This document shows, piece by piece, positions 1 through 64,000 of a stretch of 64,000 bases of DNA. Source of the stretch: a virus; the IMG/VR virus record IMGVR_UViG_3300034117_000713, positions 1 to 64,000 of that record; one strand, 5' to 3'. Numbering within the stretch: position 1 is the first letter of the stretch; each line of letters starts with the position of its first letter. Made by a program: the position numbers and the translations under genes. The notes below the pieces were generated by a model. That model was not told where the DNA came from, ran no database searches, and was given only the letters and a program-made list of their open reading frames with translations.

Positions 1-1750
1 CAACGCCAGTGCCGATACTATAACCAAAGATCTTAGATCCTAAGAAAATTTCTTTGTACACTGGGCTGCTATATGCAACACCGTTATTATCATAAATCTC
101 AAATCTCGGTGCTTGATTTAATGCAGTCTTTTGTTGGCTCGATACCCAATTAGTTCCATTGAACCACCAGTTTTCACCACGCTTAACAGTACCTTTAGTA
201 ATGACAACCGAGTCGCCTATCTGAGGAGTAACGTCAAGTTCTTCGTCTAAACTGATTCTAAATTTTTCTCCAATTTTTACAAAATTAACAATATAAGTTT
301 TATTATTAACAAAATTATCAGAGTCAGACGTAAAGATTACTCGGTCACCTTGACCAACTTCTTCACCGTCAATGTAATATCCAACCGCACCTTCAACTGT
401 AGAAAATACATCAGTAGTAATAGTATCAATGAACTGCACATTCTTTTTAACAAAACTGCCAAAGTTATGAAGTTGCATATCAGCTTCAAATTCAACAATT
501 GGTCGTTTTGCTCTATCGCTAAATGGTAACAGCACCGGTACTCCGTTAAGTTCTGCACTTAATCGAATGACATCTTCGTGGAACCAGCGATTGTAGCGAC
601 TCCATGGATTTTTATCTTTACTGGATTTGTTAATTGTAATATATTCAGGAATTAAAGGAAGATTGATAGATTGGTCAAATGCATATTTGTCAAAACTCTC
701 GCTATCAAATCTTTCATCGAATACAGTAGAAAAGCGTTCTGGTGCAATTAGAGAATCAAATTCAACTAATTTAATTTCAGTACCTACACCTTCAACAACA
801 AATTCTTTATCTTTATATGTTTCTGGAGATACTTGGCCAACAAAATTAATTTTCATCCCGTTAGTAAATTCAACTCCGGAGAAAGACTTATAATTTTTCT
901 TCCCTAAAATTTCTTTCTCTACATCAATGAAGCTGTTTTCTTCAATATCTTTGATGATAAACTCGCCGCCATTAAGTATTTCTGTTTCTGAAACATAGTA
1001 AAGAACTTTAGGAGTTGTGTGATCAATGGTTAATGTTATTTCACCTTCAGAAATACCGTTGTTAGTACTAGCCCTGAATGGGGCTTCTTTCCCGATAATT
1101 CTAGAAGTCTTAATCCAAAATGTACTTAAACTCTTAACATTGAATTTATAAGTAACTCCCCTGTATAGAGTAATTTGAGGGGCCGGAGTAAGGCCGTCAG
1201 GAGTAAACACAAAATTAAAACCGTCAGCAGTGTCAGTTACATTATATGTACTAACAACTTCTCGCTGTTGGTTTGAGATTGAGATTGAATTTGGGCCCGC
1301 AGGAACCCAGTAGTATTTTTCAAAGTTAACAAATTTATCCCAGTCAATGTGAGGGTCATATGAATAGAATTGCGGATCAAATAGCCTGTCTAGTCTCGAA
1401 GTATTTGCACCTTCAAAGTCAAGTTGATTAATTAAATCATCATATGCTGTAGATTTGATAATTTTTAAAATATCATTAGTAACTACTAATGCAGGTTCTA
1501 ATTGATAATCTTGTCTAGTTTTAAGATTAGACTCGATATAATAATCTTTGCTTGGATCATATGTTGGAGTAATTTTACTACCCACCCAACCATCAAGTCT
1601 CTTTAATTGAGGGGGCTGTATTAACTGGTCAATAGTACCTGCTAAGAACTTGCTGTTCTTATCTGTCCTAAACAGCACCGGTAATAGATTAACACTTTTT
1701 CTAGTGCTCGGTGTGTTCTTGTCTTCCACCTGATTCAATTCATCAGACAT
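1..1750 (-). CDS. Large baseplate/virion protein in the gp7 position (3' part cut by window edge)
   Basis: An open frame of 583 codons runs from an ATG at 1750 to the window edge without a stop, so the C-terminal part is missing. The start overlaps the gp6 stop as TAATG, implying coupled translation. It begins MSDELNQVEDK and contains YDPHIDWDKFVNFEKYYWVP around residues 150-170, a kind of segment I associate with large virion proteins of marine T4-like phages. A beta-rich stretch around residues 220-290 (YRGVTYKFNV, then GISEGEITLTIDH and VLYYVS) resembles the cupredoxin-like modules of such proteins. In T4 the gene after 6 is 7, the wedge protein that bridges the hub and outer baseplate. 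The gp7 assignment rests on position, not on recognised sequence identity. Confidence 0.6.
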   Translation of the reverse strand, partial: MSDELNQVEDKNTPSTRKSVNLLPVLFRTDKNSKFLAGTIDQLIQPPQLKRLDGWVGSKITPTYDPSKDYYIESNLKTRQDYQLEPALVVTNDILKIIKSTAYDDLINQLDFEGANTSRLDRLFDPQFYSYDPHIDWDKFVNFEKYYWVPAGPNSISISNQQREVVSTYNVTDTADGFNFVFTPDGLTPAPQITLYRGVTYKFNVKSLSTFWIKTSRIIGKEAPFRASTNNGISEGEITLTIDHTTPKVLYYVSETEILNGGEFIIKDIEENSFIDVEKEILGKKNYKSFSGVEFTNGMKINFVGQVSPETYKDKEFVVEGVGTEIKLVEFDSLIAPERFSTVFDERFDSESFDKYAFDQSINLPLIPEYITINKSSKDKNPWSRYNRWFHEDVIRLSAELNGVPVLLPFSDRAKRPIVEFEADMQLHNFGSFVKKNVQFIDTITTDVFSTVEGAVGYYIDGEEVGQGDRVIFTSDSDNFVNNKTYIVNFVKIGEKFRISLDEELDVTPQIGDSVVITKGTVKRGENWWFNGTNWVSSQQKTALNQAPRFEIYDNNGVAYSSPVYKEIFLGSKIFGYSIGTGV

Positions 1751-4700
1751 TAATATACTCCCAATGTACTATTGATAATAGTTGCTGTTGTTTTAATTTG
1801 ATTTGCAGTGATAGCATCAATAATTTCAATATTACTTACGCCGGCACCGTTGATAAAAATTTCGTTGTTTTGGCAGGCAATTTCATACAAACTGCCAAAT
1901 GGTACATCTGCTTTTGGAACAATGATAAAGTTAGTAATATCAGGAGACATTATATTCATAATGTATGTTGACAACTCACTAAAATAAAATGTTTGTCCAA
2001 ACTCCCAATTTTCAAGTGCAAAAAATTGTTCAATGCCTGCTAATATTCTAGATTTTAGTTCGTTTTCTGTTGTACTTCTTGTGCTATTTCTAACTGCTTT
2101 AAATGTTGCTTGAAGATTTCTATCTGCCTGTGTTCCAAACAATACTTTATATTTTACTGGTTGGTAGATCAACTGATCGCTAATTGCCTTAATAGGTTCT
2201 AAGGTGCTGCTATAATTTTCTTCAAGTTCTGAACTAGTAGGAGGCAAAGGTTCGCCACCAGACTCAGATGTTAACCAATTTCTATAGGTAGTGTCGTATG
2301 TTTGTGTAAGAACAAATATATCAATTAAGTTAGTCTTGCTAGGATCTAGTCTACGATCGTCGCCACTGTTATGTCTATATTGAAATTTTAACCCTGTTCT
2401 ACCAGGCTTTGCAAAATAACTAGGTTGTAATATATACGAGCTTTCTGCTGCTTCTGCATAATGTTTAATAACGTTAATTGATTTATCGTAGAAATAAAAT
2501 AACTGCCCTTCAACTTTTGCTGACTGCGGAACATCTTCTTCCGTAGGATAAGCAAGAATCTCTGCATCAGTAACAATTGAATATGTTAAGTTGTTATCTG
2601 CATATTTGAAATAGACAAACTTATCTTTAAATCCAGTTTGAGGACTTAATGAGGCAGGGGCTACAATGTCAGTGAACGCATCTGGGTTTTCAATTTGATT
2701 GTCTTCGTACTCGTCTAAGAAAGATACTTGAATTTTTTTAGGTTCAATATATCCGTCTGCTTCGACAATATTGCCATCAATTTGCCAACCATAGTCTGTA
2801 CCAAGCGGTAACGTAGAATACTGTGTTTCAGAAAAAGAAATACTCACTACTGAAGTTAGTGTGTTATACCCTGAACCTGAATTTACTACAATAATACGGT
2901 CCACTGATCCATTTTTTAACACAGGATAAAACTCTCCAGAACTACTGCCAGTGATAGTGATTTGAGGAGTAGAGACGTAACCCTTGCCTCGATTAATAAT
3001 GTTAAATCCAGAAACACTGCCGCCAGTACCTGTTGATGTTAATGAAATAATAGCATTTCCGTAATTAACAGGAGACGGATTAGTTCCAAGAATTTTAATC
3101 TGATCTTTTACAAGAGTATTTTTTGTAAAATCATAATTCTTTGTTGTGGAATCAAAGAAGAACGAAGTGTCACGTTCACTTTCAAAAATATAGTCTGTGA
3201 TTCTATATTTTACTTCGTAGCCTATTCCAGTCCAAGTAAATGCAAATAACCAGCTGGCATCTTTATTAGTGTTTGAAGAATCTTTTTGGTATAGGATAGT
3301 AAAAGGATTTGTCAAGTCGAGGTCGGTATCGTTAATCACATACCATGAGCGAGTGTCTTCTGCAAAACTTAGACCAAAATTTCTTTTGGCCAAGGAAAGA
3401 TTAACAATATCAGTCTGTAATGAATAACTGAATACACTGTCAAAAGGAGGAATAATTTCTCTTATAATAGCATTCGAAGGAATATTCTGTGTAACAATAA
3501 TAGGGCCGGTGCCATCAGGTAAATTGCCCTGGCCACCGTATGATCCATCACCAATGATTAATGATGTCTTAACCCATTTAAAATCTTTAGTAGTTGAATC
3601 GCTTATTGTTGTTAAGTTTCCGTTTGACAAAAAGTATTGTCCTTGTGGCGGAACGAACTTAACAAGAGCACCGGGCTCTAAATAACTTAGATTGCTGGCA
3701 GCAAAAATACCTGTTTGTAGAGCTACCCCAGTTAATCCATCTTTAAAATATCCAGTAGATTGATTAGTACTTTTAGTAGACTGAGTCCATACTGCTGGAG
3801 GGTCAGATACTGCTGGACGCGGCCAGTAGTTTAGGTAAAAATTATTCATGCTTGCAGATTCAGCAATAGGAATAATTTTGTTAATTACTGCTGCATAAAT
3901 TTCGTTTTTGTTAGAGTAAGAAAACTCTAATGTCAGTGTCTTATCTTCTTGGTATAACGCACCATCTTCGCCAAATATATTAGTTCCGGAATATTTTCCA
4001 CTAACGTCACTTAGTTCGTAATACTTAGAAATTCCGCTAGAAATTCTATTAACACTCTTAATCTTAACAATATCTGCACCCGCAGTTAACGGTGCAATGT
4101 TGTAATCTTCGGCAGTAATCATTCTATTTTGGGTGTAGAAAGACTGCGGTGCTTTCAATTTAATGTTAGCATCTGACTCAGGACTTTCACTGTTATTAAC
4201 AGTGTATTGTAAACTGAATGTTAAAGATAGCTGTTGCTTTTGTCCTATTTTATTAAAATAAGGTAAAGAAATTTGGACCCCGTTAATTTGTTCAGGCTTA
4301 ACAGAATACTTTAATCCGTTACTCTGTCTGTAAAACAATACAAACTGTCCTTTGGGCAAGTTTCCAAACAGTCCGTCAGCAAAGTTTAAATCAATTTGAT
4401 CGTCTTGTCGAGTAGTAACTGCAAAAATATTTCTTTCTTGATTGCTCAAGCTGTTATATATTACGTTATTCCCGCTCAGGGCTTGAACCTTAGACCAACT
4501 TGTGTCATAGTTTCCGTCAGCATCGAGCTGCCATAGCCACACATCGTTATCATTAATGTTGCTGGCATTAATGCCAACAATTTCGTTCGGCACAGGTGCA
4601 TCGACACCAAACGAAGCTAAGTTCAATGTACCTTGACGAAAGTGTGCAAAGAAGCCAGTATTAGCACTTGCACTGCCTTTACTATCGTTTCTAAAAATAA

Positions 4701-5409
4701 AGCTAAACTGATCAGCTGGCTTAGGTATTGACTCATAGATATGTGTCTTGCCGGTAAATTCGCAGCTAGTGATTTCAAAAGGCATTGAAATGCCGCCAAT
4801 TGTTTTGTTAAAGCCAAACACAGGAACATCAGAATTTGCAGTGTTTAACTTGTATTGTTCTGTAGGAATGCCGTTGATTGTCTTTTTATCATAGGGCTTA
4901 CCAAATGTAACAGATCCGGGCATAGCACCGTTAATGATAGTGACAAACTGTTGGTACCAATTAGTGTTACTAACATCGTTCCAGGTGATCACAGTGTTTG
5001 CTAAATTACTGCCGTTAGCATCAAATACGTTATCAGTTGTAGAAACTGCTGTTAGTTTTAAAAATCCATTAGCAGGAGTGTTACGCTTGGCATTATAATT
5101 GATCAACTGTGCTAGACGTAAAATGCTGTCACGACGCTGTGCTGTTTCTAAAAAGTTTTCACGTGCATTAAGGTCAACACGGAAACTTAAATTCTGTCCT
5201 AGGTAAGCAATGAGATCAATCAGTGCAACATATTCGCTAGATTCAATATAGTCGTTAAAATCTTCTGGGTACTTTTCGCGGAGATAGGAAATCATTGTCC
5301 TACGAAGAGTTTCAAAGTCGTAAGATTTAAAATCAGAATTCTTAAAAGATTGATATACTTTTTTCCAGTCTTCTGCGACCAGTAGTTTTGAATTTGTTGA
5401 CGGGATCAT
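1750..5409 (-). CDS. gp6: Baseplate wedge protein gp6
   Basis: 1219 aa. The N-terminal 110 residues carry the gp6/J-like signature: FETLRRTMISYLREKYPEDF, YVALIDLIAYLGQNLSFRVD and then QRRDSILRLAQLINY. T4 gp6 forms the inner ring of the baseplate that opens when the sheath contracts; T4 gp6 is 660 aa, so this one is nearly twice as long. The extra length includes a Gly-rich insert at about residues 795-850 with two G-x-GY turns (RGKGYVSTPQITITG and NSGSGYNT). The C-terminal 150 residues (NLQATFKAVRNSTRSTTENE, ILAGIEQFF) look like the typical gp6/GpJ end. The start has an AATAAATA late-promoter match 25-32 nt upstream, and the stop overlaps the next gene by one base. Confidence 0.92.
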   Translation of the reverse strand: MIPSTNSKLLVAEDWKKVYQSFKNSDFKSYDFETLRRTMISYLREKYPEDFNDYIESSEYVALIDLIAYLGQNLSFRVDLNARENFLETAQRRDSILRLAQLINYNAKRNTPANGFLKLTAVSTTDNVFDANGSNLANTVITWNDVSNTNWYQQFVTIINGAMPGSVTFGKPYDKKTINGIPTEQYKLNTANSDVPVFGFNKTIGGISMPFEITSCEFTGKTHIYESIPKPADQFSFIFRNDSKGSASANTGFFAHFRQGTLNLASFGVDAPVPNEIVGINASNINDNDVWLWQLDADGNYDTSWSKVQALSGNNVIYNSLSNQERNIFAVTTRQDDQIDLNFADGLFGNLPKGQFVLFYRQSNGLKYSVKPEQINGVQISLPYFNKIGQKQQLSLTFSLQYTVNNSESPESDANIKLKAPQSFYTQNRMITAEDYNIAPLTAGADIVKIKSVNRISSGISKYYELSDVSGKYSGTNIFGEDGALYQEDKTLTLEFSYSNKNEIYAAVINKIIPIAESASMNNFYLNYWPRPAVSDPPAVWTQSTKSTNQSTGYFKDGLTGVALQTGIFAASNLSYLEPGALVKFVPPQGQYFLSNGNLTTISDSTTKDFKWVKTSLIIGDGSYGGQGNLPDGTGPIIVTQNIPSNAIIREIIPPFDSVFSYSLQTDIVNLSLAKRNFGLSFAEDTRSWYVINDTDLDLTNPFTILYQKDSSNTNKDASWLFAFTWTGIGYEVKYRITDYIFESERDTSFFFDSTTKNYDFTKNTLVKDQIKILGTNPSPVNYGNAIISLTSTGTGGSVSGFNIINRGKGYVSTPQITITGSSSGEFYPVLKNGSVDRIIVVNSGSGYNTLTSVVSISFSETQYSTLPLGTDYGWQIDGNIVEADGYIEPKKIQVSFLDEYEDNQIENPDAFTDIVAPASLSPQTGFKDKFVYFKYADNNLTYSIVTDAEILAYPTEEDVPQSAKVEGQLFYFYDKSINVIKHYAEAAESSYILQPSYFAKPGRTGLKFQYRHNSGDDRRLDPSKTNLIDIFVLTQTYDTTYRNWLTSESGGEPLPPTSSELEENYSSTLEPIKAISDQLIYQPVKYKVLFGTQADRNLQATFKAVRNSTRSTTENELKSRILAGIEQFFALENWEFGQTFYFSELSTYIMNIMSPDITNFIIVPKADVPFGSLYEIACQNNEIFINGAGVSNIEIIDAITANQIKTTATIINSTLGVY

Positions 5410-5433
5410 AAACCGAATTACCTTAATATTGCA

Positions 5434-5441
5434 TATTTATT
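5434..5441 (-). promoter_or_regulatory. T4-type late promoter (AATAAATA) for gp6
   Basis: Read on the minus strand this octamer is AATAAATA, one mismatch from the T4 late -10 element TATAAATA. It lies in the 55-nt gap between gp25 and gp6, 25 nt before the gp6 ATG. Confidence 0.55.
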
Positions 5442-5464
5442 GGAAAAATAAACCACGTAGTTTA

Positions 5465-5899
5465 TTACCCTGCCAAGCCGACACGCTTATCAAAAGATAA
5501 AATCATACCGTCACTTACATCAGTACCTTTATAGGATAATGTAATTTCTAAAAGAAATCCGTAGTCTTGTTCAACAATGTTTACTAGAGTAGGAATTACT
5601 CTAGGATCAGATGCAAGGATCCGATCGATGTCTGCAGAGATCTGTTGCTTAACATTAGGTGTTAACGGCTCGTATATTAGATCCCAGACTACTGAACCAA
5701 AATTAGGATTCATTAATCTTTCTCCTTTACGAGTGTTGAATTGATTTAAAATATCTTGTTTGATCAATTCATAGTCGTAGAGTTTGACATTAGTAGTTGT
5801 ATCGTCTACTGTACTGAACCCTTTATAGAACTGACTAGTTTTAGTAGTAGTTACATTTTTAAGGTTTGGAGGAGTTATAACTATATTTTTGTAGGCCAT
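5465..5899 (-). CDS. gp25: Baseplate wedge protein gp25
   Basis: 144 aa, close to T4 gp25 (132 aa). The family core is clear: NQFNTRKGERLMNPNFGS, then VWDLIYEPLTP, followed by helices and a beta segment (GFLLEITLSYKG). Gp25/GpW-like proteins sit at the inner baseplate where sheath polymerisation starts. It lies 16 nt after gp5 and 55 nt before gp6 in the baseplate operon, with its own AATAAATA element just upstream inside the end of the gap to gp5. Confidence 0.93.
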   Translation of the reverse strand: MAYKNIVITPPNLKNVTTTKTSQFYKGFSTVDDTTTNVKLYDYELIKQDILNQFNTRKGERLMNPNFGSVVWDLIYEPLTPNVKQQISADIDRILASDPRVIPTLVNIVEQDYGFLLEITLSYKGTDVSDGMILSFDKRVGLAG

Positions 5900-5904
5900 A
5901 ACTC

Positions 5905-5912
5905 TATTTATT
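5905..5912 (-). promoter_or_regulatory. Possible late promoter (AATAAATA) before gp25
   Basis: Minus-strand AATAAATA, only 5 nt upstream of the gp25 ATG at 5899. If used at T4-like spacing, transcription would start at or next to the start codon. Gp25 is probably also read from the upstream operon promoter. Confidence 0.4.
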
Positions 5913-5915
5913 CAG

Positions 5916-8192
5916 TTATTTTACTCCGGTTCTTACAGGGTTTCCTGACCCATCGACAATAGGTGTGCCATCACTAGACGTCACAACTTTACCTTGTAGC
6001 TGTGCCAAGAAACAATTATAAAACCCAGTTTTCTTTGCTTTAATATCAGGTGTGTTAAACCCAACAGCTTTACATGCGGCTGCAAAATAACCCGGATCAG
6101 ACGGAGACATTTTAACTCTGTCAAGCAAATACTTAACGCTAACTTCTGCAGCAATTGTTGGATCCATTAAAAGTTTAGGATTGTTAATTAAGTCGTGACC
6201 TGCTAGTGTTCCGTATCTGCTGTAGTTACCACGTCCTGTAAGCTGAATGTATCCTCGGCCAATAAATTTTGAACCGTCGCCAGCTTCTGTATTGCCTAGA
6301 CCTCGACCTTTAGCGGTCTGGTATCCGTATAAGAATTCAGGTAAAGTATTATTAGGGTTACCTGAATACTTGTCAGCAAGTGCTCGATCACCTTTGAACA
6401 CACTAGGAAAGACCTGCAACAATCTATCAGTCTTGTAATTAAAGTTTTCTTCAACTAGTCTCCAACGGCATTCGCCGCCGGCAATGCCCAGCAACGCTGC
6501 CACTGCATACGGGCTTGTTAATCCAAATTTTGCACAGGCTGCTTTAATTGCTGCAATTCCTGAGGATGCACCGGAGTCTCTAATATCTTTTGCAAATTCA
6601 GGACTGCATGTTCCCGGAATAGATTCTGCATCGTTAGCAGGCTTCTGTGTTCCGATATTTGGATTATCAGCTACGCCACTGCTTGCCCTGCTTTGTAAGG
6701 TATTATCTGTTGCGTCGGGACTAAACTGTTTAGGGTTATTATTTTCATGTTGATCCCACGGCTCGTGAGTAGGAACACGTTGCATAATACTTCGAATAGG
6801 AGAAGCTTTGTAGAATTGGCCGTTTTCCCAACCAGCTGATTTTTGTCTGTTAGGCAGTGCGTATAGTGGAAGATCGGGCGGTACCGTTGCTTGTTCGGCA
6901 GTTTCTGCTGCTTCTGCTGCCGGGCCATTCATATGAATTGCCGTAGCACTTTCATAATAATTTCCGGCGGCACCTACATGGAAACTTGCACCAGTACTTT
7001 GACGCATATTTCCTTCAGACGCTAGATTCATTGTGCCTTCAGCAGAGACCTTAATACTTGCACCGCATAATGTTTCGTAATCACCTATTATGGTTAATTT
7101 AGAAGCCGCACCCACAGTTTCATCTTTAGTCTTTGAAAAAACAATTCTCGTCTCTTCATCAACGCTTAAAAAATAGTGTCCGCTAACATTAGTCTCCATG
7201 TTCTTTTCAGCACGGAAATTAATATTTCTACCAGCTTCAATGTTTACATCTCGATCTGCTCTAAAATTAAAATCTTGTTCAGTATGAATACTAATTGAGT
7301 CTTCGGCATAGATATCAATCTTACCGTTGCTGGTTAATTCTACCCACGCAGATCCTTTGCTATTACCAATGTAGATCAAATCCTGACTGTTGTGCATTAA
7401 GATTTGATGCCCTGTTCTAGTTCTAATTCTTACTAGCTCGTTCTGGCCGTTTTGGTCACCATCGTCGAAAACAAATTGTGTTCCGCCTAATCTACTTACC
7501 GGTGCAGTAGAAATACTTTCATATCCAATGTACCCTTTCTTTCCATTTGGATCAAGGGGGCCGGGTGTGCTAATACCAAATACTGCACTAGGAATTTCTC
7601 GTCGGGCACCACTAGTCGTAGTACCTCTAATAGTATCAGTAAGTAATCCCTGTGCTAGCAGTCTATCTGCAAAAGGATGTATAGGTTTTGTATATGTGTC
7701 TGGTTTGGGGTTAGAAAGATCTCTACCTTTCTTTAAAAATTCGCCCACTGGTACATTTCTAGTGCCGTATTTTCTTTCTTGTTCAGCGGTCATTGCCACG
7801 GTCTGACTTGCTGCAAGACCAGGAATCATATGATTTTGAAATGTCTCAGGTACGCAACCTAACCAATAACCAGAATTTGGATCTCCGTCAATAAACATGC
7901 ACATTACCGTTGTGCCAATGTCGGGCGGAACAAACCACATACCGTAACTTTTTTGAACATCATTAAAATCTGCGGAGTTTGTACCTTCGTGTTTAATAGA
8001 TGTGACACCGTAAAAAGGAGTCATATAATGAACAATCACTGTTTCATTCTGTAGGGTAACTTGGCCTTGAGTAGACTTAATCAAGGAGACTTCGAGGCCG
8101 CCCATGTACGTAGGATCAAGGTAGTTTGTAATTACTCCTAGCCAAGGCCCGGGATGTGGTAATTTTTGTCTTCTGCGGGTTTGAATACTCAT
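5916..8192 (-). CDS. gp5: Baseplate hub/needle protein gp5 with C-terminal GH19-type lysozyme
   Basis: 758 aa. The N-terminal ~130 residues are a gp5/VgrG OB-fold (HPGPWLGVITNYLDP, GGLEVSLIK, DIGTTVMCMFIDGDPNSGYW). Residues ~270-430 are short alternating repeats (IDIYAEDSISI, NIEAGRNINFRA, LASEGNMRQS) typical of the triple-stranded beta-prism needle. Residues ~545-735 look like a GH19 chitinase/endolysin: AALLGIAGGECRWRLVEENF (first candidate catalytic Glu is E574), LLQVFPSVFKG, then DGSKFIGRGYIQLTGRGNY. In T4 gp5 the lysozyme is a GH24 domain between the OB fold and the needle, so both family and domain order differ here. It should pierce the outer membrane and cut peptidoglycan during infection. 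The start lies 1 nt past the upstream stop (TAATATG). Confidence 0.9.
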   Translation of the reverse strand: MSIQTRRRQKLPHPGPWLGVITNYLDPTYMGGLEVSLIKSTQGQVTLQNETVIVHYMTPFYGVTSIKHEGTNSADFNDVQKSYGMWFVPPDIGTTVMCMFIDGDPNSGYWLGCVPETFQNHMIPGLAASQTVAMTAEQERKYGTRNVPVGEFLKKGRDLSNPKPDTYTKPIHPFADRLLAQGLLTDTIRGTTTSGARREIPSAVFGISTPGPLDPNGKKGYIGYESISTAPVSRLGGTQFVFDDGDQNGQNELVRIRTRTGHQILMHNSQDLIYIGNSKGSAWVELTSNGKIDIYAEDSISIHTEQDFNFRADRDVNIEAGRNINFRAEKNMETNVSGHYFLSVDEETRIVFSKTKDETVGAASKLTIIGDYETLCGASIKVSAEGTMNLASEGNMRQSTGASFHVGAAGNYYESATAIHMNGPAAEAAETAEQATVPPDLPLYALPNRQKSAGWENGQFYKASPIRSIMQRVPTHEPWDQHENNNPKQFSPDATDNTLQSRASSGVADNPNIGTQKPANDAESIPGTCSPEFAKDIRDSGASSGIAAIKAACAKFGLTSPYAVAALLGIAGGECRWRLVEENFNYKTDRLLQVFPSVFKGDRALADKYSGNPNNTLPEFLYGYQTAKGRGLGNTEAGDGSKFIGRGYIQLTGRGNYSRYGTLAGHDLINNPKLLMDPTIAAEVSVKYLLDRVKMSPSDPGYFAAACKAVGFNTPDIKAKKTGFYNCFLAQLQGKVVTSSDGTPIVDGSGNPVRTGVK

Positions 8193-8193
8193 A

Positions 8194-11100
8194 TTATGCT
8201 TCTTCTATAGGAGGCAAACCTAACCTTCTTCTTACGATAGGGTCAGTTCCTGTGTATGGCGGAGCGTTTGGATCGTTTAGGCTATTTACAGAGTTGTTCA
8301 TGAACTTCTCTAAGGGACTGGCAGAAGCTGCTGATAAACTTCCAAACTGTGCAGTAACACTTTTTCCTAAATTTGATAATTGAGTTACTCCTGATTCAGG
8401 GTTACCTAACATTTTTTGAACCGACGATAGTTGACTTTCAACTGACCCCGGAATGCCCATTGCTGTGGTAAGGCCGGCTTGTAATCTACCGCTCTGTCCC
8501 ACAACTCCCGATATACCTTGTTGTATTGAAGAAATTTTACCAGTTAGCATGTCTGCTGAAGATTTACCAAGGGCAGCTAATGATCCTAGTGCAGATCCAT
8601 TTAGGCTAGGTATGCTGCCTGTTCCGCCAAATAATGATGCATTTCTTAATGCCTGATCAACAGGTATGCCATTTGCAATTGCATGATTAATTACTTTAGA
8701 TCTTTCAGCCACAGATAATGTGTCTGACATTGCAGGGGTAGGTAATTCTGCAATAGGTGCTATTACTTTTGGAGGAATTGCAGGAATATTCTTTAGTGCA
8801 TCTTTGCCAATATTTGCAAGAATAATGCCCTGTTCTTTAACAGATGTCAAATTAACATTGTCAGGCAACTCTTTTACAACAGACTGTAGTTCAGAAATTA
8901 CTTTGCTATCTAATTTGCCAGTTAGGCCGGACAACTGTGAAGTATCAATTCCTAATTTCGCTGCCATTGCACTAGAGTTGGTTTCAAATCCTTCAACATT
9001 AACTCCAAATAATTGTGCGTTTCTCAAAGCCTGATCAACTGGGATTCCTTTATCAATCGCATCTTGCATTACCGCAGATTTCTGTAGCGGTGTTAGACTG
9101 CTGATACCACCAGAAGTTAAGTTAGCTAATTTCCCTTGAACATTATTAACAAGTCCAGAAGTGTCTCCTAATCCTTTAGCAGAATCTAATAGATTACTAA
9201 CTCCTGCACCTGCAGATGCTACAAGGCTTTCTGCACCTTTTGCTACTCCGTTAACTACTGACGATGCACCGCTTGCTGCTCTATTCAAAATACTTGACGC
9301 ATCTTGTGCCGACTGTACATTAATAAGTCCGTCAACGTTTCCGGGAACTAAAGATTTAAGTTGATTTCCTACCTGGTTCAATGATGCTGCTGTGGCTAAC
9401 GGATTACCGTTTAATATTGCTAGTGAACTTACATTGATCGGTATTCCTTTAGATAGAGGATTGATGCCTGTTAATGCATCTCCGATGCCTAAGCCTCCTG
9501 CCAGATTGCTTACTTGATTTAGTACATTTGCTCCAGGACCTAACGCACCGGTCACTGTTTTTAATGCTTGATTTCCTGCACCTAAGAGGTTGGCAAATTG
9601 TCCAGGCAGGCCAACGGACGGCAATCCTTGATCAATCCATCCGGCTAAATTTGCTTCGTTGGGTTTAATACCTGATCGTGCAACATCACTTGGTGCACGG
9701 TCAACTATTTGCTGTTCGCCGGGCTTGCTATCTTGTATCGACTGCTGTGCTTTTGTTTCTTTAAGATCAGATCCGTCTGTGATCTGACCGTTGTATCGCA
9801 TAATGTTTAATTTTTGTTTAAATGCACCATCTCTTAATGTACTTTGGCATTTTAATACTTGATAGACTCCGCTGAAAGGCACTGCTGTTTTGCTAAATTC
9901 AGCAAGGCCAGTTTGTTCATTGATATCTATTGGATTTCTAAAATTAATTTTTACTACCACAGGACCGTTGTTAAAATTGGCTTCTCCAGTAGTGGTAATT
10001 GCAGTATCTTTTAAACTTGGCAAAAAGTTTCCCATCCCGCCTGTTGCAAGATAAAAAGGATCTCCCAGGACCTCAATCTCACCAGTAAGCATATTAACGC
10101 TTTCTAATATGGCCTGGTGGGCAGCATATGCAATTTGATAGTAAGGATTCTGTTGTATCGGCTGTCCGCGAGCATTAGTAGATCCTGCTTCACTGTCAGG
10201 AAGGCCCGCTGCTCTATCATTTTGATCTTTCGGTGCATCTTTAGCACCGTTGTTAGGAGCTTTGACTACCGGATCATTAGATGCACCAGCACCCTGACTA
10301 GTGTCCGACTTATCATTATTACCCATTTTAGGGTTAGCAGCCTGGAAGAATAAATTATTAAAATTTAATCTAAAACTTAGAACATCAATGTTTTTACCTG
10401 TGTAAAGATAATTGTAAACTCTCTTTACATAATTTTTCATAGAAGCTGCATTAAAGTTTGCATTTTGTTGTCCGGGCAACTTAGAATAATGTACACGATA
10501 CGGACAAATTATATATTGATAGATAAATCTTTGTTGATTAAAAGTAGTGTCCATTGGGCCAGGTACGGTGTTGATCATTATTTGAAAATAATCAATCATT
10601 CCGTCTGACTTCTTAGCAGCTTCAACATCTTTTAATATTTGTTCAAAGTATAAACTATCTCGAATCACTGCTTCAATAATTTCGTGGATATTAGAGTTTG
10701 CAGCAAACTGAATTTGATTCTGCTGAGGGTCGTAACGTTTAGGAATTTCCCCTGCGTCAGTTCTTCTCGGATCATTATATCCTGAACCGCGACCGCCTGC
10801 TGGTGATGTCACTGTAGGACTTTTCTCAATGGGTGGAAATTTGTAAACAGCATTTGATCGAAGTTGTTCATTAATGTTTGCTTTAGAAATTGCAGTATCA
10901 GTAGTTTCAATTTTTAAACTAGATCCTGCAGAAGGCATTGCAGGAAAAAATACCTGATACTCATCTATAATTTTTGCTGCTTCGGCTGTTTTTTCTTTTG
11001 CAGCACGTTCTCGAGTACTCTTATTAATTCCTTCAAACAAACTCTCAATTACTTCTTTAACAGTGTTTCCACCAAACGAGATATCTGTATAAATGGTATT

Positions 11101-11883
11101 GGGGTTTGCAAAACCCGATTCGTTGTAAGGAACTGCACTTACTCTGTACTTGGTGCCGGTTTCTGTTACTTCCATCTCAGTGCCGGTTAACTTAATTGGA
11201 AAGTAGCGAGTGGCATTAATTACCTCTGAGTCTGATACAGGTCCGGGCACATCGTCAGGATAGCCAATAAAATCAAGTTTTATTACATAACATGCATTAA
11301 GATATCCAGTCCACCCTGCAGCCAGAGCAGATACATGCAAAGCTTCGATAAAGCCATTGGCACTCATTGGCTCAAATATTTCAAACTTAACTTTAGTAGC
11401 AATGGCTGGGCCGGTTTGTTTATTAGGTGCTAGTAAGGTTTCTACTTCTAGTCCATCAATGAAAAGATCAAATTTTCCAGGACTAACTTTATTAAATTCT
11501 TGAATTATTTCTTTAGCACTGAAATCTAATTTAGTACCTGCTAGTACTTTTTCTGACCCTAAAAATCTACCATCTTCTTCAATATTTCTATCTTCAAAGA
11601 TATCAGTTCGCTTGGCGGTGATGTCTTCTGAGATTGCCTTAGAACCTTTTCCTTTTGAAGAAGCAATTACATATTTTAATTTTTTATTTCTGTAGCCGCT
11701 AGGATCTTTTAAATTATCAGCAGTTAGTGCTGCCAATGTAAGGTTATAGGTAACGTTTCTATATCTGTTTAGAACATTCTCTGTTTCTCCAGGAGTATTG
11801 CTAGCAGTACGAGCACCAGTAGGAGAAGGCTGAGAAATAGTTTCAGTTTTTGTTTTAAAAACTACGGTAGTAGCTGATGCCAT
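8194..11883 (-). CDS. Large baseplate hub-like structural protein
   Basis: 1229 aa, placed between gp53 and gp5 with one-base gaps on both sides. Roughly the first 330 residues are mixed alpha/beta (VTYNLTLAALTADNL, FEIFEPMSANGFIEALHVSA, FDLFIDGLEVE) and may be the hub fold, occupying the role of T4 gp27; this is inference from position. Residues ~420-690 form another folded part (YQIMINTVPGPMDTTF, then EIEVLGDPFYLATGGMGNFL). The last ~450 residues are low-complexity Gly/Ala/Ser/Leu sequence with two copies of GIPVDQALRNA (about residues 945-962 and 1071-1087). I do not recognise a catalytic motif. The length is much above T4 gp27 (391 aa). Confidence 0.7.
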   Translation of the reverse strand: MASATTVVFKTKTETISQPSPTGARTASNTPGETENVLNRYRNVTYNLTLAALTADNLKDPSGYRNKKLKYVIASSKGKGSKAISEDITAKRTDIFEDRNIEEDGRFLGSEKVLAGTKLDFSAKEIIQEFNKVSPGKFDLFIDGLEVETLLAPNKQTGPAIATKVKFEIFEPMSANGFIEALHVSALAAGWTGYLNACYVIKLDFIGYPDDVPGPVSDSEVINATRYFPIKLTGTEMEVTETGTKYRVSAVPYNESGFANPNTIYTDISFGGNTVKEVIESLFEGINKSTRERAAKEKTAEAAKIIDEYQVFFPAMPSAGSSLKIETTDTAISKANINEQLRSNAVYKFPPIEKSPTVTSPAGGRGSGYNDPRRTDAGEIPKRYDPQQNQIQFAANSNIHEIIEAVIRDSLYFEQILKDVEAAKKSDGMIDYFQIMINTVPGPMDTTFNQQRFIYQYIICPYRVHYSKLPGQQNANFNAASMKNYVKRVYNYLYTGKNIDVLSFRLNFNNLFFQAANPKMGNNDKSDTSQGAGASNDPVVKAPNNGAKDAPKDQNDRAAGLPDSEAGSTNARGQPIQQNPYYQIAYAAHQAILESVNMLTGEIEVLGDPFYLATGGMGNFLPSLKDTAITTTGEANFNNGPVVVKINFRNPIDINEQTGLAEFSKTAVPFSGVYQVLKCQSTLRDGAFKQKLNIMRYNGQITDGSDLKETKAQQSIQDSKPGEQQIVDRAPSDVARSGIKPNEANLAGWIDQGLPSVGLPGQFANLLGAGNQALKTVTGALGPGANVLNQVSNLAGGLGIGDALTGINPLSKGIPINVSSLAILNGNPLATAASLNQVGNQLKSLVPGNVDGLINVQSAQDASSILNRAASGASSVVNGVAKGAESLVASAGAGVSNLLDSAKGLGDTSGLVNNVQGKLANLTSGGISSLTPLQKSAVMQDAIDKGIPVDQALRNAQLFGVNVEGFETNSSAMAAKLGIDTSQLSGLTGKLDSKVISELQSVVKELPDNVNLTSVKEQGIILANIGKDALKNIPAIPPKVIAPIAELPTPAMSDTLSVAERSKVINHAIANGIPVDQALRNASLFGGTGSIPSLNGSALGSLAALGKSSADMLTGKISSIQQGISGVVGQSGRLQAGLTTAMGIPGSVESQLSSVQKMLGNPESGVTQLSNLGKSVTAQFGSLSAASASPLEKFMNNSVNSLNDPNAPPYTGTDPIVRRRLGLPPIEEA

Positions 11884-11884
11884 A

Positions 11885-12178
11885 TTACAATCCCAATATA
11901 GAATTAATAGTAGACAACTTAGGCAAGTAAATTTTTTGTCCAGGTATCATATCAAAGACAGGATCTTTAATAACTGACTTATTTCTCACAGCAAACACCC
12001 ACCAAAGATTAGCATCACTATAAAGGTCGTACGCTAATAAATCAGGACGATTAGAATATTGTTGAGTTACTGTGAACAGAATATCATCACTTTGAGCAGG
12101 AATATCTCTAAGACTTAGTAAGTCAAGATAAGACCCAGTGGCATTGGTTGTAAAATACGGACTTGTTTTTGAATACAT
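11885..12178 (-). CDS. gp53: Baseplate wedge protein gp53
   Basis: 97 aa. The gp53-family signature is present: QYSNRPDLLAYDLYSDANLW, WVFAVRNKSVIKDPVFD and GQKIYLP near the C-terminus, a LysM-like fold. T4 gp53 (196 aa) clamps neighbouring wedges; this is a compact version holding only the core. The ATG overlaps the preceding stop by one base (TAATG), and the hub-like gene starts one base after its stop, so the three genes are likely co-translated. Confidence 0.88.
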   Translation of the reverse strand: MYSKTSPYFTTNATGSYLDLLSLRDIPAQSDDILFTVTQQYSNRPDLLAYDLYSDANLWWVFAVRNKSVIKDPVFDMIPGQKIYLPKLSTINSILGL

Positions 12179-13599
12179 TATAGATATCCCTGACCTCTAA
12201 GGTCTCCTGCAATCCAATCATCAACTGAATAGTCTTGCATTTCTCTTCTGCTGTACATAACATTCAATCCAATGTTAAAAGTAGTAATAGAAGGAACTAA
12301 ACTGTTTTTATAGTCGCCGCCAACAGAAATATAATCTACGCTATCAGGTAAATCAAATTTAAAACTAGAAATTACTACGGGAACATTTCTTAAAACATAA
12401 TCACCGTATGCTTCTAATCTGCAAACTGGTGGCGGACTTCCTGCGTTAGAATCTTTGCCCCAACGCATCTTAGTCAGGGACCTTAACAAGTGTACAATGC
12501 CTAGCCACACTTTACCTTCTTTTTCGTTTTGAACTGTAAACTTTGCACTAATAGTGATTTGCCCAACTTGGCTGCTTTTAAAATAATATTGTGTATAGTT
12601 ACTATGTACAGGGTTCACTGAACCGTACTGTGCTTGATTATCATAACTAATGGTAGGAGTGTAGGGAAAAAGTATTCCTCCAAAGTCATTTAGAATTTTA
12701 CCCGGACCGGCCGCTGGTCCTTTAAGATATGATTGCGGAACTCTTAGTATAGCTCGAAGGTCTTTTGTTTCTGCCCAGTCTGCAGACGCCTTTGTTATCG
12801 ACCTAGATCGTTCGGCACCAACTGGAACTCCGCTTCTGTTTTCTTTTGCATACGTTTCATCTGAAGAGTCATCGGGTGCATATCGATCTGACAGATCAAA
12901 ATCATCAGTTTGTTCCGATGATTCGTCGCCTGACAATAAGAAAGGATCTTCGTTGGGTGTGTTATTAGGGTCTGCGTACTTTGCTTCAGTTTCTGCATCT
13001 GATTCAGAGTCATTTATTAAATCAGGATCTGTTATTTTAATAGTTGCGGTATAATTTAGTGCATCGTCACTCATTATCACGTCTCGAATTTCTTTATCTT
13101 CTAAGTCACTAACTTCTTCGTAGGCAGATTTTGTTTCTTCAAATCTAGATTCTGCATCTTTTCTTTCTGCTTCGGCTGCTTGTTTACCGTCTAAGGTATC
13201 AGCAACTTGGACTCGAGCTAATTCAGCATCTGCGGCCAGTTGTTCTTTTTCCGCAGTTAATTCTTGAATTCTAGTTTCGTTCCTAGCACGTTGTTCTGGT
13301 GTTATGTCCGTTCTTTGATTTTGTCTTTCTAAAAATCTAGTAGTACTTTCGTTCTGAAAAACTTTGCCGTCAGCCTGAGTTTGATTTTGCAAGGAAGTTT
13401 CTATTGCTCGCGAAGACCTAGCTGAAGATTGGCGGGCTTCATTTACTTTGTCCTGTGCATCTACTGCTATTGTTTTAGCATAGGCGGTGCCAGTTTTCAT
13501 CTGATCAGTTGTGGGCAAGCCGTTTTCAGTATTCCAAGCATTAAATTCTGCTTGAGTAACTTGTAACATTTCACCAGACGGTAGTACTCTCCACGGCAT
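12178..13599 (-). CDS. Tail/baseplate protein with N-terminal coiled coil (possible tail-tube initiator)
   Basis: 473 aa, first gene of the baseplate operon. Residues ~40-170 are Ala/Glu/Gln/Arg-rich with heptad character (coiled coil). Residues ~160-270 are very acidic and disordered-looking. The C-terminal ~190 residues are a beta-rich domain: GGILFPYTPTISYDNQAQYG, HSNYTQYYFKSSQVGQITIS, then FTVQNEKEGKVW and LRSLTKMRWG. A domain of this style (PTI...ANYG, HSNY, TAxFTxQN, S-TKM) recurs in baseplate/tube-cap proteins of marine T4-like phages, so a gp48/gp54-like role is plausible but unproven. A GTTAAATA late element lies just upstream. Confidence 0.65.
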   Translation of the reverse strand: MPWRVLPSGEMLQVTQAEFNAWNTENGLPTTDQMKTGTAYAKTIAVDAQDKVNEARQSSARSSRAIETSLQNQTQADGKVFQNESTTRFLERQNQRTDITPEQRARNETRIQELTAEKEQLAADAELARVQVADTLDGKQAAEAERKDAESRFEETKSAYEEVSDLEDKEIRDVIMSDDALNYTATIKITDPDLINDSESDAETEAKYADPNNTPNEDPFLLSGDESSEQTDDFDLSDRYAPDDSSDETYAKENRSGVPVGAERSRSITKASADWAETKDLRAILRVPQSYLKGPAAGPGKILNDFGGILFPYTPTISYDNQAQYGSVNPVHSNYTQYYFKSSQVGQITISAKFTVQNEKEGKVWLGIVHLLRSLTKMRWGKDSNAGSPPPVCRLEAYGDYVLRNVPVVISSFKFDLPDSVDYISVGGDYKNSLVPSITTFNIGLNVMYSRREMQDYSVDDWIAGDLRGQGYL

Positions 13600-13618
13600 C
13601 GTAATATCTCCTATAGTG

Positions 13619-13626
13619 TATTTAAC
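13619..13626 (-). promoter_or_regulatory. Putative late promoter (GTTAAATA) for the baseplate operon
   Basis: Read on the minus strand as GTTAAATA, 20 nt upstream of the first gene of the minus-strand operon (ATG at 13599). The same variant appears before the gene after gp23 (30630-30637). Confidence 0.4.
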
Positions 13627-13628
13627 CC

Positions 13629-13636
13629 AATAAATA
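13629..13636 (+). promoter_or_regulatory. Late-promoter-like AATAAATA before gp55
   Basis: Plus-strand AATAAATA in the divergent gap between the baseplate operon and gp55, 70 nt before the gp55 ATG. It would give late re-expression of the sigma gene, but it may be a chance match in AT-rich DNA. Confidence 0.3.
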
Positions 13637-13653
13637 AAACACCATTTTAATGG

Positions 13654-13683
13654 TTGACTGCGGTGTAGTTAAAATGCTACACT
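13654..13683 (+). promoter_or_regulatory. Sigma70-like promoter for gp55
   Basis: TTGACT at 13654-13659, an 18-nt spacer, and TACACT at 13678-13683. An AAGGAG ribosome-binding site follows, then the gp55 ATG at 13707. A host-sigma promoter suits an early or middle gene that must be made before late transcription. Confidence 0.5.
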
Positions 13684-13706
13684 TAACAAAAGGAGACAAT
13701 CAATAG

Positions 13707-14612
13707 ATGTCCATAACAATATCACCAACTGGTCGCAAAGTCCGGTACCTTAATAATAAAGATTTATTAGCAGAAATTCACAAGAGTAAGAATACTTTTT
13801 CAAGTTTTACCAGTCCAGAATATAATCAGCATGATTTGATTTTACCAAATGTTGACAAGATCAATATTCGAACGGCTGCTGAAGCAAAAAGAAATCGTGC
13901 AAAACGATTAGGAATTATTGCATTCACTGAGGCAAGAATTGCGGGAGATAAGAAAATAAAGTTAGCAGAATGTACTCCTGACTATAAAACTATTCCAAAA
14001 ATAGACTTAGTGTTTAGAGTAATGACTTTTGATCATATTCCAACTGCACCTGGTAGGAAAAAGACCGTTAAGAGCACCGCAGATGCTCACGACAAGATTA
14101 ACTTTCCTCCTTTCCAGCACTGGAAATACAACGAGAACGACGAACTAGTGTGCGTAGGAAAGAGTCACTGGAAAGGTCCCGTGGACACAGGTGCATTTTC
14201 AAAAGAGCACGGCCGCATTACTGAAAATCTAGGTAAGATGTTTATCAAGTTAAGTGAACGATATGCACAAAGGTCTAATTGGCGTGGGTACACTTACAAC
14301 GAAGAAATGCGTGGGCAAGCAATTCTACAACTAAGTCAAATTGGTCTACAGTTTGACGAGTCTAAATCTGAGAATCCGTTTGCATATTACACTGCCGCAG
14401 TGACTAATAGCTTTACCAGAGTACTCAATATCGAAAAGAAAATGCAAAACATTCGAGACGATATGCTAGAAGTCAACGGATTAACTCCTAGCTCAACTCG
14501 ACAATACCGAGACGAGTTTGCTGAAGAAACTGCTCGCCAAGCAGAGCTGTATAAACATTTTAGACAGCCAAAATCAGAAGAACCGGACATCGAAGAAGAA
14601 GAAGGGGCTTGA
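13707..14612 (+). CDS. gp55: Late-transcription sigma factor, gp55-like
   Basis: 301 aa. The C-terminal half matches the T4 gp55 core, a reduced sigma region 2: residues ~175-250 include ITENLGKMFIKLSERYAQRS, then WRGYTYNEEMRGQAILQL, NPFAYYTAAVTNSFTRVL and EKKMQNIRDDML. Gp55 binds host RNA polymerase and recognises the TATAAATA late element together with the sliding clamp. T4 gp55 is 185 aa; this one has a ~170-residue N-terminal extension (with HKSKNTFSSFTSPEYNQHD and a conserved-looking FPPFQHWKYNENDELV) and an acidic tail ending EEEEGA. The ATG is preceded by AAAAGGAGA. Many TATAAATA-like sites before structural genes in the window support the call. Confidence 0.85.
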   Translation: MSITISPTGRKVRYLNNKDLLAEIHKSKNTFSSFTSPEYNQHDLILPNVDKINIRTAAEAKRNRAKRLGIIAFTEARIAGDKKIKLAECTPDYKTIPKIDLVFRVMTFDHIPTAPGRKKTVKSTADAHDKINFPPFQHWKYNENDELVCVGKSHWKGPVDTGAFSKEHGRITENLGKMFIKLSERYAQRSNWRGYTYNEEMRGQAILQLSQIGLQFDESKSENPFAYYTAAVTNSFTRVLNIEKKMQNIRDDMLEVNGLTPSSTRQYRDEFAEETARQAELYKHFRQPKSEEPDIEEEEGA

Positions 14613-14638
14613 TCTGCATAACAATAATCTGCTATACT
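14609..14638 (+). promoter_or_regulatory. Sigma70-like promoter for gp47-gp46
   Basis: TTGATC at 14609-14614, an 18-nt spacer, and TATACT at 14633-14638. The site overlaps the end of gp55. A TAGGAG ribosome-binding site and the gp47 ATG at 14661 follow. Confidence 0.55.
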
Positions 14639-14660
14639 ATCAAGTAGGAGACTCACATTA

Positions 14661-15674
14661 ATGCAGTTATTCAAGAAAGTTGCATGTTTTACAGACATAC
14701 ATTTCGGACTCAAGTCCAACAGTGCTACACATAATCAAGATTGTGAAGACTTTGTAGATTGGTTTATTTCAGAAGCTGAGAAAGAAGGGTGCGAAACCTG
14801 TATCTTTCTCGGTGACTGGCATCACAACCGCAACTCTATCAATCTAATTACGTTAGATACCAGTATGCGGTGCTTAGAAAAGCTAGGTGCTGCCTTTGAG
14901 CAGTTCTACTGGTTTCCAGGTAATCACGATTTATTCTATAAAGACAAGCGTGATATTCACAGTTCGTCATTTGGTCGGCACATTCCCGGTGTCACTGTAG
15001 TTGAAAAAGTAACAACCATAGGTGATGTTACCCTAGTACCGTGGTTAGTTGGCGACGAGTGGAAAACTATTAGTCAAGTTAAGAGCAAATACATGTTTGG
15101 ACACTTTGAATTACCGCTATTCTATATGAATGCAATGGTTCAAATGCCCGATCACGGCGAGCTAAAAGCAGAACACTTTAAACATCAAGACTATGTGTTT
15201 AGCGGTCACTTCCACAAGCGTCAGCAACGAGATAAAATTGTCTATATCGGTAACGCATTTCCACATAATTTCTCAGATACGTGGGACGATGACAGAGGAA
15301 TGATGTTTATGTCCTGGGGAGGAAAGCCAGAATATAGACTTTGGCCGGACGCTCCCAAGTTCCGTAGCTTGAAACTCAGTCGATTACTTGACGAAAAAGA
15401 TACATTGATGAAGAGTAAGATGTATTTAAAAGTTAATCTTGACATTGATATCAGCTTTGAAGAAGCAAACTTTATCAAAGAAACATTTGTTGCAGCACAT
15501 GACATTCGAGAAATCAGTTTAATTCAAGACAAAGATAATCTAGATGCCGTAACTGAAGACACTGCTGACTCAAAATTTGAAAGTGTTGATCAAATCGTGA
15601 CAGAACAACTAGTCGCAATCGAAAGCGATTCGTTCGATAAAAAAGTTCTACTAGATATCTATAATAATCTATAA
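14661..15674 (+). CDS. gp47: Recombination endonuclease subunit gp47 (Mre11-like)
   Basis: 337 aa, the usual length. All calcineurin-type phosphoesterase motifs are visible: DIH (D12, H14), GDWHHNR (51-57), GNHD (87-90), GHFE (147-150) and SGHFHKRQ (181-188). These bind two metal ions. With gp46 it forms the Mre11/Rad50-type nuclease-ATPase that resects DNA ends for recombination-dependent replication. The last codon overlaps the gp46 ATG (TAATG at 15672-15676), so the two subunits are likely made in step. Confidence 0.95.
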   Translation: MQLFKKVACFTDIHFGLKSNSATHNQDCEDFVDWFISEAEKEGCETCIFLGDWHHNRNSINLITLDTSMRCLEKLGAAFEQFYWFPGNHDLFYKDKRDIHSSSFGRHIPGVTVVEKVTTIGDVTLVPWLVGDEWKTISQVKSKYMFGHFELPLFYMNAMVQMPDHGELKAEHFKHQDYVFSGHFHKRQQRDKIVYIGNAFPHNFSDTWDDDRGMMFMSWGGKPEYRLWPDAPKFRSLKLSRLLDEKDTLMKSKMYLKVNLDIDISFEEANFIKETFVAAHDIREISLIQDKDNLDAVTEDTADSKFESVDQIVTEQLVAIESDSFDKKVLLDIYNNL

Positions 15675-17452
15675 TGTTCAAAATTAAAAATATAACCGTA
15701 AAGAATTTCTTATCCGTAGGAAATCAAACTCAAGCTGTTGATTTTGACAAAGAGCATCTTACACTAGTACTAGGCGAAAACATTGACTTAGGCGGAGATG
15801 ATAGCGGGTCACGTAACGGAACTGGCAAGACCACTATGATTAATGCATTAAGTTATGCATTGTACGGAACTGCCTTAACAAACATCAAAAAAGAAAACCT
15901 AATTAACAAAACTAATGCAAAGCACATGCTGGTTACTGTTGAATTTGATGTTAATAGTCAAAGTTTTAGAATTGAGCGGGGGCGTAAACCCAACGTACTG
16001 AAGTTCTTTGTTAACAATCAAGAACAAAAAAGCAAGGATGACGACGATAGTCAAGGAGATAGTAGAGAAACTCAGAAGACCATTGAAGAATTGCTAGGCA
16101 TGAGTCATACTATGTTCAAGCATCTTGTTGCTCTCAACACGTATACTGAGCCGTTTTTAAGTATGAAGGCTGCTGATCAACGGGAAGTTATTGAACAATT
16201 ACTGGGCATTACTTTACTTTCTGAAAAAGCAGAACGATTAAAAGCAGAAGTTAAAGTGGTCAAAGACTCTATTCAATCAGAAACATATAAAATCGAAGGC
16301 ATTAAAACTGCAAACGAAAATGTTCAGAAAAGTATTGATAGTTTGATTATTAAAAGTTCCGCATGGGGTAACAAATACACTAGTGAATTAGAAAGCCTTG
16401 GTAAAGCTATCATAAATTTAGAAGCTGTAGATATCGAAGCTGAACTAATTGCCCATATAAATTTAAAACTATGGAACGAACACGATTTAAAGATTCGTAA
16501 CTTAAACAAACAAAGAGCCACGTTAGAATCAGCTGTCGGACAAGCACAAAAGGCTAGAGACAAATATCTACGTGAGGTTGAATCGTTAGAAAGTAAAACA
16601 TGCCCAGCATGTGATCAAGAACTGCACGATCATAAACACGAAGAGATGTCTACATCTGCTGTACAACATCTATCAGAAGCACAAACATACTTTGATAAAG
16701 TCTCTGGTGATTTAGAAAAGACCTTAGCTGAGATAGGTAACGGAGACACCCTACATAAGCCTAATACATTTTACGATACTGAAGCAGAAGCACTAGGACA
16801 TAAAAACAATCTAGCAACGTTAGAACGTGCCTTAGAAGCCAAAGCCGAAGAAACAAACCCATACGACGAGCAAATTGCAGAATTGAAGAAAACTGCGATT
16901 CAGGTAATTGACTGGTCTACTGTTAACGAGTTATCAAAATTAAAAGATCATCAAGAATTCTTATTAAAACTGTTAACAAACAAAGATAGCTTCATACGTA
17001 AGAAGATCATTGATCAAAATTTAGCACATTTGAATAAGCGATTGAGCTACTATATCAGCAAGATGGGATTACCGCATCAAGTTGTGTTCCAAAACGATCT
17101 AAATGTTGAAATCACACAGCTAGGACAGGACTTAGACTTCGATAATCTCAGCAGAGGTGAACGAAATAGACTCATCTTGAGTCTAAGTTGGGCATTCCGT
17201 GATGTATGGGAAAACTTATATCAACACATTAATCTATTATTCATTGACGAATTGATTGATGCGGGCATGGATGCGGCAGGTGTAGAGTCTGGTTTAGCTG
17301 TTCTAAAGAAGATGGCACGTGAAAGAAATAAGAATATATACTTAATCTCACACAAAGATGAGCTAGTAGGACGAGTAAACAACGTCTTGAAAGTTATTAA
17401 AGAGAACGGTTTTACTTCTTACTCAAATAATGTCGACTACGTAGAAGCATAA
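15674..17452 (+). CDS. gp46: Recombination endonuclease ATPase subunit gp46 (Rad50-like)
   Basis: 592 aa, similar to T4 gp46 (560 aa). The order is Rad50/SMC-like: Walker A GSRNGTGKT (about residues 45-53), a coiled coil, a zinc hook CPAC (C310 and C313), a second coiled coil, the ABC signature LSRGERNR (about 491-498) and Walker B NLLFIDEL (about 520-527). LISHKDEL near the end holds the switch His. It uses ATP to open and move DNA through the gp47 nuclease. It overlaps the genes on both sides by one base. Confidence 0.96.
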   Translation: MFKIKNITVKNFLSVGNQTQAVDFDKEHLTLVLGENIDLGGDDSGSRNGTGKTTMINALSYALYGTALTNIKKENLINKTNAKHMLVTVEFDVNSQSFRIERGRKPNVLKFFVNNQEQKSKDDDDSQGDSRETQKTIEELLGMSHTMFKHLVALNTYTEPFLSMKAADQREVIEQLLGITLLSEKAERLKAEVKVVKDSIQSETYKIEGIKTANENVQKSIDSLIIKSSAWGNKYTSELESLGKAIINLEAVDIEAELIAHINLKLWNEHDLKIRNLNKQRATLESAVGQAQKARDKYLREVESLESKTCPACDQELHDHKHEEMSTSAVQHLSEAQTYFDKVSGDLEKTLAEIGNGDTLHKPNTFYDTEAEALGHKNNLATLERALEAKAEETNPYDEQIAELKKTAIQVIDWSTVNELSKLKDHQEFLLKLLTNKDSFIRKKIIDQNLAHLNKRLSYYISKMGLPHQVVFQNDLNVEITQLGQDLDFDNLSRGERNRLILSLSWAFRDVWENLYQHINLLFIDELIDAGMDAAGVESGLAVLKKMARERNKNIYLISHKDELVGRVNNVLKVIKENGFTSYSNNVDYVEA

Positions 17453-17754
17453 TGCTAAACAAGTACACAGAACTATACAAGCAGGTTGTAAACGATTTAG
17501 TAACCATGCATAATGCTAATATGCATTTGCAAAACAAGCCAAATCAGACATCTGCATTGAAAGTTAGGCATGCCATTATAGCTTTAGAAAATGATCTAAA
17601 CCAACTTCGAAAAGTTGTAATGCAGTTTCAAAGAGACCATAAGGTGTATTTGAAAGGCCAAAGACTTGAGTACAAGGCTTCGCTCAAGGCAAAGAAAGAA
17701 GCAAAAGCTAAAAGAAAAGAACTTAAGGAAAAACAAAATGTCAACACAAAATGA
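17452..17754 (+). CDS. Small basic helical protein of unknown function
   Basis: 100 aa, predicted almost fully helical. The last 40 residues are strongly basic (ASLKAKKEAKAKRKELKEKQ). The ATG overlaps the gp46 stop as TAATG, and the end overlaps the next gene by 17 nt, so it belongs to the gp47-gp46 transcription unit. I do not recognise a family. A nucleic-acid-binding role is possible from charge only. Confidence 0.7.
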   Translation: MLNKYTELYKQVVNDLVTMHNANMHLQNKPNQTSALKVRHAIIALENDLNQLRKVVMQFQRDHKVYLKGQRLEYKASLKAKKEAKAKRKELKEKQNVNTK

Positions 17755-17932
17755 ACTACAAGCTGCATTTGATGCATACATGGCCGAAGATGCAAAGTTT
17801 ACAGCAGGTAACAGTGCTGCTGGTACTCGTGCTCGCAAGGCATTAGGTGAAATGAGCAAGGCTGTAAAGGCTCGCCGTAACGAAATTACTGCTGAAAAGA
17901 ATGCTCGCAAGGAAGCCAAGGCGGCAAAGTAA
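17738..17932 (+). CDS. Small histone-H1-like basic protein
   Basis: 64 aa. The ATG at 17738 follows an AAGGA site. A longer frame from 17666 exists but has no ribosome-binding site and would overlap the upstream gene by 89 nt. The sequence MSTQNELQAAFDAYMAED followed by AAGTRARKALGEMSKAVKAR and a Lys/Ala-rich tail resembles small histone-like proteins common in T4-like marine phages. It should bind DNA or coat nucleic acid, though this is inferred from composition. It ends directly against the TTG start of the nuclease gene. Confidence 0.7.
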   Translation: MSTQNELQAAFDAYMAEDAKFTAGNSAAGTRARKALGEMSKAVKARRNEITAEKNARKEAKAAK

Positions 17933-18364
17933 TTGAACAACTGGACTTATCAGAGTGCTGAAGTCTTAGAATTACCTGAAGACTGTATTGGTTTTGTTTA
18001 TTGCATTACTAATACAGTCACAGGTCGCCGTTATATCGGCAAAAAGTTAGCAAAATTTAGTAAAACGACCTACAAGACTGTAAAGTTAAAGAACGGCACC
18101 AAGAAGAAAAAGAAAATTAGAAGTAAAATTGACAGCGACTGGCAGGAATACTACGGATCCAGCGTTGAACTATCTAAAGACATAGACGCTTTAGGCAAAG
18201 ACAAATTCACCCGCGAAATATTACATTACTGTAAAAGCAAAGCAGAAACATCTTACGTTGAGGCCCGAGAACAATTCGACCGCAAAGTATTAGAATCCGA
18301 CGAATATTACAATGGACAAATTTCTGTCCGTGTACATGGCTCACACATTAAATCCAAACTTTAA
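17933..18364 (+). CDS. GIY-YIG-like endonuclease, TTG start
   Basis: 143 aa. GFVYCITNTVTGRRYIGKK (about residues 18-36) matches the first two strands of GIY-YIG nucleases, followed by the basic stretch KLKNGTKKKKKIRSK, a YYGSS turn, and a helix KFTREILHYCKSKAETSYVE with a glutamate in the expected metal-site position. It starts with TTG directly after the preceding TAA; no in-frame ATG exists before the motif, so the TTG is the only workable start. Such genes are found as free-standing homing-type or DNA-repair nucleases in T4-like phages. It sits next to a large structured non-coding stretch. Confidence 0.7.
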   Translation: MNNWTYQSAEVLELPEDCIGFVYCITNTVTGRRYIGKKLAKFSKTTYKTVKLKNGTKKKKKIRSKIDSDWQEYYGSSVELSKDIDALGKDKFTREILHYCKSKAETSYVEAREQFDRKVLESDEYYNGQISVRVHGSHIKSKL

Positions 18365-18842
18365 GGCAACTTAATTCAGTTATAGCTCGCACAGGCTAAT
18401 ATCGTGTGCCGAACAGTAGAAACCTGGACATCGTGTCGCAGGAATCCGAAGTCTTACCGCTGAAGTAAGCACTCAATCAGTATCCTAACCGGACCACGAT
18501 CGCAAAATGCCTGCGGTTTGATTGTTTGAATAGAGTTAAAATAAGGCCCAAGGATGGAGTAATAACAGAAACTCCACGCTTTACAAATATGATAGTGTAT
18601 ATTTGTAAGCCGCCGTTGAAATAAGACAGAGCGAGTAGGTATCGGTCAACCGCCTACGCTAGCAGAAATGCTAATAGTTCTAACACTATGTGACTGTGCT
18701 ACTCAGATAATGCAGTTTTTTCTTAGCCCTTGCCTGGGCTAAGTGTGACCGATTAATCTAGATAATATTTAAATGCTACGCATATATCATATAACTAAAT
18801 TGCTTCGAGCGTAAGCGAAGAAGCAAATGAGCGTAAGCTCAT
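18365..18842 (+). ncRNA. Candidate large structured RNA (478-nt gene-free region)
   Basis: No credible ORF lies here. At least eight stems can be drawn on the plus strand: 18453-18457/18465-18469; 18555-18560/18571-18576; 18581-18590/18599-18608 (10 bp perfect); 18630-18639/18653-18660 enclosing 18643-18645/18650-18652; 18660-18664/18669-18673 with a GAAA loop; 18722-18729/18736-18743 (8 bp perfect); 18800-18806/18820-18826 topped by GC-GTAA-GC; and 18826-18832/18837-18843 with a GTAA loop. A pseudoknot is possible: 18430-18435 with 18495-18500 interleaved with 18436-18442 and 18510-18516. Three GNRA-type loops on this strand support plus-strand transcription. It resembles in style the large ornate phage RNAs (GOLLD, ROOL), but I cannot assign it to a class. 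Confidence 0.5.
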
Positions 18843-18850
18843 TATAAATA
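18843..18850 (+). promoter_or_regulatory. T4 late promoter, perfect TATAAATA
   Basis: Exact TATAAATA, 24 nt before the ATG of the 464-aa protein, directly after the last hairpin of the structured region (the hairpin's final T is the first base of the octamer). Confidence 0.75.
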
Positions 18851-18874
18851 TACAATAATATTTCGGAAATAATA

Positions 18875-20269
18875 ATGGATATATCAGCACTTATCAAAAA
18901 ATTAGATGTGATTGAAAGCAATCAAAGAGTTAGTATCTTTGAAAGCCTAGGTTGTGGTGATGCTTACTTTGAAACCTGGGAACGAGAAATACATCCGGTG
19001 CTATGTGAAGTAGCCATGGATCCTGAACAGGTAAAGCAGTTATTCACTTCTATCGAAAAGGGTGCTGGCCGTAGTGCATTAGGTAAGACAGGTGATGCAC
19101 TAAAGGGTGCAAAAGATAAAATTAGTGATGTTTGGTTTAATAAGTTTGGAGGAATGTTACAAAGTAGCAGTCCTGTAGCAGCGTTTGATCAGAAGTTTGA
19201 AGATATTAAATCAAAGATTGCTGCAAAGAATCCGGAACTGGCAGCTAAGTTGGCCAAGTACGGAGAGTTTGCTAAGAACAATCCTAAGCTACACAAGTTC
19301 TTGTTAGGTATTGCGGGTTCTGCCGCCGCAGCATTAGGAGTTGCTTTAGCAGGCGGTATTGGTGCAGGTGTCCTGGCTGTGGGTACAGGTGCAGGTATTG
19401 CTGCTGGTATTATTAATATTGCTGATCGTTTACTTCAAGGACAGAAAGCCAGTACAGCGATTGGTCGTGGAGCAACAGCAGGCATTGTTGCAGGCATTAC
19501 CGCAGCCGCAATGGCAGGTATTGGTGAGTGGGCAGCTGGCCTGCGTGAAAAATCTATTCCAATTGGTGATACCGGACTCGAACAAATAAGTTACAAGGCA
19601 ACAAGAAAGTTAAGTTCGTTTGGCATGGAACATACTGAGATGACACAGGGATTTAATGTAACTGTTGATGCGGATGCAGCATCGGGAATTAGATCGGCTG
19701 TGAATGCTATGCAAAATGGAGATACTACAGCATTTACTGAACTTCAACGACTTGGAAGATTAGTTCATTCTGCAGATTATAAAGCACAAATGAAAGATAT
19801 TGCAGGTGCTGCAAAAGATATTGCATTAAGCAATGACAGCCTGTTGCAGTGGATCAAAGGTCTAACACAGGCAGCATCGGCTGTTGGCGGTGCCGCAGCA
19901 GGGCAAGCAGCAGCAGGAGTTGGTGAAACTCCGCCAACTGCACCTAAACCAGTAGCAGAGTCCTTAAACAGAGCACAACTAAACGAATTGTTTGGCATCA
20001 CGGGCAACAAAGTAGATGCTAGCAAGTTAGAAAAAGCGTGGACTAAAGCAGGAAGCCCTACGGACAGCGAAGAAATTAAACAGATTTTAGTTGGTGCAGG
20101 AGTTGATAAACAACTGGTAGCAACTGCATTTGCTGATCTAGGAATTGAAGTTAGTTCTACATCAGCAGACCCTACAGGCGAAACGGTAAATATAGAAGAA
20201 TTGTTAGCACAGATTTCAAATTTAAGTGCTGCTGAACAAAAAGAAATTTTAGCTTACGTCCAAGCGTGA
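18875..20269 (+). CDS. Gly/Ala-rich virion protein with membrane-like segments
   Basis: 464 aa. Residues ~1-60 are helical (ALIKKLDVIESNQRVSIFES). Residues ~142-188 are a long Gly/Ala/Leu/Ile stretch (LGIAGSAAAALGVALAGGIG and onward) and ~197-222 a second one (ATAGIVAGITAAAMAGIGEW), both able to span or insert into membranes. The C-terminal part has helical segments RAQLNELFG, EEIKQILVGAG and LLAQISNLSAAEQKEIL. It has its own perfect late promoter, so it is a late, probably structural or internal protein. I do not recognise the family; a role in DNA ejection across the membrane is a guess from composition. Confidence 0.65.
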   Translation: MDISALIKKLDVIESNQRVSIFESLGCGDAYFETWEREIHPVLCEVAMDPEQVKQLFTSIEKGAGRSALGKTGDALKGAKDKISDVWFNKFGGMLQSSSPVAAFDQKFEDIKSKIAAKNPELAAKLAKYGEFAKNNPKLHKFLLGIAGSAAAALGVALAGGIGAGVLAVGTGAGIAAGIINIADRLLQGQKASTAIGRGATAGIVAGITAAAMAGIGEWAAGLREKSIPIGDTGLEQISYKATRKLSSFGMEHTEMTQGFNVTVDADAASGIRSAVNAMQNGDTTAFTELQRLGRLVHSADYKAQMKDIAGAAKDIALSNDSLLQWIKGLTQAASAVGGAAAGQAAAGVGETPPTAPKPVAESLNRAQLNELFGITGNKVDASKLEKAWTKAGSPTDSEEIKQILVGAGVDKQLVATAFADLGIEVSSTSADPTGETVNIEELLAQISNLSAAEQKEILAYVQA

Positions 20270-20282
20270 TCAGGAAAAACAT

Positions 20283-21194
20283 ATGAAAATTATAGAATTA
20301 GTTGAAACTCGTGAACCTATTGAAGAAGGTCCAATTTTAAACAAGTTAGGATCTATGGCAGGCAATGCAGTAGGCACAGTAGCTAAAGGCGTAGGTGCTG
20401 TAGCAGGCGGTGTAGCAGGTGCATGGAATGCTGCCAAGAAAGGATATCAAGCAGGCAAAGCAACTGTAGGTGCCGCAGGAGATACAGCACCGGCAGCAGG
20501 ACCAGCAGCAGGACAAGGTACAACAGCAGCACCTGCCGCAGCAGCAGCAGGCCAACCAAGTGGGCAACCAGCAGCAAACACTCAACCTGCACCAACACAA
20601 GCTGGTCCAACAGCAGGTCAAGGTGCAACAGCAGCTCCGGCAGCAGCGGGTCAAGGCGGAAACGGAGGTGGTGCAGCAACTCAACAGCCAGCAGCAAATC
20701 CGGCTATTGCTTCTTTAAAAGCACAAATTGACAAATTAGATCCTGCAAGCAAAAAACAATTATTAACAACATTGCAAAAAGGTGGGCAAGCAGCGGCACC
20801 TGAAGCACCAGCAGCAGCACCTGAAGCACCAGCAGCAGCACCTGAAGCACCAGCGGCGGCACCTGAAGCACCAGCAGCAGCACCTGAAGCACCAGCAGCA
20901 GCACCTGAAGCACCAGCGGCGGCAGCACCGGCAGCTACTACTCCGCCAGCAGGGCAAGCACCTGCTCCGGCAGCAGATAAACTTTCAACTAAAGATCAAA
21001 ATGCATTGAAAGCTAGATTAAAAGCCAAACAAGGCACCGCAGCAAAGACACAAAGCGGATTTAATCAATATGTACAGGGCGGTGGTGGATCAACAATGGC
21101 AGGTGCTGATGCACAAGGTAATCCTGTATTCAAACAAAATGTTCAACGTGAAAGCGTTGAATTCTACAGTAACTTCTTAGGTAAAATAATTTAA
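20283..21194 (+). CDS. Ala/Pro-rich repeat protein, probable internal virion protein
   Basis: 303 aa, 13 nt after the 464-aa gene and co-transcribed with it. The N-terminus MKIIELVETREPIEEGP is followed by a Gly/Ala/Val amphipathic stretch (about residues 20-60), a long Ala/Gln/Pro/Gly low-complexity region, a helix PAIASLKAQIDKLDPASKKQ, six copies of the heptad APEAPAA (20796-20921) and an ordered-looking end (RESVEFYSNFLGKII). The helix resembles the C-terminal helix of the upstream protein (ISNLSAAEQKEIL), hinting at partnership. No enzymatic motif. The end overlaps the convergent minus-strand gene by 4 nt. Confidence 0.6.
   Translation: MKIIELVETREPIEEGPILNKLGSMAGNAVGTVAKGVGAVAGGVAGAWNAAKKGYQAGKATVGAAGDTAPAAGPAAGQGTTAAPAAAAAGQPSGQPAANTQPAPTQAGPTAGQGATAAPAAAGQGGNGGGAATQQPAANPAIASLKAQIDKLDPASKKQLLTTLQKGGQAAAPEAPAAAPEAPAAAPEAPAAAPEAPAAAPEAPAAAPEAPAAAAPAATTPPAGQAPAPAADKLSTKDQNALKARLKAKQGTAAKTQSGFNQYVQGGGGSTMAGADAQGNPVFKQNVQRESVEFYSNFLGKII
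20796..20921 (+). repeat. In-frame 21-nt tandem repeat, six copies (two 63-nt blocks)
   Basis: Units start at 20796, 20817, 20838, 20859, 20880 and 20901 and encode APEAPAA. Copies 3 and 6 end in gcggcg while the others end in gcagca, so the array is two identical 63-nt blocks. Confidence 0.95.
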
Positions 21195-21409
21195 AAGAAC
21201 GGCAGTCTTGTTTTTTTGGTAGTTTCGAGATTGTCTTTGATAATCCTACCAATTATTTCTAAGTCCTCACCCTCAAGTTCAAAAGCCTCAGATATGGTTA
21301 TGCTACCACGCATAAACCACATCATCTGATAGATCTGATTCTTTAAGGCTTTTGCCTCCTTCTCCATCGACTCACTTAGCTTTTGAATTTCTTCTAAGCT
21401 AAGAGACAA
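21191..21409 (-). CDS. Small protein downstream of gp26, possible tail-assembly chaperone
   Basis: 72 aa, starting at TTG (21409) five bases after the gp26 stop; an in-frame ATG exists only at codon 15 and would remove the conserved-looking LEEIQKLSESM helix. The middle MMWFMRGSITISEAFEL followed by a helical tail is typical of a small protein found after gp26 in marine T4-like phages. In T4 the gene after 26 is 51, a hub-assembly catalyst, so a similar assembly role is inferred from position. It converges on the 303-aa gene with a 4-nt overlap. Confidence 0.6.
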   Translation of the reverse strand: MSLSLEEIQKLSESMEKEAKALKNQIYQMMWFMRGSITISEAFELEGEDLEIIGRIIKDNLETTKKTRLPFF

Positions 21410-21414
21410 AAGCC

Positions 21415-22284
21415 TTAACCGAAAAAATTTGATGGATCGAAGTTCAACGGAACTTCAATTTCTTCGTCAGTAATTCCGATTGCTCGCATTTCGTCAGTAA
21501 CAGCAATCTTTAAAGGTTTAATAGCATTGTGCTCTCTAAGAATATCAATGTGCCCTTTAACTTTATCAAAGATTTCTTTATCTACGTTGTCCATAAACTC
21601 TTGAATATGTTTACGGTCACTAGTGCCACCATTTGATGATTCAATATTAAAGATAGACTCTGTAATAACACCCAGTGTTAACTTGTTAAGTTTAGCAAAA
21701 CTTTCTTTGAAGATTCTAATTTTATCTTCTTCCGCTACACTTTCGTCATTGACAACTTGAATAATTTTTTGAGTTTCAAAAGTCTGCAAAGCACCCTGTG
21801 TCATAGTCTTATAGGTAATAGGACGAACATGTACAATTAAATTTTCATTGATTGGAACAATTGGATCCCAAGCAATATTGTTCATTAACTGATCAACTAC
21901 CAGTCGAAGATCTAGTTCGTACTCATAATCAATTTCAGATCCTAGCTTAATAGGCACACTCATCTTCTCACCATAGGTAGCAATACGAATAGCAATCAGC
22001 AGCACATCCATGTCAATATTAGGAACTGCCCATGCATTCTTAATGTTAGGAACACAGTGCTGAAGTACATCAACAACTGCCTGTCCATTCATCAGTGCAT
22101 CTGGAATTTTTAGTTTTAACTCGTCTTGTGCAGTCATAGAGTACACAGGATACTCACCGTTTTCAGTTTGCTCCAAACTGCCGTTCTCCCAAAACTCTCC
22201 GTTGCTAGGCAAGCGAATATAAATTTTTGGCTGACGCATTTGTGCCATTAACGGGTTTGGTGCAATTTTGTGAGGTGTAACCAT
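21415..22284 (-). CDS. gp26: Baseplate hub subunit gp26-like
   Basis: 289 aa, versus 208 aa for T4 gp26. The N-terminus IYIRLPSNGEFWENGSLE with EYPVYSMTAQDELKLKIPDA and GQAVVDVLQHCVPNIKN is characteristic of the family (similar motifs occur in other phage tail-assembly proteins near the tape measure). The middle has LIVHVRPITYKTMTQG. It is involved in central hub assembly. It is read leftward from a perfect TATAAATA element and diverges from the tape-measure gene; the small 72-aa gene follows it. Confidence 0.8.
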   Translation of the reverse strand: MVTPHKIAPNPLMAQMRQPKIYIRLPSNGEFWENGSLEQTENGEYPVYSMTAQDELKLKIPDALMNGQAVVDVLQHCVPNIKNAWAVPNIDMDVLLIAIRIATYGEKMSVPIKLGSEIDYEYELDLRLVVDQLMNNIAWDPIVPINENLIVHVRPITYKTMTQGALQTFETQKIIQVVNDESVAEEDKIRIFKESFAKLNKLTLGVITESIFNIESSNGGTSDRKHIQEFMDNVDKEIFDKVKGHIDILREHNAIKPLKIAVTDEMRAIGITDEEIEVPLNFDPSNFFG

Positions 22285-22297
22285 GTTTTGATTCTCC

Positions 22298-22305
22298 GAT
22301 AAATA
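22298..22305 (+). promoter_or_regulatory. Late promoter (GATAAATA) for tape measure/portal
   Basis: Plus-strand GATAAATA in the gp26/tape-measure divergent gap, 55 nt before the ATG at 22361. It is paired back-to-back with the minus-strand element at 22327-22334. Confidence 0.55.
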
Positions 22306-22326
22306 ATCTAGTAAAACTCTGTGTAT

Positions 22327-22334
22327 TATTTATA
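22327..22334 (-). promoter_or_regulatory. Late promoter (perfect TATAAATA) for gp26
   Basis: Minus-strand reading is an exact TATAAATA, 42 nt upstream of the gp26 ATG at 22284. The two divergent late elements overlap in their start regions, so the transcripts would be complementary over about 20-30 nt. Confidence 0.7.
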
Positions 22335-22360
22335 TACGCATAGAATCCTGGAAAATAACA

Positions 22361-24544
22361 ATGGCTGACGTAACCGGTAGAATAGGTGATCAAGATGTTG
22401 CACTAGATAATGCAGCCACAGAAGCGACCTTAAAAGACATACTAGCGGCCCTAAAAGGTCAGCAGTCTGCACTTTCAAAGTTATCGGGCACAGCTGGCCA
22501 AGCAGGAGTTAATCCTCAGGCTATTGCCGCAGCTAACAAAGGTTTACAACAAATGGGTCCTGCTGCACAAGCAGGATCAGTGGCAGGTAAGGTCTTAGGC
22601 ACAGCGTTTAGCGGGTTGTCTAAAGGTGCAATGTTATTAGGCGGAGTACTTGGAGATATAGTTGCAGGAGGGGTACAGACTGGAAAGAATCTAATGGACC
22701 TTGCGGGCAAGATGCTCGACGGTAAAGGATCAGTTAGTGATGTATTCGGTGCGTTTAAAGATCTACCTTTTGGTATAGGTGCAGTTGCTGGGTTGTTCCA
22801 AAAATTGGTAGAAATGCAGGAAGCAGAGCTCGAAGCATATCGTCAAATTACCAAAGCAGGAGTGAACTTAGGAGGTGAGTTAGCCGACATTAGATTAACT
22901 GCTTTAGAAATGGGCACATCGTTAGAAGGCTTTGGAAAATTAGTTGGTGAAAATTCTAAATTGTTTGCACAAATGGGCGGCACTGTTAATGACGGTGCTA
23001 AGAACTTTGTTAACTTATCTAAAGATATTCGTAACAGTGATGTAGGTAAAAATCTACGTGCTCTAGGTTATTCTATTGATGACATAAATGGTAGTACTGC
23101 AAATTACTTAAAGATGACTGGTGGTAGAACTGCCGAAGAAATGAAGAACACTAAAGCATTGGCAGCAAGTGCCGGTGCTTATATGACACAGTTAGATATG
23201 CTGGCCAGTATCACTGGTCAGAGTAGAGAGCAACAAGAAAAGGCTTTACAAGAAGCAACAGCAAACGCAGCATACGAATCTTATCTACAGACATTAGACG
23301 AAGAAGGACGTGCGAAAGCCACAGCCGCTATGCAAAACGCTTTAGCTGTTGGTGGTAAAGGTGCAGCAGATGCATTAAAATCTCAGTTAATGGGGTTGCC
23401 TCCAATGACAGAAGCTGCACAAAGTTTCACTGCACTACTGCCTAACGCTGCTAAAGGTGTTGCAGATATGGGCAATGCTGTTAAAGACACTAGTAAAGGT
23501 CTTAAAGATGTAAACAAGTCCTATAGTCAAGCAATGATTGGCAGTGCTCAAGATGCTAAGAATCTTGGCAAAGAACAAATGGCTGCAATGAGTATGACGG
23601 GCGGTGCAAATGCTGAAGCTGCAATGCAGGCACAAAAAAATGCAAATTTATTAAACAGCAAGCAGGTTAGAAGTGCTGAAGATTTTGATAAACTACAACA
23701 AGAGATTGCAACAAGTCAAAAAGCAAGAGAACAAAGTACAGCGGCTCAAGCAGCCGAAACAGAACAGGCATTTAAGAATTTAAGTGCCGAGTTCATGGCC
23801 ACACTAATGCCTGTTATAAAAGAACTAACACCTGTCATACAAGATCTTGCTCAAAAAATGATACAGTTTGCAAAAGAAAATATGCCGGCGATCAAAGCAG
23901 GATTAGAAATGGTTGTTAATTTTGTCAAGGACTTATTCTCTCCAGAGGGTAGAGAAAAAGTTGGCAAGCAGATCGCAGAAGGACTTGGTAAGCTGTTACA
24001 AATGGCTTGGGATAGTTTTAGTTTGTTTGGTAAAAAAAATCAACCCGATGCAGATAGTGCTGCATACAATAGTACTGGATATGATTCTGGTTCGATTCCG
24101 GGTGCAGCCGATGGCGGAATTGTTAAAGCCAAACCAGGCGGCCAGCTAATAAAAGCGGCCGAGGTAGGAAAGAACGAAGCGTTTGTTCCGTTACCCGATG
24201 GTAATAAAATCCCCGTTAATCTGGATATGAAGATGCCGGACTTCAAATCAATTATATCTAATGAATTAAGCTCATTTGCAGCAGCAATGCAACAAATGGA
24301 AACTGAAAAAACTAAGTCATCACCGGGTGAAGACATGTTTGCTAGTATTAAAGAATCGATATTTGGTAAAAGTGAAACCAAAACAGACACAGCAGTTGAT
24401 GCACCTTCTAAAGATTTGTTAACAGAGCTGCAACAGTTAAATAAGCAAACAGCACAAATGCTAGCCTACATGCGTGATAGTACAGATTTCTCCAGAAGAA
24501 ACTTAGATGCTATCAGAGGTCTAAACGGGAATCTATTAATTTAA
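22361..24544 (+). CDS. Tail tape measure protein
   Basis: 727 aa, mostly helical, with a Gly/Ala-rich hydrophobic region near residues 65-150 (KGAMLLGGVLGDIVAGGVQ, GIGAVAGLFQKLVEM), long helices through residues 150-530 and a C-terminal helix QLNKQTAQMLAYMRDS. AADGGIVKAKPGGQLIKAAE with VGKNEAFVPLPDGNKIPV (about residues 575-620) is a motif common in tape-measure C-termini of many tailed phages. It sets tail length and fills the tube; T4's equivalent is gp29. Downstream it abuts the portal gene (2-nt gap), an arrangement seen in marine T4-like phages but not T4. Confidence 0.85.
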   Translation: MADVTGRIGDQDVALDNAATEATLKDILAALKGQQSALSKLSGTAGQAGVNPQAIAAANKGLQQMGPAAQAGSVAGKVLGTAFSGLSKGAMLLGGVLGDIVAGGVQTGKNLMDLAGKMLDGKGSVSDVFGAFKDLPFGIGAVAGLFQKLVEMQEAELEAYRQITKAGVNLGGELADIRLTALEMGTSLEGFGKLVGENSKLFAQMGGTVNDGAKNFVNLSKDIRNSDVGKNLRALGYSIDDINGSTANYLKMTGGRTAEEMKNTKALAASAGAYMTQLDMLASITGQSREQQEKALQEATANAAYESYLQTLDEEGRAKATAAMQNALAVGGKGAADALKSQLMGLPPMTEAAQSFTALLPNAAKGVADMGNAVKDTSKGLKDVNKSYSQAMIGSAQDAKNLGKEQMAAMSMTGGANAEAAMQAQKNANLLNSKQVRSAEDFDKLQQEIATSQKAREQSTAAQAAETEQAFKNLSAEFMATLMPVIKELTPVIQDLAQKMIQFAKENMPAIKAGLEMVVNFVKDLFSPEGREKVGKQIAEGLGKLLQMAWDSFSLFGKKNQPDADSAAYNSTGYDSGSIPGAADGGIVKAKPGGQLIKAAEVGKNEAFVPLPDGNKIPVNLDMKMPDFKSIISNELSSFAAAMQQMETEKTKSSPGEDMFASIKESIFGKSETKTDTAVDAPSKDLLTELQQLNKQTAQMLAYMRDSTDFSRRNLDAIRGLNGNLLI

Positions 24545-24546
24545 TT

Positions 24547-26259
24547 ATGTCTTGGAAAAAATACTTCACACCAGTTAATACATCTGGAACACTGAGCCCA
24601 ATTAGCGGCAGCGGCGGCGACGGCCCAACCGGTAGTAGATTAAACTACAGCTCTTATCTTCCCGATGTATATTCGGGACATCCTAATCGTTTAGAGCGTT
24701 ATGGTCAATACGATACAATGGACAGTGACAGTGAAGTTAATGCTGCCTTAGATATTTTAGCAGAGTTTTGTTGTCAGCTAAATGATGACAACGGAACACC
24801 GTTTGAAGTTTTCTTTAAAGATCAAGCAACTCCTACTGAAATTAAGATTATTAAAAAGTATCTGCAACAGTGGACTAAGTTAAACAAATTTCAGAATCGT
24901 ATTTTTAAAATTGTTCGCAATGCATTCAAATACGGCGACAGTTTCTTTATACGTGATCCAGAAACAAATGCTTGGATGTATGTAGATCCAGGCAAAGTTG
25001 ACAAAATTATTGTTAACGAAAGCCAAGGTAAAGAGCCTGAGCAATATGTTATTCGTGATCTAAATCCAAACTTTGTAAATCTAAGTACAACACAAATTGC
25101 TCCGGGTGCAACTAACTCAGGACCAGCTACACCTTACTCGGGTGGCGGTGGTGGTGGAAAAGGCATGACCGGGACTTATCCTACAAATATCGGAAACCGC
25201 TTCGGAGTTAATCAAACCCAGTGGGCAATTGATGCAGAGCATGTTGTGCATTTGAGTATGAGCGAAGGTATGGATAACAATTTTCCTTTTGGAAATAGTT
25301 TATTAGAAAGTATCTTTAAAGTTTACAAACAAAAAGAATTATTAGAAGATGCCATTATTATCTATCGAGTTCAACGTGCTCCTGAACGTAGAGTATTTTA
25401 TATTGACGTTGGTAATATGCCAAGTCACCTTGCTATGTCTTTTGTTGAGCGTGTTAAAAACGAAGTTAATCAGCGACGAATTCCTTCAGTTACTGGAGGT
25501 GGACAGACTGTTATTGACAGTAGCTACAACCCGTTAAGTATCAACGAAGACTACTTTTTCCCGCAGACTTCAGAAGGTCGCGGCAGTAAAGTTGAAATTC
25601 TTCCAGGCGGTACTAACTTAGGAGAAATTGATGATCTTAGATATTTTACTAATAAGCTGTTTCGTGCTCTACGCATACCTTCAAGTTATCTACCTACAGG
25701 GCCTGACGATGGGGGATCTAGCTTTAATGATGGTCGAGTTGGAACAGCCTACATTCAAGAATTACGATTCAACAAGTATTGCGAACGACTCCAAAGTAAT
25801 TTAAATGAAGTATTTGATTTAGAATTCAAAGGTTATATGCAGCGTAAGGGCATTAATTTTGATCCAAACGTATTTGAATTACAATTTAATCCCCCGCAAA
25901 ACTTTGCTGCCTACCGACAAACTGAAATGGATACGGCACGTATTGCCAGTTTTGGCAGTATTGTTGCAATTCCGCATATCAGTAAACGCTTTGCACTAAA
26001 AAGATTCTTAGGACTAAGCCAAGAAGAAATGGCAGAAAACGAAGAGCTATGGAAAGAAGAAAACGGATTAAGTGCAAAAGCACCTAATGCAAATGCAGAA
26101 CTTCGTAGTGCAGGCATCACAGGCGGCGGCATGGATAGCGATGTAAATGAATTAGGTCAGTCAGGCGAAGCACCTGAAGGAATGCCTGGCGGTCCAGAAG
26201 CTGCTGGCGGAATGCCCGCTGCTGGCACAGCACCTGCACAAACTCCTCCCGCAGCATAA
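24547..26259 (+). CDS. gp20: Portal vertex protein gp20
   Basis: 570 aa (T4: 524). Typical gp20 sequence: RLERYGQYDTMDSDSEVNAA, LDILAEFCCQ, FKIVRNAFKYGDSFFIRD, then DAEHVVHLSMSEGMDN, LLEDAIIIYRVQRAPERRVF, YIDVGNMP and the clip/stem part EVNQRRIPSVTGG. It forms the dodecameric ring for DNA packaging and tail attachment. A Gly-rich loop (SGGGGGGKGMTG, about residues 199-210) and a Gly/Ala/Pro tail extend beyond the T4 core. It starts 2 nt after the tape-measure stop; no strong ribosome-binding site is seen, so coupling is likely. Confidence 0.96.
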   Translation: MSWKKYFTPVNTSGTLSPISGSGGDGPTGSRLNYSSYLPDVYSGHPNRLERYGQYDTMDSDSEVNAALDILAEFCCQLNDDNGTPFEVFFKDQATPTEIKIIKKYLQQWTKLNKFQNRIFKIVRNAFKYGDSFFIRDPETNAWMYVDPGKVDKIIVNESQGKEPEQYVIRDLNPNFVNLSTTQIAPGATNSGPATPYSGGGGGGKGMTGTYPTNIGNRFGVNQTQWAIDAEHVVHLSMSEGMDNNFPFGNSLLESIFKVYKQKELLEDAIIIYRVQRAPERRVFYIDVGNMPSHLAMSFVERVKNEVNQRRIPSVTGGGQTVIDSSYNPLSINEDYFFPQTSEGRGSKVEILPGGTNLGEIDDLRYFTNKLFRALRIPSSYLPTGPDDGGSSFNDGRVGTAYIQELRFNKYCERLQSNLNEVFDLEFKGYMQRKGINFDPNVFELQFNPPQNFAAYRQTEMDTARIASFGSIVAIPHISKRFALKRFLGLSQEEMAENEELWKEENGLSAKAPNANAELRSAGITGGGMDSDVNELGQSGEAPEGMPGGPEAAGGMPAAGTAPAQTPPAA

Positions 26260-26263
26260 TTTG

Positions 26264-26271
26264 GATAAATA
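26264..26271 (+). promoter_or_regulatory. Late-promoter-like GATAAATA just before the 81-aa gene
   Basis: GATAAATA ends 5 nt before the ATG at 26277. With T4 spacing the transcript would begin at or beside the start codon. Confidence 0.4.
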
Positions 26272-26276
26272 TCAAC

Positions 26277-26522
26277 ATGCTACTTAATGAATTCATCTAT
26301 TTTAACCAAAACGAAGGCATGTCTCAAGATGACAGATATAATCCTCTTGAAGATAATATCAGTGTTCTTAAGTCTAAAGACTTACGCAAGACTAGACTAA
26401 CGTTAGGAATGATTAATAATTTAAGAAAAGCAGGAGACTCCAGAGTAAAAGAACAGAAAGAACAATTAGAGTTTGTTAAGATTATGTATGCAGCCCCACC
26501 GCCTGAAGCGGCTGCAATGTAA
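26277..26522 (+). CDS. Small conserved head-cluster protein
   Basis: 81 aa. The N-terminus MLLNEFIYFNQNEGMSQDD, a middle KDLRKTRLTLGMINNLRKAG and the end EFVKIMYAAPPPEAAAM are, as far as I recall, typical of a small protein between portal and prohead-core genes of marine T4-like phages. T4 has 67 and 68 in this interval. The role is unknown; a head-core or scaffold accessory is inferred from position. There is no clear ribosome-binding site. Confidence 0.65.
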   Translation: MLLNEFIYFNQNEGMSQDDRYNPLEDNISVLKSKDLRKTRLTLGMINNLRKAGDSRVKEQKEQLEFVKIMYAAPPPEAAAM

Positions 26523-26550
26523 ACTGTACATATAATTCGATTGTCTAATC

Positions 26551-26558
26551 AATAAATA
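26551..26558 (+). promoter_or_regulatory. Late promoter (AATAAATA) for gp67 and the capsid operon
   Basis: Plus-strand AATAAATA in the 181-nt gap before gp67, leaving a leader of about 140 nt with two hairpins. Confidence 0.55.
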
Positions 26559-26703
26559 TTTCTGTTGAAACACTTCAACTCAGGCACGTATTCTCCTGTC
26601 TTTGTCAAGAACTGACTGTTTTTGGCCTATTTCACATAACTATTACACCTTGGCTGTAAATACATCGACAGCCTTGCCAATCTAATTTAAGGAGAAACCC
26701 GCA
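26559..26703 (+). promoter_or_regulatory. Hairpin-bearing leader of the capsid operon
   Basis: Stems 26564-26569/26574-26579 (6 bp, loop ACAC) and 26652-26657/26668-26673 (6 bp, 10-nt loop) lie between the late promoter and an AAGGAG site before the gp67 ATG. The hairpins are visible; a regulatory role is only inferred. Confidence 0.35.
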
Positions 26704-27606
26704 ATGTCTAACAAGTTTGAACAACTATTAGATCTTCTAGTCAACGAGGAAATGGATAAGGCGAATGAATTATTCCATGAAATCGTTGTAGAGAAGTCTA
26801 GAGAAATATATGAAAACATGATCGCCGAAGAGGCGGAGGAAGATGAAGAGATGGATGAAGCCATGGACTCGGATGAGGAAATGGACGAATCTATGGGAGA
26901 TGATTTAGAAGAAGAAACTACACTTGAAATCGGCGGTGACGCTGGTGACAAATTCGCTTCTGATGTTTCCGATCCAGACGCTATGGGCGGAATGGACGAT
27001 ATGGGCGGCGACGCCGATATGGACGGAGACCTAGGTGCTGAAGGTGGTGGTTCTGAAGAACAACGCATTTCTGATTTAGAATCAGAATTAGAACAACTAA
27101 AGTCTGAATTCGAAGCTTTGATGGCTGACGAAAAGGGCGAGCCAGCACATGATGACATGTTTGGCGATGAAGAAGCTGACGACGAAGAAGGCGAAGAAGC
27201 TGACGACGAAGAAGGCGAAGAAGCTGACGACGAAGAAGGCGGCGACGAGTTTATGCGTGAATACGTAGAAACTGTTTCTGCAGGTCACGGTGCTGATAAA
27301 AGAGGCCGTGGCGAAGAAGGCGGCACAAACACCAAGAGCGTAGGATTGCAAAATCCAAAAGGACGCCCAACAACAACAGCATCTGCACATAACATCTTAG
27401 GTGGTAAGGGCGGAGAAGCTGGTATTAAAGGCGGTGAAGGCCTAGTTGGTGGACAAAGAGGTGAATTCACAAAAGATCACTTGAATAAGCCAGGCGGCTA
27501 CAAAGGTGATGCATTTGGTAAGAACAGTGCAGGACACGGAGCAGAGAAGAGGGGTGCTGGCGAAGGTCAAGCATACACCAAGTCTCCAGCAGACCGTAGA
27601 CAATAA
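26704..27606 (+). CDS. gp67: Prohead core protein gp67-like, acidic
   Basis: 300 aa. The N-terminal helix FEQLLDLLVNEEMDKANELF, HEIVVEKSREIYENMI corresponds to the T4 gp67 start, followed, as in gp67, by a long Glu/Asp region. It is much longer than T4 gp67 (80 aa): there is a 24-nt triplicated repeat encoding EEADDEEG, then a Gly-rich C-terminal half with two copies of SAGHGA(D/E)KRG(R/A)GE. Acidic core proteins shape the prohead and are cut by gp21; small acidic peptides can remain in the head. It is the first gene of the core operon 67-21-22-23. Confidence 0.8.
   Translation: MSNKFEQLLDLLVNEEMDKANELFHEIVVEKSREIYENMIAEEAEEDEEMDEAMDSDEEMDESMGDDLEEETTLEIGGDAGDKFASDVSDPDAMGGMDDMGGDADMDGDLGAEGGGSEEQRISDLESELEQLKSEFEALMADEKGEPAHDDMFGDEEADDEEGEEADDEEGEEADDEEGGDEFMREYVETVSAGHGADKRGRGEEGGTNTKSVGLQNPKGRPTTTASAHNILGGKGGEAGIKGGEGLVGGQRGEFTKDHLNKPGGYKGDAFGKNSAGHGAEKRGAGEGQAYTKSPADRRQ
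27169..27240 (+). repeat. Three exact 24-nt direct repeats in gp67
   Basis: Units 27169-27192, 27193-27216 and 27217-27240 are identical and encode EEADDEEG in frame. Confidence 0.95.
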
Positions 27607-27618
27607 TAGGAAATTAGG

Positions 27619-28254
27619 ATGAAGCAAATTCAATACCTAAGAGAAACACTAAGTTTTGATCAGGCTAGAGTAGTTTTAGAATCTGACGACAAGGACGGGA
27701 AGAACCTTTATCTAAAAGGCATCTCCATTCAAGGCGGCATTCGAAATGCAAATCAGCGGGTTTATCCTGTCGGAGAGATTACTAACGCTGTAAAAACTCT
27801 AAATGACCAGATTCAAAACGGTTATAGTGTCTTAGGTGAAGTTGATCATCCTGATGACTTAAAAGTAAATTTGGACCGCGTGTCACACATGATTACTGAT
27901 ATGTGGATGGACGGTCCTAATGGCTACAGTAAGATGAAAATCTTACCTACACCGATGGGCAATTTAATTCGTACTATGCTCGAAGCAGGCGTAAAACTTG
28001 GCGTATCTAGTCGTGGCAGCGGAAATGTCAATGACAGCACTGGCGAAGTAGCAGAATTTGAAATTATTACTGTTGATATTGTTGCTCAGCCTTCTGCTCC
28101 AGGAGCTTATCCTACTCCAATCTATGAACACCTGATGAATAGTCGTGGTGGGGTTAGAGCGTTTAGGGTGGGGCAAGAGGTTAAAGAAGATCCAAAGGCA
28201 CAAAAGCATCTCCGCGAGGCGATGCTTAATATTATTAATGGCTTAAAAGCCTAA
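27619..28254 (+). CDS. gp21: Prohead maturation protease gp21
   Basis: 211 aa (T4: 212). Serine protease of the gp21/herpes-assemblin fold: GEVDHP (H77) and LGVSSRGSG (S130/S131) carry the catalytic His and Ser, and FEIITVDIVAQPSAPGAYP follows as in the family. It cleaves scaffold and capsid proteins after glutamate in L-x-E/I-x-E contexts and then itself. AGGAAATTAGG provides the ribosome-binding site 12 nt downstream of gp67. Confidence 0.95.
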   Translation: MKQIQYLRETLSFDQARVVLESDDKDGKNLYLKGISIQGGIRNANQRVYPVGEITNAVKTLNDQIQNGYSVLGEVDHPDDLKVNLDRVSHMITDMWMDGPNGYSKMKILPTPMGNLIRTMLEAGVKLGVSSRGSGNVNDSTGEVAEFEIITVDIVAQPSAPGAYPTPIYEHLMNSRGGVRAFRVGQEVKEDPKAQKHLREAMLNIINGLKA

Positions 28255-28266
28255 GGAGACATAGCA

Positions 28267-29376
28267 ATGTTGGACGCATTCAAACAGCTGGTCGAGAGTG
28301 GTATGATGTCAGAAGACGTTAAGTCTTCGATTGAAACTGCATTTAATCAGAAGATCCAAGAGAATCGCGACCAATTAACTGCTGAACTTCGTGAAGAGTT
28401 TGCTCAAAAATACAGTCATGATAAGACTGTTATGGTTGAAGCACTCGACAAGATGGTTAGCGAGAGATTGGCCGTAGAAATGGCTGAACTTGCTGGCGAT
28501 AAAAGAGCATTAGCGGAAGCTAAGGTTGCATATCACCAGAAAATGTCCGGAGACGCTAGAGTACTAGAGTCGTTCGTTCTAAGTCAGCTTGGAAAAGAAT
28601 TGGTGGAATTCCAACGTGATCGTCAAAAGGTCTCTGAGAATTTTACTAAGTTAGAGCAGTTCATTGTAACAGCTTTAGCACGTGAAATCAATGAATTTGC
28701 ACAAGACAAACGTGAACTAGCAGAAGCGAGAGTTAAACTAGTAAGCGAAGCAAAAATCAAATTCGATGAGATCAAGACTAGATTTATTAAGCGTAGTTCC
28801 GAAATTGTAGAGAACACAGTCACAAAGACATTGAAATCAGAAATCAAGCAATTGAAAGAAGATATCGATAGTGCTCGTTCTAATGCATTTGGACGCCGCT
28901 TATTTGAAGCATTTGCACAAGAGTATAGCTCAAGCTATCTTAACGAAAAATCTGAAACAGTAAAATTGTTAAAGATTATCGACAAGAAAGAAGTTGAGCT
29001 TGCCGAAGCAAAAAATGCCGCTACAGAAAAGACAAAGTTAGTAGAATCTAAGGACCGCGAAATTCGTGTTGCCCGAGATGTTGCTGCTCGTAAAGAAGTA
29101 ATGGCAGAACTGTTAGCACCACTAAGTGCTGACAAAAGAGAGATCATGAAAGAATTGCTAGAGTCTGTACAGACTGCAAAACTGAATGAATCATTTGACA
29201 AATACCTACCAGCAGTAATGGAAGGTGGTATGAAGAAAGTTGCACCAAAGGCTAAACAACAGCCTAAAGAAATGCTTTCTGAAAGCACCGAAATAACTGG
29301 AGATCGCGAAACAAAACAGCCACAGGTAGGCTTAGATAACATTTTAGATATCCGCAAACTCGCGGGTCTAAAGTAA
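28267..29376 (+). CDS. gp22: Major prohead scaffold protein gp22
   Basis: 369 aa (T4: 269), almost entirely charged helix/coiled coil (LDAFKQLVESGMMSEDVK, ELREEFAQKYSHD, FAQDKRELAEARVKLVSEAK). It ends with EITGDRETKQPQVGL and LDIRKLAGLK, typical of the gp22 C-terminus that contacts gp23. Scaffold for prohead assembly, degraded by gp21. Its AAGGAGA site is 4-10 nt before the ATG. Confidence 0.92.
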   Translation: MLDAFKQLVESGMMSEDVKSSIETAFNQKIQENRDQLTAELREEFAQKYSHDKTVMVEALDKMVSERLAVEMAELAGDKRALAEAKVAYHQKMSGDARVLESFVLSQLGKELVEFQRDRQKVSENFTKLEQFIVTALAREINEFAQDKRELAEARVKLVSEAKIKFDEIKTRFIKRSSEIVENTVTKTLKSEIKQLKEDIDSARSNAFGRRLFEAFAQEYSSSYLNEKSETVKLLKIIDKKEVELAEAKNAATEKTKLVESKDREIRVARDVAARKEVMAELLAPLSADKREIMKELLESVQTAKLNESFDKYLPAVMEGGMKKVAPKAKQQPKEMLSESTEITGDRETKQPQVGLDNILDIRKLAGLK

Positions 29377-29397
29377 TTTAAATTCAAGGAGACATAA

Positions 29398-30579
29398 ATG
29401 TCACAATTATTAAATGAAAGATGGTCAGAGACCAAAGAAGCTCTGCTTGAAGGCCTATCAGGTAACCGCAAGTCTTCTATGAGCGTATGCTTAGAGAATA
29501 CTCGTAAGTACTTGGCTGAATCTGCAACAGCAGGAGCTACAAGCACTGGTAATATCGCGACTTTAAACCGCGTTATTCTACCGGTAATTCGTCGTGTTAT
29601 GCCGACAGTTATCGCTAACGAAATCGTTGGTGTTCAACCTATGACTGGCCCAGTTGCACAGATCCATACTCTACGTGTACGTTATGCAGACACATCGTCT
29701 GGTGACAGCGTAGTAGCTGGTGATGAAGCACTAAGCCCATTCAAGTTAGCTGCTGCTTACTCTGGTAACGGAGTTAACGCAACACCTAAAGCCCAAACAA
29801 CTGCGGTCCTAGAAGGCCAAGTTGGTAAGCGTATGAGCATTCAGATCTTGAAAGCTCCAGTTGAAGCGAAGAGCCGTAAGCTATCCGCTCGTTGGACATT
29901 CGAGGCTGCACAAGATGCACAAGCAATGCACGGCATTGATATCGAAGCAGAAATCATGGCTGCTCTAGCACAAGAAATTACTGCTGAAATTGACCAAGAA
30001 GTTCTAGCTAGTCTACGTGCTTTAGGTTCAGTTGAACAGACTTATGACCAAGCTGCTGTATCTGGTACTGCTACATTCGTTGGTGACGAACACGCTGCTT
30101 TAGCTGTTCAGATCAACCGTGTTGCTAACTTGATTGCTCAGCGTACACGTCGTGGTTCTGCAAACTGGGCTGTTATCAGCAACCAGGCTCTAACGATCCT
30201 ACAAAGTGCTACAACTAGTGCGTTTGCTCGTACTACAGAAGGCACATTCGAAGCACCTACAAACACTAAGTTTGTTGGTACATTGAATAACAGCATGAAG
30301 ATCTATGTTGACGCTTACCTAAGCGACACAGACGACAACAACCAGTGTTTAATTGGTTACAAAGGCCCATCTGAAGCAGATGCAGCGGCATTCTATTGCC
30401 CTTACATCCCTCTAATGAGCTCTGGAGTTGTTTTAGATCCAGCTACATTCGAACCAGTCGTTGGTTTCTTAACTCGTTACGGTTACGTCGAGTTGACAAA
30501 CACAGCTTCTAGCTTGGGTAACGCTGCTGACTACCTAGGCAAAGTGGCAATCACTTCTGCTAACGTTAGCTTCCGTTAA
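29398..30579 (+). CDS. gp23: Major capsid protein gp23
   Basis: 393 aa, HK97 fold. MSQLLNERWSETKEALLEG, RVILPVIRRVMPTVIANEIV, GVQPMTGPVAQIHTLRVRYA and the end NTASSLGNAADYLGK are typical of T4-like gp23. The N-terminal propeptide likely ends at LAE (E41), matching the gp21 consensus L-x-E. It is shorter than T4 gp23 (521 aa), like other marine T4-likes lacking part of the insertion domain. Codons look optimised (many GCT, GGT, CGT, AAC), as expected for the most abundant phage protein. An AAGGAGA site lies 4 nt upstream, and a strong terminator follows. Confidence 0.97.
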   Translation: MSQLLNERWSETKEALLEGLSGNRKSSMSVCLENTRKYLAESATAGATSTGNIATLNRVILPVIRRVMPTVIANEIVGVQPMTGPVAQIHTLRVRYADTSSGDSVVAGDEALSPFKLAAAYSGNGVNATPKAQTTAVLEGQVGKRMSIQILKAPVEAKSRKLSARWTFEAAQDAQAMHGIDIEAEIMAALAQEITAEIDQEVLASLRALGSVEQTYDQAAVSGTATFVGDEHAALAVQINRVANLIAQRTRRGSANWAVISNQALTILQSATTSAFARTTEGTFEAPTNTKFVGTLNNSMKIYVDAYLSDTDDNNQCLIGYKGPSEADAAAFYCPYIPLMSSGVVLDPATFEPVVGFLTRYGYVELTNTASSLGNAADYLGKVAITSANVSFR

Positions 30580-30605
30580 TCAAACTTGCTGTAAAAAGCA
30601 AATTA

Positions 30606-30627
30606 AAAACGCCCTTCGGGGCGTTTT
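30606..30627 (+). terminator. Intrinsic terminator after gp23
   Basis: Perfect 9-bp stem 30606-30614/30619-30627 with a stable TTCG loop, closing in TTTT. Confidence 0.93.
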
Positions 30628-30629
30628 CT

Positions 30630-30637
30630 GTTAAATA
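30630..30637 (+). promoter_or_regulatory. Putative late promoter (GTTAAATA)
   Basis: The octamer lies directly behind the gp23 terminator, 70 nt before the next ATG. It is the same variant as at the baseplate operon. Confidence 0.35.
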
Positions 30638-30707
30638 TAGTACTAGAAAAAACTTATGCAGTTCCCTCTGCGTAGACCTAGAACGTCATTTTATAAAGGA
30701 AAACAAA

Positions 30708-31427
30708 ATGGGACGTCCAATTCATAAAAAATATTTTGCAAACAGAAACTATCAACTAGATGGTGAAGGCGTAGGCGGTGAAAGTTTTAATGTAGTTACA
30801 GTTTTAACAACTGGTACATTATATTCTACAACTACAAACTATACATGGACAGGCTCTACACCTCAAATTGCAGGTGGAGAAGCCGCAAGCGGTACTTTAA
30901 GTATCGGTACCGATCGTAGAGTTTCAGCATTTAACGTCAGCAATGGCGGTAGCGGTTATACTTCTACTTCTAGTGTTACTGTTACAGTTAGTCCAGCAAC
31001 AACTGGAACTACTGCAACTTATCACGTTGCATTAACAGCAGCAGCTCGTGAAAACGGGTTAGCAATGTACGCATATCTTCCAGCAAGTGGTGCAGCAGGT
31101 TATCTAAGCGGTGCAGGTGGAAGCAGCCGTTTATTGTCTGACGTTATTCGTCAAGCTGGCAATAACAAGTATGTTGTTCAAAACTCACAAGGTGTTGGTG
31201 TTGTTCGTTTAGTAGCAGACGGTAGTGCAGCTAACGCAGCAGGTGAAGCTGACCTAACAGCAACTGATTGGAATGGCAGTACATATCGTGTTATCAAACT
31301 ACATGCTAAGAAAGCAAGACTAAAGCAGGTCACTTCTAGCACAGCATTCTTGATTGAAGACGGTGCATGGGCACAGTGGACCATTACCGCAGCAACTGGA
31401 ACAACTGTTCTATTAGCTAACGCTTAA
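30708..31427 (+). CDS. Virion structural protein (head-associated by position)
   Basis: 239 aa. It starts MGRPIHKKYFANRNYQLDGE and is then Thr/Ser/Gly-rich beta sequence, including VSAFNVSNGGSGYTSTSSVT, a G-x-GY-type module like the insert in gp6. The C-terminal half (RLLSDVIRQAGNNKYVVQ, then STAFLIEDGAWAQWTI) looks folded. Proteins with this start are common right after gp23 in marine T4-like phages; a capsid decoration role is possible but not shown here. It has its own AAAGGA site and is closed by a terminator. Confidence 0.75.
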   Translation: MGRPIHKKYFANRNYQLDGEGVGGESFNVVTVLTTGTLYSTTTNYTWTGSTPQIAGGEAASGTLSIGTDRRVSAFNVSNGGSGYTSTSSVTVTVSPATTGTTATYHVALTAAARENGLAMYAYLPASGAAGYLSGAGGSSRLLSDVIRQAGNNKYVVQNSQGVGVVRLVADGSAANAAGEADLTATDWNGSTYRVIKLHAKKARLKQVTSSTAFLIEDGAWAQWTITAATGTTVLLANA

Positions 31428-31445
31428 TTAAAGTAAGCATATAGG

Positions 31446-31464
31446 AAAGGGCTTAGGCCCTTTT
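31446..31464 (+). terminator. Intrinsic terminator after the 239-aa protein
   Basis: AAAGGGC stem 31446-31452 pairs with 31457-31463 across a TTAG loop and runs into TTTTC. It separates this unit from the fibre region. Confidence 0.88.
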
Positions 31465-31474
31465 CTTATTTGTG

Positions 31475-31482
31475 GCTAAATA
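31475..31482 (+). promoter_or_regulatory. Weak late-promoter-like GCTAAATA
   Basis: Two mismatches from TATAAATA, located between the terminator and the ATG at 31500. Confidence 0.25.
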
Positions 31483-31499
31483 CGATAAAGGAACTTTTC

Positions 31500-32534
31500 A
31501 TGGCCGTCGATGTAATTAGATATTCTGGCGATTTAAAATTGGCAACTGCCCCGGGCGGCACCATTACATTAGATACGGGTGTGAGTTCTGGCACAGTGGT
31601 TATTACTGGCAATTTAAATGTATTGGGTACTGCTACTAATATTGCAACAACTAATACCGTAGTTAAAGATAACATTATTACTTTGAACTCGGGCGAATCC
31701 GGAACTAGCGTAAGTTTCGGAGAAGCAAATACTCCATTCTACGGACAATCAGGATTTGTAATTGATCGAGGCAGCAATGCCAGTACTGCAACTCGTGCAT
31801 CTATTCTTTTTGAAGAACGTGCATGGAGCTCAACTTCAACAACAGCAACACAGTACACCGGTATATGGGCAATTAAAACTGCCAATAGAGGTGCTGCAAT
31901 TGAAGTCAGTTCTATTCGATTAGCAGGCGGCGGCCCAAACAACGACAATAAACTAAACTTGTTAGGTGCCGGAATCAACGGAGTTGTCAGCGTCGCCGGC
32001 CAACAAAACTATCATCTAAGAGTAACTGATGACAACGATATTCCAAACAAATATTACGTTGACAATACTCCATTAAGAGGTACTGCTACTAGTGCGTTAA
32101 CAGCACTAGAATTAAGACAAAACGACACAAGAATTACGATAACTGATAATAATATCCAGCCGGGGTATATTACTACTGTTATTGACGGAGTGTCTACAAT
32201 GATAGTTCAGCGACTAGCAGGTGTTCCTGTAATTACTTTAGGCACATTAATTGTTGCAGGCAATACTTTAAGAACAGCTTCAGCAAACAGAGATCTAGTT
32301 TTAGAAACATCGGGCACCGGCACAGTAGTTGTAAATAATGGTATTGGTATAGGAGTTTCATCTATTCCGCCTCAGCCTGCACAAGGTATTGTAAAAATTT
32401 ACACTACGTCAACTGTAGGTGCTGGTAGTACAGGTATTAAATATTCTGGCTTTGAAAACCCAAGTACATTAGTTCCAACTAGCGGCGAATTAATTTCTGC
32501 AAGAAAAGCTCTGGTACTATCAATTATATTCTAA
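31500..32534 (+). CDS. Fibre-related virion protein
   Basis: 344 aa from the ATG at 31500, which follows AAAGGAAC; a frame from 31470 would start inside the promoter/terminator zone. The sequence MAVDVIRYSGDLKLATAPGG, then VVITGNLNVLGTATNIATTN and VVKDNIITLNSGE shows the NLNV-G-T-x-I-x-T-N-T-x-V-x-D module found again in the larger fibres of the window. GTGTVVVNNGIGIGVSSIPP follows. It is likely part of the fibre or baseplate periphery. First gene of the long fibre cluster. Confidence 0.7.
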   Translation: MAVDVIRYSGDLKLATAPGGTITLDTGVSSGTVVITGNLNVLGTATNIATTNTVVKDNIITLNSGESGTSVSFGEANTPFYGQSGFVIDRGSNASTATRASILFEERAWSSTSTTATQYTGIWAIKTANRGAAIEVSSIRLAGGGPNNDNKLNLLGAGINGVVSVAGQQNYHLRVTDDNDIPNKYYVDNTPLRGTATSALTALELRQNDTRITITDNNIQPGYITTVIDGVSTMIVQRLAGVPVITLGTLIVAGNTLRTASANRDLVLETSGTGTVVVNNGIGIGVSSIPPQPAQGIVKIYTTSTVGAGSTGIKYSGFENPSTLVPTSGELISARKALVLSIIF

Positions 32535-32543
32535 GGATTAAAA

Positions 32544-32861
32544 ATGGCAATCACAAATTCGCAACTTAGCTCAACTGCAAAAACAGAAGTATTTGTTGGG
32601 TCCGGCGAAAACGCAATCACTTGTATTATCTTATGTAATACAAGTTTATCTGTTGATGCAACAGTAACAGTTTGGGCAGTGCCGGCGGCAGTCGCAGCAG
32701 GTGATGCCAATATGATTATGAATGAAATATCTTTGCCTGCTGGAGAAACATTCAGTATGGACACGGAGAGATTTATTCTTAATGACGGTGACAGTATTCA
32801 AGCACAAGCTAGTCAGAATTTAATTATCACCGCTACAGTAAGTTATGTACAAACGGCCTAA
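32544..32861 (+). CDS. Small virion protein, paralogue of the 128-aa protein at 40304
   Basis: 105 aa, beta-rich: MAITNSQLSSTAKTEVFVGS, then ITCIILCNTSLSVDATVTVW and LPAGETFSMDTERFILNDGD, ending LIITATVSYVQTA. The pattern (TVYV.., S/T-C/V-I-x-L, F-x-x-D/P-x-E, ILxDGD/ILEAQDS) matches the 128-aa protein that precedes the other giant fibre, so both may be small fibre or baseplate accessory subunits. Function unknown. Confidence 0.65.
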   Translation: MAITNSQLSSTAKTEVFVGSGENAITCIILCNTSLSVDATVTVWAVPAAVAAGDANMIMNEISLPAGETFSMDTERFILNDGDSIQAQASQNLIITATVSYVQTA

Positions 32862-32866
32862 TAACT

Positions 32867-33601
32867 ATGAAATTTTACAAAAGAAAATCAATAGATTCTC
32901 ATAATCCGCAAGATGATAATTTTGCTGTTGAAGCAGATGGTCGTTTAATTTCAGATTCTACACAGAGTTTTAAACTTCCCGGCGGTACAGTATTACAACG
33001 TCCCACAAACACTACTAACGGTCAGATACGACATAACACTCAATTATTTGATTTAGAAACTAGAGTTAGAATTGGTTGGGAAAGAATTAGAACAGTTCGC
33101 CCTGCAAGAATTACAGTTCAGAATTTAGGCAGCGGAAACTATTATAGTAATATATTTGGCCCGTTAAACGCAACTTACTCGCCTTCTTATTCTGCTGCTA
33201 CTTTAGGTGGTGCTGCTAATATTCAAGTATATGTTGATAACGTTTTTCAAATTCCGTTTACTAACTATGATTTAACAGTTGATCCTAGTGCAGTAACAGC
33301 AACTACTACAGCAACTACTAGTGCATCTTCGTTTGTACTATATCTTGATACCGTACAAAATGTACAACCTGGCCAGACCGTAACTGGTGCTGCTGGAATC
33401 AGCTCATCAACAACTGTAATTGGCACAATTACTGGTACAACAAATGTTGAATTGAGTGAACCAGTTACTGCATCAGTATCGATAGGAACACTCCTTACCT
33501 TTAATTTTAATACTGGAACCTATGTACAATTTACAGGAGCAGTACCAGCTAAGCCTGTTGTGGTAATGCTAGGTGTTGACGGATATTATCCTCCGGGTTA
33601 A
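32867..33601 (+). CDS. Virion protein of unknown function
   Basis: 244 aa, 5 nt after the 105-aa gene. The N-terminus MKFYKRKSIDSHNPQDDNFA and VEADGRLISDSTQSFKLPGG are followed by QRPTNTTNGQIRHNTQLFDL, a phrase typical of fibre-tip proteins that list display elements, and later Thr/Val beta sequence. It ends VVVMLGVDGYYPPG. It probably joins fibre or baseplate structures. No enzyme motif is seen. Confidence 0.6.
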   Translation: MKFYKRKSIDSHNPQDDNFAVEADGRLISDSTQSFKLPGGTVLQRPTNTTNGQIRHNTQLFDLETRVRIGWERIRTVRPARITVQNLGSGNYYSNIFGPLNATYSPSYSAATLGGAANIQVYVDNVFQIPFTNYDLTVDPSAVTATTTATTSASSFVLYLDTVQNVQPGQTVTGAAGISSSTTVIGTITGTTNVELSEPVTASVSIGTLLTFNFNTGTYVQFTGAVPAKPVVVMLGVDGYYPPG

Positions 33602-33728
33602 CACCTAAGTAACCCAAAAATCTCTTTCCCGATAAATATAACGATGCCGGATGTTTCGGCAGATTATACTGTGGTAAACCCGCAATGAAAGGTGGTTAAC
33701 CGTGAAACACGGGGTATAGGGAGCAAGC
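33602..33728 (+). promoter_or_regulatory. Late promoter and structured leader of the 2187-aa fibre gene
   Basis: GATAAATA at 33631-33638 is followed by two small hairpins: GCCG/CGGC in the 33640s-33650s and CCGTG-AAA-CACGG at 33700-33712, with the palindrome GGTTAACC between. An ATAGGGAGC ribosome-binding site precedes the ATG at 33729. The role of the hairpins is unknown. Confidence 0.5.
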
Positions 33729-36700
33729 ATGGCCGTAGGTCGTATAACGGGCCCACTCTTAGCACAAAATCTGCTTAGGGATGGAGTCAACATTGCAGTC
33801 GAAACCGATCTGCTATACATTGATGTTGTTAATGGCCGCATAGGTATTCGAACCGATGCTCCTCGTACTGAATTAGAAGTAAACGGCACACTCACAACAA
33901 AAGTTCTGATAGCAGATACTGCAACTATCGGACTAGTTACTATTGAAAGCTCTACTTCAAGTAGCACACTTTCCACAATCTTTGGACCGTTCACAATTGC
34001 TCCAGGCGGCGACGACGATACATTTGTTGAATCTGATCTAAGAGTAGACGGCGATGTTTTTGCCACAGGTAATTTCTTTGCACAAGGAAATATCAAATTA
34101 GGTGATACTACATCTACAGACACTATTCAATTGTTTGGTGAAGTAGAAAGCGATATACTTCCTTATATTAGTAGTGGAACTTTCTCAACATACATCAGTA
34201 CAACTACTGGCTTAACAGTAACTGATTTTTACACCAGTACAGAAATTGTTTCTGAATACAGTTTAGGTAACACTGCTAGCTATTGGCAAAGTGCATACTT
34301 AGAAAATATCTACACAAAACAGATTGACACTGCTGGAACTGCTACTAGCATACAGTTCTTTCCTGATATTCCGTTGTTAGAAAGAACTTTAAACAAGAGC
34401 GTACAGATTAACGGAGACATCCGTGTGTATGGTGGCAGTCCTTTGGGTACTGCACCTGTTGTTAATAATATTTTGTATGTAAACGAAAACGGAAGCGACG
34501 ACAACGATGGCCGTGCAATGGATGCAACTCGTGCTTGCCGCACAATTACTGGAGCTACACGCAGTCCTTATTTTAAACAAGGCACAGTTATTAAAATAGC
34601 ACCGGGTTATTATGCAGAAGATAATCCTATTCCATTATTACCGTATACGTCAGTATACGGCGATAGCTTGCGAGGTGTGTTTGTAGAGCCGTTGAATAAA
34701 ACAGTTGACTTGTTCCATGTAAACTCTGGTGTTTATATCACAGGTATGACCATGTTAAATCTGCGACGTGGTGAAGTTACTCGCTATCAACCAGGCGGTG
34801 CTGGCACATATACCACTGGTGCATATTGTGTTGCATTTCCTCCTCGACTAGATAATCCTATTGATCTATTCCATAGTCCGTATATTCAAAACTGTACTAA
34901 CCAGTCAGGTCCGTGGCTATATGATGGCACAATGTTTGTGCCAAATCAGATTGTTCAAATTCCGTTAGTAGTAGCAACTGCAACCTATGCGTCCAGTACT
35001 ACTACAATTACAATTAATATTCAACCTGAAGTAACTGCACAGATGCCTAAGATTGGTATGGCAGTGAACGGCTCAGGCATTCTAATTGAAGACGATGCAC
35101 CGATTGCTACGATTGAGTCAGTTGAAAACCCAGATCCCGGCTTTAGGAACGCAAAACAATTATTGACTTTGAATAAATCTTATATGCAAGAAGAAGTACT
35201 TGCATATATTAATGTTGCTTATCCAGAACTGGTTTACGATCAAACAAAATGTCGAAGAGATGCAGGATATGTTATAGATGCATTGATAAACGATGCAGTA
35301 CTTGGCGGTAATGAAAAAATTGTTGACACGGGTCGTTCTTACTATCTTGGCAATGTACAAATTCTCGGCGAAGAAACAATTCCAACTATTGCAGCATTTG
35401 AAAGAATTAAAACATTTGCGGTAGGGATTGTTAATAATGCAGATCTGTCAACTATACAGAGTGCAGGAAATATTGCTAATCAAGTAGTAGACATAGAATT
35501 AGTTGACGGTGATATTGCCGAAGACAATATTGTCATGTTGATGGATTTATTAATTGACATTATAAGAAACAATACCGGTTATGAAAATGCCGCAGCATTG
35601 TTAAATGCAAATAGAGGATTCTTACAAGCTGAAACAGTAGCGTTTGTTAATAACACATACGTTGGACAACCAATTCCTAGTTTTGAATACGACAGAGCAA
35701 AATGTTTTAGAGATACTGGCTACATTATTGATGCCATTGCTACAGATTTGTTGTACGGTGGCAATGAACAATCAGTTGCTGCCGGAAGTGCTTACCTTGG
35801 CGGTATTGCTATAGCTGACGAAGTAGATGAAACAATTGCAGCATTTAATTATTTAGGCATGATAGTAAGAGATGTTATTCTCCAACAAGAGATAAACGAC
35901 GGCTATCAAACTACGGTAACTCAAGTGACTAACTTAGTTACAGGTACAAACGCTGCTGTAGAACTTACTACTAGAAATATAGAGTTAATTAACGCACTGA
36001 TTAATGATGGACTATTAGTCCCAACAATTGTAAACAACGGAAGTATCAGTTCCATTCCTGGAATTGTTGCTGCTTACAATCTATTAGTTGCTAACAAAGC
36101 ATTTTTACAGCACGAAGTAGTTAACTATATCGATGTTACCTTTACTAACTTAGATTTTGAATATAATGAAGAAAAGTGTGGACGAGATACTGGACTAATT
36201 TTGGACGGCTTGGTCTTAGATTTAGTACATGGCGGATCTAGTCAAAGTACTTTTGCAGGACTACAATACTGGAATCAAACTAATACAGTTATTCCAGGTG
36301 AAGAAACTACTACAACTAACGCCTTCACTTTTGCAAGAGACATTTCTAAAGATATTGTTCAAGGAATTGCAATTTCTCCGCAGGGCACGTTAACACAATA
36401 TATTAGTACAGGAACTGATATTACCACCGCAGATATTTTAGGGTTAAAATTTGATACGGTAATTGATATTATCACTGACGGGACTATTGGAGTAACTGAC
36501 ATAATAGTGCCTAACGGTGATATTAACACAGGTACTTCCATAACTAATGCAATTAATAATTTAATAGGAAATAAAGATTTTATTGCAGACGAAGTTATTG
36601 CATGGATAAACACAAACAATCCAGGTTTTACATACGATCAAACAAAATGTCGAAGAGATGTTACTTATGTAATTGACAGTGTGGCTATGGACTTGTTACG

Positions 36701-39700
36701 TGGTGGCAATAGACAAAGCGTTCAGGCTGGTGTATATTACTACGGATATAATAGTACTAGTACCGTATTAGTTAACGAAGTTCCACAAACAATGGCAGCA
36801 TATAAATTTATGGGCACATTGATTGAGAAGGTAGTTCAACGTATTCCAGCTACAAAAGTTTATCAAACTGAAGTTGAACAAAATTTTGACTACTTGGGTG
36901 CAAGTATTAATGAAGCCAAAGCAATTACTGAAAATATAAACTTAATTAAAAGAATAATTAAGAAAGGACCAAGCGAAGCTCCGGTCCAAGTGCCTATCAC
37001 ATTGGCAGCTAGTACTTCAACTAATATTGCTCGTGCATACCAGATATTAAAAGACAACAGAGCTTTTATCGTTGCTGAAACTGTTGAGTTTGTAAACAAG
37101 ACATTTATCCAACCCTACGAATTTAATTACAACGAAGAAAAATGTTTTAGAGATGTTGGATTAATTGTTGATGCAATTGCAAATGATATTATTCGTAGGT
37201 CAAATGTGAACTCTCTTGAAGCAGGACTATCGTATTGGGACGGTGCTGTTAGTGTAATTGAAGGACAATTAAAAGAAACTGCCGGTGCAATTCAATATAT
37301 CAAGAGCATTGCACTTGACGTTATTGCTAACAATCCAGTTACATCTTTCTATCAAGAATCGATGGAAACAATTATTCCTGGAACAAGTTCTACCACAATG
37401 ACAGCGGTAGTTTCTCAGATTATCAATAGTCAGTTACCAAGCGGCGATGTTGCAAGAGATCTAGTTGACAGTAATTTTAATGCTATTACTACTATTATTA
37501 ACAACGGCCCGGCTTATGCTCCGTTTAGTACAAATAGTACCCTAACACAATTCATTATTAATCTAAGCACTTCTACAGTTAGTGCAGCCGTAAACGACAC
37601 TATCTATATTGGATATACATCAGTATACCCAGTTGAAGATAAAAATATGCCAGGCGAGTGGAGTGAAAACGGTTATGCAGATCGTCGTATTGATCCAAAC
37701 GGTTCGGGTGGCGGAGCTCTAGTTGACGGAAATGCTCCAAGCCGTAGAAGTCCGATTCAGTCGTTTGTGTTTGATGCGTTTACGCAAATTACACAAGGCG
37801 GCCGCGGCATTCACATTATTAACGAAGGTTATGCACAGTTAGTTTCTGTGTTTACAATTTTCTGTAATGTTGCTGTCGAAACTGCTAGTGGAGGCATTGC
37901 TTCTATTACTAACTCTAACAATAACTTTGGCGATTTATGTTTATTATCAACAGGTTACGGCAAAAGAAAGTTTGGCGGTACAATCTATAACCCAGCAAAC
38001 ATTGCTTACAATGAGCTGACGAACGAATTTGAACCAAACGAATATTATCCGCAGGGGTTCTTCCCATACCGACAGCAAGTTGGTGTATTTGTTCCAGACC
38101 CACTCAACAGGCCACACATTAGTTTAGTAATGGAGGTAGAGCCCCCGGATCAGTATGTAAACTATGACGGCGAGGTAGTGCCATACAGAAATGAACAAGG
38201 CTATCCTGGATTCTTAACAGCAATTATTAACACTAGCTCGATAACAACTGGCAGCTACACTATTTCTGGAATTGACGTCACTGGTGCAAGCGTAGGGCAA
38301 GAAGTTTTTATTAAAGATCAATTTGGTTACGAAGCACCTGACAACGGAGAAGGTACTAGATATCTTTCTACTGGTACAACAATTGTAGAAGTAAACTATC
38401 AATCTATTACTTTAAGTAATCCCATTGAAACGGGCGGCGGAGAATACGGAAACGGTTTCTACTTCAATATCTATTGCTGTGGAAATGCATATTATAATGT
38501 GTTGACCAGTGTAGTAGCAGAAAGCCCGTACCCAACAGGACAAAGTAAAATTCTTGGACAAGAAACAGAAACTATTGATGCTATTAATCACTTAAAGAAA
38601 TTAGCAAGTGCAGTAGTTTCCAATGTAGCATTCACTGGAACATATACTACTACGGTTAGTCAAAATATTAATACAAGTTATCAAGGTGGTGAAAATACTA
38701 TTTCTTTCATTAGAGATCGTCTTAATATTATCACCAATGTAATTTTATCTGGCCCACAAGTTGCACCGGCTGTACAATCAACTGGCACTAGAGCAGATTA
38801 TTATGAAAGTGCAATTGAATTACTAAAATTAAATAAAATTTTTATTCAGAACGAAGTAGTTGGATACACTGATGATATATTTGGCGGATTCACATACGAT
38901 GAGAATAAGTGTAGGAGAGATACTGGATTAATTATTGACAGTATTGCTATGGACATGTTGTATGACGATACTTCACAGAGTACATTTGCAGGCTTACAAT
39001 ACTGGAGTCAAACTAATTACGTTGACGGCATTGGCGGCCAAATTACCACAACTACTGCTGCGATTGAATATGCAAAAGGTCTAGCAGTGTCGGCAGCAGG
39101 TAGTGGTGGAGTAGTAGTTGGACAACGATTTGACGAAATACTAGAAATTTTAGAGAATGGAACAGTTGGCGTATCAGATATTATTGTAGCTAACGGATAC
39201 AAAACAACAGACGCCGGTGCGTTAGCATCATTTGATTCTCTACAGGCTAGCAAGTCAACTATACAGGCTCAGGTAATTAGTTGGATCACTGCTAACCATC
39301 CTGGATTTACATACGATCAAGCCAAATGCTCTCGTGATGTTGGCTACATTATTGACAGCGTTTCTATTGACCTAGTACACGGTGGTAACAGACAGAGTAT
39401 AATGGCTGGGGTATATTACTATAACTTTGATGCAACTAGTTCTACTATTGTAGGAGAGATTCCTCAGACTACTGCGGCATATAACTTTATCAAAGGACTA
39501 GTAGGAGATATTATAACCGGAACTCCGATTAGTCCTAAGTATCAAAATGCAATAGCACAGATTACTAATCTATTGCCTGCAACTGATGCAGAGGCCGTTA
39601 CATTACAATCTAAGATTGATGTTATTACTAATATTTTATCTAATGGTCCGTCTGTTGCAGAAGAAAGAAAAGCAATTGGTTTAGTAATGGATACTAGTCA

Positions 39701-40292
39701 GGCGGTAGCACGAGCATTTGCATTATTAAATGCAAACAAAGATTTTATCAAAGCAGAAGTCATTGCATACATTGCAAATGAGTTTGGTGGCTTTGAATAC
39801 AACAGACAAAAATGTCGAAGAGACGTTGGTTTGATGATTGATGCAATAGTTGCTGATTTAGCAACTGGCGGAAACTTCCGTGCAGTTGAAGCAGCTAAAA
39901 CATATTACACAAGAGACGGAACTTATCATATAGTTACAATTGAAGACAACGTGAGGAACCCGTTGTTATATATTGACGGTAGTACTGTTAATTTCTATCA
40001 AAGAAGTTATCAAAGTGCATCTGGTTATTTGTTTGAATACTGCGGTGCCGGCACACAGTACGGTGCATTACCTCAAGTAGGTCGTGTTGATCCTGTACAG
40101 AGCAAAGAAGTAGTTCAGTTAAATAATGGTAAGGTGTTCTTTACTTCAACGGATCAGAACGGAGATTTCCGAATTGGACCAACGTTGGTAATTAGTCAGG
40201 CAACTGGTGTATTATCAGGAAGAACATTTGAAAAGAGTTTATTCGCTCAGATGACGCCCTTCATCTTAGCAGTTGAGACGGGCGGAGAATAA
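33729..40292 (+). CDS. Giant fibre protein with beta-helix and eight KCxRD helical repeats
   Basis: 2187 aa. Residues 1-~245 are a fibre N-terminus (GRIGIRTDAPRTELEVNGTL, DVFATGNFFAQGNIKLGDT). From ~250 a right-handed beta-helix begins (LYVNENGSDDNDG, then RACRTI and AEDNPIPLLPYTSVYGDS). It is interrupted by five helical repeats, each with F-x-Y-[DN]-x-x-K-C-x-R-D-x-G-x-I-[IV]-D; their Cys lie at residues 508, 659, 817, 974 and 1139. The helix resumes around 1340 (SPIQSFVFDAFTQ), followed by three more repeats (Cys 1728, 1867, 2029) and a C-terminal domain QYGALPQVG...DFRIGPTLVIS. It is a paralogue of the 2437-aa protein. Tail fibre or host-binding fibre is the likely role. Confidence 0.75.
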   Translation: MAVGRITGPLLAQNLLRDGVNIAVETDLLYIDVVNGRIGIRTDAPRTELEVNGTLTTKVLIADTATIGLVTIESSTSSSTLSTIFGPFTIAPGGDDDTFVESDLRVDGDVFATGNFFAQGNIKLGDTTSTDTIQLFGEVESDILPYISSGTFSTYISTTTGLTVTDFYTSTEIVSEYSLGNTASYWQSAYLENIYTKQIDTAGTATSIQFFPDIPLLERTLNKSVQINGDIRVYGGSPLGTAPVVNNILYVNENGSDDNDGRAMDATRACRTITGATRSPYFKQGTVIKIAPGYYAEDNPIPLLPYTSVYGDSLRGVFVEPLNKTVDLFHVNSGVYITGMTMLNLRRGEVTRYQPGGAGTYTTGAYCVAFPPRLDNPIDLFHSPYIQNCTNQSGPWLYDGTMFVPNQIVQIPLVVATATYASSTTTITINIQPEVTAQMPKIGMAVNGSGILIEDDAPIATIESVENPDPGFRNAKQLLTLNKSYMQEEVLAYINVAYPELVYDQTKCRRDAGYVIDALINDAVLGGNEKIVDTGRSYYLGNVQILGEETIPTIAAFERIKTFAVGIVNNADLSTIQSAGNIANQVVDIELVDGDIAEDNIVMLMDLLIDIIRNNTGYENAAALLNANRGFLQAETVAFVNNTYVGQPIPSFEYDRAKCFRDTGYIIDAIATDLLYGGNEQSVAAGSAYLGGIAIADEVDETIAAFNYLGMIVRDVILQQEINDGYQTTVTQVTNLVTGTNAAVELTTRNIELINALINDGLLVPTIVNNGSISSIPGIVAAYNLLVANKAFLQHEVVNYIDVTFTNLDFEYNEEKCGRDTGLILDGLVLDLVHGGSSQSTFAGLQYWNQTNTVIPGEETTTTNAFTFARDISKDIVQGIAISPQGTLTQYISTGTDITTADILGLKFDTVIDIITDGTIGVTDIIVPNGDINTGTSITNAINNLIGNKDFIADEVIAWINTNNPGFTYDQTKCRRDVTYVIDSVAMDLLRGGNRQSVQAGVYYYGYNSTSTVLVNEVPQTMAAYKFMGTLIEKVVQRIPATKVYQTEVEQNFDYLGASINEAKAITENINLIKRIIKKGPSEAPVQVPITLAASTSTNIARAYQILKDNRAFIVAETVEFVNKTFIQPYEFNYNEEKCFRDVGLIVDAIANDIIRRSNVNSLEAGLSYWDGAVSVIEGQLKETAGAIQYIKSIALDVIANNPVTSFYQESMETIIPGTSSTTMTAVVSQIINSQLPSGDVARDLVDSNFNAITTIINNGPAYAPFSTNSTLTQFIINLSTSTVSAAVNDTIYIGYTSVYPVEDKNMPGEWSENGYADRRIDPNGSGGGALVDGNAPSRRSPIQSFVFDAFTQITQGGRGIHIINEGYAQLVSVFTIFCNVAVETASGGIASITNSNNNFGDLCLLSTGYGKRKFGGTIYNPANIAYNELTNEFEPNEYYPQGFFPYRQQVGVFVPDPLNRPHISLVMEVEPPDQYVNYDGEVVPYRNEQGYPGFLTAIINTSSITTGSYTISGIDVTGASVGQEVFIKDQFGYEAPDNGEGTRYLSTGTTIVEVNYQSITLSNPIETGGGEYGNGFYFNIYCCGNAYYNVLTSVVAESPYPTGQSKILGQETETIDAINHLKKLASAVVSNVAFTGTYTTTVSQNINTSYQGGENTISFIRDRLNIITNVILSGPQVAPAVQSTGTRADYYESAIELLKLNKIFIQNEVVGYTDDIFGGFTYDENKCRRDTGLIIDSIAMDMLYDDTSQSTFAGLQYWSQTNYVDGIGGQITTTTAAIEYAKGLAVSAAGSGGVVVGQRFDEILEILENGTVGVSDIIVANGYKTTDAGALASFDSLQASKSTIQAQVISWITANHPGFTYDQAKCSRDVGYIIDSVSIDLVHGGNRQSIMAGVYYYNFDATSSTIVGEIPQTTAAYNFIKGLVGDIITGTPISPKYQNAIAQITNLLPATDAEAVTLQSKIDVITNILSNGPSVAEERKAIGLVMDTSQAVARAFALLNANKDFIKAEVIAYIANEFGGFEYNRQKCRRDVGLMIDAIVADLATGGNFRAVEAAKTYYTRDGTYHIVTIEDNVRNPLLYIDGSTVNFYQRSYQSASGYLFEYCGAGTQYGALPQVGRVDPVQSKEVVQLNNGKVFFTSTDQNGDFRIGPTLVISQATGVLSGRTFEKSLFAQMTPFILAVETGGE

Positions 40293-43200
40293 AGGAGAAA
40301 TATATGGCATTAATTCCATTAAACACGTTTAAAACAAAAACAAAAGTATTAGATACAAATTCAACAGCGACAGTATATGTTGCACCTATTGGTGTTACTT
40401 CAATTGTACTAATGGCTCAGGTTGCAAACGTTGACCCTACTGCATCGCACACTATTACATTCAGTCATCACAGACGTTTTAGAGTGCTGCCAGATGCACA
40501 GGGCAACAACTCACAAGAACCTAACATTACTACAGAACTAGTTCAGAACTTTGAAGTACCGCCAAACGATTCAGCAAGTTTGATCACTGGTAAAATGATT
40601 TTAGAAGCACAAGATAGTATTCGAGCGTTCACAGATGCTAACGGCACTATGAAGTTAGTATTGAGTATTCTCGAAACAGCTAACAACTAAAATATTTTAA
40701 AGAGAAAGCAATGCCACGTTTATTAAGTAATCGAAAACCCGTATCGCGTCCGGAAGATTTAAAAGAAAATAGATTCGAATATTTAAATCTTCAGCAAGCA
40801 CAACCTGCTTTGGGTCTCGCACCTGAAGCAAATACTGGTTTTACTTTACAAACAGATGAAAGTGGCAGAGTAACTTTTACCAATACACTTGGCAAATTAG
40901 AATTTGATGAACAAGTAATATCCGGCACACAGGCAGGGGTTGACATCGAAATCAACGGATCGGTCAATAATGGCGACATTGTTCTAACTCCGTATCAATC
41001 TGCTAGAGTTGCCGGAAATTTTAGTGTTGAACAAGACGCAATTATAGATGGTGACTTTACAGTTAGAGGAATCCCCCAAGGAACTGCACCGCTGGTCAGT
41101 AATACATTGTATGTAACTCCTGACGGTAACGACGAAAACGACGGGACATCAATGGACTCAACCCGTGCTTGCCGTACTATTAGTGGAGTTGTAAGAAGCC
41201 CGTTCTATCAATCGGGTACTGCTATTAAAGTTATGGCAGGTACATACTTTGAAGATAATCCTATTCCGTTGAAGCCGTATACATCCGTGGTTGGAAACGA
41301 CTTACGTACAACATTCGTTGAACCTTTAAACAAAGACTTAGACTTATTCCATGTTAACTCTGGTGTTTATATTGCACAGATGCAGATGCGTAACCTACGT
41401 AGAGGTGCAGTCGAAAGATATGCACCGGGCGGTGCTGGCACATATACCACTGGTGCATATTGCTGTGCATTTCCTCCTAACTTAGAAAATCCGATTGACA
41501 TTTATTATTCTCCGTACATTCAGAACTGTACTAATCAATCAGGTCCTTGGTTAAAAGATGGCACAATGATGGTGCCAAACCAAACAGTTCAAATTCCATT
41601 AGCGGCAGGAACTAGTACATGGATTGCTGATCAAAATCAAATTACAGTTACTTTATATACAGGAACTATTGCTGTAGGCATGGCATTAAATGATGCAGCA
41701 AACGAAGGTTATAGAAATGCACAGGTACTTTTAAAACAAAATAGAACTTTCTTACAAAGTCAAACTGTTGCATATGTAGAAGCTACTTTTCCAGACTTAG
41801 TATACGACCAAGCAAAATGCTATCGTGATGTGGGTTACATTGTTGATGCTGTAGCAGGAGATGCAAGATTAGGTGGTAATAAACGTAGTATTGAGGCCGG
41901 ACTTGCATACTGGAGTGGAAATAGTTCGTTAATAGCAAACGAAGTTACTCAAACAGTTGACGCAATTAACTATTTGAAAGAAATTTCTCTAGAAGTTATT
42001 ACTAATACCACAGTAACAAATATTTACAGTACATTATCAAATCAAGTTATTAATTTAAACCTTGATAAAGGACAAGTAGTCTATACTAGAGCTGCATCAA
42101 GTTATGATTTGATTAAAAATATTATTGTAGATGGAGAAGCAGCAGCACCAGACACACCTACAGCAGATTTACTAGGATTGATTTATCCAACCGGGCTAAG
42201 TCCAAATAACGTAAACGTTGCAAGTACTGTTACTGAAATAACACAGTTGACTACCAACACCTATGTTATCACTCTTAGTACTTCTACAGTAAGTCCAAGC
42301 GATAATGCAACTGTATATTTTGGATATACCACAACCTATCCTTACTTAGATGCAGACATTCCTGCAATATGGACCGCTGACGACGGCGACAAATATGTTG
42401 ACCGTCGATTAAACCCAGAAGGATCTGGAGGCGGTGCCCTTGTTGACGGTAATGCTCCTAGCTTACGTTCGCCTATTCAGTCGTTTGTTTTTGATGCGTT
42501 TACACAGTTGAATCAAGGCGGCATCGGCATTCATATTATTAACAACGGATACGCACAGCTTGTATCTGTGTTTACGATTATGTGTAGTCAGGCTGTTATT
42601 GTTGAGAACGGAGGCATTGCTTCTATTACTAACTCTAACGCCAACTTCGGCGACACTTGTTTAACTGCAAAGGGATTAGGAAAACTGGCCTTCCAGGGAT
42701 TTATTAGAAACCCTGCATACCCTACCAACGTACCAAACGGTGAATACTATCCTTTAGGTTACTGGCCTCAAAAACAGATAATGGAAGTATTCATTCCTAA
42801 TGACCGCGATCGTCCTCACATTGGTCAGGTTATGGAAGTTGTTCCACCTGACACATATATAAATTATGAAGGTAATCGTGTTCCGTATGTTAACGAAGCA
42901 GGATATCCGGGATATCTAGCGGTTACTTCCAACACCTCTACTATCACAACTGGTAGTTATACTATTAACGACATCGATGTTACTAGTATTGCAGTTGGTC
43001 ATACTTTGTATGTTCGAGATGTACTAGGAATGGAAACACATCCAGTTACTGGACAGCCGTACATTACTACCGGAACACAGGTAGTTGACGTTAATTATCG
43101 TTCTATAACATTAGACACACCTATCTTAACAGGTTATACTGACTTAGCTAATGCTAACTATTTTAATTTGTATTTCTGCGGCAATGCCTATTATACAGTA

Positions 43201-46200
43201 CTGTCTAGTTCTATTGATACTAGTCTGTCGTCAACTGTTACTACAGAAGTGACGTTGGTTCCTGGACAAGAAACTACTACTAGTTTAGCAATCAGCTATG
43301 CTAAAAAACTAGCATTGAAAATAATACAAAACGAAGAAATTACTGGTCTAGTTTATAATCAGGCCAAATGTAAACGAGATACTGGACTAATTGTAGATGC
43401 ACTAGCACTTGACTTGTTATACCCAACACCTGAATTAAGTCAAAGTAATTTTGCAGGATTACAATATTGGAATCAAGAAAACTACATTAACGAAATTACA
43501 GACGAAATTACCACAACCACAAATGCAATTCGATACGTGCAGGAACTTACACGAGAAATTGTACAAGGAATTACAACAGGAACAAGATACCAAAGTACTG
43601 TTTCTCAAAATGTTGTAGGAGATTTTGCAACCGCAGTTGAAGCTGGTATTGTATCTGACGATTTTGAAGTTATTATTGATATTATTATAGATGGAATTGC
43701 AGGAGTAAGTGATAGAATTGTGCCAAACGGAGATCAATCTACTGCAACAAACATAGTTAATGCGTACTCACTGTTAGTTGCAAACAGATCATATATTCAA
43801 ACAGAAGCAGTTGCGTTTGTAGAATATACAAAAGCTCCGGGATTTACATATGATTCTGTAAAATGCTACAGAGATGTTGGCTATATGGTTGACAGTGTTG
43901 CATTTGATTTAATACATCCTAATGGAAATCAGGCAAGCAATAGGCAGGCAATTCAAAGCGGTGTTTATTATTACGGATACAATGCATCTAGCACAGCCAT
44001 TGAAGGAGAAATTCCTCAGACTACTGCGGCTTATAATTATATCAAGCAGTTAATGCCGTTTGTTCTTAAAGGTGTTACCACTTCAACATACCAAACGTAC
44101 CTTGATCAAGTTACTAATTTAGATGCAGCTACCGATACCGAAGTTCTTGTGGTTGAGACTTTAATTGACCATATTACTAATATTATCAACAGTGGACCAT
44201 CAGTTGCCGAAATTAAAGTTCCAATTAGTTTAACTGAGTCAGTCGATCCTAATGTGTACAATGCTTATCGATTACTAAACGCTAATAGAGCATTTATTCA
44301 GGAAGAAGTAATTGCATACATTAACGAAACTTACGACTCTGGAACATACCAATCAGAATATCAACAGATATTTGACGCATCCTTAACAGGTGGCATCGAC
44401 GCTGTGCCTAGTCTAGGCGAAAAATTTGATATAATTGCTGACATCATTATAAATGGTGCTGACTCTAGTCCGGCTATCCAACGTCCGAGACAATATGTTG
44501 ACACAAATCAAAATATTTTAAACGCTAAGAAGTTACTTGATAAGAATAGACTGTTTATTCAAAACGAAACAGTGGCATTTGTGGACAGTATCTGGCCAAG
44601 TAAATTTAGTTACGACCCAGTGAAGTGTAGTAGAGACACTGGATTAATTGTTGACAGTTTAGCACAAGATTTATTATTCAACGGAACAAGTCAAAGTACT
44701 TTTGCCGGAATTCAATACTGGAATCAAGGTCTAACTGTTATACCGGGCGAGCAGACAACTACTACTAATGCAGTTAAGTACTTAAAATCACTTGCACAGA
44801 AAGTAGTAACAAATACTACTTCAACATATAACTATCAAAGCACAGTAACTCAAGTAGTAAGTACTATTACAAGTTCTACAAGTTTGATTTCTGCTGTGGT
44901 AGGAACTAACTTTAATGTAATTGTTGATATTTTAGATAACGGTACAGATGGAATTACTGATAAGATTGTTCCTAACGCATTATCTGCATCAACGGCATCT
45001 GCTAGATTAGCTGCATATAATTTATTGCAACAAAATAGAAATTATCTACAGCACGAAACGGTAGCATGGGTTGAAGCCAATGCAAACTTTGTTTACGATT
45101 CTGTTAAGTGTGCAAGAGACACAGGTCTTATTGTTGACAGTATTGCATTAGATTTATTATATCCAACAGCCACTGATAGCCAAAGCAATTTTGCTGGACT
45201 GCAATATTGGAATCAAAGCAATTATGTTGGGTCAATTGCTGAAGAAATTACCACTACCACTAATGCAATTATACATGTCAGTTCAATAGCACAAAAAGTT
45301 GTAGTTGGTGACCTATCGGGTACTAGATATCAAAGCACTGTGACACAAACTACTTCTACAGCATCGGGCGGAATTTTAGATGCAGTAGCAGTAGGCACTG
45401 ATTTTGGAGTTATTTTAAATATCCTTTCAACTGGTACTGCTGGCGTTACTGATATAATTGTTCCTAATGGCAGAAGAAGCATTACTACTGCTACCGTTAA
45501 TGCTTATAATTTATTGATAGCAAATAAACCGTATCTAGTAGCAGAAGCAATTGCATATGTTGAAGATACAAAAACTGCTGAGTTTGAATACGATCAAACT
45601 AAGTGTGCAAGAGATGTAGGCTACATGGTTGACAGTGTTGCATTTGACTTGTTGCACGGCGGTAATAAACAAGCTGTTCAAAGCGGAGTTCTTTACTACG
45701 GTTATGATAGCACCTCTACTGCGGTACCAAATGAAATTCCGCAGACTACCGCAGCATATAATAGAATAAAAGAAATATTACCAAGTATTTTAACTGGAGT
45801 TACTATTACTCCAAGTTTAGGTAACAGCACTATCCAAGTTACCTATATGCTGCCTTCAAGTACTGCACAGATTACTGCGGCACAAGCTAAAGTTGATAAA
45901 ATTACAAACATTATTAACAACGGTCCAGCAGCAGCAAGCGAACTATTTCCTATTAGTCTAACTCCAAGCACTGATACAAATGCAGATCGTGCATACGATT
46001 TGTTAGTAGCTAACAGAGAATTTATCAAAGACGAAATCATTGCTTATATTGATAGCACATTCACAGGGTTCGTATACGACAAAGACAAGTGTTTTAGAGA
46101 TGTTGGTTATATGATTGATAGCGTCAGCTTTGACGTTCTATATGGCGGCAATAAACAATCGGTTCAAAGCGGAGTTTATTACTACGGCTACCTAGAAGAT

Positions 46201-47620
46201 AGCACAGCTATTCCAAATGAAATTCCTCAGACAACCAGTGCTTACAATTTTATTGAACAAATTGTCTCTGATATCGTTACAGGTACCTTAATTGCTGAGC
46301 CCCAACAAAGTACAGTAGTACAGGTAGTATCAACACTAACAGGTACTACCGTTGAAGCAGACCTAATAAAGAGTAATGTTAATTTAATTAACAATATAAT
46401 TGAATACGGTCCAGACGAAGTATTAGCAAAAGAACCAATTGCACTCACAAGAAGCACTAGCACTTCTGTAATTAATGCGGCAAATTTATTAAATGCTAAC
46501 AGAGATTTTATTCGTGCAGAAACAATCGCATTTATCAACAACGAATATAACACTGGATTCTTATACGATAAAACTAAGTGTCGAAGAGACACAGGATTGA
46601 TTGTTGACAGTATTGCTTTTGACCTATTATATGAAGGTACTACTGAAAGCACATTTGCAGGTCTGCAATATTGGAATCAAGATACATACGTAGGAACCAT
46701 TCGAGGTGAAATTACCACTACAACTAACGCTATTAGATACCTAAAACAAGTAGTTGGAGATATTGTGTTGAATAACACTGTTGTTGCAACTACTGGAAAT
46801 AATACTGTACAAGTAACAAATCTTCCATCCAGCACTGAAGGCATTGCGGGCGTGTTAACTGGCAATGTAGATGTTATTCTCAACATCTTATCAAATGGGA
46901 CAGGCGGAGTAACTGACATAATTGTGCCTAACGGTGTGGTTCAAACTAGTACCGATATTGTAACAGCGATTGATTTATTAGAAGCAAATGCAAATTTTAT
47001 TAAAGATGAAGTTATTGCAAGAATTGATTTAGACAATACTGAATTTGAATACGACAGAACAAAATGCAGAAGAGATATAGGCTATATTGTTGACAGCATT
47101 GGTTTTGATTTACAACACGGAGGTAACAGACAAAGTGTTACTTCCGGAGTTTACTACTACGGATTTAATGCAGCTGACACTGCTATTGACGATCAGATTC
47201 CTCAGACAACTGCGGCATACAATTACATTAGAGAACTGGTTGATAAAATAATTCAAGGTACTGCAATTCCAGTAACTTATCAAAAGAAAGTTCCACAAGT
47301 ATTGTCTTCAGCAGTAGGTACTCCTGCTGAAGTAAGTTTAGTGCAGGCAAAAATTGATAATATCACAAACATCATTGAAAATGGTCCAGGCGTTGCACCT
47401 ACACAAGAGCCGATCAGTGCAGTAGCAAGCACTAGCACTGCGGTTGTAAACTCGTTTAGTATCTTGTTAGCAAACAGAGCTTTTGTTCAAGCAGAAGTTG
47501 TGGCATATATTGATGCAGTGTTTACTGATGCAACAAATTATGATAGAGCAAAATGTTTTAGAGACACTGGTGCAATTGTAGACGCAGTGGGATACGATCT
47601 AATCTATGGCGGAAACTATA
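35235..47620 (+). repeat. Eighteen ~160-codon KCxRD repeats in two paralogous fibre genes
   Basis: Conserved Cys codons lie at 35250, 35703, 36177, 36648, 37143, 38910, 39327 and 39813 in the first gene, and at 41818, 43369, 43864, 44626, 45109, 45604, 46090, 46579, 47065 and 47554 in the second. Each unit reads roughly A-x-x-LL-x-ANKxFIxxEVxAxI, F-x-YD-x-x-KC-x-RD-x-G-[LY]-I-x-D, DLLxGGN-x-QS, AG-x-x-Y[WY], then T-x-A and D-x-I-x-x-I-[IL]-x-x-G. The span covers both genes and includes non-repeat parts. Confidence 0.9.
40304..40690 (+). CDS. Small virion protein between the two giant fibre genes
   Basis: 128 aa, beta-rich: MALIPLNTFKTKTKVLDTNS, TATVYVAPIGVTSIVLMAQV, then ITTELVQNFEVPPNDSASL and KMILEAQDSIRAFTDANGTM. 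It shares its plan with the 105-aa protein at 32544, suggesting duplication of a fibre-plus-small-protein cassette. The AAAGGAG site is strong. Function unknown. Confidence 0.65.
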   Translation: MALIPLNTFKTKTKVLDTNSTATVYVAPIGVTSIVLMAQVANVDPTASHTITFSHHRRFRVLPDAQGNNSQEPNITTELVQNFEVPPNDSASLITGKMILEAQDSIRAFTDANGTMKLVLSILETANN

Positions 47621-48024
47621 ATTCTGTAAACACTGGTAATGGATACTTCTTGCGTAAAGGGCAGTATCATTTAGTGAGACTAGAACAGAACGTAACTGAC
47701 CCAACATTGTTTATTGATGGTGCAAGTGTTAGATTCTATCAACAGAGTTATATTTCTGCTTCTGGCTATTTGTTTGAATATGTTGGTGCAGGTACACAGT
47801 ACGGGGCATTGCCTCAAGTTGGTACTGCTGACCCTCAACAGAGCAAAGAAGTAGTTCAGTTAAATAATGGTAAGGTGTTCTTTACTTCAACAGATCAAAA
47901 TGGCGACTTCCGAATCGGACCTACACTGGTTATTAGCCAGAGTACAGGCGTTCTAAGCGGACGAACTTTCCAAAAGAGTTTGTATGCTGAAATGACACCG
48001 TTTATCTTGGTTGTAGGAGCATAA
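40711..48024 (+). CDS. Giant fibre protein with beta-helix and ten KCxRD helical repeats
   Basis: 2437 aa, the largest gene in the window. The N-terminus MPRLLSNRKPVSRPEDLKEN, with LQQAQPALG, resembles other fibre starts in this cluster. The beta-helix starts near residue 133 (LYVTPDGNDENDG, RACRTISG). One KCxRD repeat (Cys 370) precedes the resumed helix at ~587 (SPIQSFVFDAFTQ); nine follow (Cys 887, 1052, 1306, 1467, 1632, 1794, 1957, 2119, 2282), mostly 161-165 residues apart. The 254-residue step before 1306 holds a unit that has lost the motif. The C-terminal QYGALPQVG...DFRIGPTLVIS domain is nearly identical to that of the 2187-aa paralogue. Likely a long tail or side fibre. Confidence 0.75.
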   Translation: MPRLLSNRKPVSRPEDLKENRFEYLNLQQAQPALGLAPEANTGFTLQTDESGRVTFTNTLGKLEFDEQVISGTQAGVDIEINGSVNNGDIVLTPYQSARVAGNFSVEQDAIIDGDFTVRGIPQGTAPLVSNTLYVTPDGNDENDGTSMDSTRACRTISGVVRSPFYQSGTAIKVMAGTYFEDNPIPLKPYTSVVGNDLRTTFVEPLNKDLDLFHVNSGVYIAQMQMRNLRRGAVERYAPGGAGTYTTGAYCCAFPPNLENPIDIYYSPYIQNCTNQSGPWLKDGTMMVPNQTVQIPLAAGTSTWIADQNQITVTLYTGTIAVGMALNDAANEGYRNAQVLLKQNRTFLQSQTVAYVEATFPDLVYDQAKCYRDVGYIVDAVAGDARLGGNKRSIEAGLAYWSGNSSLIANEVTQTVDAINYLKEISLEVITNTTVTNIYSTLSNQVINLNLDKGQVVYTRAASSYDLIKNIIVDGEAAAPDTPTADLLGLIYPTGLSPNNVNVASTVTEITQLTTNTYVITLSTSTVSPSDNATVYFGYTTTYPYLDADIPAIWTADDGDKYVDRRLNPEGSGGGALVDGNAPSLRSPIQSFVFDAFTQLNQGGIGIHIINNGYAQLVSVFTIMCSQAVIVENGGIASITNSNANFGDTCLTAKGLGKLAFQGFIRNPAYPTNVPNGEYYPLGYWPQKQIMEVFIPNDRDRPHIGQVMEVVPPDTYINYEGNRVPYVNEAGYPGYLAVTSNTSTITTGSYTINDIDVTSIAVGHTLYVRDVLGMETHPVTGQPYITTGTQVVDVNYRSITLDTPILTGYTDLANANYFNLYFCGNAYYTVLSSSIDTSLSSTVTTEVTLVPGQETTTSLAISYAKKLALKIIQNEEITGLVYNQAKCKRDTGLIVDALALDLLYPTPELSQSNFAGLQYWNQENYINEITDEITTTTNAIRYVQELTREIVQGITTGTRYQSTVSQNVVGDFATAVEAGIVSDDFEVIIDIIIDGIAGVSDRIVPNGDQSTATNIVNAYSLLVANRSYIQTEAVAFVEYTKAPGFTYDSVKCYRDVGYMVDSVAFDLIHPNGNQASNRQAIQSGVYYYGYNASSTAIEGEIPQTTAAYNYIKQLMPFVLKGVTTSTYQTYLDQVTNLDAATDTEVLVVETLIDHITNIINSGPSVAEIKVPISLTESVDPNVYNAYRLLNANRAFIQEEVIAYINETYDSGTYQSEYQQIFDASLTGGIDAVPSLGEKFDIIADIIINGADSSPAIQRPRQYVDTNQNILNAKKLLDKNRLFIQNETVAFVDSIWPSKFSYDPVKCSRDTGLIVDSLAQDLLFNGTSQSTFAGIQYWNQGLTVIPGEQTTTTNAVKYLKSLAQKVVTNTTSTYNYQSTVTQVVSTITSSTSLISAVVGTNFNVIVDILDNGTDGITDKIVPNALSASTASARLAAYNLLQQNRNYLQHETVAWVEANANFVYDSVKCARDTGLIVDSIALDLLYPTATDSQSNFAGLQYWNQSNYVGSIAEEITTTTNAIIHVSSIAQKVVVGDLSGTRYQSTVTQTTSTASGGILDAVAVGTDFGVILNILSTGTAGVTDIIVPNGRRSITTATVNAYNLLIANKPYLVAEAIAYVEDTKTAEFEYDQTKCARDVGYMVDSVAFDLLHGGNKQAVQSGVLYYGYDSTSTAVPNEIPQTTAAYNRIKEILPSILTGVTITPSLGNSTIQVTYMLPSSTAQITAAQAKVDKITNIINNGPAAASELFPISLTPSTDTNADRAYDLLVANREFIKDEIIAYIDSTFTGFVYDKDKCFRDVGYMIDSVSFDVLYGGNKQSVQSGVYYYGYLEDSTAIPNEIPQTTSAYNFIEQIVSDIVTGTLIAEPQQSTVVQVVSTLTGTTVEADLIKSNVNLINNIIEYGPDEVLAKEPIALTRSTSTSVINAANLLNANRDFIRAETIAFINNEYNTGFLYDKTKCRRDTGLIVDSIAFDLLYEGTTESTFAGLQYWNQDTYVGTIRGEITTTTNAIRYLKQVVGDIVLNNTVVATTGNNTVQVTNLPSSTEGIAGVLTGNVDVILNILSNGTGGVTDIIVPNGVVQTSTDIVTAIDLLEANANFIKDEVIARIDLDNTEFEYDRTKCRRDIGYIVDSIGFDLQHGGNRQSVTSGVYYYGFNAADTAIDDQIPQTTAAYNYIRELVDKIIQGTAIPVTYQKKVPQVLSSAVGTPAEVSLVQAKIDNITNIIENGPGVAPTQEPISAVASTSTAVVNSFSILLANRAFVQAEVVAYIDAVFTDATNYDRAKCFRDTGAIVDAVGYDLIYGGNYNSVNTGNGYFLRKGQYHLVRLEQNVTDPTLFIDGASVRFYQQSYISASGYLFEYVGAGTQYGALPQVGTADPQQSKEVVQLNNGKVFFTSTDQNGDFRIGPTLVISQSTGVLSGRTFQKSLYAEMTPFILVVGA

Positions 48025-48025
48025 C

Positions 48026-49771
48026 GTGGCATCATTATTAAGCGGAGCAGTTAGAAACCCGACCTCCCCGTCGGGCTATATCACATTAGGTCAAGCCCAG
48101 GCCGCGTTGGGTAATACTCCTACAACTTCAACTGGTTACACGCTAATAACTGCAAACAGTCAAACAACATATTCTTCTAGTCTAGGTCGAATTGAGTTTA
48201 CATTTACTAATACAGCAAACTTTATTTCAAGTACAATACCCGATGGCGATGTAATCTACAGACCCAACGGAACTGGCACATTATATCTATACGGCGAAGT
48301 GGTTATTCCTAGCTTAGATGCACAAACTGCATTTAAAGGACCAGTGCAGGCAGCAACTACAGCTAACATTGATTTAATTGGAGGTGCACCAATTGAGGCT
48401 GATGGCTACGCTTTAGAATTAAATGATCGTGTTTTGGTCAGAGCACAGACTAATACTGCAACTAACGGTATATATGTGGTCAGTTTCTTAGGATCAGGCA
48501 GTAATGGCACATGGGCAAGATCAGCAGATACCAATACTGCTGAAGAAATGGCAGCAGCCATCGTTAGCGTTATTAACGGTGATACGTTATCTGGTCGTTA
48601 TTTTTATAACGATTTTAAAGCCACTAGTACATTAGGTACTGCTCCGGTAAATTGGTATCAGATTATTGCTGATACTAAAAATCAAGATATCACAAATAAG
48701 TTAATTGATGCAACTGATATTGGTACTCGTATTCCGGGTAAAGGCGTTTTTACAGAAATTGAAAGCACTGGATCGTTTGTTGCAAACAAATTAAGATTAA
48801 CTAGCACAGAAACTTCTACAACTACAGACAGCGGTGCTCTTGTAGTTGCAGGCGGTGTTGGTATTGGCGACAATATGAACATTGGCGGCCCTGTAAGAAT
48901 ATACGATCTAACTTCCGCAACTAGTACGTTCACTGGTGCATTGATTGTTCAGGGCGGTGCAGGATTTAATGGTGATATCTATGCACAAAGATACTTTGCC
49001 GAAGGCGAACCGCTTGATAATCTGTATTGGAACGGCGGCGAAATATCAGCACCGTTGAGAATTAGAAATCCAGCAGAAGCCACAAACACCTATTCCGGTG
49101 CGTTACAAGTGTGGGGCGGTGCAGGTATTGGCGGCGACTTATATGTTGGCGAGAGCATTACTTTAGAATCTCGAGTACAGACGGATAGCGTTTATTTTAG
49201 AATGCGTAACACGGCCACTAACGGCCAGAGCTACACATGGAGAGTAGGCGGAAATAACTTTGAAGGTCAGGCAGGTGCTAACTTAAACGAAGGTGGCCTA
49301 ACTTTATATAATGACACACAAAACGTTTATCGATTGGCTATTACAAAAAGCACAGGAAATTTGCTTGTAGGAGCCCAAACCGACAACGGCGTAGACAAAT
49401 TACAAGTAGCAGGAAGTGTCCGTTTTGGAGACGGTCAACTGTTTACACGCAGTACCAGCATAAATAACACAAGTACTACGGTAATAGACAGTTTTCCTGC
49501 TGCAAATTATAGGACTGCGAAGCTTTTAATTCAGATAGCTGACGGAGTAGGAACAAGTGCAAAGTTTCATGTGGTAGAAATAGTTGTATTAGTGGATAAT
49601 AATGGAAACGTTTACAAATCAGAATACGGTATTATTACTACAGGAGGCACAGTGGGAGAGTTTGATGTGGATTATAATATAGGAGGCAATGGTCTAGTAC
49701 GATTGTTATTCACAGCAGACGCTACATCGGCTAAGCAAGTTAAAACAGTAAGAACTAGCATCAGTAGGTAA
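48026..49771 (+). CDS. Tail fibre protein, GTG start
   Basis: 581 aa from GTG at 48026, one base after the previous stop, with GGAG 9 nt upstream. MASLLSGAVRNPTSPSGYIT and LGQAQAALG resemble the start of the 2437-aa protein. Residues ~106-200 (VQAATTANIDLIGG, LNDRVLVRAQTNTATNGIYV, TWARSADT) are a module common in phage tail fibres. Three GALxVxGGVGIG repeats follow. The C-terminal ~90 residues (AKLLIQIADGVGTSAKFHVV, EYGIITTGGTVGEFDV) match the end of the next fibre. Probably a host-recognition or adapter fibre. Confidence 0.75.
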   Translation: MASLLSGAVRNPTSPSGYITLGQAQAALGNTPTTSTGYTLITANSQTTYSSSLGRIEFTFTNTANFISSTIPDGDVIYRPNGTGTLYLYGEVVIPSLDAQTAFKGPVQAATTANIDLIGGAPIEADGYALELNDRVLVRAQTNTATNGIYVVSFLGSGSNGTWARSADTNTAEEMAAAIVSVINGDTLSGRYFYNDFKATSTLGTAPVNWYQIIADTKNQDITNKLIDATDIGTRIPGKGVFTEIESTGSFVANKLRLTSTETSTTTDSGALVVAGGVGIGDNMNIGGPVRIYDLTSATSTFTGALIVQGGAGFNGDIYAQRYFAEGEPLDNLYWNGGEISAPLRIRNPAEATNTYSGALQVWGGAGIGGDLYVGESITLESRVQTDSVYFRMRNTATNGQSYTWRVGGNNFEGQAGANLNEGGLTLYNDTQNVYRLAITKSTGNLLVGAQTDNGVDKLQVAGSVRFGDGQLFTRSTSINNTSTTVIDSFPAANYRTAKLLIQIADGVGTSAKFHVVEIVVLVDNNGNVYKSEYGIITTGGTVGEFDVDYNIGGNGLVRLLFTADATSAKQVKTVRTSISR

Positions 49772-49785
49772 CAAAGGAACAACAG

Positions 49786-52700
49786 ATGGCACAAATAAAA
49801 GATTTCGTCGTCAAGCAAGGCATAGTAGCAGAAGGAATTGCACAGTCACTAGCAACTTCTTCCGGTGCTTTAATTGTCGCCGGCGGTGCGGGCGTAGGCG
49901 GAAACATCAACGTCGGCGGATCTATTAAACGACACGGCAATGTCGCACAAGGGCGTGAACACAGTATAGGTGCTCAACTTTCTTTAAGAGATGCTACATT
50001 CACCGATGAATTAATCACCGGTAGAACTACTTGGGGTATTGTAAACTATTTTGGTAGTTCAGTACTTGATACAATCAGTGAAAATGCAACATATACAAAT
50101 GCTGCCAGTATATACGTTAAAGGTGCACCAGCAGCTGGTACTAATTTAACAATTGAAAAAGCATGGTCATTGTATATTACTTCTGGAACAATGTTCTTGG
50201 GAGAAACAAGCGGCAATACTTCAACTACTTCTAGTCAAGCCCTGCAGGTTGCTGGCGGAATTAGCTTTAATAACGGTATGGTCGGTTATGGCGGCGGTAG
50301 TTTATTTGGACCGTGGGCATTAAATAGCAGCGAAATTTTAACTCGTGCAACACAAAACGTAGGACTTGTTGAATTCCCAGACGGAATTCGTATTACTACT
50401 TCTACACAGTCCTACAGCACAGTAACGGGTGCGTTAGTAGTTGACAATAATGGCGGTGCTGGTATTGGCGGAAACTTATACTTAGGTGGTTATTTTGTAG
50501 GTGAAACTACAGGAACTTTCCTAAGTACTATTAATTCATTATCTACATCAACGGGGGCATTGACTGTCAAGGGCGGTTTAGGTGTAGGCAAAGACATTTA
50601 TGCACAAAACGGTTTCTTTGTCAGCGGCAACTCTAACACTGCCACAGTTGGCGGCAACAGTTTACAAGTAACAAACGGCGGCGGATTAGGCGTAACCGGT
50701 GTTGCAAGATTTGACAATCAAGTATGGCTAGCTAGTTTAACTGACAGCACAGGTTTTGGAACAGGTGCATTGATTGTTCAAGGCGGTGCAACAGTTGAAC
50801 GTAACTTGTCTGCAAACACTGCCGAAATATTAGATAACACAGCAGCAAGCTCCACTGACACTGCGGCATTTACTGTAGTCGGCGGTGTTGGCATTGGAAA
50901 GAATTTAATTATTGGTGCTGTTGGAAGTTCTACAGGAACAACTGCAACTAATGCATTAATAGTTGGGGGCGGCGGATATTTTGGCGGATCATTAACAGTT
51001 GACGGATCAACTGTGATCAAAGGAGACTTGTTCTTATTGGGCACAGGTACTCAGGTAACTATTAATTCAACAAACACATATATTGTTGATCCTGTTATTG
51101 AAATTGGTGGCGGAATTGACGGCTCAATGCTGACAATTCCAGATGTGTATGACAAGGGATTATTGATTCACTATCAAAATTCTGTAAGCACAGCTACTGA
51201 TTATCGTGCATTTATTGGCTTAGAAAATACCACAGAAAGATTCATCTTTAAACAAGAAATTCTTCCTGGTGTTTCCGGTAGCGACCCATTTGGCAACTAT
51301 TACAATAGTGGAACATGGAGCACATTAGAAGCTGGTAGCTTAATTTTACGCGATGCTACTGAATCTGTTGATGCAGATACTGGTGCATTGATTGTTGAAG
51401 GTGGTATTGCTGTTAGTGGTAACAGTACTTTTGCCAGCTCAACAGTAACATTTACCAGCGGTGCATTCTCGTTAACTAACATTGTTAACAATGCAGTTCA
51501 AATTCCTACAGGTGGACTTGGAACTAGATATCTTTATGTTGAAGAAGAAGGCTATATTGGTAATGCTAGAATCCTTACAACTGGTACAGTTAACGACAAT
51601 ATTGGCGGTATCTTTACATTAAGTTTTGCATTTATTAATTTAACACAATCGGACGGTACTGACACTGGTGCAGTTACAGTATCTGGCGGTGTGGGCATTG
51701 GTGGCAATCTTAATGTTGGTGGCAATCAAACACTAGGCGGCACGCTACGAATCTTAAATGATACCCAATCTGACAGCACTGACACGGGTGCGTTAACTGT
51801 TGTTGGTGGAGTTGGTATTGGCAAAAATGTCAATATTGGCGGCCAAACAAAAATATATGACACTACACAGAGTACCAGTACTGACACCGGTGCATTAGTG
51901 GTAGGTGGCGGTGCAGGTATTGCAGGTGACTTAACTGTTGGTGGTCTTGTAACTGTTGTAAACACATTAACTGTTGAAACTCTAGTTGTTACTAGTGAAA
52001 TAGACAGCACTGCAACAAATAACGGTGCTGTGGTAATTGCAGGTGGCTTAGGTGTTGGCAAAACTATTAATGCAAATAGAATTAATATTCAAACTGCAAG
52101 TATTAATAGCGGAACAAGTTCTACATCAACTACTACAGGTGACTTAACAGTTGTTGGCGGAGTTGGCATTGGTGGTGCAGTATTTGTAGGTAAAGAACTA
52201 CAGGTATTAAGCACTGACACTGCAATTAACACTTCAACAGGGGCAATAGTAGTCAAGGGCGGAGTTGGCGTTGCTAAAGATGTATTCATCGGCGGAAAGC
52301 TAATTCGATCTGGACAGGTAACACAAGATGTAATCAATGCATTAGGTGCAGGCTTAATACTAAGTTCATCAACCTACGTTGATTCTTTAACATCTGGTAC
52401 TCCTAATTCGTTAGCTATTCACAGTATTGGTCGTCCAACTATTCAAGGTGTATTGAATCCAGTATGGACTAATGCTGCTACAGTATTCATTGATAACGAA
52501 CCACTATTTACAGGTGGTTCTGATGCTACTAACAAGTGGGCATTGCAGGTTAACAACGGCAAAGTTAAGCTAGGCGGTACAAACTCTAACGTAGGCACAA
52601 CTACTTCAGGGGCATTGCAGGTAGTTGGTGGAGTTGGAGTTGGCGGAAATATTACTTCAGGCGGCGAAGTTAGAGCACAGACTTTTAAAGTTGTTGATAA

Positions 52701-53040
52701 CCAGATTAGTTCTGCAACCGTTATTGGTAAGAGCAATGATTCTGCTGTGACAATTGACACATATGTAGGTAATGAATTTACTACAGCTAAGTATCTTGTA
52801 CAGATAGTTGACTTGGGAACTCCTAATAAATTCCATGTGGTTGAATTAATGGTAACATACGACGGGTCCAACGCCACTAGCGGAGTCTACATCAGTCAAT
52901 ATGGTATTATTACAAACACGGGTGAATTAGGTACCTTTGATGTTACTTATAATACAGGCAATATTAATGTTATCTTTACACCAAACTATACTCCGGTAAG
53001 TATGAATCTTAGAGCTTTGCGTATGGCAATAGTGACTTAA
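49786..53040 (+). CDS. Tail fibre protein made of GALxVxGGVGIGG repeats
   Basis: 1084 aa. MAQIKDFVVKQGIVAEG is followed by about sixteen copies of [ST]-x-[GT]-A-[LF]-x-V-x-GG-[VAI]-G-[IV]-G-x-[ND]-[LI]-x-[VI]-G, spaced roughly 40-90 residues, forming a repetitive beta shaft. Near residue 420 the module QVTINSTNTYIVDPVIEIGG with DKGLLIHYQ and FIGLENTTERFIFKQ occurs; two related copies sit in the next gene. The C-terminus (TAKYLVQIVDLGTPNKFHVV, SQYGIITNTGELGTFDV) is homologous to that of the 581-aa fibre and may be a trimer-forming tip. An AAAGGAAC site precedes the ATG. Confidence 0.75.
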   Translation: MAQIKDFVVKQGIVAEGIAQSLATSSGALIVAGGAGVGGNINVGGSIKRHGNVAQGREHSIGAQLSLRDATFTDELITGRTTWGIVNYFGSSVLDTISENATYTNAASIYVKGAPAAGTNLTIEKAWSLYITSGTMFLGETSGNTSTTSSQALQVAGGISFNNGMVGYGGGSLFGPWALNSSEILTRATQNVGLVEFPDGIRITTSTQSYSTVTGALVVDNNGGAGIGGNLYLGGYFVGETTGTFLSTINSLSTSTGALTVKGGLGVGKDIYAQNGFFVSGNSNTATVGGNSLQVTNGGGLGVTGVARFDNQVWLASLTDSTGFGTGALIVQGGATVERNLSANTAEILDNTAASSTDTAAFTVVGGVGIGKNLIIGAVGSSTGTTATNALIVGGGGYFGGSLTVDGSTVIKGDLFLLGTGTQVTINSTNTYIVDPVIEIGGGIDGSMLTIPDVYDKGLLIHYQNSVSTATDYRAFIGLENTTERFIFKQEILPGVSGSDPFGNYYNSGTWSTLEAGSLILRDATESVDADTGALIVEGGIAVSGNSTFASSTVTFTSGAFSLTNIVNNAVQIPTGGLGTRYLYVEEEGYIGNARILTTGTVNDNIGGIFTLSFAFINLTQSDGTDTGAVTVSGGVGIGGNLNVGGNQTLGGTLRILNDTQSDSTDTGALTVVGGVGIGKNVNIGGQTKIYDTTQSTSTDTGALVVGGGAGIAGDLTVGGLVTVVNTLTVETLVVTSEIDSTATNNGAVVIAGGLGVGKTINANRINIQTASINSGTSSTSTTTGDLTVVGGVGIGGAVFVGKELQVLSTDTAINTSTGAIVVKGGVGVAKDVFIGGKLIRSGQVTQDVINALGAGLILSSSTYVDSLTSGTPNSLAIHSIGRPTIQGVLNPVWTNAATVFIDNEPLFTGGSDATNKWALQVNNGKVKLGGTNSNVGTTTSGALQVVGGVGVGGNITSGGEVRAQTFKVVDNQISSATVIGKSNDSAVTIDTYVGNEFTTAKYLVQIVDLGTPNKFHVVELMVTYDGSNATSGVYISQYGIITNTGELGTFDVTYNTGNINVIFTPNYTPVSMNLRALRMAIVT

Positions 53041-53046
53041 TAAATA
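53039..53046 (+). promoter_or_regulatory. Late promoter (AATAAATA) for the 2237-aa fibre
   Basis: The octamer overlaps the TAA stop of the 1084-aa gene and lies 38 nt before the GTG start at 53085. Confidence 0.5.
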
Positions 53047-53084
53047 CTAAAAATTTAAAGCCGTCAAGTGGAAAGGGAAACTGA

Positions 53085-56000
53085 GTGGCACAAGCTGATT
53101 TCATCGTTAAAAACGGTGCTGTAGTTCTTAATGGTTTAACAGCCACATCAACCAGCACCACAACAGGAGCACTCGTTGTACACGGGGGCATCGCAACATC
53201 GGGCCGATCCACGTTTGGCGGTCCACTATTCATAATAAACACCACCACATCTACTAGTTCACTAACAGGTGCATTAGTGGTCGCAGGCGGAGTGGGCATT
53301 CAAGGTGATTTAATTGTTCAGGGTGTTAATTTATTAAAAAGTGATTATCATCATTTCTATGTTTCTGAAGACGGTGACAATAATGCAAGCGGCAAATTGC
53401 CGCAATCTGCTGTTAGAACTGTAAAGCGAGGTTTAGAACTTGCAGATGCCGTTGGAGCAAATGCTGCGGTTAACATTTTAGCAGGAACATACGTTGAAGA
53501 ATTCCCGCTAACTGTACCAGCTGGAGTATCAGTTAAAGGTGCAGGACTTAGACAGGTATACGTTTCTCCTACTACTGCAACCAATACACAGAGTGCATTT
53601 TTATTAAACGGTGAAACCACAATCAGCGACTTTACTGTTGGCGGATTTTACAAACCGGGATATGCATTTAAGTTTGCACCGGGTGCAAAAATCACAACAC
53701 GTAGCCCGTATGTAGAACGATTTTCAGTACTGACAAAAGGATCAAACCCTACGGTAGGTGACCCTTACGGTTTTGACAGCAATGATGCAGGCGGCGGTGC
53801 ATACTTAGATGGTGCAAATGTTGACCCTACCAGTCTCGAAGCAGCCTTTTTATTCAACGAAGCAACTTTTATTGTTCCTAGCAGTGAAGCGGTACATATT
53901 ACTAACGGAACAAGAGTTGAATTATTAAACGGTTTTAGTTATTTTGCAGATAAGGGTATTGTTGGTACCAGCGGATCTGTTGGTTGGGGTGGTCAAGGCC
54001 GTACAAGACTACGTCTAGCAAACAGTACAGGAACATTCACTGTTGGTCATAATCTACATTATGTTGGTTCAACTGGTACATTATTAGCTTCGGGATTAAT
54101 TGACGAAGTCACTAGCGAATACGTTTACCTAGACGGCAAGGCATCTGGGTTTGTTGAAGCAGCAGACAGAACTGGTAAAACAATTAACGTTTACAATGCC
54201 ACAGTAATCAGCAGTTTTGAACGCAAGTTCGGAACAGGTGCAGCATACTTTACCACCGACGGCGACTTATTAGACATTGTAAGCGATGCTGATTTACAGT
54301 ACGGGTTTAGTTCTTATACCGTTGAAGCTTGGATTCACCTAACACAGAATAACAGAAAGCAATACGTTGTCAATAAAGGACTTACTCCTTCAACAACATT
54401 TGGTCTTTGGGTAGGTGCAGACAACAAACTTGCAGGACAACACGGTGCTATTGCATTTACTTCTACAAATACCTTAAGCACTGGCACATGGTATCATGTA
54501 ATGATGAGCCGTGATTTAAGCAATACTAATAGATTGTTTATCAATGGTAACCTTGAAGCAACTACTACTTCGTCTGCAAATATAACCAATGCAGATAGTT
54601 TGACAATTGGCGGCTATACAGGTGTACCAACGTTAAGTTTACGAGGTTATCTAGACGAACTTAGAATAAGCACTACTCCTAGATACACCGGATCTTTTAC
54701 ACCTCCAACTAGTGCTTACGCAAGTGACAATAGCACAACTGTATTATTACACTGCGACGGTGCAAATTTAAGTACAAGTTTTACAGATGACGGATTAGGC
54801 AGTCAAAACGTTTACTCCACTACTGGAACTTATACTGCGGCAGTAGTAGCCAGTGCTCAACAAATCAGTCTTGCAGATTACAGACAGTTTGGCGGAGAGT
54901 TGCGTAGTATTGGATCTGCTGTAGTCTACGGTAATTACGGTATATATGCAGATGGCGAAGGTATTGACTTTAAAGCAATTGCCTTTAACATGAGTCACAT
55001 TGGTAGCGGAAAAGACTTTACCAACGACCCAAGCCTTGCAATTCAAGCAAATGAAATTGTTAGATTAAATGGTGCAAAAGTATACTTCCAAACAGTTGAC
55101 CACTTAGGTGACTTTAGAGTAGGTCCTGAATTCCGTATTAATCAACGTACAGGTAACGTTGACTTTGGTACAGCTAACTTTAGATTAGGGCCGTTGTCTA
55201 GCTTAACAATCAGTGACGGTGTTAACACATCAGTTTTACAACCTACAAGTATTCAAGTAGGGCAGTTGTTGCTTTCTGGAAGCACAATACAGACAATTAG
55301 CGGTAACTTAACTTTAAATCCTGCAGGTAGTTTAACCACAATTGAAAGTGATTTGCAAGTTAACGGTGCATTAAACTTTACTGGACAAATTTTAGCCACA
55401 AGTGTTGAAAATGCAGTGTCCACAACGACCGGTGCATTAGTAGTTAGGGGCGGTGTTGGCATTGCTAAAGACCTATGGGTTGGCGGTAAGGCAACTATAG
55501 TCGGGGATCTAGTTGTTCGAGGAACAACTACAATTGTTAACAGTACACAGACCAGCATTGTTGACCCTATACTAGATTTAGGTATTAACCCCGACGGAAC
55601 AGATTTAACAGTTGACGATGGTTTTGATCGCGGTTTATTATTACATTACAACACAGGCTCAGGAACTAGTACATACACAAGAACATTCTTGGGTATGGAT
55701 AATAATAGTGAAACTCTAATCTATAAAACTGGAGTTATAACAGGTCCTGCAGGAGCATATACTCCTAGCTTTGCAAGTTCTGGTACTTGGGGTGCAGCAA
55801 AGTTCGGCACATTAGAATTAATGAGGACCGACGCCGGCGGGTTGCTAAACAGCGGTGCATTAAAAGTAGCAGGCGGCGGCAGCTTTGCCGGAGATTTATA
55901 CGCTAATAGATATTTTGATTCAACCGGATTAATTGTTTCAACTGCAACAATCGGCCAATATGTTGTAACACAGGCATTGGCCGGTGCTGACATTAATATT

Positions 56001-59000
56001 GAAAGTGGCATTACATATCCAGGCCGTGGCGTTATTACAATCAGTAATACATCTACACTTCAAACTGTTACACAACGAGGATCAACAACCACTGTTGCAT
56101 TGACTTTTGCCAATGTAACTAACTCAACCGGTACCACAACTGGTGCATTAGTAGTAACTGGCGGAGTAGGAGTTGGCGGAAACTTATATGCTAGCAACTT
56201 ATACTCCAATGGAAGTCCAGTTGTAACTGAATCAAGTATTGGAGATTTGGGTGTAACTGCACTAACAGCAGGTACTGACACAGCAGTTTCTTCTTCTACT
56301 GGTGTTATAGTTGTTTGGAACACATCTACACTAGACACTGTTGCCAACAGAGGATCAACAACCACTGCGGCAATCACTATTTTAAACACTGCATCTAGTA
56401 CTTCCACAACCAGCGGTGCGTTAACAGTCCGCGGCGGAGTAGGTATTACTGGCGATGTATATGCTGCTAATATCTATTCAAATGGTATTCAAGTATTAAC
56501 TACTGAAACAGACACTTTAGAAAGTGTAACAATGCGTGGAGCCATTACTCCTTATGCTGTTACATTCTCAAATACTTCGCAGGCAACAATTTCTGGAAGT
56601 ACTAAAGCAGTAGGTATTAGTGGTGGCTTATATGTAGGCAAAAAACTCTACGTTAACGAATTTGTCACATTCATGTCAAGCCCTATTGTGGGAGCAATTG
56701 ACAGCAGAAGTGCGTTAACTGTAAACGGAACAAATCAGCTACAATCATGGTACGACCCAGTCGGCGGGATTGTAGATTTACTATGGACTGGTACAGGCCT
56801 TACAGGATACTTCCAACTATTACCTGCAGGAAGTCAAACGCTGGCATTGGGTGCAAACGATGTTGTAAAAATTGCTGGCGGCTCATCAGGTTCTAATTTT
56901 GTTGGAATTAATACTGCCACTGCTACTGCTCAACTAGAAGTAGGCGGGGATATCAAAGCTGCAAACATTTATTCAAATGGCAGCTTAGTAATCACCAATG
57001 CTTCGTTGGGCACATATGGCGTGACCAGTTTAACTACTGGTTCTGGTATTGCAGTTAATACCAGCACCGGTGCTGTGATTATTGAGTCTATTGACACATT
57101 ACAGTTAGTCACCGAAAGAGGAAATTCTACAACTAACGCAATTATTATTAACAATAATACTGTATCAAACAGCACATCAACAGGTGCACTGGTTGTTTCT
57201 GGTGGTGTTGGTATTGGCGGACAAGCAACAATTGAAACTGCATTAATTACAGTATCTTTAAAAGGAACTCCTGCTGCTACTGCGGTCTTTGAAAATACAA
57301 CTGCAAGTACAACCACTACTGATGGTGCTGTGGTTATCTACGGAGGGTTGGGAGTCGGTAAACAGGTACGTGCAGCCGAGTTATATGATAGCGGAAATCG
57401 TGTTGTTACCAATGTAAATCCAACTGCCGGTTCTGGTATTACTATAACTGATGAAATCAGCGTCGGAACCGCAACCAGCTTTACTATCAATAACACTGGT
57501 GTTATTGCCGCAGTCGGATCAACTTACATTGGAGTCAGTTCGGCCACTGGTATTGTGACGTTCACTAATTTAGGTGTTCAGACTCTAACAGCAGGAACAG
57601 ACACTAGCGTGAGTAGAACTACTGGAACGGTAGTTGTTTGGAATACTTCCACCCTGCAATCTGTTACAAATAGAGGTGCAACTACTACCAATGCTATCAG
57701 TATTAGTAATAATACAGATTCAAATACTTCTACAGCAGGTGCATTAACTGTTGCCGGTGGTGTTGGTATAGGCCGTAATTTAATTGTAGGCGGAAACGCT
57801 GCAATTTACGGTAATTTACAAGTTTTTGGCACACAAACCTATGTAAATTCAACTCAAACAGTCGTAATTGACCCGGTTCTGAGTCTTGGTGCAGGCATTG
57901 ACAATACTAACTTAAATGTCAATGACGGTTTTGATCGAGGCGTACTATTGCATTACAGTACGACGGCTTCATCTTCATCTACATACGATAACCATTCTTT
58001 CCTTGGCATGGACAATGCCAGCAAGAAGCTGGTTTATAAGACAGATATTTGGCCAGGCGGCTTCCAAGAATTTCCAGCACTATTTTCTAATACAGGAACT
58101 TGGGGTGCTGCACAGTTTGGCAGCTTGAATTTAGTTAATACTACCAGTGCAACTAATACAGTATCTGGTGCGTTGACTGTTGCCGGCGGTGCTGGTATTG
58201 GCGGTGACTTATATGTTGGCAACAGAATTTATGCAGCAGGGTTAGAAGTATTAACCACTTCTAGTTTAGGTTCTGGCGGTATTGGTGTAAGTCAAATCTT
58301 TGCAGGAACTGACACCGCAGTATCGTCTAACTTTGGTGCAATCACAATCTGGAGCACTGCTACATTAGATTCTATTACCAGCAGAACTTCGTCAACTAAT
58401 CAAATTATATATTTTAATAATACATCTCAGGCCACAAACACTGCAACTGGCTCAGTACAAGTTGCTGGCGGTGTAAGTATTAAAAAGAATTTATACGTCG
58501 AAGGCAGCATATTTGGTGCACCTGGCTACATTGAACACAGCGAATATGCTGGTGCAAGTCCGGGAACAAACCAGTGGATTAAATGCTTGACATGGTCACT
58601 GCCTAATGTAGGCGACAGCACTACCTTTAAAATAAAGAGTGCAGTTAAAGCCACTGCTAGTGTAGTTTATAGTGATAACATGGACAACGATGTTCTATGG
58701 GTTAGCTATGTAAAAGATGCAGTATCAACTGTGTTGGGTACAGTATATTGGATATCAGAAAGCGGAGAGGCTGCACTGAGTGTCGGCACTACTAACCATA
58801 CAGTAACATACGATCCTATATCTGGTGATTTTGAATACTGGAGACGTTCAACTGTTGCTGGTGGCCGTATTTGGACACTGATTACTGAAGAAATTCCAGC
58901 AAACACAGCATATCAAACAGTTACACCTGCTATGATTGTAAACAGCTCTTGGGCAGCAAGCGTTACAAGTTTAGGTGCTACAGCAACAATTGACGATCCT

Positions 59001-59798
59001 GATGTTACCTCTTTTGAAGATTTAACAGTAGCTGGAACGTTAACACACAGCGGTACAACTGCTAATATTTCTAACAATACTGCGGCACTGACTGCAAACA
59101 TTGCATCAGCAGCAACTTTAGCTGCAACACTAAAAACAGTTAACATTGGTACTGCTGGTGTTGCTACATCTATTGCCAACATTAATATTGGTTCTACCAT
59201 AACAGGTGCGTTGGGTGTATTAACTGTTGGCAGTACACTGACTAATTTTAGAAGTACACAAACTGCAATTAATACTCAAAGTGCTGCGGTAGTTATTACA
59301 GGCGGCCTAGCAGTTGGCGATAACATTGTTCTCGGCGACGGTGCAACTACTCGAGGAATTTTAGATGCAAATATAGTTTCAAATGGAACATTTGCAGCAG
59401 CAGGAGATGCACAATCCGGGTCATACATTTTACGAGGATTAGCAACTTCAACTTCTACATTTACTTTGACTGTGAATAACACTACTGCAACTACAAACAA
59501 TCAAGTTATTCTTCCTGATAATTCTAGTTATATGTTTAAAGTATTTGCCACTGCAAAGTCTACTACCAGTAACGATGAAGGTGCATGGGAGTTTAGCGGA
59601 TCTATTTCTAGATATGCAGGTGCAAACACAACTGTGGTACGCACAGTTAACAAAACAAAAATTTGGGCAAGTCAGGCATACGATGTGAATGTTGTAGCTG
59701 ATGCAGTAAACGGAGGTTTAAGTGTTCAAGCAATAGGCGTCGCAAGCGGCAGTGTACGATTTGTGGCAAAAGTGGAAACTGTTGAGGTTACGACCTGA
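53085..59798 (+). CDS. Giant tail fibre with beta-helix and LamG-type lectin domain, GTG start
   Basis: 2237 aa from GTG at 53085 with GGAAAGGGAAA upstream; MAQADFIVKNGAVVLNG parallels the start of the previous fibre. Residues ~91-370 are a pectate-lyase-like beta-helix (FYVSEDGDNNASGKLPQSAV, VPAGVSVKGAGLRQVYVSP). Residues ~378-545 are a LamG/concanavalin-like domain (YTVEAWIHLTQNNRKQYVVN, GTWYHVMMSRDLSNTNRLFI, LRGYLDELRIS). The helix then ends with VYFQTVDHLGDFRVGPEFRI, related to the C-termini of the two giant paralogues. The rest is a long GALxVxGGVGIGG shaft with two copies of the INSTQTxIVDPxLxLG...FLGMDN module. The C-terminal domain (TSNDEGAWEFSGSISRY) is unassigned. Likely host glycan binding. 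Confidence 0.78.
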   Translation: MAQADFIVKNGAVVLNGLTATSTSTTTGALVVHGGIATSGRSTFGGPLFIINTTTSTSSLTGALVVAGGVGIQGDLIVQGVNLLKSDYHHFYVSEDGDNNASGKLPQSAVRTVKRGLELADAVGANAAVNILAGTYVEEFPLTVPAGVSVKGAGLRQVYVSPTTATNTQSAFLLNGETTISDFTVGGFYKPGYAFKFAPGAKITTRSPYVERFSVLTKGSNPTVGDPYGFDSNDAGGGAYLDGANVDPTSLEAAFLFNEATFIVPSSEAVHITNGTRVELLNGFSYFADKGIVGTSGSVGWGGQGRTRLRLANSTGTFTVGHNLHYVGSTGTLLASGLIDEVTSEYVYLDGKASGFVEAADRTGKTINVYNATVISSFERKFGTGAAYFTTDGDLLDIVSDADLQYGFSSYTVEAWIHLTQNNRKQYVVNKGLTPSTTFGLWVGADNKLAGQHGAIAFTSTNTLSTGTWYHVMMSRDLSNTNRLFINGNLEATTTSSANITNADSLTIGGYTGVPTLSLRGYLDELRISTTPRYTGSFTPPTSAYASDNSTTVLLHCDGANLSTSFTDDGLGSQNVYSTTGTYTAAVVASAQQISLADYRQFGGELRSIGSAVVYGNYGIYADGEGIDFKAIAFNMSHIGSGKDFTNDPSLAIQANEIVRLNGAKVYFQTVDHLGDFRVGPEFRINQRTGNVDFGTANFRLGPLSSLTISDGVNTSVLQPTSIQVGQLLLSGSTIQTISGNLTLNPAGSLTTIESDLQVNGALNFTGQILATSVENAVSTTTGALVVRGGVGIAKDLWVGGKATIVGDLVVRGTTTIVNSTQTSIVDPILDLGINPDGTDLTVDDGFDRGLLLHYNTGSGTSTYTRTFLGMDNNSETLIYKTGVITGPAGAYTPSFASSGTWGAAKFGTLELMRTDAGGLLNSGALKVAGGGSFAGDLYANRYFDSTGLIVSTATIGQYVVTQALAGADINIESGITYPGRGVITISNTSTLQTVTQRGSTTTVALTFANVTNSTGTTTGALVVTGGVGVGGNLYASNLYSNGSPVVTESSIGDLGVTALTAGTDTAVSSSTGVIVVWNTSTLDTVANRGSTTTAAITILNTASSTSTTSGALTVRGGVGITGDVYAANIYSNGIQVLTTETDTLESVTMRGAITPYAVTFSNTSQATISGSTKAVGISGGLYVGKKLYVNEFVTFMSSPIVGAIDSRSALTVNGTNQLQSWYDPVGGIVDLLWTGTGLTGYFQLLPAGSQTLALGANDVVKIAGGSSGSNFVGINTATATAQLEVGGDIKAANIYSNGSLVITNASLGTYGVTSLTTGSGIAVNTSTGAVIIESIDTLQLVTERGNSTTNAIIINNNTVSNSTSTGALVVSGGVGIGGQATIETALITVSLKGTPAATAVFENTTASTTTTDGAVVIYGGLGVGKQVRAAELYDSGNRVVTNVNPTAGSGITITDEISVGTATSFTINNTGVIAAVGSTYIGVSSATGIVTFTNLGVQTLTAGTDTSVSRTTGTVVVWNTSTLQSVTNRGATTTNAISISNNTDSNTSTAGALTVAGGVGIGRNLIVGGNAAIYGNLQVFGTQTYVNSTQTVVIDPVLSLGAGIDNTNLNVNDGFDRGVLLHYSTTASSSSTYDNHSFLGMDNASKKLVYKTDIWPGGFQEFPALFSNTGTWGAAQFGSLNLVNTTSATNTVSGALTVAGGAGIGGDLYVGNRIYAAGLEVLTTSSLGSGGIGVSQIFAGTDTAVSSNFGAITIWSTATLDSITSRTSSTNQIIYFNNTSQATNTATGSVQVAGGVSIKKNLYVEGSIFGAPGYIEHSEYAGASPGTNQWIKCLTWSLPNVGDSTTFKIKSAVKATASVVYSDNMDNDVLWVSYVKDAVSTVLGTVYWISESGEAALSVGTTNHTVTYDPISGDFEYWRRSTVAGGRIWTLITEEIPANTAYQTVTPAMIVNSSWAASVTSLGATATIDDPDVTSFEDLTVAGTLTHSGTTANISNNTAALTANIASAATLAATLKTVNIGTAGVATSIANINIGSTITGALGVLTVGSTLTNFRSTQTAINTQSAAVVITGGLAVGDNIVLGDGATTRGILDANIVSNGTFAAAGDAQSGSYILRGLATSTSTFTLTVNNTTATTNNQVILPDNSSYMFKVFATAKSTTSNDEGAWEFSGSISRYAGANTTVVRTVNKTKIWASQAYDVNVVADAVNGGLSVQAIGVASGSVRFVAKVETVEVTT

Positions 59799-59810
59799 TA
59801 GTTTTGAACT

Positions 59811-59818
59811 AATAAATA
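59811..59818 (+). promoter_or_regulatory. Late promoter (AATAAATA) for the collagen-like fibre
   Basis: The octamer lies 22 nt before the ATG at 59840, in the 41-nt gap after the previous fibre. Confidence 0.5.
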
Positions 59819-59839
59819 CTGAATAACAATTGAGTAACT

Positions 59840-62800
59840 ATGGCAATTAATTTTGATACCAGTCCACAAGGTAATGTAACACTGAAGTCTCCGACTACAG
59901 GTACAGTGACCTTAACCTTACCACAGAGTGCTAACACCAGCGGTTGGCTTATTGGTCTTGTCGATACACAGGGAACTTTGGCATTTATTGCCCCAGGAAC
60001 CGGTGCAAGCGGCGTTTCTGGAGCCACAGGTGCTACAGGACCAGTTGGTTCTACAGGTGCAACTGGTGCAACAGGTGCTACTGGTCTGCAGGGAGCAACA
60101 GGTGCTACTGGCCCAACAGGTGCTACTGGTTCAACCGGTGCAACAGGTCTACGAGGTACAACTGGTGCCACAGGCCCACAAGGTACAACTGGTGCCACAG
60201 GTCCACAAGGTGCCACAGGTACTGCAGGTGGAGCAGGTGTAGGCGGCGGCACAGGTGCTACTGGTCCAACAGGTGCTACTGGTGCAACAGGTGCTACTGG
60301 ATTGCCGGGAAGTACAGGTGCTACTGGTCTACGAGGCAGCACAGGATCAACAGGTCCTCAGGGTGCAACTGGTTATCCGGGTGCAACAGGTGCCACTGGC
60401 CCAATTGGTGCCACAGGTGGTGCGGGCGGTGTTGGTAATGCAGGTGCTACGGGTGCAACAGGACAACTTGGTGCTACAGGTGCAACTGGTCAAGCTGGTG
60501 CTACAGGTGGTATTGGTGCAACAGGTGCAACAGGACAGCGTGGATCAACGGGTGTCCAGGGTGCAACAGGTGCTGCGGGTAACGTTGGTAATGCAGGCTC
60601 TACAGGTGCTACAGGTGCTACTGGCTTTACAGGTGCAACTGGTGCCACTGGTTTGCAAGGTGCAACTGGTGCCACTGGTTTGCAAGGTGCAACTGGTGCA
60701 GCTGGCTCTAATGGTAGTATAGGTGGAACAGGTGCTACTGGACTAGGATATGATATTACCAGTTCAACATCAAACACTAATGCAACCGGCAGCAAGACTT
60801 GGACAGTAAACAAAGCCAGTGCGTTCAGTGTGGGTATGCGTGTTCGCATTGTGTATCCAGCTATTCCAGTTAACTACATGGAAGGTACTATTACAGGCAT
60901 TGTAGGTTTAGCAATCACTGTGAACGTAGACTATGTTGGTGGGACTAACGGTGCTGGACCATATGCAAACTGGACTATCGATGTTACTGGTATGTTTGGT
61001 TCAACCGGTGCAACAGGACCGGTAGGTTCTACTGGTTTAACAGGAACTACCGGAGCACAAGGTACCGGAGGCGGTACAGGTGCTACAGGTGCAACTGGTA
61101 TACAAGGAAATCAAGGTACAACTGGTGCCACAGGACCTACAGGCGGTGCTGGTGCAAACGGTGGAACAGGTGCAATAGGATCAACAGGTGCTACTGGATT
61201 TACAGGTGCAACCGGTGCCACAGGTGCAACTGGCCTAACAGGTTCAACAGGTGCTACTGGCCCAACAGGTACTGGAGGCAGTACAGGTGCAACAGGTGCT
61301 ACCGGCCTAACAGGATCAACAGGTATTACTGGTGCAGGATATTGGACTCCAATTATCAGTGCAGGCATTACATCTACTAACTATTCTCTATTCACTAAAA
61401 CTGGTGGAACTAACGGAAACTGGGATGTACAAGTTTATTCAGCGGAAGGATTCGTCCGCGGTGCATATGCAAGTGCCAGTGTTAACAACACCACTGGTCG
61501 TGCAATGTTTGGTCTTAACTCTGACCCAGCAAACAACGCCAGCTTTGACACACTTGATTATGCAATCTATTTTAATGCCGGCACCGTGGCAATTTATGAA
61601 GCAGGTGCATCAGTATTAACTGGTGGTGCATATACTACTGCTGACAAATTTACAATCACATACGACGGTGGCAATGTTAGATACTGGCAAAATGCAACAC
61701 TGTTAAAAACAACAGCAAGAGCTGTTTCTAGTTCTCCGCTACATTTTGACTCTAGTTTACAAACTACTGCGGTGGCAATTACTAATGTGGCATTTGGTGC
61801 AATGGGAGAAATTGGTGCAACAGGTCAAGCAGGTGCAGGTATTGGTGCAGGCAGTGCTAATCAGGTTGTTTATAAAGACAGTGGTAACTTATTTGCAGGC
61901 AGTGCAAACTTAACGTTTGACGGTACTAATTTAAACATTGGTGGTGGCCTAAGATTTGACGGTAAGACATCGTGGGATCATGTTGAAACAACACTGAGTG
62001 GCGGCCCAACTTTATCATTTAATGCACTAGGTGCACCGGGAAAGAAACACGCAAACTATCTTGATGAGAATTTCTTTAACGGAACTAACAGTATTGCAGT
62101 TTACGATAACGCAAGTTCTGGACAAACTGCTATCACTCGAATTGCAGCACCGTCGGGTACTCCTACTACTTCTGGATTTGTGTTGCAGGTACAGCATACA
62201 GGCAGCAGTCAAAGTCCCGGATTCGGCGGATTCTACTTTGCTGTAGGCACTAGAGCCAATGCAATTTTAGTAGCAAGATTTAAAGCTAGACTGCCGGCTG
62301 GCTACACGTTAACCTGGGCAAGTAATTCTATCGGAACAAACGGCCAAAGCTATTGGGCAACAAACAATGTAGGCACAGGCAAGTGGGAAGAATACGCATA
62401 TGTAGTAATCTGCGGTGATTCAGGAACATTCAGTTCAACGCACTTCTTCTACGTTACTGGTAGTCCAACACCTACAGCAGGTGCTCCTTTAACATGGTAC
62501 ATCTGCTCCGCAGCAATATATGATGCAACTGATCAACGAACTGACATTCTTTACTTAGATCGTGCATCCGGTGCAGCTAACATCAAAGGTTACGGAGAAG
62601 GTCAAGTTATTATTGACGGCTCTACTACGGGCAAAGGCGTATATTTAAATCACTATGTAAATGCTGATGTCTATGCTGCCGGTGGTGGCGGCAAGATGCG
62701 AATTGGTAGTACTGCGGCACCTGTTTTTGAATTAGATGTTGCTGGTGAAGCAGCATTCCAGGGATATGTAAGAATTACTGCAACATCAGGAGTACAAAGT

Positions 62801-64000
62801 CTGTTGATGGGTAATCAGGACAGCTCGGGTGCTAACAACCCTAGCGTGATCCGTGCAGCCAACGGTACTTTAACTTTTGGTAACGGAAACAGTTGGACAA
62901 CTACTGGCGGCACTATTACTGATTTTGCTACATGGGCTCCTACAGGTAGTACATTAAACGGCAGCGGAGTTGGAGTCCCTGCCCTAACAATTAATACAAC
63001 AGGTGCCGGAAACTGGTCAGAAGGTATTAGAGTTAATCCTAATGCAAATACATACTCAGCTATTTTATTCCCACTAGTTGCAGGTAGTACAACTGCATGG
63101 TTTGTTGGTAAGATGGCGACTTCTGTTTATAATGATGGCTTTGTCATTATGAAGAACGGATTTACTGGAGGTATTGCAGCAAGGGCCGATGCAGCGTTTG
63201 ATATAAGTGCGTCCACTGGTAGAACAACATTTGGTTATAATCCGTATGTGGGTACTAACGTTATCTGGCATGCCGGTAACCTGACCAACGTTAACCAGTT
63301 AAGCAACGGCCCGGGATTTGTCACAGGTGGCGGTGCAGCCACATTCCAATATGTGTTAACTACCAACGGTGGTTTAACTGACAATAATAATGGTTTAAAA
63401 GTTTACGCACCGGGTGGTGGATCATATGTTACTGGCACAAGCACAGTAACAGGTGCAATTAAGATTAGATTACCGCAGTTTAGATCATCTACAATGATGC
63501 GAATGACTGTCAAGATCTACGAATACGCAGGCGGCAATGCAGGCACAAGTAGAACAATTGAACTAGGTGGTTACAACTACGGACCAGGTGGTTGGTACAA
63601 CGTTTTTGCACATCAGATCACACATGGCGGCGGAGACTTAAATGTCCGTTGGGGCCACGACGGCACAAGAAATGCAATTTGGATTGGTGAAACTAGCACA
63701 GCATGGACGTATCCTCAGGTATTCATTACTGAATTCCAAGCTGGATATAATGCCTACGGTAATACAGACTGGAATGATGATTGGGCAATTACTTTCCCAA
63801 CAGCATTTGACACTGTGGAAACCGGCCCAGTTACTGCGGCACGAGCACACACTAATTACAGTTTAACTAACCTAAGTCAGTTAAGCAACGGTCCGGGATA
63901 CATTACTGCGTACTACACTAGCCCGCTAGATTTCCGCGGCGGTAAGCACATGTTCCATTCAAGCGGAACTGGGGCAAGCACTATTAACAGTGATTCTTAT
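59840..64000 (+). CDS. Collagen-like tail fibre, 3' end beyond window
   Basis: Open for 1387 codons from the ATG at 59840 to the window end with no stop. [20 protein letters not shown] is followed by Gly-x-y collagen-like repeats dominated by GAT, GPT, GST and GLQ at residues ~53-300 and ~384-497, with a short folded insert between ([20 protein letters not shown]). Then come beta-rich domains ([46 protein letters not shown]-type jelly-roll around residue 850) and, near the end, [20 protein letters not shown] and [16 protein letters not shown], the LSNGPGY motif of T4-like fibre tips. A long adhesin fibre is the likely role. Confidence 0.8.
59998..61330 (+). repeat. Collagen-like Gly-x-y coding repeats
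   Basis: Nine-base periodic sequence (GGTGCTACTGGTGCAACAGG-like words) encodes GATGATG stretches at 59998-60740 and 60990-61330. The reverse strand shows spurious Pro/Val/Ala-rich open frames because of this periodicity. Confidence 0.92.

Follow-up and report, generated by a model that had tools for sequence, protein, structure and literature searches.

A predicted large structured RNA of T4-like phages, with the Polynucleobacter-1 motif as its 5' domain and two heptamers that vary in step

Introduction

What does the longest gene-free part of a T4-like phage genome contain, and what could keep two distant words within it identical while both of them drift? The window analysed here comprises the first 64,000 nt of a viral record of 151 kb (IMG/VR IMGVR_UViG_3300034117_000713). 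Positions 18365-18874, 510 nt in all, form its longest part outside any open reading frame (ORF) of at least 60 aa, the runner-up being 159 nt long, which confirms the unusual gene-free stretch noted in a sequence-only reading of this DNA. That reading proposed a large, ornate RNA of the kind that phages carry and whose role is unknown; as a class of molecule the proposal stood, while the particular pseudoknot drawn in it did not, nor did the view that no sequence match would assign it, the 5' third being covered by Rfam family RF01718.

Results

The search with Rfam covariance models that had been suggested for this interval left GOLLD, ROOL, group I intron, tmRNA and RNase P without a match at gathering score anywhere in the window. 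RF01718 (Polynucleobacter-1) was the only Rfam 15 family to reach that score, spanning 18384-18527 of the plus strand with 85.2 bits, the gathering score being 37, and covering model positions 1-141 of 141, so the statement that no sequence match would assign this RNA has to be withdrawn. With the threshold relaxed to E ≤ 5, the interval 18300-18900 gave just RF01718 and a chance match to a snoRNA, and none of the five models unmatched above. The only paper that we found to name the motif lists it, in a table line, as probably an RNA, probably cis-regulatory ('y') and of ambiguous riboswitch status, with Burkholderiales and fresh water or estuary as its sources (Weinberg et al. 2010; PMC2864571). 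Three other identities were rejected: a tmRNA, with its tRNA-like domain and tag ORF, since ARAGORN found none; a group I intron carrying a GIY-YIG ORF, since no core model matched, no gene is split and the RNA lies between complete genes; and a reverse-transcribed template RNA, as in retrons or DRT systems, since the 151-kb record, which may be incomplete, contains no RVT_1 domain.

Homologues were retrieved in two ways. Through the protein of the upstream GIY-YIG gene, 80 viral loci were collected, and DNA resembling the stretch follows right after that gene in 57 of them, along nearly the whole length in 47. A DNA pattern derived from the RNA's 3' portion, and blind to both the GIY-YIG protein and RF01718, yielded at least 120 more stretches, nearly all with the RNA and mostly at full length. 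Full-length homologues occur across hundreds of uncultured viral contigs and share no conserved ORF; the longest ORF in the homologues has a median of 55 aa against 57 aa in shuffled sequence, in agreement with the absence of coding potential first read from the window. The cultured phages Melnitz, V45v66, ACP17, BUCT-ZZ01 and ACG-2014f possess the GIY-YIG gene and lack RF01718, blastn of the cores of both RNA types described below against INPHARED (50,697 phage records) gave nothing credible, and no copy was found in plasmids. A pattern scan of genome contigs gave seven matches, with the RNA in only one of them, a short contig of a Bacteroidetes MAG (L086). Next to a full copy, one locus holds a further, partial match to the RNA's 3' portion, inverted and at the contig end (L179:1-109), possibly an assembly artefact.

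The first alignment comprised 121 non-redundant sequences with a mean identity of 65% and a median extracted length of 498 nt. Covariation was tested with a home-made procedure resembling R-scape (G statistic, APC correction, null alignments evolved on the tree), and 15 of 117,855 pairs, distributed over 18391-18837, reached E < 0.05. In a second, independent alignment (MAFFT, 72 sequences), a 104-pair structure had 88.1% of its cells paired against 72.9% after shuffling, and 1115 doubly changed cells against 345, so the covariation among homologues that a structured RNA had led one to expect was found in both data sets. Sliding the structure by one to three columns lowered pairing to 37-45%, a control that is somewhat flattering because the structure was drawn from overlapping data; more weight rests on the double changes. 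Helices 15 and 21-23 score poorly on the 72-sequence alignment because MAFFT shifted their columns.

Folding energy was, as anticipated, better than that of dinucleotide-shuffled controls, the plus strand beating 100 of 100 (z −3.5); the minus strand nevertheless performed no worse (z −3.7, all 100 beaten), so the strand cannot be told from folding energy alone. The plus-strand polarity previously read from the window is instead supported by conserved G-U pairs, which would read as A/C mismatches on the minus strand; 18498/18518, for example, is G-U in 70 of the 72 homologues.

The comparative model describes an RNA of about 470 nt (18375-18843, plus strand), predicted to fold compactly, with no fewer than four pseudoknots. 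At its 5' end, 18375-18380 pairs with 18459-18464, in the loop of hairpin 18451-18457/18465-18470 (pseudoknot a; helix 1, 84% paired, double changes in five of six pairs), and a small pseudoknot at 18384-18397, joining 18384-18386 to 18395-18397, reaches into the loop of hairpin 18389-18393/18405-18409 (helices 2 and 3, 93.5% and 99.7% paired). A three-part domain follows at 18474-18524 (18474-18479/18519-18524, 18480-18485/18491-18495 and 18498-18503/18513-18518; helices 7-12). The pseudoknot drawn in the sequence-only reading, 18430-18435/18495-18500 interleaved with 18436-18442/18510-18516, is no better than chance, with 50.8% of cells paired in 72 homologues against 50.9% after shuffling; 18423-18442 forms a local hairpin instead. 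Two stems drawn at the same time fared well, both being conserved with covariation: the 10-bp stem 18581-18590/18599-18608 of the long hairpin at 18579-18609 (helix 16, double changes in 11 of 11 pairs), and the 8-bp stem 18722-18729/18736-18743, paired in nearly all of the earlier alignment, whose hairpin (18722-18743) separates the modules A and B treated below.

The loop strand of the long hairpin, 18592-18598, pairs with 18683-18689, immediately 5' of module A, in pseudoknot c (helix 17, 96.8% paired, seven of seven pairs doubly changed). In pseudoknot b, 18615-18619 pairs with 18646-18650, within the loop of hairpin 18635-18639/18653-18657 (helix 18, 97.5% paired), and two of its pairs covary against the tree-based null (18617/18648, E 0.0099; 18619/18646, E 0.036). 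The core is closed by helix 18628-18632/18677-18681, which contains the top covarying pair of the whole RNA, 18629/18680 (E 4.9e-6). A short extra hairpin at 18658-18675 is an insertion in the core of the window's RNA, and most homologues have a link of 2-4 nt in its place. Toward the 3' end, hairpin 18802-18824 (helices 22-23; 18805/18821, E 0.0025) includes a conserved GA/GAA internal loop that looks k-turn-like, and the terminal hairpin with its weak U-tract (18826-18843; helix 24, 95.9% paired, six of seven pairs doubly changed) is the probable end of transcription. Just 3' of the RNA, on the same strand, 18843-18850 reads TATAAATA, which we take to be the consensus of T4-type late promoters; within 130 nt around the RNA 3' end it recurs in 34 of 119 homologues, compared with 0.9% of control windows, and NATAAATA is found in 76 of the 119.

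The RNA exists in two types. RF01718 was matched over 1-141 in all 16 type I loci scanned. Type II (L012, L029, L051 and others; at least 120 stretches) keeps the 3' core, including pseudoknots b and c by inspection, and has a different conserved 5' domain, in which RF01718 is not matched. Comparison of the predicted folds thus shows a 3' core common to both types and a 5' domain that is replaceable, RF01718 in type I and another in type II, and since type II retains the core without it, the part described in Rfam is the replaceable one.

Some of the significant pairs are not of Watson-Crick type. At two of these, 18705/18760 (GG 70, AA 51) and 18709/18764 (AA 81, GG 40), the two columns carry the same base without exception, and at 18700/18755 they mostly do. 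These columns belong to two plus-strand modules about 55 nt apart, A at 18690-18711, with GUGAC-N5-NACUC followed by heptamer A (18705-18711), and B at 18745-18766, with GUGAC-N5-NAUCU followed by heptamer B (18760-18766), both heptamers being AGAUAAU in the window. The word varies as [AG][GAC]AU[AG]A[UAG], and its two copies are identical in 121 of 121 sequences, among which ten variants occur. For a test with sequences that had played no part in finding this identity, three more scans were run and the core was realigned with a profile, giving 303 distinct cores, the earlier sequences included; the heptamers are equal in all 303, always with CUC before the first copy and UCU before the second, and a divergent locus outside this set (L026) has AGACGAA in both copies. 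The borders are sharp: offsets 0 to +6 are identical in 303/303, offsets −3 to −1 always differ, +7 is identical in 46 cores and −4 in 301. The spacing of the modules, by comparison, is loose (47-66 nt) and falls in all three frames. Fitch counts on a tree of 257 GIY-YIG proteins give at least 59, 14, 29 and 17 coordinated changes at the four variable positions, figures that may be overstated if the RNA recombines; on an RNA tree built without the modules there are 22, 6, 12 and 8, the same in both copies. Purine transitions predominate among the changes.

Several possible partners or readers of the heptamer were considered and discarded. The RNA contains no third column covarying with it, and no third copy was found. 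A partner inside the RNA was rejected, as no exact complement exists in the 121 RNAs and G-U-tolerant complements number 72 against 72.7 for other variants; the GIY-YIG protein was rejected as a reader, as none of its residues is associated with the heptamer. A repeated promoter or operator was likewise dismissed, the own genome having 22 matches against 20 for the reversed pattern, and neither the heptamer nor its complement is enriched in about 980 kb of flanks. A mini-ORF or ribosome bypassing does not agree with a frame that closes after a median of six codons, no better than the other frames. For a local hairpin around module A (4.05 against 3.90 with shuffled partners) and for a helix joining the N5-6 segments of the two modules (3.94 against 3.61), the excess is small and no structure could be drawn.

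Directly 5' of the RNA and on its strand lies a gene for a SegE-like GIY-YIG endonuclease (17933-18364; PF19835 at 1.1e-33), grouped with SbcD/SbcC-like genes (gp47/gp46) and with one for a histone H1-like protein. Among 99 loci found independently by the DNA pattern and having upstream sequence, the GIY-YIG gene is immediately upstream on the same strand in 94, 770-1000 nt away in three and absent in one, and gp46 is upstream in 87; in the type II loci L012 and L014, a whole gene separates the GIY-YIG gene from the RNA. The Histone H1-like Hc1 protein (PF07432) encoded at 17738-17932, ahead of the GIY-YIG gene, occurs at only 24 of 109 homologous loci, and a 'histone H1' gene of cyanophage S-SRM01 is the region's only blastn relative among phage records. 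On the 3' side, the plus-strand Gly/Ala-rich gene at 18875-20269, with no match in Pfam or PHROG, is not a fixed partner, and the gene in this position differs in kind and strand among homologues. By mechanically called ORFs, 180 type I loci could be scored for the next downstream gene, which is on the RNA's strand in 116 and on the opposite strand in 63; for the 69 type II loci the figures are 8 and 60. Such variability does not fit a leader role for the RNA class as a whole.

Discussion

We consider it fairly probable (about 0.6) that the plus strand of this T4-like phage encodes here a structured RNA, about 470 nt long, which acts in trans through two coupled modules. Its transcription, ends and stability are deduced from the nucleotide sequence. 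The RNA would start some 10 nt after the GIY-YIG gene of the gp47-gp46-GIY-YIG group and close with a terminator-like hairpin ahead of a late promoter for the next gene. Its core, by comparison of homologues, contains two equivalent modules, in each of which a helix is followed by GUGAC-N5-NA, by CUC or UCU as the pyrimidine triplet, and by a heptamer that has to be equal in both. The folded RNA would do its work during infection by itself, as an oligomer or together with protein, and would not serve as leader to a gene beside it. Two observations weigh against a trans-acting role: Polynucleobacter-1 was rated as probably cis-regulatory (Weinberg et al. 2010; PMC2864571), and the tie to the GIY-YIG gene would also suit a 3' UTR.

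According to the comparative model, RF01718 is just the 5' third of this RNA. The first 144 nt, at 18384-18527, agree with the Rfam model from end to end, but the model has 141 nt, whereas the conserved, covarying structure extends from 18375 to 18843; the first strand of pseudoknot a falls 5' of the model, and the 3' core lies outside it and is present without it in type II. The cis-regulatory location assigned to the motif is also at odds with a downstream gene that is so often in opposite orientation. What has been listed since 2010 as a probably regulatory motif of 141 nt would therefore form just one end, and an exchangeable one, of a large phage RNA that has two subtypes around a conserved core and is present in several hundred uncultured T4-like viral contigs. 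GOLLD and ROOL are likewise large pseudoknotted phage RNAs whose role is unknown, but ours has no Rfam match to them and is shorter than the 659-nt ROOL and >800-nt GOLLD examples (PMC12286853). Their location near tRNA genes differs from that seen here, the 64-kb window being devoid of tRNA genes, and an RNA-only homo-oligomer is a further trait of theirs.

The identity of the heptamers most likely reflects a direct coupling of the two modules. The word drifts freely provided that both copies agree; an outside reader would need dozens of matching changes without ever tolerating an A/G difference between the copies; and such a reader is neither the GIY-YIG protein nor another part of the RNA. 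We tentatively favour, at somewhat less than even odds, heptamers coupled to each other and to no external reader. They would either touch within the RNA or an oligomer, as equal strands in a quasi-twofold or parallel arrangement, or be tied through a copying or strand-transfer process that demands identity. The contact could accordingly be a quasi-twofold tertiary or inter-molecular one, or the complement of one copy might be annealed to the other; a phage-encoded factor far from the locus could also impose the coupling. In the dimer of OLE RNA, an A-A helix has four highly conserved A-A pairs (PMC12286853), a precedent for conserved same-base contacts between RNA strands. Our RNA differs in having a mixed 7-nt word that varies in step, and shows no sequence match to OLE. 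In the bypassing element of T4 gene 60, some 50 nt and a hairpin separate two matched words. The present RNA also has two matched words around a hairpin, and in a T4-like phage, but the match concerns seven nt and not a codon, the upstream frame is closed, and the spacings fall in all three frames (for the gene 60 gap, see PMC11194080).

Among the alternatives, the one that survives best is a dual-guide RNA, in which both heptamers pair with a single target in phage or host RNA or DNA and guides and target change together. Such a guide agrees with the dominance of purine transitions and with a pair of words that are equal, exposed and alike in structural context, but one A/G position changed at least 59 times and, even though U as the partner would accept either base there, not one unmatched copy was seen; moreover, the reverse complement is enriched neither in flanking phage DNA nor in the own genome, and we regard a guide as unlikely. 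In nidoviruses, the leader and body TRS must be identical for the nascent strand to anneal. A strand-transfer site of this kind, with the nascent complement of one heptamer annealing to the other, is decidedly doubtful here: it would account for a short identical word that drifts freely between different fixed flanks (CUC/UCU) on either side of a hairpin, but the spacing is loose, we know of no phage polymerase that performs such a transfer, and RVT_1 was not found in the possibly incomplete 151-kb record.

The remaining alternatives place the RNA in an mRNA. A 3' UTR element of the gp46/GIY-YIG operon, protecting the mRNA or regulating the nuclease genes, is what the position right after the GIY-YIG gene at 94 of 99 loci would suggest, and is nonetheless rather improbable, given the loci where that gene is absent or 770-1000 nt off, the whole gene intervening in L012 and L014, the isolates that share the GIY-YIG gene without RF01718, and a length and fold (470 nt, four pseudoknots) far beyond the needs of a stabilising hairpin. 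A leader or riboswitch acting in cis on the downstream gene, in line with the tentative rating of Polynucleobacter-1 (PMC2864571), agrees with the 116 of 180 type I loci in which that gene is on the same strand and is very improbable in view of the opposite arrangement at 63 loci of type I and 60 of the 69 of type II and of the terminal hairpin and late-promoter consensus standing between RNA and gene.

With the trans-acting RNA and its coupled modules as the preferred reading, the same-letter covariation of two distant heptamers, with no exception in 303 sequences, is a clean and rarely seen kind of signal. Standard covariation tools seek Watson-Crick pairs and so would not report this lock as structure; the heptamer pair offers a precise and cheap test case for such a mechanism. 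If direct coupling holds true, it would impose on the RNA an evolutionary constraint of obligate same-base covariation over seven nt, with the word itself free to drift, of which we know no described example in bacterial or phage RNAs.

Two minor observations concern the downstream proteins. The one encoded at 20283-21194 carries a tandem PEAPAAA repeat and has no Pfam or PHROG match. Among 115 distinct first genes after type I RNAs, 83 encode M..[LIV]xE within the N-terminal 13 residues (MKITDLIVEQ, for example), compared with 8.6% of upstream genes. The capsid-targeting propeptides of T4 are cut by the prohead protease, and since these N-termini resemble them, the variable Gly/Ala-rich proteins encoded after the RNA may be internal head proteins.
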